From a bacterium (GTDB lineage: Bacteria; Gemmatimonadota; Glassbacteria; GWA2-58-10): a stretch of DNA of 35,001 nucleotides. The stretch lies in the NCBI GenBank assembly GCA_021372515.1, contig JAJFUG010000204.1:1-35001 (forward strand), read 5' to 3'. The first letter of the stretch is position 1; every line of letters begins with the position of its first letter. The notes beneath the pieces were generated by a model. The model searched no databases. It had not been told where the DNA came from and saw only the letters and a program-made list of their open reading frames with translations. Positions 1-35,001 of this stretch are shown here, in pieces. The translations under genes and the position numbers were made by a program.

Positions 1-140
1 TGCTGGAGCTGAACAAGGCTGGCACGACAATCGTGATGGTCACCCACTCGGTGCACTATGCCGAGTACTGCCACCGCACGGTGCACCTGTTAGACGGCCG
101 CGTGGTGACCGAGAACGTGCGGGAGGTGCTGGGTGTTTAG
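1..140 (+). CDS. ABC transporter ATP-binding protein, C-terminal fragment (cut by window edge)
   Basis: The reading frame from base 3 gives 45 residues ending at the TAG at 138-140. It contains VMVTHS, the H-loop (switch histidine) of ABC ATPases, followed by a typical LLDGRVV beta-hairpin found near the end of MacB/LolD-type ATPases. The protein would bind and hydrolyse ATP in the cytoplasm to drive the permease encoded next. Its stop overlaps the permease start by 8 bp, so the two are translationally coupled. Walker A, Walker B and the signature motif lie outside the window, so the exact subfamily cannot be fixed. Confidence 0.85.
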   Translation, partial: LELNKAGTTIVMVTHSVHYAEYCHRTVHLLDGRVVTENVREVLGV

Positions 141-2520
141 CAACTATCTTAAGGTGGCGCTGCGGAACATTCTGCGGCACAAGTTATACTCGGCCATAAA
201 CATTGCAGGCCTGGCCGTGGGCATAGCCGCTTTCATGGTAATTGTGCTCTGGGTACAGTTTAATCTCTCCTTCGACGGCTTCCACAAAAACGCGGACCGT
301 ATTTATAAAGTCATCAACATCCTGAATTTCGGTGGCAGAAGCCCGCAGCATGTCGGCCTGACTCCTCCACCGATGGGGCCGAGCCTGCTGAACGACTACC
401 CGGAAGTGGAAGCCTATTGCCGGATTATGGGAACCGGCAGACTGACTATAGAAAAACAGGGCAAGCCGATTTATATCAAGAGTTATTCTACTGTCGATTC
501 CACGATTTTCGACATCTTTACTTTCGAGGCGCTGGCTGGCGATCTGAAATCCTCGCTTTCGGAACCGAATAGCCTGGTGCTGACTGATGAGACAGCGCAA
601 CATATTTTCGGAAACCGCAATCCGGTTGGAGAACACCTGAAGACAGTCGATGGGCAGGAATGCAAGGTCACGGCCGTGGTGAAAAAGTTCCCACGCAACT
701 CGCATTTCCAGTTCGACGCACTAATGTCGTTCAGTACGGTAAAGGCAGAATGGCTGGACAATTACAGCAATTGCGCCTTGAACACCTACCTTCTGCTTAA
801 AAAAGGCACAGACCCACGGGCACTGGAAGCCAAGCTTCCCGGGTTCATGAAGAAGTACTCGCCGGAATTCGCGGACAATTTCATCTTTTATTTGCAGCCC
901 CTGCGGGAGATCCACTTGCACTCGGCCCGGATCAACTACCAGATGAACTGGAATCCGATGGACAAGAGCTATGTGCAAATCTTTTCCGCCGTGGCCGTGC
1001 TGATCCTGGTCATCGCCTGCCTCAATTTCATGAACCTGGCCACCGCGCGCTCAGCCCGGCGCACACGGGAGGTGGGCCTGCGCAAGGTTCTGGGATCGAG
1101 CCGGGCACAGCTCATCCGGCAGTTCCTCGGCGAATCGGTGTTCCTGTCGTTCTGCTCCGTTGTGCTGGCTTTGGCTCTGATCGAGCTGTCCCTGCCTTTC
1201 CTGAACGAATATATCGGGTATATTTTCGACTTCGATTATCCGCACAACGGGTTATTTTTATTGGAACTGGCTGGAGTGGCTCTGTTTACCGGTGTTTTTG
1301 CCGGAATTTACCCGGCCTTTTTTCTGTCTTCTTTCAAGCCGGCGGCAATCCTCAAGGGTGTCCTGAAAGATGGGTGCCGGGGCCTCTGGCTCAGGCGTTC
1401 GTTCATCGTACTGCAGTATGCGATCTCAATCCTCCTGATAACCTACACTTTCTTCGTGGTCAGGCAGATCGATTACATGCGCAGCCGGAACCTGGGTTTT
1501 GAAAAAAACCAGGTGCTGATCCTGCCGCTGTACGGGGAGATGCAGACAAAATTGGAATCCCTGCGCCACGAGCTGTCGCTGAACCCGTCCGTAACCGGCG
1601 TCACGGTTGCAAATGCCAGCCTGGGCGATCCGCTTCGCGAGAATGCATTGGATTACCAGGGGAAACCTCCCACAGAGCAATGGAGCGTCCCCAATATGGC
1701 TGTAGACTTCGATTTCATCCCGTTTTACAGGCTGGAACTACTCGCCGGCCGCAATTTCCGCCAGAATGCCGCCGGAGATTCGAGTATTTCATTCATCCTG
1801 AACGAATCGCTGGTGAAAAAAATCGGCTGGACAGTCCAGTCCGCCGTGGGCCAGCCGTTCTACCTGGATGCCGCCGGGACCGTCATCGGCGTGGTGCGGG
1901 ATTTCAATTTCCAATCACTGCATCACGCGATCGAGCCTCTGGTGCTTGTCTATGACCCGATGAACGTGCAGGGATACCATTTCCTGCGATGCGTCTCGGT
2001 AAAAATCAGGCCGGAAAACACACCGGCCACGCTGGAATGGCTGAAAGACCTCTGGGCGCGCAACTGCCCGATGGAGCCGTTCAGCTATTCGTTCCTGGAT
2101 GATGATTTTGCCAGCAAGTACGAATCGGAGATGATGATCGGACGGATGACCGGGGTCTTCTCGGCCCTGGCCGTTTTCATCGCCTGCCTCGGCCTTTTGG
2201 GGCTGATCTCGTTCGCGGCCGAGAGCCGGACCAAGGAGATCGGGGTGCGTAAGGTGATGGGGGCTTCGGTGGGTGACATTATCCTGCTGCTGTCGCGCGA
2301 ATTCCTGCTCCTGTTGGGGCTGTCTGTCCTGATCGCCTGGCCGGTGGCCTGGTACATGACCGCGCGCTGGCTGGAAAGGTTCGCCTACAGGATCAGCCTC
2401 GACGGCTGGACTTTTGTCCTGGCCGGGGCCATTGCCCTGGCCGTGGCCGCGGCCACGGTCAGTTTCCAGGCGTTCAAGGCCGCCACCGCCGACCCGGTCA
2501 AGGCGCTGCGCTACGAATAG
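133..2520 (+). CDS. ABC transporter permease, MacB/FtsX type with duplicated FtsX domain
   Basis: This 795-residue inner-membrane protein starts with a GTG at 133 inside the end of the ATPase gene. A first membrane helix (about residues 20-42) is followed by a periplasmic MacB-type core domain, then a FtsX block with helices near 281-303, 337-356, 372-398 and 421-443. A second periplasmic domain and second FtsX block (about 671-695, 715-742, 757-782) follow. The cytoplasmic coupling segments RTREVGLRKVLGSS (about 310) and RTKEIGVRKVMGAS (about 698) are near-repeats, typical of this family in Bacteroidota-like bacteria. Members work in efflux or lipoprotein/lipid handling by mechanotransmission. 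The substrate cannot be told from sequence. Confidence 0.9.
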   Translation: MFSNYLKVALRNILRHKLYSAINIAGLAVGIAAFMVIVLWVQFNLSFDGFHKNADRIYKVINILNFGGRSPQHVGLTPPPMGPSLLNDYPEVEAYCRIMGTGRLTIEKQGKPIYIKSYSTVDSTIFDIFTFEALAGDLKSSLSEPNSLVLTDETAQHIFGNRNPVGEHLKTVDGQECKVTAVVKKFPRNSHFQFDALMSFSTVKAEWLDNYSNCALNTYLLLKKGTDPRALEAKLPGFMKKYSPEFADNFIFYLQPLREIHLHSARINYQMNWNPMDKSYVQIFSAVAVLILVIACLNFMNLATARSARRTREVGLRKVLGSSRAQLIRQFLGESVFLSFCSVVLALALIELSLPFLNEYIGYIFDFDYPHNGLFLLELAGVALFTGVFAGIYPAFFLSSFKPAAILKGVLKDGCRGLWLRRSFIVLQYAISILLITYTFFVVRQIDYMRSRNLGFEKNQVLILPLYGEMQTKLESLRHELSLNPSVTGVTVANASLGDPLRENALDYQGKPPTEQWSVPNMAVDFDFIPFYRLELLAGRNFRQNAAGDSSISFILNESLVKKIGWTVQSAVGQPFYLDAAGTVIGVVRDFNFQSLHHAIEPLVLVYDPMNVQGYHFLRCVSVKIRPENTPATLEWLKDLWARNCPMEPFSYSFLDDDFASKYESEMMIGRMTGVFSALAVFIACLGLLGLISFAAESRTKEIGVRKVMGASVGDIILLLSREFLLLLGLSVLIAWPVAWYMTARWLERFAYRISLDGWTFVLAGAIALAVAAATVSFQAFKAATADPVKALRYE

Positions 2521-2532
2521 CAATGTCTATGA

Positions 2533-2895
2533 TCTACTATATATTACAACCATCCCACCGAAGGTAACCAGCGGATCATTCGGACTACCCCCTGGGCCAA
2601 GAGGAAGCACCCCAGCCTGGAGTACTACCTGGTGGGCTGGATCGGCACTCCGGGAGAGATGCGTCTTGTTCTTCAGGTGGAAGAGGTGACCGGCCTTAAC
2701 GTGCTCCGGATGAACTACACTCCTCCGGAGGGATTCAGCGAGACCTCCTCACTGGGCCTCCTGATGAAGAACGGCTGGGGAGTGGACCCGTACACCTGCC
2801 TCAACCTGGTATCAGTGAGCTTCGAGCGTCTGAGGCCCGGAGAGAAGGTGGAGCTGTTCGAGGACAGTGAAACTGGGGAAAGATCTTTCTGGTGA
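2533..2895 (+). pseudogene. Remnant of an unrecognised gene
   Basis: An open frame of 120 codons runs from just after an in-frame TGA (2530-2532) to the TGA at 2893-2895, with no ATG near its beginning; a GTG at 2632 would give 87 residues. The translation is protein-like (for example TTPWAKRKHPSLEYYLVGW, LLMKNGWGVDPYTCLNLVSV) with no low-complexity bias. A short ATG-started frame at 2523 begins MSMIYY and the open frame near 2539 reads IYYN, which hints at a frameshift close to 2545. I do not recognise the family. It sits in the decayed strip between the ABC operon and the tRNA-linked island. Confidence 0.35.
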
Positions 2896-3173
2896 CTATG
2901 ATGGCAGGTGGCCTGAGACCCCAGATCGTGATCATCCACTGAGTGTGAGGGGCTGACTATAGGGAGAGTGCAGTCGGCCCGTTTTACGTTCCGGCCTGGC
3001 CGCTCTCAGGACGATTCAGGTGAACAATTCCTGCCGCCGGGGTACGAAGACCCGGGAACCCGGATCGTTCGTCACAAAGCCTCTGATTGAATACGGTTTA
3101 CCGGCATCGGTCGGCCCCGCACCCTGATAAAAGATAACCCTCGACAGCAGTCAAGCCGCCTATGGCATTTTGC
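2896..3173. other. Gene-free strip of decayed DNA
   Basis: I see no supportable gene, RNA or repeat in this stretch between the hypothetical remnant and the excisionase-like fragment. Confidence 0.5.
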
Positions 3174-3335
3174 ATGAACGAGCTGTATCTTCCCACCACT
3201 CGCCAGAGGGCATCCGTCCTGCTTTCCAGTCAACATATAGTCAACTGCTGGTGCCGGGAAAACCTGATCGATCATTACGAGGCTCCGGGCATTGGCAAAA
3301 GAAGAACTGTCAGGCTGATCAGCATCGGGGATTAA
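3174..3335 (+). pseudogene. Excisionase/MerR-like HTH fragment (older element)
   Basis: A 53-codon frame starts at ATG 3174 and ends at TAA 3333-3335. Residues 3-14 (ELYLPTTRQRAS) and the block IVNCWCRENLIDHYEAPG match the layout of HTH_17/excisionase domains: start strand, helix-turn-helix, then a W-C-R-E-G-like recognition helix followed by the H-x-x-x-P-G wing. The wing that normally reads as a G-G-H-R motif is altered (GIGKRR), and the protein stops right after it, so it looks decayed. It is in the same frame as, and directly before, the broken recombinase. Such proteins bend DNA to favour excision. It is not the excisionase of the present island, which has its own at 6083. Confidence 0.45.
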
Positions 3336-3757
3336 GTGGGTTTCTGGAGAGGACAAAAGTATCGTCCCGGTCCAAAAGAGGTTCCGGATCAAGCCACGAA
3401 TCATCTGACTGTTTCAGCGGTGGGTGTGGTCAAAAGAGCTATGGAGTCGAGGTCCAAGGATTATGTATTCATAAACCCGAATACTGGCTCCCGCTACACA
3501 CCATCCGGAAGACTTTTGACCGGGCGGTCCTGAGGGTGGGTCTTACAACGATAGACGGCCGGAAGCTCTGCTTCCACGACCTGCGGAGGATCTTCTCCAG
3601 CTGGGCGATTGAGAACGGCGCCGGGATGGAGACTGTCTTCCACTGTCCGGGTCACAGATAGATCACCACGACGCAGCGGTACATTACCCTGGATCACAGA
3701 TCGATCGGGAAAAAGCTCGAGGTAATGCCACAGCTCAGGGTGGTGGTGTCACAATAA
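3336..3757 (+). pseudogene. Tyrosine recombinase (integrase) C-terminal domain, broken
   Basis: Two frames together give a degraded phage-type integrase catalytic domain. The first frame (3336 to about 3500) reads DYVFINPNTGSRYT, the usual strand before the catalytic core end. A one-base frameshift near 3500 leads to IRKTFDRAVLRVGL and then FHDLRR (H-x-L-R box) and CPGHR. A TAG at 3659-3661 interrupts the gene right after GHR, and the frame then resumes with ITTTQRYITL, carrying the nucleophile-position tyrosine, up to TAA at 3755-3757. The N-terminal half and the first catalytic arginine box are missing. It is probably the relic of an earlier element that used the same tRNA-Val locus, whose 3' copy begins 124 bp away. 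Confidence 0.8.
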
Positions 3758-3785
3758 AAAGTCCCTGCCGCATGACGGCAGGGAC
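3756..3785 (-). terminator. Rho-independent terminator, leftward
   Basis: Bases 3761-3770 pair perfectly with 3776-3785 (10 bp, mostly G-C) around the 5-nt loop CATGA. Five A residues at 3756-3760 become a U-tract when read leftward. It lies about 95 bp beyond the CCA end of the left tRNA-Val half, in the direction of tRNA transcription. It is therefore best read as the terminator of the tRNA before the island entered. Confidence 0.75.
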
Positions 3786-3880
3786 CCGATACGATACACA
3801 GCCGGTTCTGGCAAGAATTGGCAAGATTACCGGGATGACCGCCTGCCTTTCTTGCCGGCAACCGCCGTAACTGCCTGAAA

Positions 3881-3929
3881 AATATGGTGGGCGCTACTGG
3901 GTTCGAACCAGTGACCTCCTGCTTGTAAG
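3881..3929. repeat. Left attachment-site direct repeat (tRNA-Val 3' half)
   Basis: These 49 bp are identical to 16861-16909. They contain the leftward tRNA-Val sequence from the anticodon loop through the variable loop, T arm, acceptor strand and encoded CCA, plus four flanking bases. Beyond 3929 the similarity to the tRNA stops, so this copy is only a half tRNA. This is what a tyrosine recombinase leaves behind when an element integrates in the 3' half of a tRNA gene. Confidence 0.92.
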
Positions 3930-4038
3930 ACCGGAAGGTTAAGTATCCCCACAATACCAGCCTCTTACTCTAACTGAATCCTTACAGAGATTTACCTTCC
4001 CTTGTTTTACCTCAGCAAACCATTTATATTAGCCCAAA

Positions 4039-4072
4039 GGTGGGAAATATGGTGGGAATTATATTTGTTTTA
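4039..4072. repeat. Left subterminal repeat (partner 16782-16813)
   Basis: Bases 4039-4057 match 16782-16800 with one difference in 19, and the following ATTTGTTTTAC-like stretch is shared with a short indel. The motif itself contains GGTGGGA twice. The copies sit inside each end of the island, 110 bp from the left repeat and 60 bp from the right one. They could be arm-type sites for the recombinase or excisionase. That function is an inference. Confidence 0.5.
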
Positions 4073-4094
4073 CTATCGCCTTAAGGGGGAATCA

Positions 4095-5252
4095 ATGAAA
4101 CGGATCAAGACCAATTATCCCGGTGTTTATTACCGTCTGGTTGAACGGACCGGAGGCAGCGGAAAAGAAAAGGTTTTTTACATTCGTTTCAAACAAAAAA
4201 GCATAGTCGTAGAGGAGAAAGTTGGCCGACAATTCGTTGATGATATGACGGCTGCTAAAGCGGCTCGGCTTAGGGGCGAACGGATCGAGGGAAAGCGCCT
4301 CTCCCGCAAAGAGACTGAAGCGGTCAAGCGGGCTGAGAAAGAGGCAGAGAAAGCGCGTCCTACAATCTCCCGGCTATGGGAGGCGTACAAGGCGGGCAAG
4401 CCTGAAAGCAAATCTCTTCGCAGTGATGAATTGATGTTCCTGAAACATATTGCTCCTATGCTGGGTGAAAAAACACCGGAAGAACTGGTGCCCCTGGACC
4501 TGGACCGGCTACGGATCAAACTTCAAAAGAATTATTCGAATCAGACGATTGCCTACATTCTCAAGTTGGTCAAGCGGCTGGTGAACTTCGGCCACAGGAA
4601 ACAGCTATGCGGCCCCCTCTCCATTGAAGTGGAAATACCAAAGGTAAACAATATCAAGACTGAAGACCTAACACCGGAGCAATTAAAGAAGCTTGTCGAA
4701 CTATTGGACTCCGACAAAAACGTAACTGTTGCCCGACTGATGAAGATAGCTCTCTTTACCGGCATGAGGCGCGGAGAACTTTTCCGGTTAAAGTGGGGAG
4801 ATGTGAATTTCCAGCGGGACAATATCACGCTGCACGATCCGAAAGGCGGCCAGGATCAAACCATTCCTCTGAATTCAGCGGCGCGTGAACTCCTTGAACT
4901 TCACAAGACCGGTAGGGGTGAATCCGAATATGTCTTCCCAGGACGCGGTGGGAACATGCGGGTCGATATAAAGAAGGAAGCGAACCGGATCAAGAAAGCC
5001 GCAGGACTGCCGGATAGTTTCCGGGCACTACACGGTCTGAGGCATGTTTATGCTTCCATGATGGCTTCCTCTGGTAAAGTGGATATGTACACTCTGCAAA
5101 AGCTGCTGACTCATAAGTCACCGCAAATGACGCAACGATATGCTCACCTTCGTGATGAAGCTCTACGGAATGCCGCTAATCTGGCCGGAGAGTTGGTAGA
5201 GCAGGCGGTGAAATCTCTCGATAAAAAGCACGCGGAGAAGAAAGGGGCGTGA
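4095..5252 (+). CDS. int: Tyrosine recombinase / integrase of the island
   Basis: This 385-residue protein catalyses site-specific integration and excision at the tRNA-Val repeat. The catalytic set is complete: R225 in TGMRRGELFRLKW, H313-R316 in HGLRH, H340 in LLTHKS and the nucleophile Y349 in TQRYAHL. An N-terminal arm-binding region and a core-binding SAM-like domain (about residues 95-185) precede it. I start it at ATG 4095 because a GGGGG Shine-Dalgarno lies at 4085-4089; the frame is open up to 4002, but that upstream part looks like untranslated AT-rich sequence. The gene lies 166 bp inside the left repeat, the usual place. It ends one base before the next gene, so the two are likely co-transcribed. 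Confidence 0.93.
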   Translation: MKRIKTNYPGVYYRLVERTGGSGKEKVFYIRFKQKSIVVEEKVGRQFVDDMTAAKAARLRGERIEGKRLSRKETEAVKRAEKEAEKARPTISRLWEAYKAGKPESKSLRSDELMFLKHIAPMLGEKTPEELVPLDLDRLRIKLQKNYSNQTIAYILKLVKRLVNFGHRKQLCGPLSIEVEIPKVNNIKTEDLTPEQLKKLVELLDSDKNVTVARLMKIALFTGMRRGELFRLKWGDVNFQRDNITLHDPKGGQDQTIPLNSAARELLELHKTGRGESEYVFPGRGGNMRVDIKKEANRIKKAAGLPDSFRALHGLRHVYASMMASSGKVDMYTLQKLLTHKSPQMTQRYAHLRDEALRNAANLAGELVEQAVKSLDKKHAEKKGA

Positions 5253-5253
5253 T

Positions 5254-5958
5254 ATGGAACATTCCCTGCGAGAAGCCATTTTGTGTGAAATTGAGGCAAA
5301 TGTTGCACAAAAAAGAGAAAAGTGGAGGGGTTGGAAAAATATTCCAAAAGAGAGGTTGGAATATTTCTTTCAAATGCTGGATTTAGAGGTGGGATTTGCT
5401 GGAATCTGGACAAGCTGGTATCAAATGAACGATAGAAAGCGGTATGACCATTACGGCGATTTAATGCTCCGAGCATTAAATCAGGCAATCCAGTACCATG
5501 AAGCGCGTCTTGCGATTGAATATGCCGATGAACTTAGAATGGATGAAGATGCAATAAAAAAAGGTGCTGAACCAAGTATTAGTCAGGAATGGCCTGATTT
5601 ACAGAGCTATATCGACTTCGCTAATAGCATAAATGGACCCCTTTCTTTAAGTGGTCTGTACCGGCTCCAAGAAAATTTGACCAAACGATTGAATCCTACC
5701 CAACCTCCAGCGCATGAGCAACTGGTTTTCAATATTGCGAAACTCTTCATGCTGGTACTTGAAAAAAAACCTACTCAATACCAGGACGGACCGTTTTATA
5801 AAATTGTATCCTTAGCGCTGGGAGTATGCAATCGCCCCTCACAAAATCCTCGGCGGCTAATCGAGTGGGTACTCAAAAACTATGATGTTGAAAATACACC
5901 ATATAGGAGAGAATCCGAAGTTAAAGAAGAGCTTTCCCGCTTATCCGACCAACAATGA
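5254..5958 (+). CDS. Hypothetical protein co-transcribed with the integrase
   Basis: I do not recognise this 234-residue protein. It is soluble: no signal peptide or membrane helix is visible, and the sequence is rich in aromatic and charged residues (REKWRGWKN, WTSWYQMNDRKRYDHYGD). It looks largely alpha-helical. The ATG at 5254 lies one base after the integrase stop and has AAAGGGG at 5241-5247 as ribosome binding site, so it is real and translated from the integrase message. Its AT-richer codon use matches the integrase and differs from the chromosome. A role in control of integration or in defence is possible, but nothing in the sequence proves it. Confidence 0.75.
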   Translation: MEHSLREAILCEIEANVAQKREKWRGWKNIPKERLEYFFQMLDLEVGFAGIWTSWYQMNDRKRYDHYGDLMLRALNQAIQYHEARLAIEYADELRMDEDAIKKGAEPSISQEWPDLQSYIDFANSINGPLSLSGLYRLQENLTKRLNPTQPPAHEQLVFNIAKLFMLVLEKKPTQYQDGPFYKIVSLALGVCNRPSQNPRRLIEWVLKNYDVENTPYRRESEVKEELSRLSDQQ

Positions 5959-6082
5959 CCCCGCTGAAATAGTGTACAATTTTCTTAAAAAAAGACCTGC
6001 CGCGTGCATTACTTCACAATTCAATTAGCATTAAAGTTTGCTCGTGACCGTCTTTTAACCACTATTCACGAGGGGATTTACT

Positions 6083-6277
6083 ATGTCGAACATACCGCAG
6101 CTTCTTACCGAACAGGAAGTTTCCCGCATGATCCGGCGGGCCGTCCAGACCTTGCGCAATGACCGTAATCTCTGCCGGGGCATTCCGTATTGCCGGATCG
6201 GGCGGAGCGTGCGCTACAAGCTGAGTGATGTACAGGAATTCGTGGAGGCGCGGCGCATTGAACCGGAAGGGCGCTGA
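6083..6277 (+). CDS. AlpA/excisionase-family HTH DNA-binding protein
   Basis: This 64-residue protein has the layout of the AlpA/HTH_17 (MerR-like) family: LLTEQEVSRMIRRAVQTLRN as helix-turn-helix, a PYCRIGRSVRYKLSDV wing, and a short final helix (EFVEARRI). The R-x-G-R-x-V-R-Y wing is characteristic. Family members act as excisionases or activators of the integrase in phages, satellites and integrative islands. Start ATG 6083 follows AGGGGA at 6071-6076. It lies 124 bp after the unknown gene in the same direction and is the likely partner of the recombinase at 4095. Confidence 0.85.
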   Translation: MSNIPQLLTEQEVSRMIRRAVQTLRNDRNLCRGIPYCRIGRSVRYKLSDVQEFVEARRIEPEGR

Positions 6278-6506
6278 GACCAGCAAAAGGACCAGTTGTC
6301 TCCGAAACGGCGATCCTTGACAGTTTGACAGCGTGCTCCAGGTGTTTTCAAGCTCGTGTCACTGCTGGCGGCGGATGAGGTGTTACTGTTCGGAGGTGTA
6401 CAAAATGCACACCGGGTTTCGAAACTCACTATAAGAATGAAATAGTGTCTTTCCCTGACTGGTAACGTGGATAAGGGGGATCGAGCGTACGAGAGGAGTA
6501 GGGGCA

Positions 6507-7124
6507 ATGGAACAACCGGAGGCAAAGCCCAATAAACGCCGGGGCTGGTTTGTGATGCTACGGAATGAACTTTGGCAATCAGAAGCTTGGCTCAGTCTGC
6601 CAAGCACCGCAATGAATGTTTATCTCCTCATATTGTCTGATGCTGTCCTTGCCCGAAAGCATGACAAGAAGAATAACCCCAACGGCCGAGACTGCAAAAG
6701 GATAGAAAATTCCAATGCCCTGAAAATGACCTACACCCAGGCAGAAAAAAAGCTGCACCGGAGCAGCCGCGCGATTGCCGATGCAATCCAGATGCTCGTG
6801 GACAAGGGCTTGATTGACCGGACCCGTGAGGGTGCCGGATTGTACAAGGTCGAAACGTTGTACGGCCTGTCTGAGCGCTGGAGGCGATACGGCAAGCCTG
6901 ACTTCCAGGCTGCACCTGAGCGCCCTGTCCGAAGCAGTGCGGGCAGCGAGGGGCTGAGGCGGTTTAACCAGAAGCGGACAGACACAAGAAAACGTCAACA
7001 GCAAAGCCAAAAGACAAAGCAGCAGACACTACAAAACGACAGAATAGGCAACGGCAAAAGTAGCAAAGTAAATACTGCTGAGATGGTAGAATCTAAAAGG
7101 GCTGAAGCCTCCTTCAGTGGCTGA
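6507..7124 (+). CDS. Winged-helix, replication-initiator-like protein
   Basis: This is a 205-residue cytoplasmic protein. Residues about 10-125 begin GWFVMLRNELWQSEAW and continue through MTYTQAEKKLHRSSRAIADA and LVDKGLIDRTREG, a winged-helix arrangement seen in plasmid and element Rep proteins and in helix-turn-helix proteins next to AlpA genes. The last 70 residues are basic and Q/K/R/S-rich, probably disordered. ATG 6507 has GAGGAG at 6493-6498 as ribosome binding site. Four hairpin repeats begin inside its 3' end and continue downstream, which supports an origin-binding role. The family call is by pattern only; a transcription regulator is the alternative. Confidence 0.6.
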   Translation: MEQPEAKPNKRRGWFVMLRNELWQSEAWLSLPSTAMNVYLLILSDAVLARKHDKKNNPNGRDCKRIENSNALKMTYTQAEKKLHRSSRAIADAIQMLVDKGLIDRTREGAGLYKVETLYGLSERWRRYGKPDFQAAPERPVRSSAGSEGLRRFNQKRTDTRKRQQQSQKTKQQTLQNDRIGNGKSSKVNTAEMVESKRAEASFSG

Positions 7125-7279
7125 GGCCGAAAGCATTAAAACCGGTTAATATCCTCCATACAAGGCCGTTACACCATAATTGGACAAGAAGGCCACTGAA
7201 TGTTTCTTCAGTGGCTAAAAGTGAAAAAGGATTTTGTCACTGAAGCTTCCTTCAGTTGAGCCGCTGAAGCTTCCTTCAG
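7102..7279. repeat. Array of four short hairpin repeats (possible origin or protein-binding sites)
   Basis: Four related inverted repeats share the core CTGAAG-N4-CTTCAG: 7102-7117 (inside the end of the upstream gene), 7192-7215 (9-bp stem, core partly changed), 7239-7256 (7-bp stem) and 7264-7279. The third and fourth share a 17-bp direct repeat (7241-7257 and 7265-7281) with a 24-bp period. They lie immediately downstream of a Rep-like gene, where iterons are often found. None is followed by a long T-tract in the right direction, so plain terminators are unlikely. Confidence 0.7.
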
Positions 7280-7297
7280 TTAAAAAACGGAGAGCGA

Positions 7298-7768
7298 TTA
7301 CTTGGACACATCCATGATGAAGGAGCTATCATAATACAACTGGAAGGGCTTTTTAAATCCCACTTCGCGGTCGAAATACAAACCGAGATGAATCCTTGCA
7401 CCCGGCATAATGGATTTATAAAGAACACCGGTTCTTATTACATTGCTCTCCGACATTTCAAAGGCTGCCTCTGACTGCTTGGGCTTGTCATTCGTGTCCG
7501 CCCAGGGTACGCTCGATTGATTTCCCTCCGAGTCGATACCGCTGAACCGCAAAGGATTGATAACCACAAGGCTGTCACCGCTATTCTCAACCATCAACCG
7601 AAGCCACAGCTTCCCCTCATATATCCCCGTCCAATGATTGATTTTTTCTACCCGGTACTTTAAGCTTCCCATAGTAGCTGTGTTCCAATCCGGCGGGCGT
7701 TTTTTTGCCCAAGCTAAATCTGTTGTGAACATAAAGCCCAGCATCATCACAAGTATTATCTTATTCAC
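7298..7768 (-). CDS. Secreted protein of unknown function
   Basis: This 156-residue protein starts with a GTG at 7768, preceded by a strong AAGGAGG ribosome binding site. Residues 1-21 form a classical Sec signal peptide (hydrophobic core MMLGFMFTTDL, cleavage after AWA). The mature part looks beta-rich, with alternating strands such as GKLWLRLMVENSGDSLVVI, a pattern of small immunoglobulin-like extracellular domains. It has no cysteine, so it is not a lipoprotein. It is the only leftward gene inside the island and lies between the hairpin array and the defence block. Function unknown. Confidence 0.72.
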   Translation of the reverse strand: MNKIILVMMLGFMFTTDLAWAKKRPPDWNTATMGSLKYRVEKINHWTGIYEGKLWLRLMVENSGDSLVVINPLRFSGIDSEGNQSSVPWADTNDKPKQSEAAFEMSESNVIRTGVLYKSIMPGARIHLGLYFDREVGFKKPFQLYYDSSFIMDVSK

Positions 7769-8176
7769 CTTACAGCCTCCTTTTCAGGAACACTGGGCGG
7801 TAGAAATATAAAGCCGCTTCCTCTGGCTCTTGGTGACGGCACGTCACTTCGTTGGATTGACCAGGACAGACGATCCCTTCTTACTGCGATACATGATAAG
7901 AGTGATAAGTTGTTCGTTGCTCAAAACGCGCCGCAGGAAGTTTTTTTTACTTCCTGATACCTTTCCGGAAAATTGTTCAACACTCTACGACTAACACACG
8001 CAATTTATTATCATGGGGACTGGTTGTTGATTTCTCTTACTCCTGTATTTATACTCTCTGTAAACCTGGCCGTCAACTTAAATCTCTTGATACATACTGA
8101 ATACTGTGATATTATTTCAACAGATGAAATACCCACTGTCCATATACGGTTTAACCTTATAACCCGTGGGTGCACA
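7769..8176. other. 408-bp intergenic region with one hairpin
   Basis: This stretch separates the leftward secreted-protein gene from the rightward defence genes, so it should hold promoters for both, although none stands out. An 8-bp perfect hairpin pairs 7934-7941 with 7949-7956 around a loop of seven T residues. A frame is open from 7973 into the next gene, but its translation looks non-native and I do not treat it as coding. Confidence 0.5.
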
Positions 8177-8509
8177 ATGGGATTCCTATCATGGTTTTTA
8201 GGCTTGCCTGCCTCTGGCTCTTCGCCATATGAGTTTTCTTTTAAAGTTGATAGTCCGAACAAAAACGAAGTTCAACGAGTGGAAATTGGAGATTACGTTA
8301 ACTTCTGGGCACCCGAAAACGAACCTGATAATATTCGCATATACAGAAAGGGCACTATTGGGGGGCAAGGCCAATTAGGATTTGTCCCCCGTAGGCATTC
8401 AGCGTTAATAGCTGATTTGCGCACAGACAAAATAGAGATAAAGACAGAAATTATTGATAAAACCCATTCAAATTGCACTATAAAATGCAGAATTCCTCCT
8501 CGGTATTAG
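8177..8509 (+). CDS. Small HIRAN-like protein
   Basis: From ATG 8177 this gives 110 residues. The second half (GDYVNFWAPE, then GGQGQLGFVPRRHSALIADL) has the strand-G-x-(I/L)-G-(F/Y)-V-P-R pattern and following helix of HIRAN domains, which bind single-stranded DNA ends in Rad5/HLTF-type helicases and also occur alone beside bacterial defence or repair genes. The first residues MGFLSWFLGLP are hydrophobic and could be a short amphipathic segment. An upstream start at 7973 would add a 68-residue extension that looks spurious. The gene lies 147 bp before the Res gene in the same direction. The domain assignment is by eye only. Confidence 0.5.
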   Translation: MGFLSWFLGLPASGSSPYEFSFKVDSPNKNEVQRVEIGDYVNFWAPENEPDNIRIYRKGTIGGQGQLGFVPRRHSALIADLRTDKIEIKTEIIDKTHSNCTIKCRIPPRY

Positions 8510-8656
8510 GAATAAGCAATTTCTGGAAATTGACTCTCCTTGTGGCAAGCCGCGGATTAAATGCGCCTATGCCAGAACTCAATGTGGAACAGTTGTCACC
8601 GGCACAAGCCCGGCTCTAAAACAGATGATTTCAAGCTCCAACCGATAGAGGCTCCC

Positions 8657-11600
8657 ATGCCCCAAGTTGTAATCGAAAACCCAATCCTCAACTCTCCCTT
8701 CGAGGAACCGAACCGCCATTTCCGCTTCAACGATGAAGGGATTACGGATGAGATCGTTGAAGAACGGCGGACCAGCTCGTATTTCGTCCCTATCGCCAAG
8801 TCCAAGAAAAAACTCAGTGAGCAAAAAGCTTTTGTCGGGACTGAATGGACAGAAGACCGCATCGAGGAAAACAAACTCGTCAACGACATCCGCCGCCGGG
8901 TGACAATATGGCGTAAGGGTGGCTATATCGGTGTCACGCCCACCACAAGACGCCTGATAGACTACTGGATTGATCCGAACCGCGAGAAAAAGCTTTTCTT
9001 CTGCCAGAATGAAGCCCTTCAGACTGCGATTTACATAACGGAAGTCGCTGGAAAGTACGGCGATGCCTGGATTGAGAACGCACTCCGCAAAGCCAATGAC
9101 TCCTCGAATCCCGGCCTGCCGCGCATGGCCTTCAAGATGGCCACCGGCTCCGGCAAAACCGTTGTCATGGCTATGCTCATCGCCTGGCACATGCTCAACA
9201 AGCGCGCCAACCCACAGGATGCCCGTTTCTCGGATGCTTTTCTGATCGTGACACCCGGCATCACGATACGGGATCGGTTGCGCGTGCTGCTACCTAATGA
9301 CCCTGATAACTACTACCGGCTGAGAGACATAGTACCGGTTCAATACATGGATCAGCTCGGACAGGCCAAGATAATCATCACCAATTTTCATTCTTTCCAA
9401 CTCCGTGAAAAAATGGCCGCCGGGAAAATCACTAAATCGATACTGTCCGGCGGAGAGCAAAGCCCGTTCACCGAGACGCCCGACCAGATGGTGCGCCGGG
9501 TCTGCCGGGAGTTGAGTAACAAGAAAAACATCATCGTCCTGAACGACGAAGCCCACCATTGCTACCGACGCAGGCCGGATGCAGAGGATGAACAACTGAA
9601 GGGTGATGAAAAAGCGGAGGCCAAAGCCCGCGAGGAAGAAGCCCGCGTCTGGATTTCAGGCGTCGAAGCCGTAAAAGCCAAAATAGGTGTCAAGGTTATC
9701 TACGATCTCTCCGCCACGCCCTTCTTTTTGCGTGGCTCAGGCTATCCTGAGGGCACGCTCTTCCCGTGGGTCGTATCGGACTTCTCCCTGATCGATGCTA
9801 TCGAGGCCGGTATTGTAAAGGTGCCACGAGTGCCGGTGGCCGATAATTCCATGACCGGCGATCAGCCCACCTACCGCGACCTGTGGCTGCGTATCCGTGA
9901 AGACCTACCCAGAAAAGGCCGTAAGACTGATAAGATCAGCGGCGAGCCAAAACTCCCAAGTGAGCTTGAGGGAGCGTTACACAGTCTCTACAGCAATTAC
10001 GAGAAGCATTACGAACAGTGGGAAAAGAACTCGGATGCCCGCGCACGCGGTATCACTCCGCCCGTCTTTATCGTGGTCTGTAACAACACCAATGTTTCAA
10101 AGATGGTCTTTGATTTTATCTCCGGGTGGGAAAAAGAGATCAGCGGCAAAACCATCGTGCAGGCCGGGAAACTGGCGATCTTTCGGAATGACGACGAGCG
10201 TGGCGGCTGGTTGCAGCGTCCGAACACCATCCTGGTGGACAGCCAGCAGCTTGAATCCGGTGAGGTGATGAGCGCCGACTTCAAGAAAATCGCCGCCCGC
10301 GAGATCGACGAATTCAAGGCTGAATACCGTATCCGCTTCCCTGGTCGTGACGCCGAGAGCCTGACTGATGAAGACCTCTTGCGCGAGGTGATGAACACGG
10401 TCGGCAAGGCCGGAAAGCTGGGCGAGCATATAAAGTGCGTGGTCAGCGTTTCCATGCTCACCGAGGGCTGGGACGCCAACACCGTGACCCATATCCTCGG
10501 CGTGCGCGCGTTCGGCACTCAACTGCTCTGCGAACAGGTGGTGGGCCGTGCCTTGCGCCGCATGAGCTACGCCGTCAATGAGCAAGGCCGGTTCAAAACT
10601 GAGTACGCCGAAGTCTATGGCGTGCCGTTCTCTTTCATTCCGTGCAGCGGCTCGAACAACGACCCTAAGCCCGGACCTCTCACAACCCGCGTGCGCGCCC
10701 TTGAAAGCCGGATTGCCTGCGAGATCACTTTCCCCCGGCTGGCCGGTTATCGCTATGATGTGTCCGGCGAGAGGTTGTCGGCTGTCTTTACTGAAGAATC
10801 ACGTATGGCTCTATCGACCCAGGATATACCTACGAAGACCGAGAATGCACCAATCGTGGGAGAAACCGCCATACACACCCTGGATGATTTAAGGCGCTGC
10901 CGGATAAACGAAGTGGCTTTTTCCCTGGCGAAACTGACTCTTGAAAAATACTTCCGTGACGACAACGGCAATGACAAGCCCTGGCTCTTCCCGCAGCTAC
11001 TCGGCATAACCAAGAGCTGGCTGGCCGAGTGCGTCACGCTCAAGGACAATACCTTCCCTCAACTGCTCCTTCTCATACAATTCGCCCATGATGCCGCAGA
11101 CCGCATTTACAAGGCGATTGTCGCTTCCACTGACGGCACGGCCACGCTCAAGCCGATCATGCAGCCTTTCGATCAGATCGGCACAACACGGTATGTGGAT
11201 TTCGACACCGGACGGCCGGTCTACCCGACCCGTGAGGATAAATGCCATATCTCCCATGTGGTGGCTGATACCGAGTCATGGGAACAGAAAATGGCCGAAG
11301 CTCTCGAAGATATGACCGAGGTCATCCGCTACGTAAAAAATCATAACCTCGGCTTCTTTGTCCCGTACACGCTGAACGGCGAGGAAAAGAACTATATCCC
11401 TGATTTCATCGCCTGCATCGATGACGGACACGGCCCGGATGACCTGCTCAATCTGATTGCGGAAGTGACCGGCGAAAAACGCAAGGATAAGGTGGCGAAG
11501 GTCGATACGGCGCGCTCGCTCTGGATACCGGCGGTCAACAACCACGGCGGGTTCGGGCGCTGGGCTTTTATCGAGGTGTCCGATCCGTGGGACGCACAGA

Positions 11601-11665
11601 ATACTATCCGGGGATTTATCAAAAAGCATTCAGTGGAACAGACAGAGGGAACCGTCAATGGCTAA
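8657..11665 (+). CDS. res: Type III-like restriction enzyme Res subunit (SF2 helicase-nuclease)
   Basis: This 1002-residue protein is the DNA-translocating and cleaving subunit of the restriction-modification pair. It shows Walker A MATGSGKT (161-168), DEAH box (297-300), SAT (352-354), SMLTEGWDANT (about 600) and arginine-finger motif QVVGRALRR (627-635), all of superfamily 2. Near the C-terminus PDF (915-917) followed by EVTGEK (936-941) resembles a PD-(D/E)xK nuclease core in which the usual lysine is threonine and a lysine follows two residues later. I choose ATG 8657 (MPQVVIENP) with AGAGG six bases upstream over an upstream ATG at 8561. The family appears to be the one named after BPTD_3080. 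It overlaps mod by 8 bp. Confidence 0.92.
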   Translation: MPQVVIENPILNSPFEEPNRHFRFNDEGITDEIVEERRTSSYFVPIAKSKKKLSEQKAFVGTEWTEDRIEENKLVNDIRRRVTIWRKGGYIGVTPTTRRLIDYWIDPNREKKLFFCQNEALQTAIYITEVAGKYGDAWIENALRKANDSSNPGLPRMAFKMATGSGKTVVMAMLIAWHMLNKRANPQDARFSDAFLIVTPGITIRDRLRVLLPNDPDNYYRLRDIVPVQYMDQLGQAKIIITNFHSFQLREKMAAGKITKSILSGGEQSPFTETPDQMVRRVCRELSNKKNIIVLNDEAHHCYRRRPDAEDEQLKGDEKAEAKAREEEARVWISGVEAVKAKIGVKVIYDLSATPFFLRGSGYPEGTLFPWVVSDFSLIDAIEAGIVKVPRVPVADNSMTGDQPTYRDLWLRIREDLPRKGRKTDKISGEPKLPSELEGALHSLYSNYEKHYEQWEKNSDARARGITPPVFIVVCNNTNVSKMVFDFISGWEKEISGKTIVQAGKLAIFRNDDERGGWLQRPNTILVDSQQLESGEVMSADFKKIAAREIDEFKAEYRIRFPGRDAESLTDEDLLREVMNTVGKAGKLGEHIKCVVSVSMLTEGWDANTVTHILGVRAFGTQLLCEQVVGRALRRMSYAVNEQGRFKTEYAEVYGVPFSFIPCSGSNNDPKPGPLTTRVRALESRIACEITFPRLAGYRYDVSGERLSAVFTEESRMALSTQDIPTKTENAPIVGETAIHTLDDLRRCRINEVAFSLAKLTLEKYFRDDNGNDKPWLFPQLLGITKSWLAECVTLKDNTFPQLLLLIQFAHDAADRIYKAIVASTDGTATLKPIMQPFDQIGTTRYVDFDTGRPVYPTREDKCHISHVVADTESWEQKMAEALEDMTEVIRYVKNHNLGFFVPYTLNGEEKNYIPDFIACIDDGHGPDDLLNLIAEVTGEKRKDKVAKVDTARSLWIPAVNNHGGFGRWAFIEVSDPWDAQNTIRGFIKKHSVEQTEGTVNG

Positions 11666-14267
11666 GAAAAGAAGCTCAACCCCAATCGAAGCCATAAGCC
11701 ATAAGGACCGGCGCGTCAACATCCCGACCGAGGAGCTGCGCGATTTCGTGGCCGAAGAGGAAAAGCGGCCTCAAACCATGCTCTACCCGCGCGATCCCTC
11801 CCTTGACCCGCAGCTTGTCTGGAAAGGCAAGGATGAGCAGGACCGCGAAGACCTGGCCGTGCCGGTGGTGCCGATCTACATTCAGGAGAAGATCAAACCC
11901 CAAGCGCTCATCAACGCTCTGCCGCGCATTGAGCAGCCGGGAGGGAGTCAGATCGACTTGTTTTCCGATTTCAACGGCGGCCCGGCGGACTTTGAGCAGA
12001 AGGTGGAGTTCTACCAGCACGAGCAGAACTGGACCAACCGCCTGATACTCGGCGACTCCCTGCTGGTTATGACCTCCCTGGCCGAGAAGGAAGGTCTCAA
12101 GGGCAAGGTGCAGACCATCTACCTTGACCCGCCCTACGGCATCAAGTTTGGCTCCAACTGGCAGGTCAGCACACGCAAGCGGGATGTTGGAGATAAAGCT
12201 GAAGATGCTACCCGACAGCCCGAACAGGTGAGAGCCTTCCGTGACACCTGGAAGCTTGGCATCAACTCTTTTCTTGCTTATCTCCGTGATCGTCTTGTTG
12301 TGGCCCGTGAGCTCCTTACAGAAACTGGAAGTATCTTTGTTCAAATCGGTGACGAAAATGTACATCTGGTGCGATGCGTGTTGGATGAGGTTTTAGGTTC
12401 TGAAAATTTCATCGCAATAATACGATTTCGCAAGAAGACAATGCCTCTTGGCGGATTATTTTTAGAACGTATGGGAGATTTTATTGTTTGGTATTCAAAA
12501 AATAAAGATGTAGCAAGGTCAAAATATCGTCAGCTTTTAATTAGACAAAATTACGAGGAAGATTTCCATTGGAATAACTTTGAGTTGTCAGACGGCAGTC
12601 GTATTAAACTGACGAAAGCTCAAATAGAAAAAGGCCAAGAAGTGCCTCAAAATGCAAAAAGATTTCGCCTTGTATCTCTCTGGCCAGCATCCTTCAATTC
12701 AAATGCAGTTTTTCCTGTCCCGTTCAGAGGTAAAGAATGGTGGCCAGCAGAAGGACAATGCTGGCCAACATCTCCAGAGGGTATGAATAAACTAATCTGG
12801 GCTAACCAGATTGAACCTGAAGGCAATTATCTTCGCTTGGTTTTATATTTAGAAGGTGCTGAATATTCGAAACTTACAACTGATTGGGGAGATACTATTG
12901 GGGCCCGTGACCAGAAATACGTCGTTGAAACCTCTCCAAAAGTAATCGAGCGCTGTATTCTGATGACAACTGATCCAGGCGATCTGGTATTGGACCCTAC
13001 TTGCGGCAGCGGCACCACGGCCTATGTCGCCGAGCAGTGGGGCCGCCGCTGGATTACCTGCGACACCAGCCGGGTGGCCCTGGCCCTGGCCCGCACCCGC
13101 CTTATGGCTGCCAAGTATACTTACTACCTGCTTGCCGACTCGCCCGAAGGCATAGAGAAAGAAAAAGAACTAACCGGTAAAACACCTCCCGAATACAAGA
13201 CCAGCAACGATATCCGAAGAGGTTTTATCTATGAACGTGTACTGAGTGCTGCGCTTGAATCCATCACCAATAATCCTGAAATTCGAGAAGGACTGACGAG
13301 AGAACAGATCGATGCTGCCGTTCTTCGCAATACAAATACAGTAGAACTCTACGATAAACCTTACCCGGACAACAAGCGCGTCCGGGTTTGCGGGCCGTTC
13401 TCCGTGGAAAGCCTCTCCCCGCACCGTGTGCTCTCCACTGCGGACGAGAACCAGGACGGCACTGTGACTGAGCAGGAAGCCCACAAGCAGCAGGATTTCG
13501 TCAGTATGATCCTGGACAACCTCAAGAAAGCCGGAGTGCAGAACACCCGCAAGGATGAGCGGCTCACCTTTGACCGTCTCGATCCCTTTGCCGGAAAATG
13601 GATTCACGCCACTGGCGATTATACCGATGCAGACGGCAAGACCCGTCGTGTGGCTGTCTCCATCGGCCCGGAACACGGCACTGTCGGCCCGCAACAGGTC
13701 AAGGAAGCGGCAAAGGAGGCGGTCCAGGGTGTCGGCTTCGACCTTCTGATTGTCTGCGGCTTTGCCTTTGACCCGCATGTCTCCGAGGAAGCCAAACGCT
13801 ACGGCTCTTTGACTGTGCTCCCGGCCAAGATGAACCCCGACCTGGCTATGGGCGATGAACTGCTCAAGAAGACAGGCGCGGGCAACCTGTTCATGGTCTT
13901 CGGCGAGCCGGACGTGGAGATCACCCGGCAGAAAGACGGCCAGCTTGTGGTGGAGATCAAGGGCGTGGATGTTTACGACCCGACCACCGGACAGGTTCGC
14001 AGTTCCTCCACGGATGACATTGCCTGCTGGTTCATCGACACCGAGTACAACGGCGAGAGTTTCTTTGTCCGCCATGCCTATTTCACCGGTGCCGAGGAGC
14101 CTTACGACAAGCTCAAGCGCGCCCTGCGAGCCGAGATTGACGAGGCGGCCTGGAACAGCCTTTACAGCACTGTAAGCCGCCCGTTCGCCAAGCCGGAGTC
14201 GGGCAAGATCGCCGTCAAGGTCATAAACCATTACGGGGATGAGGTGTTGAAGGTTTTTGAGGTGTGA
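11658..14267 (+). CDS. mod: Type III-like Mod subunit: beta-class DNA adenine-N6 methyltransferase
   Basis: This 869-residue enzyme methylates adenine in the target site and guides Res. Motif IV DPPYG is at 157-161 and the SAM-binding motif DPTCGSGTT at 446-454; this order is the beta class. About 280 residues between them hold the target-recognition region, and bases about 12360-12985 there are clearly more AT-rich than the rest of the gene. The C-terminal 400 residues form a long extra domain (for example EKPYDKL-like end region AEEPYDKLKRALRAEIDEA) expected to bind Res. The start overlaps the end of res by 8 bp, so the two are translationally coupled; the order res-mod is reversed from classical Type III operons. 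Confidence 0.92.
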   Translation: MAKKRSSTPIEAISHKDRRVNIPTEELRDFVAEEEKRPQTMLYPRDPSLDPQLVWKGKDEQDREDLAVPVVPIYIQEKIKPQALINALPRIEQPGGSQIDLFSDFNGGPADFEQKVEFYQHEQNWTNRLILGDSLLVMTSLAEKEGLKGKVQTIYLDPPYGIKFGSNWQVSTRKRDVGDKAEDATRQPEQVRAFRDTWKLGINSFLAYLRDRLVVARELLTETGSIFVQIGDENVHLVRCVLDEVLGSENFIAIIRFRKKTMPLGGLFLERMGDFIVWYSKNKDVARSKYRQLLIRQNYEEDFHWNNFELSDGSRIKLTKAQIEKGQEVPQNAKRFRLVSLWPASFNSNAVFPVPFRGKEWWPAEGQCWPTSPEGMNKLIWANQIEPEGNYLRLVLYLEGAEYSKLTTDWGDTIGARDQKYVVETSPKVIERCILMTTDPGDLVLDPTCGSGTTAYVAEQWGRRWITCDTSRVALALARTRLMAAKYTYYLLADSPEGIEKEKELTGKTPPEYKTSNDIRRGFIYERVLSAALESITNNPEIREGLTREQIDAAVLRNTNTVELYDKPYPDNKRVRVCGPFSVESLSPHRVLSTADENQDGTVTEQEAHKQQDFVSMILDNLKKAGVQNTRKDERLTFDRLDPFAGKWIHATGDYTDADGKTRRVAVSIGPEHGTVGPQQVKEAAKEAVQGVGFDLLIVCGFAFDPHVSEEAKRYGSLTVLPAKMNPDLAMGDELLKKTGAGNLFMVFGEPDVEITRQKDGQLVVEIKGVDVYDPTTGQVRSSSTDDIACWFIDTEYNGESFFVRHAYFTGAEEPYDKLKRALRAEIDEAAWNSLYSTVSRPFAKPESGKIAVKVINHYGDEVLKVFEV

Positions 14268-14314
14268 CAGTGACCGTATGCGTTCGGAGAAAAATTCTGC
14301 ATTCTATCTGATTT

Positions 14315-14335
14315 GATTAACATTTAATGTTAATC
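14315..14335. promoter_or_regulatory. Palindromic operator before the toxin-antitoxin genes
   Basis: Bases 14315-14323 and 14327-14335 form a perfect 9-bp inverted repeat around TTA, in an AT-rich gap 20 bp before the toxin start. Antitoxins with a Xre/HigA-type HTH autorepress their operon at such sites. It is the natural candidate binding site of the protein encoded at 14702. A -35-like TTGATT overlaps its left edge. Confidence 0.6.
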
Positions 14336-14354
14336 GTATTGACAAGAGGTGGCA

Positions 14355-14705
14355 TTGGATATATACTTCAAGTCAAAGAAAATGCAGAGGATTTGTTCTG
14401 ACAGTCGAGAAATGCAAAAAGCCTATGGAGTAGAGATGGTGAAGAAACTCCAGCAACGGCTTATGGAATTAAAAGCGGCAACAAATCTGGCAGAGATTTC
14501 CCCCCTTCCACCAGCACGCATTCATCCTTATCAAGGACACAGGGCCGGACAGTTTTCTGTTGATCTCGTCCACCCGTATCGTCTCATTTTTGTCCCTGGG
14601 GAAAATCCAGTCCCACGGAAAAAAGACGGCGGAATAGACTTGACCGGAATAACGTCTATTGAGGTGTTGGAAATATACGACCCTCACAAAAAAGGTGCAA
14701 AATGA
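14355..14705 (+). CDS. higB: HigB/RelE-family mRNA interferase toxin
   Basis: This 116-residue protein has the HigB-type RelE fold pattern: MDIYFKSKKMQRICSDSREM at the start, a helix with YGVEMVKKLQQRL, the segment PARIHPYQGHRAGQFSVDL and the strand YRLIFVPG, and a final beta strand IEVLEIYDPH. Members cleave mRNA on the ribosome. I prefer the TTG at 14355, since AGAGG at 14345-14349 is then correctly spaced; a GTG at 14349 is the alternative and would overlap that site. The toxin precedes its antitoxin, the HigBA order, and overlaps it by 4 bp (ATGA). Confidence 0.85.
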   Translation: MDIYFKSKKMQRICSDSREMQKAYGVEMVKKLQQRLMELKAATNLAEISPLPPARIHPYQGHRAGQFSVDLVHPYRLIFVPGENPVPRKKDGGIDLTGITSIEVLEIYDPHKKGAK

Positions 14706-15790
14706 CCGAAGAGAAAAGGTATCCGTTTGAGCCGGACTACGCTGTCGCGCCCGGTGAGACCCTTCGGGAAGTGATTGAATCGCTGGGCATGACTCAAAAA
14801 GACCTTGCGACCCGCACCGGCCTGACTGTGCAGTCGATCAACCGGATTTTCAAAGGCGATCAGCCGATCACTCACGAGACCGCAAACAGCCTGGAGCTGG
14901 TGACAGGTGTCCCGGCGCGTTTCTGGAACAATTTGGAAGCCCAATACCGTGAGCAATTGACCAAACTCGAAGAAAGAAAACGGCTGGAAACAGAGGGCAT
15001 CGAGTGGCTGAATTCAATCCCGACAAGTGAATTGATCGAGAGGGGATTTATTGAGCCACAGACGGATGATGTAGGGTTGCTGCGAGAGACACTAAAGTTC
15101 TACGGTGTCGTGAGCGTGGAGGCATGGAAAGATGTTTGGGAAAAACCTGCCATTGCAGCCCGCCGTTCCGCTTGTTTCGAATCTCAGCCCGGACCGACTT
15201 CGGCTTGGTTACGTATTGGGGAACTCAAAGCACATGCAATCGAATGTGACCCATTTGATAAAGCGTCCTTCAAAGAGGCTTTGAAAGCAATCCGCTCTCT
15301 AACACGAGAGTCCCCGGAAGTGTTTATACCGGAAATGAAAAGGCTTTGTGCTGAATCGGGTGTTGCGGTCGTGCCTGTTCCTGAGATGAAAAAAGCACCG
15401 TTCAATGGCGCGACCAAATGGCTTTCTGCAAATAAGGCAATGATTCTACTCACCTTACGAGGCAAAGGAGAAGATAAGTTTTGGTTCTCATTTTTCCATG
15501 AAGCCGGGCATGTCTTGAACGACAATAAGAAAAACCTCTACATTGCAGACAACTCGGAAGCGCCGGAGGAGCAAGAAGCGGATCGTTTTGCAGCAGAATT
15601 TCTTATTCCGGGCAGATACGATGATACAATCCGTAGCCTCCGATCAGAAGCAAGTTTTATCGAAGTAGCGGATGAATTGAACATTGCGCCTGGTATTGTG
15701 GTTGGCCGGTATCAACATCTTACAAATAACTGGAAGTATCTTAGAAAACTGATCCGATCTTTTCGCTGGAATGTTCAACCGTCGAGGTAA
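14702..15790 (+). CDS. higA: HigA-type antitoxin fused to an ImmA/IrrE-like metallopeptidase domain
   Basis: This 362-residue protein joins a Xre helix-turn-helix (about residues 18-75; LGMTQKDLATRTGLTVQSIN, TGVPARFWNNLE, the HigA signature) to a C-terminal domain with the zinc motif HEAGH at 266-270 and the distal acidic helix EEQEADRFAAEF near 290. The HTH should neutralise HigB and repress the operon. The metallopeptidase-like domain, with all three metal ligands apparently kept, may cleave a repressor or the antitoxin itself under stress; that is inferred from ImmA/IrrE relatives. It is much longer than the usual antitoxin of about 100 residues. It sits directly after the restriction-modification genes. 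Confidence 0.88.
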   Translation: MTEEKRYPFEPDYAVAPGETLREVIESLGMTQKDLATRTGLTVQSINRIFKGDQPITHETANSLELVTGVPARFWNNLEAQYREQLTKLEERKRLETEGIEWLNSIPTSELIERGFIEPQTDDVGLLRETLKFYGVVSVEAWKDVWEKPAIAARRSACFESQPGPTSAWLRIGELKAHAIECDPFDKASFKEALKAIRSLTRESPEVFIPEMKRLCAESGVAVVPVPEMKKAPFNGATKWLSANKAMILLTLRGKGEDKFWFSFFHEAGHVLNDNKKNLYIADNSEAPEEQEADRFAAEFLIPGRYDDTIRSLRSEASFIEVADELNIAPGIVVGRYQHLTNNWKYLRKLIRSFRWNVQPSR

Positions 15791-15888
15791 TGGTAAGTAA
15801 TGCGCTTAGTATGAGGACAAGTCGCACCTCCTGCCAACCCATTTATACTTCCACCATCCGTTCAACGAGTGGGCGAGAAGCGTTAAGC

Positions 15889-16121
15889 AACACCGAGTAC
15901 AACGGTGATAGTTTCTTCGTGCGCGCCACGCCTATTTCACCGGGGCCGAGGAGCCTTACGACAAGCTCAAGCGGGCGCTGCGGGCCGAAATCGACGAGGC
16001 GGCCTGGAACAGCCTCTACAGCACGGTCAGCCGTCCGTTCGCCAAACCCGAGACCGGCAAGATCGCCGTCAAGGTCATCAATCACTACGGCGATGAAGTG
16101 TTGAAGGTGTTTGAGGTATAA
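15889..16121 (+). pseudogene. Frameshifted second copy of the mod 3' end
   Basis: These 233 bases align with 14037-14267, the last 77 codons of mod, and end with an equivalent stop (TAA instead of TGA). By eye about 28 positions differ, nearly all at third codon positions, plus a 2-base insertion near 15923 that breaks the frame. The pattern means the copy diverged while under protein-level selection, so it came from another mod allele and is not a fresh local duplication. It has no start, so no product is expected. Confidence 0.88.
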
Positions 16122-16161
16122 GGAACTTGACCCGCCAAGTTGGAATAGACAGCGCACAAGG

Positions 16162-16203
16162 GGGGCGGGGTCAAATCTCTGGGGCTTGCAATCGTAGACC
16201 GTG
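16162..16203. repeat. 42-bp direct repeat, copy 1
   Basis: This copy matches 16637-16678 with three mismatches in 42. The core is GGGGTCAAATCTCTGG followed by CGTAGACCGTG. The motif GGGGTCAAA also appears in part near 16247. Such GGGGTCA-type units are often seen as genome-wide intergenic repeats. This one could be the trace of a small non-autonomous element of 516 bp (16162-16678). Confidence 0.75.
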
Positions 16204-16636
16204 TGCGTAGCAAAATTCTTACCTGTGCAAAATGAAGGAGGGGGGTCAAACGCCATTTGCGCCCCCAGAATCCCGCTATTCCCAACGCCCCGCCACTTGA
16301 CCGCTGGTCAAAAACCCCGCTTTTCGGGCCTGTTGTCGCTGCTCTGCAACCCGTCAGTCAGGCCCGCGCCGTTCAACCGGGCAGCCTTGAGCTGGTTCAA
16401 CGTGTGGACACCATTAAGAGTATGCCGCGCCATGTCTGGCCCCGCTGTTGTGGACAGGTTCCCCGTCCCTGCTCGGCCGGGCCTGGTTTTTACCGGCCAC
16501 ATCTTATGGTCGGGAGAGAACCACGCCCATGATCCAGTCAACAACCAGAGAACAGAGCGATCCTTGAAAGAGACCTCACGGGCAGCAGAATCAGGTTCAT
16601 ACGAATAATTGAGATAAGTTTCGCACCTGGAGCGTT

Positions 16637-16678
16637 GGGGCGGGGTCAAATCTCTGGAGCTTTCAACCGTAGACCGTG
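16637..16678. repeat. 42-bp direct repeat, copy 2
   Basis: Partner of 16162-16203, in the same orientation and 475 bp downstream, with three mismatches. Confidence 0.75.
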
Positions 16679-16781
16679 CGGGAAGTCGTTTTATTCCACG
16701 TGCGAATTAAAATTTCTGAATTTTCAATTGATGGACGGGAAGGATTCTATAGAACCCCGGAAGGCTGATTATACCTCCGCG

Positions 16782-16813
16782 GGTGGGAAATACGGTGGGA
16801 AATTTGTTTTTAC
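16782..16813. repeat. Right subterminal repeat (partner 4039-4072)
   Basis: Bases 16782-16800 differ from 4039-4057 at one of 19 positions and are followed by the same ATTTGTTTT-type tract. Just upstream, 16757-16778 (CCGGAAGG followed by TTATACC) also resembles 3931-3950 beside the left repeat. Both shared motifs are inside the island, which suggests recombination-protein binding sites. Confidence 0.5.
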
Positions 16814-16820
16814 GACACAA

Positions 16821-16857
16821 AAATAAGGACTTGCGGATAACCGCTAAGTCCTTATTT
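16821..16857 (-). terminator. Rho-independent terminator for the rebuilt tRNA-Val
   Basis: Bases 16821-16832 pair perfectly with 16846-16857 (12 bp), and an inner stem (16833-16836 with 16841-16844) continues the hairpin with one bulged base. Read leftward, the hairpin is followed by a T-rich run ending near 16818. It begins 8 bp beyond the tRNA CCA end. It is island DNA, so the element brings a terminator for the tRNA it interrupts. Confidence 0.8.
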
Positions 16858-16860
16858 AAT

Positions 16861-16909
16861 AATATGGTGGGCGCTACTGGGTTCGAACCAGTGACCTCCT
16901 GCTTGTAAG
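16861..16909. repeat. Right attachment-site direct repeat inside tRNA-Val
   Basis: Identical over 49 bp to 3881-3929. It spans four bases downstream of CCA and the last 45 nt of the tRNA gene up to its anticodon loop. The crossover therefore lies within or beyond the anticodon loop, a common site for tyrosine recombinases. Confidence 0.92.
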
Positions 16910-16942
16910 GCAGGCGCTCTCGACCAGCTGAGCTAAGCACCC
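16865..16942 (-). tRNA. tRNA-Val (anticodon TAC), CCA encoded
   Basis: Read leftward from 16942 the gene folds as a standard cloverleaf of 75 nt plus encoded CCA. It has a 7-bp acceptor stem (one G-U pair), a 4-bp D stem, a 5-bp anticodon stem CCTGC/GCAGG with loop CTTACAA, and a 5-bp T stem with TTCGAAC loop. The anticodon TAC (complement of 16905-16907) reads GTA and GTG valine codons. It begins only 8 bp after the stop of the small membrane-protein gene, so it may be co-transcribed with that gene. Its 3' half is the island attachment site. Confidence 0.97.
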
Positions 16943-16950
16943 TGGTTCTG

Positions 16951-17169
16951 TCAGAGAATGATCGCCAGGGGCACCAGCACGCAGTAACCCAGCACCAGGC
17001 AGATCGGCGCCAGGGTGATCGAACCCATCCCCAGGCTCACATGCCCAATCACGATCACGATCAGGGCGACAAGGAACAGGATCAGGTTCTTCTGGCCGAA
17101 CGATTTGGAAAGCTCCTCAGTCCGGGCCACGCTGCGTGCGGGTTTACGCGCGGTGCTGTCTTTGGCCAT
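16951..17169 (-). CDS. Small membrane protein of unknown function
   Basis: From ATG 17169 this gives 72 residues: a basic, soluble N-terminus (MAKDSTARKPARSVARTEEL), then two hydrophobic helices (about residues 28-42 and 50-72) separated by HVSLGMGS. The outline, with FGQKN before the first helix and a two-helix hairpin, recalls small DUF3098-type proteins, but I hold that loosely. A longer frame up to 17271 lacks protein character in its first 34 codons. It lies downstream of purN and the IMP cyclohydrolase gene and directly before tRNA-Val. Confidence 0.65.
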   Translation of the reverse strand: MAKDSTARKPARSVARTEELSKSFGQKNLILFLVALIVIVIGHVSLGMGSITLAPICLVLGYCVLVPLAIIL

Positions 17170-17280
17170 AGGGCGTTTCTCGCGTTGATGACGACTGTGA
17201 TCCAAAAGGGTCAGTAACACTAACCCTGCAAATTTAATGCATTTCCTGTTGCAGTCAAGAAAGGCGTGCAACGAGCCGAC

Positions 17281-17898
17281 TCAGGCCAGCGCCCCTGAGG
17301 GGTCGATCCCGTCCAGGTACTGCACGATATGGCTGTCGTAGGCGCTGGTGCGGCGGAACACCGCGCGGGCCAGCTTGAAACGCAACGCCAGATCCAGCGC
17401 GCCGTCATTGGCCTTGAGCTGGGCGATCACCTCGGCGTACTGGTCCGGATTGGTCAGCACGGCCACGGAACGGAAATTCTTGGCCGAGGAGCGCAGCATG
17501 GTGGGCCCCCCGATGTCGATCTGCTCCACCGCATCCTCCAGGGATATACCCGCACGGGCCACGGTCTGTTCGAACGGATAGAGGTTCACCACCACCATGT
17601 CGATCAGCTCGATCCCCATCTCGCGGCACTGGGTCATGTGCGATTCCAGCTCGCGCCGGGCCAGGATCGCCGCGTGCACCTTGGGGTGCAGGGTCTTCAC
17701 CCGGCCGTCCAGCATCTCCGGGTGCCCGGTGAACATGTCCACGCTGCGAATCTCCACACCCGCCTCGGTCAGGGCACGGGCCGTGCCGCCGGTGGAGAGT
17801 ATCTCCGCGCCGAAACCGCGCAGCACCTGCGCCAGCTCGACCACGCCGCTCTTGTCGTAGACGCTGATCAGCGCCCGCCTGATTTTAATCTGTTCCAT
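17281..17898 (-). CDS. purH: Stand-alone IMP cyclohydrolase (PurH N-terminal domain only)
   Basis: This 205-residue protein covers the IMP cyclohydrolase (MGS-like) half of PurH, which closes the ring of FAICAR to give IMP, the last step of de novo purine synthesis. The motifs are those of the domain: ALISVYDKSG at the start, STGGTARAL, GHPEMLDGRVKTLHPKVH, NLYPFEQTV and DIGGPTMLRSSAKN. Bifunctional PurH is about 510 residues; here the frame stops at TGA 17281-17283 and no transformylase sequence follows in any nearby leftward frame. AICAR formylation must then be encoded elsewhere. The gene lies 34 bp after purN on the same strand. A GAGGGG-type ribosome binding site precedes ATG 17898. Confidence 0.93.
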   Translation of the reverse strand: MEQIKIRRALISVYDKSGVVELAQVLRGFGAEILSTGGTARALTEAGVEIRSVDMFTGHPEMLDGRVKTLHPKVHAAILARRELESHMTQCREMGIELIDMVVVNLYPFEQTVARAGISLEDAVEQIDIGGPTMLRSSAKNFRSVAVLTNPDQYAEVIAQLKANDGALDLALRFKLARAVFRRTSAYDSHIVQYLDGIDPSGALA

Positions 17899-17932
17899 CC
17901 CGCCCCTCGCCGTCTGGAAGGTCTCCGGTTGT

Positions 17933-18586
17933 TCAAGCCTGTGGATTGTCCTCGCCGTCCACCTCGACCACAGCGCCGCTCACCCGCGCACGCCCACGCG
18001 CCACCAGGTCCACCGCCTCGGGCAGCACCCGGTGCTCCTGGACCAGGACCCGCGCCGCCAGGGTCTCCACCGTGTCGGTATGGTAGACCGGCACCGCGCG
18101 CTGGGCGATGATCGGCCCGCGGTCGTACTGCTCGTTCACGAAATGCACGGTGCAGCCGCTCAGTTTCACCCCGGCCTCCAGCACCGCCTGGTGCACGTGG
18201 CGCCCGAACATGCCCCGCCCGCCGAAGGCGGGCAGCAGGGCCGGGTGGATGTTCAGCATGCGGTTGCTATAGGCGGCCACCACGTTGGCCGGCACCATCT
18301 TGAGGTACCCGGCCAGCACGATCAATTCCACGGCGTGCTCGCGGAACAGCTCGAGAAGCCTCTGACCGAAACTCTCGGGTGAGGTGAACTCCCTGGGCGG
18401 CGCCACCGCGGTCGGCACCGCGGCCCGGGCGGCGCGCTCCAGGGCTCCGATCCCCGGACGGTCGGCCACGACCAAGCAGACCTCGGCGCTGGCGGTGGAA
18501 CCCTCGCGCAACGGGAAACGGTCGAGAAGCTGCTGCAGGTTGCTTCCCCCACCGCTGGCCATCACAGCCACTCGCATTCTTTTCAT
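17933..18586 (-). CDS. purN: Phosphoribosylglycinamide formyltransferase (PurN)
   Basis: This 217-residue enzyme transfers a formyl group from 10-formyltetrahydrofolate to GAR in purine synthesis. Key features are ASGGGSN (phosphate loop, about 10-16), LAGYLKMVP (91-99), the catalytic N112 and H114 in NIHPALLP, and D155 in NEQYDRGPII. The usual loop after HPALLP is GGRGMFG, a known variant of the family. Start ATG 18586 has a GGTGGAG site very close; the ATG at 18577 would be better spaced. It forms a two-gene purine operon with the downstream cyclohydrolase. Confidence 0.95.
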   Translation of the reverse strand: MKRMRVAVMASGGGSNLQQLLDRFPLREGSTASAEVCLVVADRPGIGALERAARAAVPTAVAPPREFTSPESFGQRLLELFREHAVELIVLAGYLKMVPANVVAAYSNRMLNIHPALLPAFGGRGMFGRHVHQAVLEAGVKLSGCTVHFVNEQYDRGPIIAQRAVPVYHTDTVETLAARVLVQEHRVLPEAVDLVARGRARVSGAVVEVDGEDNPQA

Positions 18587-18633
18587 TCTCCACCCGCCGG
18601 CTGAGGTGAGAAAACCGAAACCGGAATAAACGA

Positions 18634-18666
18634 GTCGCGGCGAGGGTCAACCGTCCTCGCCGCGAC
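18634..18666. terminator. Strong hairpin terminator between the oxidoreductase gene and purN
   Basis: Bases 18634-18645 pair perfectly with 18655-18666 (12 bp, almost all G-C) around a 9-nt loop. A TTTCTT run follows on the right. Read leftward, the direction of the adjacent gene at 18726, the tail is only weakly T-rich (TCGTTTATT). It should end transcription from 18726 and insulate purN. Confidence 0.7.
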
Positions 18667-18725
18667 TTTCTTAGCCTCTTGACCGGCAAAACTTTACGCC
18701 GGACTTATCTGCTCCGGCCAGGACC

Positions 18726-20399
18726 TCAGACCGTGATCTTCTCGTCCGGCTTGAAATCGTAGAGCACTTTCTGGTTTTCCGCATCCCAGCGGGTGCGGCA
18801 GCCCTTGAGCAGGCTCTCTGTGGCCATATGGGCGGTGATCGCCTCCTGGAACCCGTCGTCGATGTTGCACATCGTGTCGGTGTCGTTGGCCCGGATGTGG
18901 TCGACCCAGTTCTTGACGTGCAGGTAGGTGACATCCAGACGGCGGCCGTCCTGGAAGGTCCAGAGCAGGCCCTTGTTCAGGGTCCACTGGCTGGTGGCGG
19001 AGGTGACCGCCTCGATGCCCTTGCCGGCGATGTCGCGGAAAGTGATCATCGGCTCGCCCAGGCGGACCAAGCCCTGCTTGATCTGCGCGGCGTAGCGCTT
19101 GCTGCGCGGGTCGGCGAACACGTTGACCCCGTTGGTCAGGTCCATGGTGGCCTCATCGCCCATGTAAATCTGGCCGCGGTCCCACTCGCTGGCCAGCGTG
19201 GCGTTGTAGACCACTGTCAGGTCGCGGTCCGGCCACTCGTAGGCCACCTGCATCACATCCGGCACCTCACGGCGGCAGACCGGCACCTCGGTGCGCACCT
19301 GGGCGCCCTCGGGCAGCGGCTGGTCGGCGCTGATCGGCTCTCCCTGGGCGGTCATCATCGAGGCGTATTCCTTGAAGTAGTACACGCCGCCGGTGGCCAC
19401 GCAGGTGGTGGGGATGCCCATGCGCATCACCATGTTGATCACGTCCAGCTCATGGGTCAGAAGGTCGCCGGACAGGCCGGTGCCGTAGTCCCAGTAGCAG
19501 CGCCAGCGGAAAAAGCGGTTGGGATCGTAGGGCACGTTGTTGGTGATGGCGACATACTGGTCCCAGTCCAGGTTGCGCGGCCCGCTGGCTGCGCTCATCG
19601 GACCGTTTTCCTTGGGGATGTCGTAGTACCAGGCGCCCTGCAAGCTGTTGCGGTTGGTGTAGCACTGGATCAGGCTGATCTTGCCCAGCAGGCCCTTATC
19701 CACCACTTCCATGGCCGAATCGTAGTGGTTGCTGTTGCGGTTCTGGTGGCCGAGCTGGAAAATGATCCCGGCTTTCTTGACCGCGTCGCGCAGCTCGAAA
19801 GCCTGCTCGATGTAGCGGGTCATGCACTTTTCCACGTACACGTGCTTGCCGGCCTCGGCCGCGGCCTTGGCGATCGGGGCATGGTAGAAATCCGGGGTGG
19901 CGATCACCACGGCGTCCACGTCCGACTGGGCCAGCAGCTCCTGGTAAGTGCGGTAGGACTTGGCCTTGCCGCCGGAGGCCTCTACAGCGCGATCCACGTG
20001 CGGGGTGAACAGATCACAGACCGCGGTGCAGCGGATATTCAGCGAGGGCTGGTCCTTGGTGCCCATGGGGATGCCGTTCTTGTCCAGCTCCTCGGCGATG
20101 AACCCGGCCGAGCGCATGATCGAGTAGCCGCGCCCGCCGATGCCGATAAAGCCGATGTTGAGGGTCTTGCCCGCCGCACTGGCCGGTACAGTCACCTGCT
20201 TTTTCTTGCGGTCGACCATCGGGCGGACCTCGGTGGTGGATTCCGAGGCTTTGAGGATCAGCTCGCGCGAGGTTTTGTCCTCTTCCTTCTTCTGGCTTAC
20301 GCTGTAGGCGAAAGCCCCGACCACCGGCACTCCAGCCGCGGCCTTGAGGAACTGTCGGCGGCCGATCCCGCCGCCGTTTTCATTCTTCTTGTCTGCCAT
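18726..20399 (-). CDS. TAT-exported Gfo/Idh/MocA-family oxidoreductase
   Basis: This 557-residue NAD(P)-dependent enzyme acts on a sugar or polyol. A twin-arginine signal (IGRRQFLKAAAG, about residues 12-23) sends it folded to the periplasm. The Rossmann motif GFIGIGGRGYS lies near 81-91, VDAVVIATPDFYH gives the second strand, and EKCMTRYIEQ holds the catalytic-type lysine in the place of the usual EKP. GLSGDLLTHELDVI matches the substrate-side helix with a conserved histidine. An AAGGAG site precedes ATG 20399. A DoxX-like gene 73 bp upstream runs in the same direction. Related exported oxidoreductases are common in carbohydrate-degrading FCB and Planctomycetota bacteria; the substrate is unknown. 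Confidence 0.92.
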   Translation of the reverse strand: MADKKNENGGGIGRRQFLKAAAGVPVVGAFAYSVSQKKEEDKTSRELILKASESTTEVRPMVDRKKKQVTVPASAAGKTLNIGFIGIGGRGYSIMRSAGFIAEELDKNGIPMGTKDQPSLNIRCTAVCDLFTPHVDRAVEASGGKAKSYRTYQELLAQSDVDAVVIATPDFYHAPIAKAAAEAGKHVYVEKCMTRYIEQAFELRDAVKKAGIIFQLGHQNRNSNHYDSAMEVVDKGLLGKISLIQCYTNRNSLQGAWYYDIPKENGPMSAASGPRNLDWDQYVAITNNVPYDPNRFFRWRCYWDYGTGLSGDLLTHELDVINMVMRMGIPTTCVATGGVYYFKEYASMMTAQGEPISADQPLPEGAQVRTEVPVCRREVPDVMQVAYEWPDRDLTVVYNATLASEWDRGQIYMGDEATMDLTNGVNVFADPRSKRYAAQIKQGLVRLGEPMITFRDIAGKGIEAVTSATSQWTLNKGLLWTFQDGRRLDVTYLHVKNWVDHIRANDTDTMCNIDDGFQEAITAHMATESLLKGCRTRWDAENQKVLYDFKPDEKITV

Positions 20400-20472
20400 C
20401 AGATCAGTCTCCTTTTAGTTTCAGGGGCGCAAAACCATGCGTTGCACCCCGGAGGTTCGGTTCAGGCGGATG

Positions 20473-20967
20473 TCATTCCCGGCAGAACAGCATGTCGAAC
20501 CCCAGGACCAGCCCGGAGGGGAATGCCGCCAGCACCAGGGCCGCGGCCAGTTCGACCAGGTTCTTGTTCACGATCAGGTAGCTGCCCTCGCCGGCCATGA
20601 AATGCACGCCCAGCCAGGGCGGGTTGGACAGATAGAACAGCGCCAGGAAAATGGCCGCCCCGACCGAGGCCAGGCGGGTGAACAGGCCGAGCACCAGCAG
20701 AAGACCGACTGCGGTCAGACCGTATTTCATCGATGCGTCCACGAACCCGATCATGGCCGGGTTCTTGACCAGTGCGCCGAACAACCCGGAAAACGGACCC
20801 GGCACTATGGTCAGGTATCCCGCCGCGGTCCAGCCTGAGGAGGCGATTTTCACATACCCCTCATACAGAAAATGCCAGCCGACCGCCAGGCGCAGGAAAA
20901 GAAGCAGGCCACCCTGCAACCCGGTCAGTCCCGAACCTCTGGAATTCACTTCTGCCACGTTGGACAC
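20473..20967 (-). CDS. DoxX-like integral membrane protein
   Basis: From GTG 20967 this gives 164 residues with four membrane helices (about residues 17-38, 72-98, 100-116 and 130-152). LLLFLRLAVGWHFLYEGYVK at the first helix and GLLLVLGLFTRLASVGA in the third are typical of DoxX/DoxD proteins, as is FYLSNPPW with a periplasmic loop. AAGGGGAA lies six bases before the GTG, which is why I prefer it to an upstream ATG at 21102 that would add 45 residues lacking family features. DoxX proteins are membrane subunits in redox processes. Here the gene probably forms an operon with the exported oxidoreductase. Confidence 0.85.
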   Translation of the reverse strand: MSNVAEVNSRGSGLTGLQGGLLLFLRLAVGWHFLYEGYVKIASSGWTAAGYLTIVPGPFSGLFGALVKNPAMIGFVDASMKYGLTAVGLLLVLGLFTRLASVGAAIFLALFYLSNPPWLGVHFMAGEGSYLIVNKNLVELAAALVLAAFPSGLVLGFDMLFCRE

Positions 20968-21459
20968 TCGAAGTTCCCCTTGTTGAATTGTGAAATGTCT
21001 TTTTACAGAAGTGCCTGGATTAGCGGGAAAAGTCATATTAACTGAGGAACCGGTTTGAAACCGAATATTTTGCAATCTATGAGCCTTCCTTTCACCACGC
21101 AAGAAAATTTTCTGTCTAAGCAGATACCTGCCAGCGCATTAGATTTTTAACAATACCAATCGCCCGGGCCGGATTTCCCCCCCCGGGAGGGCACTGCTCC
21201 ACGCCCGCCGCGGTCATGTAATACATCTATCCCAAACGACTTATACTTCGCCGGACAGTCCGCCGCCGGCAACGGATCTTCGTTCCTGACTTCACCCGGC
21301 TTGACAGTCATTTGCGGGAAAGATATCTTGTGCCGGAATCCCGGGATGCGGCAGCCGGGAGGCGACAGCCGTCCAGACCGGGACTTGTCCAGGCGCCAGG
21401 CGCTTTCAGCCGGTGGAAGCTCACGCTGCGTATTGACCTTGTTATTACAACGGGTTAGA
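20968..21459. other. Divergent promoter region, 492 bp
   Basis: This region separates the leftward DoxX-oxidoreductase genes from the rightward transporter operon. It has a C-run with GGG-rich flanks near 21163-21190 and a good rightward promoter at 21301. I see no gene or RNA. Confidence 0.5.
21301..21329 (+). promoter_or_regulatory. Sigma70-type promoter for the transporter operon
   Basis: A perfect TTGACA (21301-21306) is followed after 17 bp by TATCTT (21324-21329). Transcription would start near 21336 and leave a leader of about 124 nt before the transporter start at 21460. Confidence 0.5.
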
Positions 21460-22659
21460 ATGGGAAATGTAACGCGCGGCCGGCTGACTGTAGCTGCCTG
21501 CCTCGGCTTTTTCTGCAACGGGCTGTCGATCTCGCTGATCGGCTCCTCGCTCGATTTTTTCGCCGCCCGTCTGGGCACGGACGTGACCGGGGTGGGAAGT
21601 GGTTTTTTCCTCCCCCTGGGCATCGCGGCGATCAGCGTGCTGTTCGCCAGCGGACCGTTGATCGACAGGTTCGGCAAGCGAGCTCTGGTGACCGCGGGCT
21701 GTCTGCTGACCGGCGGGGCCATGCCGTTGCTGCTGGCCGCGCACAACCTGGCCCAGGCCGGCGGGGCGATGTTCGTGCTGGGCGCCGGCGCCGGCATGCT
21801 GACCGGCGGGATCAACACCCTGGTCAACGATGACCTGTTCCCGGAAAACCCCGGCCCGCCGCTCAACCTGGTCAACATGTCCTTCGGGGTCGGGGCGGTG
21901 AGCCTGCCGTTCGCCGTAGGCGCGCTGGTCGCAAAACTGGGCTTTCCGGCCCTGATCCTGCTGATCACATTGTGCTGTATGATACCGGCGGTTTTGTTCG
22001 GGTTCACAACTTTTCCTCTGCCGCGCGAGGGAGCGCGTTTCCGTCTGGCCGAAAGCGGTAAGGCCCTGTCCGACCCTCTGGTGATTCAACTGGCCCTTTG
22101 CTTTTTCCTCTACGTGGGGCTGGAGTCATGCCTGGGCGCCTGGAGCCGTCCCACGGTCCGGGCGCTCTGGGGAGTGGGCGCGCCGCACGACCAGTTGATC
22201 CTATCCGGCTACTGGGGTTCCCTGGCCCTTGGGCGCAGCGTGGCCGGGACCGTTCTGCGGCGGGTCCCCAGCCAGACCCTGGTGATCTGGGCCTGCCTGG
22301 GGGCCTGCCTGGGCCTGGCCGGGTTCAGCCACGCCCCCAACCTGGCCGTGGCCTGCGCCTCGCTCTGGCTGACCGGGATGTGTTTCGCGCCGATCTTTCC
22401 CAGCAGCCTGGGGACCACCGGCAGCGTGTTCAAGCGCTACACCGGCACTATCTTTTCGGTAGTGATCGCCGCTGGCACTCTGGGCCAGACCATCCTGACC
22501 CCGGCAGTGGGACGGGTGGCGCGCAATTTCTCCTTCGGGACCGGGATGCGCGTGGCCCTGGTGCTCTGCCTGCTCCTGGCCGGCCTGCAGATCGCTGTGG
22601 GCAGGCAGTTGCGGCGACGACGGGCGGTGGCGGCGGCGACTTTGGACAAGACCGTCTGA
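21460..22659 (+). CDS. Major facilitator superfamily transporter
   Basis: From ATG 21460 this 400-residue protein has about twelve membrane helices. The first reads LTVAACLGFFCNGLSISLIG. The loop between helices 2 and 3 contains GPLIDRFGKRALV, the MFS motif A, and GYWGSLALGRSVAGTVLRR is the equivalent in the second half. It is likely a sugar or small-organic-acid symporter, by context with sugar enzymes. The start is uncertain: the frame is open to 21301 and there is no strong ribosome binding site at 21460. The next gene follows after 51 bp in the same direction. Confidence 0.88.
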   Translation: MGNVTRGRLTVAACLGFFCNGLSISLIGSSLDFFAARLGTDVTGVGSGFFLPLGIAAISVLFASGPLIDRFGKRALVTAGCLLTGGAMPLLLAAHNLAQAGGAMFVLGAGAGMLTGGINTLVNDDLFPENPGPPLNLVNMSFGVGAVSLPFAVGALVAKLGFPALILLITLCCMIPAVLFGFTTFPLPREGARFRLAESGKALSDPLVIQLALCFFLYVGLESCLGAWSRPTVRALWGVGAPHDQLILSGYWGSLALGRSVAGTVLRRVPSQTLVIWACLGACLGLAGFSHAPNLAVACASLWLTGMCFAPIFPSSLGTTGSVFKRYTGTIFSVVIAAGTLGQTILTPAVGRVARNFSFGTGMRVALVLCLLLAGLQIAVGRQLRRRRAVAAATLDKTV

Positions 22660-22710
22660 AAGCTGTAGGAAGCGTTTTTCATAATAACCCTGAGGTGGGA
22701 GGCACGGAAA

Positions 22711-23622
22711 ATGGAATCGATCACACGCAGGAATTTCATCGGCACATCGCTGGCCCTGGGCGGAGCGGCCCTGGCCACTTCCGGCGCTTTGAGTCCCACG
22801 GCCCTGGAGGCGGCGGCCGCCGGCGCGGAGCCCAAGTTCAAGATTTCACTGGCCGCCTGGTCGCTGCACCGCACGTTCGGCAAGGACTGGAAGAACATCG
22901 ACCTGCCCCGGATCGCCCGCGAGCGCTTCGACATCGACGGCGTCGAGTTCGTCAACAGCTTCTTCGAGCTGCCCCGCATCGATTACCTCAACGACCTGAA
23001 AAAGCAGGCCTCCGACCACAACGTCACCCTGGTGCTGATCATGTGCGACGGCGAGGGCGACATGTCGAGCCCCGACAAGTCCGAGCGCATGCAGGCCGCG
23101 ATCAACCACCGCAAGTGGGTGGACATCGCCCATTACCTGGGCTGCCACGCCATCCGCTGCAACGCCGGCGGCTGGAACAGCAAGCTCCCGGCTGCCGAGC
23201 TGGTCAAGAACGCCAGCGAGAGTTTCCGCGCCCTTTGCGACTACGCCCAGGAATCCGGGATCGAGATCACGATCGAAAACCACGGCGGCTACTCCTCCGA
23301 CCCGGACAACCTCATCCCGCTGGTCAAGGCCGTCGACCACCCGCTGATGGGCCTGCTGCCCGACTGGGGCAATTTCCCGGAGGGCGTGGACAAGTACGCG
23401 GCCGTGGAGAAAATGCTGCCCTACGCCAAGGCCATGAGCGCCAAGTGCCACAACTTCGGGCCGGATGACAGCCACCCCGAGTTCGACCTGCGGCGCATGA
23501 CCCAGGTTGTCCTGAAAGGCGGCTACCACGGTTTCATCGGCATCGAGTTCGAGGGCGATGTCCCCAAGGACGAGAACGAGGGAGTCAAGGCCTGCAAGCG
23601 CGTGCTGATGAGCCAGATCTGA
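22711..23622 (+). CDS. TAT-exported sugar phosphate isomerase/epimerase-like TIM barrel protein
   Basis: This 303-residue protein has a twin-arginine signal (TRRNFIGTSLALGG, residues 5-18) and a xylose-isomerase-like TIM barrel. Marker segments are FKISLAAWSLHRTF (strand 1), DIDGVEFVNSFFELP, HYLGCHAIRCNAGGW, ESGIEITIENHGGYSSDP, MGLLPDWGNFP and IGIEFEGD. The acidic and histidine residues E (in IENHGG), D (in LPDWGNF), H (in KCHNFG) and E (in IEFEGD) are the usual divalent-metal ligands. GGGAGG precedes ATG 22711. With the oxidoreductase and the MFS transporter it suggests interconversion of sugars outside the cytoplasm. Confidence 0.92.
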   Translation: MESITRRNFIGTSLALGGAALATSGALSPTALEAAAAGAEPKFKISLAAWSLHRTFGKDWKNIDLPRIARERFDIDGVEFVNSFFELPRIDYLNDLKKQASDHNVTLVLIMCDGEGDMSSPDKSERMQAAINHRKWVDIAHYLGCHAIRCNAGGWNSKLPAAELVKNASESFRALCDYAQESGIEITIENHGGYSSDPDNLIPLVKAVDHPLMGLLPDWGNFPEGVDKYAAVEKMLPYAKAMSAKCHNFGPDDSHPEFDLRRMTQVVLKGGYHGFIGIEFEGDVPKDENEGVKACKRVLMSQI

Positions 23623-23719
23623 GACCTGTTCTATCCCGGACCGGGCCGCGCGGAATGACCGGATCGTCCGCGCGGCCCACCGAGGCCACGACCATCCACC
23701 GCAAGGACAAAACGCTATC

Positions 23720-24115
23720 ATGCTCGCCGAGAGCCTTTGCCCGGCCATCACCAGTGACAGGATCGACGAATGCCGGGATTTCTATGTCCGCTGCCTGGGG
23801 GCGCGGGTCGCTTTCGACTGCGGCTGGTACATCCATCTTCTGTTCGGCAGCCCGGCCGCGAGCGTGGCGTTCATGTCTCCCCGCGGTGAGCAGACTCCGG
23901 TGTTGAACCCGTCCGGCCTGACCCTGAACTTCCAGGTGCAGGACGTGGACGCCGAATACCGTCGGCTGACCGGGCTGGGACTGAGCGGCCTGAGCGCACC
24001 CGAGGACCATCCCTGGGGCGACCGCAGTTTCAGCCTGCGCGACCCGAACGGGATCGAGCTGTGCCTCTATATGGATATCGAACCGAGCGCAGAGTACAAG
24101 GAGTTCTACCGCTGA
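23720..24115 (+). CDS. VOC-superfamily (glyoxalase/dioxygenase-like) protein
   Basis: This 131-residue single-domain protein has paired beta-alpha-beta-beta-beta modules. The N-terminal module is ITSDRIDECRDFYVRCLGAR, and the C-terminal end is WGDRSFSLRDPNGIELCLY, the standard metal-ligand edge with the final E. There is no membrane or signal segment. Proteins of this outline include glyoxalases, fosfomycin- or bleomycin-resistance proteins and epimerases; the residues visible do not decide. It starts at ATG 23720 with a weak AAGGAC site and follows the isomerase by 97 bp. Confidence 0.88.
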   Translation: MLAESLCPAITSDRIDECRDFYVRCLGARVAFDCGWYIHLLFGSPAASVAFMSPRGEQTPVLNPSGLTLNFQVQDVDAEYRRLTGLGLSGLSAPEDHPWGDRSFSLRDPNGIELCLYMDIEPSAEYKEFYR

Positions 24116-24208
24116 GGGCTCCGGCCTCCGGCCCTGTCCCCCGCCAGGGGACAAGCTTCCCCAGACGGCTTGTCGCGTGCTGTCTCCCTTATGCCACGGG
24201 GCGCAACG

Positions 24209-27200
24209 ATGAGACACACTGCTGAACCCGGCCGTTCCCATCTGTCGCTGATCCTGCACATCCTGTTTTTCCTCTCCGGATTCTCGGGCCTGGTGTACGA
24301 GGTCCTCTGGACCCGCCGTTTCGGGCTCTCGTTCGGCAACACGACCTACGCCACAACCCTGGTGCTGAGCGCGTTCATGGGCGGTCTGGCCCTGGGCAGC
24401 CGCTACCTGGGCCGTCTTGCCGACCGACTGGAGGGCCGCGTCTCGGGCCTTACGCTCTACGGCTGGATGGAGATCGGCGTGGGGGTCTACTGCCTGGGCT
24501 TCGAGCGCATCCTGGCGGCCCAGGACAGCCTTTTACTCGCCATTTACCGCGCGTTCGACCCGGGCCGGGCGGCCACCCTGACGCTCAAGTTCGGCCTGGC
24601 CTTTCTGATCCTGCTTCTGCCCGCGATCCTGATGGGCGGCACCCTGCCCGTGCTGATAAAGCGACTGGGCGGCGAGCTGCGGCGGGTGGGACAGGTGACC
24701 GGCAGCCTCTATTTCATCAACTGCCTGGGTGCGGTGGCGGGCGCCCTGACTGTGGCTTTCTGGCTGGTGCCGGGCTTCGGGGTCTCGTTCAGCTACGCCG
24801 CGGCCGCCGCGCTCAATATCGCGGCCGGGGTGGGCGCCCTGGCTCTGCGCACCCGCGCGGACCGTCCGCCGGAAAGCCCGGCCGAAGCCGCCGCTGTCGC
24901 CGAGGACCCGGCGGACATGGAGCCGGCCTCCGCGCCGGAGGCCGGCCTGCGCTGGGCCCTGGCCGGAATCTTTGTCAGCGGGCTCACCGCCATGCTCTAC
25001 CAGGTGGCCTGGGTGCGTCTGCTCTCGCTGGTGCTGGGCTCCTCCACCTACTCGTTCGCCCTGATGGTGGCGGCGTTCATCAGCGGGATCGCCCTGGGCA
25101 GCCTGCTCGTGGCCCGCTTTATGACGCGTATCCGCAGCGCCGCGGCCCTGTTCGGCCTCTGCCAGACCGGGATCGGCCTGGCCGTGCTGGCCATGCTCCC
25201 CACCTACAGCCGTCTGCCCCTGTTTTTCCTGGCCAGCCGGGCCGCGATCAATTTCGGCTACGGGGCGCACGAAATCTTTAAATACGTAGTCTGCCTGGGC
25301 GTGATGCTCGTGCCCACCACCCTGTTCGGGATGGGTTTCCCCCTGGTGAGCCGTCTGGCCGCGCTCTCGACACGCGGCCTGGCCGGGCGGATCGGGAATG
25401 TCTACGCCCTGAACACGGCGGGCAATATCCTGGGCGCGGCGCTGGGCGGGCTGGCGCTCATTCCGCTTTTGGGCCTCAAGGCCACCCTGGAGACTGCGGT
25501 GACGCTGAACCTGTTGGCCGGAGCGACAATCCTTCTTGCCCTGGGCCCGGAGCGCCGTCAGCTCGCACGCCGGGCGCTGATAGTCAGCGCGGCCGGGGCC
25601 GCTCTTTACCTGGGCCTCGCCCCAGGCTGGGACCGGCAGCTGCTCACCAGCGGGGTCTACCGTATCCATTCCGTGGGCGCGGATGCCGCCGCGCACCTGG
25701 CCGCAGCCAGCCGCCGCGAGCTGCTGTTCTACCGTGAGGGCGTCTCGGCGGTGGTCACGGTGGAGCGCAGCGACTCGCTCACCTCGCTGACCGTGAACGG
25801 CAAGACCGACGCCTCCACCGGGCTGGACATGCCGACCCAGCTGCTGCAGGCGCACCTTCCCATGCTGCTGCACCCGGCCCCGCGGCGGGTGCTGGTGATC
25901 GGCGCGGGCAGCGGCGTGACTTGTGGCGCGGCCCTGGCCCACCCCGAGCTGCAACAGCTTGTCTGCGTGGAGATTTCACCCGAGGTGCTCGAAGCGAGCC
26001 GTCTGTTCGCCCCCTGGAACCGCCGCTACTGGGAGGACCCGCGGGTGCGCACCGTGGTGGAGGACGGACGCGAGTTCGTGTTCCGCGGGCCGGAACAGTT
26101 CGAGGTCATCACCAGCGAGCCCTCCAACCCCTGGATCGCCGGGATCGGCAACCTCTACACCCGCGAATTCTACTCCTGCTGCCGCGCCCGCCTGACCGCC
26201 GAGGGCGTGTTCTGCCAGTGGATACACCTGTACGAGATGGAGGAGGGCGTGCTGAAGACCATCCTGCGCACGTTCCTCGAGGCTTTCCCCCAGGCCGTGG
26301 CGTTCAGCTCGGTGGAGAATAACGACCTGCTGCTTATCGGCACGGCCGGGCCGCTGAGTGTGGATTTCGCGGACCTCCAGCGGCGGATGGCGCAGCCGGA
26401 GGTGGCCGCGGATTTGAAAGCCATCGGCCTGGAGCGGCCGTTTGTCCTGCTCACCACCCAGGTGTTCGACAACCCGGCCCTCCGGCGCTGGGCCGGGATC
26501 GGGCCGCTCAACACGGACAATTTCCCGCGGGTGGAGTACCTGGCCCCGCGCGGGTTTTTCCTGGCCGAGCGGGTGGTCCTGCCCGAGCGGGACCGCCTGA
26601 GCCCGCAGGGCTCCACACTTCTACGGCAATGGTTGAAAGATCACACGCCGCAGGTGAAGGATTTCCTGGGTCTGGCGCGCTACCAGAGCCGCAGCGGCTA
26701 CACCGGAATGATGTACGCGGCGCTGCAGGATGCCCTGGCCCTGGAGCCGCGCGACCCCGAGGCCCTGGAGCTCATGGCCCGCCTGTTGACCGGGCGGAAG
26801 AAATACGCCGAGGCCGCGGCTGTGCTGGACAGCCTCAACGCCACCGCCGCGCTGAGCGCAGCCGGGATGCTCAACCTGCGCTTCCCGGTGGCCCTGGCCC
26901 TGGATGAGCGCAGCGCCGCCTCGTTCGTGCACCCGCCGGATTTCTCGCTCTCGCTGGCGATCAAGACCGCCTTGACCGAGTTGGAGCCCACGCGCAGCCT
27001 GCACCGTTTCGACCTGGGGGACATCCTCTGCCGCCTGGAGGACTACCCCCGGGCCGAGGCGCAGTTCGATCTGGCCCTCCAGTTGCGTGAGGCCGACACC
27101 GACCCGTCGGCCCCCGACCGAGCGATCCTTTTTCAGCGGGCCGGGCAGGCCGCCCTGGATGCCGGTGCGTTCGACCGGGCGGCGGCCTGGTTCGCCCGCT

Positions 27201-27325
27201 ACGCGCGGGAATTCCCGGACGATCCGCTCGGGCCGGCCATGCAGCGCCTGGTGATCCTCGAACGCCTGGGCGCCTCCGGCCAGACTGTGGATGCCACCAC
27301 GCTGCGCAAAGCCCTGGGGGATTGA
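24209..27325 (+). CDS. Large membrane protein with spermidine-synthase-like domain and C-terminal TPRs
   Basis: This 1038-residue protein starts at ATG 24209 (alternative ATG 24191). Two sets of membrane helices (about residues 12-215 and 250-490) begin with similar motifs, FLSGFSGLVYEVLWTRRFGL and GLTAMLYQVAWVRLLSLVLG, so the membrane part is a duplication. A periplasm- or cytosol-facing aminopropyltransferase-like domain follows: FYREGVSAVVTV (about 508), VLVIGAGSGVTCG (SAM/dcSAM-type loop, G565), VVEDGREF and TSEPSNPWIAGIGNLYTREF. Residues about 815-1038 look like tetratricopeptide repeats. Related fused proteins are common in candidate phyla and Deltaproteobacteria-like groups; their product is not established. 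It is the last gene of this rightward run. Confidence 0.88.
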   Translation: MRHTAEPGRSHLSLILHILFFLSGFSGLVYEVLWTRRFGLSFGNTTYATTLVLSAFMGGLALGSRYLGRLADRLEGRVSGLTLYGWMEIGVGVYCLGFERILAAQDSLLLAIYRAFDPGRAATLTLKFGLAFLILLLPAILMGGTLPVLIKRLGGELRRVGQVTGSLYFINCLGAVAGALTVAFWLVPGFGVSFSYAAAAALNIAAGVGALALRTRADRPPESPAEAAAVAEDPADMEPASAPEAGLRWALAGIFVSGLTAMLYQVAWVRLLSLVLGSSTYSFALMVAAFISGIALGSLLVARFMTRIRSAAALFGLCQTGIGLAVLAMLPTYSRLPLFFLASRAAINFGYGAHEIFKYVVCLGVMLVPTTLFGMGFPLVSRLAALSTRGLAGRIGNVYALNTAGNILGAALGGLALIPLLGLKATLETAVTLNLLAGATILLALGPERRQLARRALIVSAAGAALYLGLAPGWDRQLLTSGVYRIHSVGADAAAHLAAASRRELLFYREGVSAVVTVERSDSLTSLTVNGKTDASTGLDMPTQLLQAHLPMLLHPAPRRVLVIGAGSGVTCGAALAHPELQQLVCVEISPEVLEASRLFAPWNRRYWEDPRVRTVVEDGREFVFRGPEQFEVITSEPSNPWIAGIGNLYTREFYSCCRARLTAEGVFCQWIHLYEMEEGVLKTILRTFLEAFPQAVAFSSVENNDLLLIGTAGPLSVDFADLQRRMAQPEVAADLKAIGLERPFVLLTTQVFDNPALRRWAGIGPLNTDNFPRVEYLAPRGFFLAERVVLPERDRLSPQGSTLLRQWLKDHTPQVKDFLGLARYQSRSGYTGMMYAALQDALALEPRDPEALELMARLLTGRKKYAEAAAVLDSLNATAALSAAGMLNLRFPVALALDERSAASFVHPPDFSLSLAIKTALTELEPTRSLHRFDLGDILCRLEDYPRAEAQFDLALQLREADTDPSAPDRAILFQRAGQAALDAGAFDRAAAWFARYAREFPDDPLGPAMQRLVILERLGASGQTVDATTLRKALGD

Positions 27326-27841
27326 GAGCAACCGGTTGTTTCGCTCAGGGCAGTCGCCATCCAGCATGAACGGACCTTCGCGAGAGTCAGGCTCAAGCGC
27401 CTCCCCCTTTGGCAAGGGGGATCGATGGGGATTTATTCCTTTAAATCGGGCACGGCATGCCGTGCCCCTACACCAGAAGGCCTCGCCTTTCGTAGGGGCG
27501 AACCTTGTGTTCGCCCGGCATTTTTCCAGCCTGGGGATATGCGCCATTCGCCGCCGACTGTGCCGCTTTCAGCCGAAACTCCGGCCAAAGAGGGTCCCGA
27601 AATCCTGTTGTCTTGACAAATACAGCTAAAAAAGCCCGAAAATCCAGTGGCTGAAATGCAAAATCCAATTTTTCTTTCAAAATGCACGCGGCTGTGATAG
27701 AATTTTTTCAGACTGAAAGAGCGGTCTCCGTCTCTACCGCCCGTGGATCAAGGCTCGCGGAACGGGATTGAAAATGGTCTGAGAATTGCTTTATCCATAG
27801 ACGTGGTTTTTGCGCCCCTTAACCCCAACCAAGGAGTTCAT
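27326..27841. other. 516-bp intergenic region before the pilin gene
   Basis: It holds the palindrome cluster at 27402-27516. A perfect TTGACA is present at 27613-27618, but no good -10 hexamer lies at the right distance. The pilin leader (27700-27841) is long and AT-rich near TAGAAT at 27698. I see no gene. Confidence 0.5.
27402..27516. repeat. Cluster of three palindromes (REP/MITE-like intergenic repeat)
   Basis: Three perfect inverted repeats lie within 115 bp. 27402-27409 pairs with 27414-27421 (8 bp). 27448-27467 is a 20-bp uninterrupted palindrome. 27496-27503 pairs with 27509-27516 (8 bp, loop CTTGT). Units of this style recur between genes in many genomes. The second and third are linked by a TAGGGG/CCCCTA theme (CCCCTA at 27465-27470, TAGGGG at 27493-27498). 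Confidence 0.7.
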
Positions 27842-28225
27842 ATGACAAAAATCCGTTCCAACCAGGGTTTCACCCTGATCGAACTGCTGATCGTGGTGGT
27901 GATTATCGGCATCCTGGCAACGATCCTGATCTCCAAGTTCACCGGGGCTAAGGACTCGGCCTACCTGGCGCATTCCAACACCATGGCCGAGGCGGTCAAG
28001 ACAGCGGCCCTCAGCTACAGCACCTCACGTATCGACGGCGCCGCTCCGACCAAGATCAGCCAGTTGCAAAAGATCAATCCCGATATCGCCGCCACGGTCA
28101 ACAACATGAAACTGACCATCAACGGCAGTGTCCTGACCATCGACAACACCAAGATCACCGAGAGCACCAAGGCTCAGGTGAACCTCAAGACAGGCGCGGT
28201 CACCCCGGCCTCACTGGTCGAGTAA
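27842..28225 (+). CDS. Type IV pilin (short, candidate major pilin)
   Basis: This 127-residue prepilin has the leader MTKIRSNQG cut before the phenylalanine of FTLIELLIVVVIIGILATIL, the class-III signal; the glutamate at mature position 5 is present. The C-terminal globular part is small, with strands such as KLTINGSVLTIDNT, and has no cysteine pair. ATG 27842 follows AAGGAG by the right distance; an in-frame upstream extension is untranslated leader. A strong terminator follows, separating it from the minor pilin genes, which would let this gene be expressed much more strongly. A pseudopilin of a type II secretion system is the alternative. Confidence 0.93.
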   Translation: MTKIRSNQGFTLIELLIVVVIIGILATILISKFTGAKDSAYLAHSNTMAEAVKTAALSYSTSRIDGAAPTKISQLQKINPDIAATVNNMKLTINGSVLTIDNTKITESTKAQVNLKTGAVTPASLVE

Positions 28226-28253
28226 CAGCCAGTACGGTTCTTCCCGCGTGACG

Positions 28254-28315
28254 GGAGGACACAGATCTTCCTGCGAGAACAATTCGGCCAGGGGATTGTG
28301 TCCTCCTTTTTTTTT
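28254..28315 (+). terminator. Rho-independent terminator after the pilin gene
   Basis: Bases 28254-28263 pair perfectly with 28297-28306 and are followed at once by nine T residues (28307-28315). A 33-nt loop lies between the arms. The whole 28226-28531 gap (306 bp) holds this terminator and the upstream region of the minor pilin operon, with no gene seen. Confidence 0.85.
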
Positions 28316-28531
28316 CTGGGCGCTATTGAGATTGACTCTACGGCGGCAAAGCTGGTAAAATCAAAAAGGGAAAGGTTTTATTCTTTTCTGCCGGTTTTCC
28401 TTGTGACAAGGAATCTCAAAGACGCCTTCTGTTTTCGTTTCGGTGAAAGCAGAATGGAGATTTCTAATTTCCTTAATTCAGGATGGTTTCCGGCAAAACC
28501 GGGCGGCTCAACTACTGCGGACAGAACGCCG

Positions 28532-29116
28532 ATGCACGCCGAGCGCGGATTCACCATAATCGAGCTGATGCTGGTCATCACGATCCTGGCCATAGTCATC
28601 ACTGCGGGCGCGCCGCGCTTTTCGTATTTCATCCAGGAGGTGCGGCTGAAAAACAGTGCGCGCCAGGTGGCGGTCTCGTTCCAGACCGCGCGGCTCAAGG
28701 CGATCAACGGCAACCGCCGCTGCTTCATCGATTTCGCGCCCGCCGGCCTTACCCCGGCCGACAGTTTCTACACCATGTGGCTGGACATGGACGGCAACCA
28801 GACGCGCGGCACGGGCGAGATCGACAGCGTGCGCCTGGCCATGCCGGAGTCCAAGGCCGGCATCCGCGGCTGGCGTATCTCGCGGGATGCGCGTTTCGGT
28901 GCGAGCGGCGTGGCCGGCGGCCCGGAGGGCCGCACCCTTCCGGGGGACGGGGTCGATTTCGGCGGCGCCGACCGGGTGGGGTTCAGCTCCCGCGGCGAGG
29001 CCACCGCTCCCGGAGCCGTGTACCTGTGCGGGCCCTCCGGCTCCAACTACGCCATAACCGTGGGCAACCTGGGCAGCGTGCGTCTGTGGCGCTGGGAGAG
29101 TGGGCAATGGAAGTGA
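28532..29116 (+). CDS. GspH/FimT-like minor pilin
   Basis: From ATG 28532 this gives 194 residues. The prepilin leader MHAERG is cut before FTIIELMLVITILAIVITA (E at mature position 5). The following VRLKNSARQVAVSFQTARLKAI block is typical of GspH/FimT pseudopilins, and the C-terminal part is a beta-rich domain. An upstream ATG at 28454 would give a 32-residue leader; I favour the short one, although its ribosome binding site is weak. It overlaps the next gene by 10 bp. Minor pilins of this kind prime pilus assembly in the inner membrane. Confidence 0.87.
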   Translation: MHAERGFTIIELMLVITILAIVITAGAPRFSYFIQEVRLKNSARQVAVSFQTARLKAINGNRRCFIDFAPAGLTPADSFYTMWLDMDGNQTRGTGEIDSVRLAMPESKAGIRGWRISRDARFGASGVAGGPEGRTLPGDGVDFGGADRVGFSSRGEATAPGAVYLCGPSGSNYAITVGNLGSVRLWRWESGQWK

Positions 29117-29511
29117 GGGCGCGATACCTGTCCGACCGGCGGGGCTTTTCGCTGGTGGAGGTGATGCTGGCGCTGATGATCGGCGCGGTGGGCCTTCTGG
29201 CCCTGGCCGGCATGCTGGCCAATGTCATGCGCACCAACCGCGCCGCCACCGACATCTCGATCGCCACCGCCCTGGCGCGCCAGAAAATCGAGCAGATCAA
29301 GCTGACCGACTACACCCAGGTGCACAGCCAGACCGAGAGCAGCCTGGATCAGAACGGCGCCGCCACGGGCGGCAAGTTCACCCGGGTGACCACGGTGACC
29401 GAGAACGCCGCCGGCTACAACACCAAGACCGTGAGCGTGGCCGTGTTTTTCAGCCCCAGCCTGAGCGACACTCTCAAGCGGGCGGTGATCACCACGATCA
29501 TCTACCCCTGA
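29107..29511 (+). CDS. PilV-like minor pilin
   Basis: This 134-residue prepilin starts at ATG 29107, inside the end of the previous gene. The leader MEVRARYLSDRRG is cut before FSLVEVMLALMIGAVGLLAL, with E at mature position 5 and the V-E-V-M-L-A signature of PilV/GspI proteins. The rest is a short helix and beta region (ATALARQKIEQIKLTDYT). It is part of the tightly packed minor pilin operon. Confidence 0.9.
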   Translation: MEVRARYLSDRRGFSLVEVMLALMIGAVGLLALAGMLANVMRTNRAATDISIATALARQKIEQIKLTDYTQVHSQTESSLDQNGAATGGKFTRVTTVTENAAGYNTKTVSVAVFFSPSLSDTLKRAVITTIIYP

Positions 29512-29526
29512 CCCGGACCGAGCACG

Positions 29527-30408
29527 ATGCGCCCACGCCTGGACAAAGCTGCGCCGGGTTTCAGCCTGATCGAGATGCTGATCGGCCTGACCATCACCAT
29601 GCTGATCGTGGGCGCGTTCATCAACCTCCTGATCAACCAGAACCGCTCCTACAGCAGCGAGAGCCTGCGCCAGGAGATGAACCTCAACGGCCGGATCGGC
29701 CTGGACGAGGTCGAGCGCGAGGCCATGAACGCCGGCACCGGGCTGCCCGGGCTGTTCTCCGCGGTGCAGGTGCGTAACGGCGGCGCGACTCTGCCCGACA
29801 CGATCACGTTCCTCTACGTGCCCCAGACCGCGATCCACCTGCGTTTCGCCACCAGCCCGCCGCCCAACGCCAGCGCCAACAGCCTCAAGCTCTCCAGCGA
29901 CTCGGACGTGGGCGACCTGGTGGTGGGCGACCAGCTCATCATATTCGATGAGGTGGATTTCAATGTCATCGAGGTGACCAGTATCAACGTGCCCTCCAAA
30001 ACGGTCGTGTTCGTGCCGCCGCGGGGGGTGAACACCCCGTCCGGCCTGGCCAAGGCCTATGACCCGGCCACGGCGATAATCACACGGGTGACGATCCGCT
30101 CGATCACCGTGGACCGCACGGATGCCGCCCACCCGAAGCTGGTCAAGTTCAGCGGCGGAACCAGCCTGGGCACCGTGGCCGAGGACATCGAGAACCTCCA
30201 GGCCACGATAGTGTTCGAGGACGGGGACACGGCCGCGGTGGCCAACGATGCGGACGGCGACAACAGCAACGACTCGATGGACCTGCGGGCGATAAAGGTC
30301 AGCCTGACCGCGCGCAGCTCCCGTGCCGACTCGCGCTACCAGGAGGGCGACCACTACTGGCGCCAGGCGTTCGGCACCATGATCGCCCCGCGGAACATCA
30401 TCTATTAG
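29527..30408 (+). CDS. PilW-like minor pilin
   Basis: This 293-residue prepilin has the leader MRPRLDKAAPG cut before FSLIEMLIGLTITMLIVGAF (E at mature position 5). The helix continues with a PilW/GspJ-like sequence (NQNRSYSSESLRQEMNLNGR), followed by a large beta-rich C-terminal domain containing VVGDQLIIFDEVDFNV and an RAIKVSLTARS strand near the end. It follows the PilV-like gene by 15 bp and precedes the PilX-like gene by 10 bp. Confidence 0.88.
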   Translation: MRPRLDKAAPGFSLIEMLIGLTITMLIVGAFINLLINQNRSYSSESLRQEMNLNGRIGLDEVEREAMNAGTGLPGLFSAVQVRNGGATLPDTITFLYVPQTAIHLRFATSPPPNASANSLKLSSDSDVGDLVVGDQLIIFDEVDFNVIEVTSINVPSKTVVFVPPRGVNTPSGLAKAYDPATAIITRVTIRSITVDRTDAAHPKLVKFSGGTSLGTVAEDIENLQATIVFEDGDTAAVANDADGDNSNDSMDLRAIKVSLTARSSRADSRYQEGDHYWRQAFGTMIAPRNIIY

Positions 30409-30418
30409 AGGAGGCGCC

Positions 30419-32110
30419 ATGAAGGGCTGGAAAGCGTTGGATGCAGCGCTTCGGCGGCGCGTTCAAGGCAGCCGGCTGGCCGACCGCCGGGGCGTGGCCC
30501 TGATCACCATGATGCTGCTTCTCACCGCCCTGACCATGCTCGCTATCGGCGCGGTGGTGATCAGCTCCATCGACATGCAACTGGCCGGCAACTACTACCA
30601 GAACAGCCGCGCGTTCTACGCCGCCGAGGCCGGGGTGGAAAAAGCCCTCTCCGACATCCAGAGCCTGCTGGACGGCCAGGGCACGGTCACGGACGCCGAG
30701 CTGGCCACGATTGTCCCGCCCACGATCGACAATTTCACTTTCGAGCAGTTCACGGTGGTCCGCTCCGCCGCCGCCTACGTGGACACCGTGGACAGCGGCC
30801 CCTACATGGGCATGCTCAGCCTCAACCAGCCGATCACGATCACCTCGCGCGTGGTGGGTACGGGCAACAGCCGCTACTCGATCGTGGTGCAGGTGGAGGG
30901 CCTGCAGATACCGATCTTCCAGTTCGGCGTGTTCTACGACGACAGCCTGGAGATCCACAACGGCGCGGCGATGGATTTCATCGGGCGGGTGCACACCAAC
31001 GCCTCGCTGTTCCTGGGCACCAGCGCCACCACCACTTTCCACCGAAACATCACCGCCGCCGGCGACCTCTACCGTTTCCGCATCTGGAACCACGAGACTT
31101 TCGGCGGTGCGATCTCCATCGAGCGGCCGGACGCAACGTTGCTGGCCCTGACCTACGACAGCCAGAACTACGTGGGCAACGACGCCGGCTGGGTGCAGCG
31201 CACGACCACGGATTTCCAGGGACGGCTGCGCACGCGGGCGCACAATGTCACCCCACTGGGCATGCCGATCCCACGCACCATCCCGCCGATCCAGATCATC
31301 AAGCGGCGGGACGGGGCCGACGGGGTGGCGCTCAAGAGCGAAAAGCTGGACTGGAAAGCCGACCTGCGCATCTACGCCAACTCGGCCCTCTCAACGGTCA
31401 CTATCCTGGACAGAAACGGCGCGGGCAAGGTCCTGGTCGACCCCACCGCGGTGAGTACGGCCTACGATGCGTTCTACGACGACCGCGAGCAGCAGTGGAC
31501 CGACCTGGTGCGCATCGATGTCTCCAAGCTCAACGTGGCCGACCTGGGCGCCGGGGTGGTGTATGTTTCGGTCCAGGAGCAGGCCGGCCGTCACAAGGGG
31601 GTCCAGCTTTATAACGCCGGCACTCTGCCCGCTGCAATGACCGTGGCCTCCGACAACGCGATCTACATCCAGGGCAACTACAACACCACCAACTGGAAAC
31701 CCTCGGCCGTGATCGCCGACGCCGTGAACCTGCTCTCGGGCTCCTGGACCAACGCCGCCAACCACAACACCAACGCCTCTCCCAACGCCGGCAGCGCCAG
31801 CACCTACAACGTGGCGATCCTGAGCGGGGACACGCAGAACACCGCGCAGTACAACGGCGGGCTGGAGAATTTCCCCCGTTTCCTGGAGAACTGGAACAGC
31901 GCCAACTGCAACATCACCGGCTCGTTCGTCAACCTCTACCTGAGCGACAACGCGGTCGGGGCCTGGGTCTACGGCAACCCGGTCTACAACGCCCCCACCC
32001 GCAACTGGGCCTTTGATTTAAATTTCCTGGACTTCAACAAGCTGCCGCCCGGCACGCCCTCAGTGGGCACGGTGCTGCGCATCGCGTTCCGGCAGGAGTT
32101 TTTCGAGTAG
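30419..32110 (+). CDS. PilX-like protein with long C-terminal domain
   Basis: This 563-residue protein begins with a basic stretch and the helix RRGVALITMMLLLTALTMLAIGA, then NYYQNSRAFYAAEAGVEKAL, the PilX N-terminal signature. PilX itself is about 200 residues or fewer; here about 400 residues follow, rich in N, T and beta strands (IQIIKRRDGADGVALK, AIYIQGNYNTTNWKPSAVIA). That C-terminal layout is known from pilus-linked proteins of uncertain function in other non-model phyla, possibly DUF4900-like. GAGGAGG lies just before ATG 30419. No pilY1 follows, so this protein might do part of the PilY1 tip role; that is speculation. Confidence 0.85.
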   Translation: MKGWKALDAALRRRVQGSRLADRRGVALITMMLLLTALTMLAIGAVVISSIDMQLAGNYYQNSRAFYAAEAGVEKALSDIQSLLDGQGTVTDAELATIVPPTIDNFTFEQFTVVRSAAAYVDTVDSGPYMGMLSLNQPITITSRVVGTGNSRYSIVVQVEGLQIPIFQFGVFYDDSLEIHNGAAMDFIGRVHTNASLFLGTSATTTFHRNITAAGDLYRFRIWNHETFGGAISIERPDATLLALTYDSQNYVGNDAGWVQRTTTDFQGRLRTRAHNVTPLGMPIPRTIPPIQIIKRRDGADGVALKSEKLDWKADLRIYANSALSTVTILDRNGAGKVLVDPTAVSTAYDAFYDDREQQWTDLVRIDVSKLNVADLGAGVVYVSVQEQAGRHKGVQLYNAGTLPAAMTVASDNAIYIQGNYNTTNWKPSAVIADAVNLLSGSWTNAANHNTNASPNAGSASTYNVAILSGDTQNTAQYNGGLENFPRFLENWNSANCNITGSFVNLYLSDNAVGAWVYGNPVYNAPTRNWAFDLNFLDFNKLPPGTPSVGTVLRIAFRQEFFE

Positions 32111-32163
32111 GGCCCAACCCCGGGAAATTGATCCGACCCCCAATATTATTGCAGGAAAAGACA

Positions 32164-33969
32164 ATGAGTCTGATCGCGGAAGAAAGCGCTGCCGCCAGCC
32201 CTGGGGAAAGACTGCTGGTCTGGGCCCTGGTCGCGACCGCGCTTGCAGCCTGCTTTGTCCGGCTGTTTTTTGGAGTCGATCTGACCGATGAAGCATACTA
32301 TGCCGCCCTGGCCTCTGTCTTTGCCAACGGCAACCTCCCCTTCCGCGACAACTGGGACGCCCACCAGACCAGCGCCATCCTCTACACCCCTCTTGTCATG
32401 GCCTACCGGGCGTTCCAAGGGGATTTCAGTGGCCTGATTCTTTTCATGCGCCTGATGTTTTTCTGTTACAACATACTGTTCGGCATGCTGCTTTACTGCC
32501 TGCTCAGGCGGCCGCTGGGTTTCAAAGCCCTGCTCCTGGCCCTGCCCCTGGCCGTGTTCGCGCCCTACTCGCTTTACACTTTCAGCTACAACAGCTTGCA
32601 CTACAGCCTGGCCACGGCAGGCTGCTTTCTGGTGTTCGGGGCGACACTCTCTTCCGGCCGGCGCAGAATGGCTCTGCTGGCCGCAGCCGGCGCAGCCCAC
32701 GGCCTGGCCGTGTTCGCCTATCCCTCCGCCCTGGCGCTTTTCATCCTTAACGCGGCGATCGTGCTCGTGCTGTTCCGTAACCTGGAGCCGCAGGAGCACT
32801 GCAGAAGAGGGCTGCACGCCTTCCTGGCCTACACCCTCGCCGCAGCCGTCACTCTGGCCGCCCTGCTGGCCGGCCTGGCGCTCTATGTCGGAGTGCCGGC
32901 TTTGGTGCAGGGCGTGCAGGGTTTCCTGGCCTACAACGATGAGCTGTACCGGGTGCTCAGCCCGCGCATGCGCTGGATCAAAATCGGGCAGCTGTTCCTG
33001 CTGCCGTTCACTCCGTTCTTCCTGATAAAAGTCATCCTGATCGCGGCCTGGAACGCTGTCCTTCTCAAACAGTTCAAAAAAAGCAAAAACGCTTTCCTGA
33101 TGTACCTGACCGGCGGCTTCCTGCTGCTGATAGCGTATGTCGCATTGCGCCTTCCCGCAGGCGCGGCCAACGGGAACAACCTGTACGGTCTGTCGGAGTT
33201 CACGGCCTTTTCCGCCCTGGCGGCCCCGTGGCTCAGGTTCCACACCGTTCGGCACAGGAAGCTCTTCGACCTGCTTCTGATAACGGTCGGCCTGCCGTCA
33301 ACGGCGCTCTGGCTGGAGTCGTTCTGGGTTTCGATGGCGCGGGCCTCGACCTGCTCGTACCTGCTGGTCGCCCCCAGCCTGCTGACCGCGGTCTTCATCG
33401 CCCTTCTGGTCGAGGAGCACTGGCAGCCACGCCGCCCCTCTTTCAGCCCCCGGCGGGCCTCCGCGGCGGCCGGGCTGGCCTGTCTCGCCGCGGTGTCCGG
33501 CCTGTTCCTGTTCCTGTTCTACGGGACTGTCTACCGTGACGGCCGGATATGGACCCTGACCTCGTGGCTGGAAACCGGCCTGTACCGGGGGATTTTCACC
33601 CTGCCAGCCCGGCAACAGGCGCTCCAGCGGCTGGACAGCACGCTGGCCCGCATCGCCGATCCCTCGAAAACCGTGCTGGCACTCGATCACGCACCCTATT
33701 TCTACCCCATGAGCCGGATGCGGCCTTGCACGCCCTCCTGCATGGAGGTGACCTGCACCCATTACGGCAAACCGCTCTGGCAGCCGGCCTTCCTGTTTTT
33801 CGGGACACACGGCGGCTGGCCGGACAGGATTGTCCTGCTCGGGGAGGACGGAAACAAAGTGCTGGAGATTCCAGGTTTCGAGTTGGGCGATTTCATCCGG
33901 GAGCATTACGCGGAAATCTACCGTGACGATTCAGAGCCGTTCCGGCGGCGAGTGCTGGACAGGAGGTGA
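32164..33969 (+). CDS. Multi-spanning membrane protein, GT-C glycosyltransferase candidate
   Basis: From ATG 32164 (AGGAAAAG upstream) this gives 601 residues with about eleven membrane helices in the first 460 residues. The first external loop has DLTDEAYYA with an Asp-Glu pair (42-43), the position of the catalytic acid motif in GT-C enzymes such as ArnT and PMT. DNWDAHQTSAILYTPLV follows. The C-terminal 140 residues are a soluble domain. It would transfer a sugar from a lipid carrier outside the membrane. It follows the minor pilin genes by 53 bp, so a role in pilin or envelope glycosylation is possible, but not shown. Confidence 0.75.
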   Translation: MSLIAEESAAASPGERLLVWALVATALAACFVRLFFGVDLTDEAYYAALASVFANGNLPFRDNWDAHQTSAILYTPLVMAYRAFQGDFSGLILFMRLMFFCYNILFGMLLYCLLRRPLGFKALLLALPLAVFAPYSLYTFSYNSLHYSLATAGCFLVFGATLSSGRRRMALLAAAGAAHGLAVFAYPSALALFILNAAIVLVLFRNLEPQEHCRRGLHAFLAYTLAAAVTLAALLAGLALYVGVPALVQGVQGFLAYNDELYRVLSPRMRWIKIGQLFLLPFTPFFLIKVILIAAWNAVLLKQFKKSKNAFLMYLTGGFLLLIAYVALRLPAGAANGNNLYGLSEFTAFSALAAPWLRFHTVRHRKLFDLLLITVGLPSTALWLESFWVSMARASTCSYLLVAPSLLTAVFIALLVEEHWQPRRPSFSPRRASAAAGLACLAAVSGLFLFLFYGTVYRDGRIWTLTSWLETGLYRGIFTLPARQQALQRLDSTLARIADPSKTVLALDHAPYFYPMSRMRPCTPSCMEVTCTHYGKPLWQPAFLFFGTHGGWPDRIVLLGEDGNKVLEIPGFELGDFIREHYAEIYRDDSEPFRRRVLDRR

Positions 33970-33977
33970 GGGGCTTT

Positions 33978-34994
33978 TCAGAAGGCGTAGCCGAGTGAGA
34001 CCCGCTGGGTCTGGGCCAGGTCGCGGTGGCCGATCCAGGCATAGTCGAGGCTCAGCGCGCGCACGGTCAGGCCCGCGCCGAAAGTGGGGTTGCGTTCATC
34101 CAGCCCGGCGCGCAGGGCCAGACGGTGATACAGCTCGTACTCCGCGCCCAGGTGCAACAGGCTCATGTAGTAGGCCTCGGAGCTGCCGTAGTTGGCCTTG
34201 CGCCGCTCCACCGGGACCGAGACCTCCACGGCCGCGTTCAGCAGCCCGCCCGGCACGGCCAGGCCCTCGGCCAGGGCCGCCCCGGCCGAAATCCAGGGCT
34301 TGATGTACTCGCGCTTGCCGGTGGACCAGGCCAGGAAACTGGTGGTCACATCCCGGGCCGACAGGCTCACGAGCAGCGGCAGCTTGAGCTCCACCGCCCG
34401 GATCAGCCCCAGGTCGAAGCCGAACCCGGTGGCGGTGGCCCCCCACTGGCGCTCGTGCAGCAGTTTCACGTTCGCCCCCAGCCATGTCTTCTCATCCAGA
34501 CGGCGCGCCGCACCGGCCAGCAGGGCGAAATCGTTCTTCGAGCTGTAGCGTTCGATGTAGGGACGGTTGTCCGGGCCGGGCTCCTGGGTCGGGTCGGGAA
34601 GCGCCGTGATCGGGATGCCGCCCACGCCCAGGTGGATCAGGCCGAAGCCGAAAGCTGTGGCCGGGCCGCTCCCGGTCAGACGGTGCGACCAGCCCAGGAA
34701 ATTGTAATCCACGTCCCCGCCGAACCGTTCGCTGTGCATGAACATCGCCCGGTTGAGCCTCTGGCCCCTGCCGCGGGCAAGCCCGGCCGGGTTCCAGTAA
34801 AGCGCCTCGGCGCCCTCGGCCAGTGTGTGGTAGGCGCTGCCCAGACCCAGCCCGCGCGCACCCACGCCCACGCTGAACGATTCGCCGGCGTACTTGCTCT
34901 GTGCGGCCAGCGGTGCGGCGGCGGCCAGCAGCAAAACCAGCCCGCTCAGAAGGCCGTTCAGGCCGGAAAACTGTATTCCTGGACGAATTTTCAT
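33978..34994 (-). CDS. PorV/PorQ-family outer-membrane beta-barrel protein
   Basis: This 338-residue protein has a Sec signal peptide (cleavage after about residue 31, PLAAQ) and a mature start SFSVGVGARGLGLGSAYHTL, followed by EGAEALYWNPAGLA. That combination marks the PorV/PorQ/FadL-like barrel family. Many alternating strands end in a terminal aromatic residue (SLGYAF). PorV and PorQ serve type IX secretion in Bacteroidota; in other phyla relatives exist without a proven link. The gene converges with the GT-C gene, with 8 bp between them. The ribosome binding site AAAAGG is very close to ATG 34994 and the window ends there, so the start is not secure. Confidence 0.88.
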   Translation of the reverse strand: MKIRPGIQFSGLNGLLSGLVLLLAAAAPLAAQSKYAGESFSVGVGARGLGLGSAYHTLAEGAEALYWNPAGLARGRGQRLNRAMFMHSERFGGDVDYNFLGWSHRLTGSGPATAFGFGLIHLGVGGIPITALPDPTQEPGPDNRPYIERYSSKNDFALLAGAARRLDEKTWLGANVKLLHERQWGATATGFGFDLGLIRAVELKLPLLVSLSARDVTTSFLAWSTGKREYIKPWISAGAALAEGLAVPGGLLNAAVEVSVPVERRKANYGSSEAYYMSLLHLGAEYELYHRLALRAGLDERNPTFGAGLTVRALSLDYAWIGHRDLAQTQRVSLGYAF

Positions 34995-35001
34995 CCTTTT
35001 T

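Follow-up and report, generated by a model that had tools for sequence, protein, structure and literature searches.

A candidate four-iteron replication origin at the 3' end of a small winged-helix protein gene in an integrated island

The stretch of DNA analysed here (the window, 35,001 nucleotides) contains an island in which four CTGAAG..CTTCAG palindromes are found at the 3' end of a gene called rep. The palindromes are very probably docking sites of the neighbouring protein, Rep. The preferred reading of the sequence is that they serve as iterons in a Rep-dependent replication origin belonging to an integrated, excisable island (probability about 0.87), and that the island probably copies itself once excised. 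The original prediction proposed either an origin or a packaging or control site. The origin is favoured over packaging, because the repeats are present beside most homologues of rep, their geometry is conserved and their sequence is specific to each Rep.

The island and its four repeats

The island is 13.0 kb long and is inserted at tRNA-Val. It is bordered by two exact 49-bp direct repeats, which copy the 3' end of tRNA-Val(TAC) (Table 1). From left to right, it encodes an integrase, a 234-aa protein, an AlpA-like protein and Rep, followed by the repeats, a minus-strand ORF, the endonuclease and methyltransferase, and the HigB-like/HTH-M78 pair. The minus-strand ORF has no match in Pfam, PHROG or PADLOC.

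Table 1. Coordinates of the island, its genes and the putative origin (positions in the window).
Feature	Position	Strand	Remarks
attL, left island end	3881..3929	.	49-bp exact copy of tRNA-Val 3' end; repeats 16861-16909, 12,980 bp apart
Tyrosine recombinase (integrase)	4089..5252	+	Pfam Phage_integrase 6.5e-30; PHROG integrase 1.4e-53
234-aa protein	5254..5958	+	30% identical to L011 8949-9659; no Pfam or PHROG family
AlpA/excisionase-like HTH_17 protein	6083..6277	+	Pfam HTH_17 1.2e-6; PHROG excisionase and transcriptional regulator
Rep, small winged-helix replication initiator (candidate)	6507..7124	+	basic low-complexity tail; PHROG DnaD-like helicase loader 1.6e-8
Iteron 1	7101..7118	.	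core 7102-7117, centre 7109.5; inside rep coding sequence; CTGAAGCCTCCTTCAG
Long spacer between iterons 1 and 2	7119..7194	.	AT 54%
Iteron 2	7195..7212	.	core 7196-7211, centre 7203.5; CTGAATGTTTCTTCAG
Iteron 3	7239..7256	.	core 7240-7255, centre 7247.5; CTGAAGCTTCCTTCAG
Iteron 4	7263..7280	.	core 7264-7279, centre 7271.5; CTGAAGCTTCCTTCAG
Minus-strand ORF	7298..7768	-	signal-peptide-like start; bounds origin region
Cargo restriction endonuclease, BPTD_3080 family	8561-11665	+	NCBIfam NF046055, 1222 bits
Cargo type III-like DNA methyltransferase	11658-14267	+	Pfam N6_N4_Mtase 5.9e-31; PADLOC MTase_III
HigB-like toxin with HTH plus M78 peptidase partner	14349-15790		partner: PADLOC PD-Lambda-2_B, 2.1e-29
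attR	16861..16909	.	inside tRNA-Val(TAC) 16942..16865, minus strand

Traces of other events are seen around the island ends. The 3' end of the methyltransferase gene (14030-14263) is repeated about 1.85 kb downstream, beside attR (15882-16117, 84-89% identical), which suggests that another mod gene was once inserted or deleted. A 75-nt direct repeat is also present near attR (16162-16236 and 16637-16711, 475 bp apart, 76% identical). Outside the island, just left of attL, a fragment of another phage-type integrase (3170-3661) may be left over from a previous integration into the same site.

The four copies predicted within 7102-7281 are present. The first begins inside the end of the winged-helix gene, as had been noticed, and the predicted 24-bp period is that of iterons 3 and 4; the centre-to-centre distances are 94, 44 and 24 bp. 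The arms are 6-9 bp long. The description of the repeats as CTGAAG inverted repeats stands for the four palindromes as such and needs correction for iteron 2, whose arms are CTGAA/TTCAG (extending to 9 bp at 7192-7215). With up to three mismatches, the palindrome pattern has 9 matches in the window versus 2.66 expected (0 of 100 shuffles). Perfect or one-mismatch versions are clustered only at 7102-7279 in the whole 4.87-Mb genome, the other matches being scattered singletons. The repeats are therefore not dispersed, which rules out a REP-like repeat.

The long spacer is richer in AT than the body of rep (44%), and the AT content of the corresponding spacer in relatives is 49-69%. No DnaA box was found in the origin region, and a DnaA-dependent origin is thus unsupported.

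Rep is a 205-aa protein with no Pfam domain above the cut-off. It is possibly related to the DnaD-like helicase loaders: it matches phrog_186 (Table 1), and so does the Rep of a second island of the same genome, L011 (1.4e-3). An O-like PHROG match is weak for the window Rep (0.21) and clearer for L011 Rep (8.2e-5), which also matches a replication initiation protein PHROG. As in an origin, a repeated sequence (four copies) lies beside the gene of a putative initiator with PHROG replication matches. Window Rep has no primase or helicase domain. Its AlphaFold model, based on a two-row alignment, has a pLDDT of 52 and is too poor for a fold search.

Rep homologues and the spacing of their repeats

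The second related island, L011 (contig C165, 7543-17188), is 9.6 kb long and lies at tRNA-Leu(TAA), between tRNA-Leu-derived 63-nt repeats 9.6 kb apart. It has the same gene order as the window island (integrase, 237-aa homologue of the 234-aa protein, HTH protein, Rep), and the two Reps are 30% identical. Directly 3' of L011 Rep are three ACAAGTACACATGGCAGGCACTTGA-like copies and one half-degenerate copy. Their sequence is unrelated to CTGAAG; their centre distances are 95, 46 and 24 bp, versus 94, 44 and 24 bp in the window. Two such islands can apparently coexist in one genome.

When Rep was used as a query, nothing was found in viral contigs, genome contigs, phages or plasmids, and there was no autonomously replicating relative among plasmid or phage records. 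Relatives were reached through an integrase search, which led to locus L036 of Desulforhopalus singaporensis, where Rep is followed by ACCCTCATAACCGGACCC repeats 24 bp apart, and then through a Rep profile search of that phylum. A three-Rep profile matched in 18 of the 395 genomes searched, including the one that holds L036 (G404). The Rep family alignment has 20 members. The homologues are nearly all in Desulfobacterota; with a 20-row profile, a single weak homologue was detected in the same family as the window. In the window's phylum, the matches of a two-row profile were Crp-type regulators on reading, and HTH proteins from Manganitrophus plasmids were set aside as too weak. Where the neighbourhood of a homologue was read, an integrase and a tRNA gene mostly lie within a few kb.

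Repeats were counted as copies of a 14-mer, with up to 2 mismatches, over a constant interval of 450 bp spanning the rep stop codon. Four copies are present in 11 loci, a number reached in none of 100 shuffles. Several other loci have three copies, and the weakest homologues none above chance. The weaker homologues L062, L066 and L071 (the last being that of genome G005) have no clear array in the rep 3' region. The repeats are thus found beside most homologues of the 6507 gene, in line with the original prediction.

Seventeen loci, including the window, share a common four-iteron geometry in either orientation, while their iteron sequences differ. The distances fall into the classes 24 or 34 bp, 34 or 43-46 bp, and 91-95 or 102-108 bp. 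With centres placed on the symmetry axis and distances listed from short to long, they are, for the three arrays in mirror order, 24/44/94 in the window, 24/46/95 in L011 and 25/35/95 in L051. The other loci have 24/34/102 (L050), 24/34/104 (L067), 24/43/91 (L052), 24/44/105 (L053), 24/45/94 (L054), 34/44/93 (L055 and L068), 34/45/93 (L056 and L057), 34/46/95 (L063), 23/44/106 (L058), 24/45/105 (L059 and L060) and 23/45/108 (L061); L053 and L061 each include a degenerate site whose position was chosen with reference to the geometry, the fourth L060 site was copied from its near-twin L059, and the remaining sites come from a similarity ranking blind to spacing.

With a loose tolerance, the unsupervised ranking alone finds 14 of 23 rep 3' regions with this geometry. 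Among 468 control windows taken on the same contigs it finds 4, each with a weak repeat score. Four sites placed at random meet the strict classes with a probability of 2e-4. The array spans about 150-180 bp and is kept across many islands. The alternative distances differ by about 10-11 bp, that is, one helical turn, which suggests that the sites are phased on the helix. The array is reversed relative to rep in the window, L011 and L051, and it therefore appears to work in either orientation.

In three loci the repeats are present with spacings that differ from the common geometry. The layout is 45/43/22 in L064, 33/33/33 in tandem inside the coding sequence in L069, and 24 plus an inverted copy in L036. 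These are possibly variants of the geometry.

The original prediction described the iterons as hairpins. This part is not retained, since the same spacing is kept in several relatives whose repeats are direct or poorly palindromic: in L051, L059 and L061, as few as 3-5 of 12 positions are symmetric. The evidence favours protein sites in double-stranded DNA over hairpins.

Covariation of the iterons with Rep

Two pairs of loci, each from one genome, show concerted changes. L050 and L067 are near-identical over rep and ori, and the same two positions are changed in each of the four iterons (ACGAAAACGTAACCATA in L050, ACGTAAACGTACCCATA in L067). The base changes in rep cluster at the recognition helix, where ITQPRL becomes ITHPRL (Gln to His), and a few further residues differ between the two proteins. 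Similarly, all iterons and the recognition helix of Rep have changed between L055 and L068 (RQNFRDAV with GTATCG..CGATAC versus RREFRNAI with GTGACA..GTCAC). Identity between L055 and L068 rises to 100% just beyond the last iteron, which indicates that the rep-ori module ends there. This boundary resembles the module exchange described in PLEs (PMC8263062).

Over 16 loci, iteron similarity correlates with the identity of the recognition helix when the rest of Rep is corrected for (partial rank correlation 0.50, permutation p 0.002). Since related sequences are not independent, the matched pairs carry more weight than this p value. Together, the covariation over the 16 loci and the changes in the two pairs support the specificity of the iterons for their own Rep.

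Proposed mechanism, alternatives and known systems

In the proposed origin, Rep, probably as a dimer, would bind each palindromic iteron via its recognition helix. The four occupied iterons, at 24, 44 and 94 bp from each other, would form a single nucleoprotein complex. The neighbouring DNA would then open, the long spacer (7119-7194) being the candidate opening or helicase-loading region. A replicative helicase, supplied by the host or by a helper, would be loaded, and the excised circle would replicate. Against this reading stand the moderate AT content of the long spacer, the lack of a DnaA box, the failure to find an autonomously replicating relative in plasmid or phage records, and the homologues with no clear array (L062, L066, L071) or with other spacings (L036, L064, L069).

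The array could instead be only an autoregulatory or copy-control operator, through which a DNA-binding protein that is no initiator controls rep or its neighbours. The winged-helix part of window Rep has weak matches to MarR-like and other regulator domains, and the array lies between converging genes, with a weak promoter-like match at 7303-7332. This is however unlikely, since the sites are at the 3' end of the gene and not upstream, the PHROG matches are replication proteins, and the four-site geometry and its span are kept in many islands. Partition sites, too, typically have iterated palindromes beside the gene of the protein that binds them, and the winged-helix protein could segregate the excised element from a centromere-like (partition or incompatibility) site. 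No ParA-like ATPase was recognised among the island proteins and the match of Rep is to replication families, which makes partition even less probable than an operator.

The two remaining alternatives are the least probable. RNA hairpins after rep could act as a terminator, attenuator or mRNA stabiliser. Indeed, the single-strand folding of 7095-7290 is stronger than that of shuffles (z -4.15), and iteron 2 scores weakly as terminator-like on the minus strand. Such folding is nevertheless a trivial consequence of the palindromes, terminator-like matches are hardly in excess (3 versus 2.3 expected), and hairpins need neither the conserved spacing nor its persistence in L051, L059 and L061, where repeats are poorly palindromic or direct. 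The array could also serve a phage satellite in packaging (as a cos/pac-like site) or in the control of excision, and an integrated island with an AlpA-like gene and defence cargo does resemble satellites. This reading agrees poorly with the covariation of the iterons with Rep and with the position of the att sites, 3.2 and 9.6 kb away; no terminase, capsid, other packaging gene or phage-interference gene was recognised among the island proteins tested.

If the replication origin is accepted, an unannotated repeat becomes a testable origin for integrated elements of one family, whose bacteria are poorly studied, and a candidate compact replicon for hosts in which genetic tools are scarce. It is also somewhat probable, with less confidence than for the origin itself, that these proteins form an undescribed family of small winged-helix initiators with a fixed, uneven four-site origin, whose distances step by about one helical turn and whose sites are replaced freely together with the recognition helix. 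If so, this would be an origin architecture defined by its spacing, as well as a natural code for DNA recognition, and rep-ori modules would be swapped, which would avoid incompatibility between co-resident islands. The natural matched pairs (L050/L067, L055/L068 and window/L011), in which the initiator specificity and the four sites have changed while the geometry is kept, allow two questions to be addressed: which residues determine the specificity of the initiator, and why the spacing does not vary.

The origin of phage lambda has four imperfect inverted-repeat iterons of about 19 bp, bound by the small initiator O (PMC7466680). The likeness lies in the four inverted-repeat iterons, located in or beside the initiator gene (PMC7466680). 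However, the lambda iterons lie midway along O and adjoin a distinct AT-rich tract, whereas those of the window are at or after the 3' end of rep, unevenly spaced (24/44/94); only iteron 1 is inside rep, and the AT content of the spacer is 54%. Window Rep is also smaller than O, with no detectable sequence relation beyond the weak O-like and DnaD-like PHROG matches.

In PICIs, the ori is immediately 3' of rep (PMC6092414). The window element resembles them as an integrated island with an AlpA-like gene, a putative ori immediately 3' of rep and iterons flanking a spacer (PMC6092414). The PICI module consists of a primase homologue and an initiator, sometimes fused (Pri-Rep); the window island has no such module and encodes a 205-aa winged-helix protein instead. 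In PLEs, which are satellites of Vibrio cholerae, the DNA-binding domain of the RepA initiator and the semi-palindromic iterons of the ori covary and are exchanged as a module, as seems to be the case here (PMC8263062, PMC7145576). PLEs have three iterons of about 30 bp, their initiator is of the RepA_N type (PF06970) and their recombinase is a serine recombinase, whereas the window island has a tyrosine recombinase, and RepA_N has no match in window Rep at E up to 1.

In iteron plasmids with Rep_3/RepA-type initiators, replication is started by iteron-bound Rep, as in the Rep-iteron origin proposed here (PMC4980987). In contrast to these plasmids, the putative origin of the window has no DnaA box, a Pfam search found no Rep_3-type domain in window Rep, and the sites are palindromic and unevenly spaced, not tandem direct repeats.

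No paper on this Rep family or its spacing was found in searches of open-licence papers. Since, in addition, the defining features of PICIs and PLEs are absent, the origin appears to be a new variant. The best reading is that it would work like the origins of lambda O, PICIs or PLEs while belonging to none of these systems.
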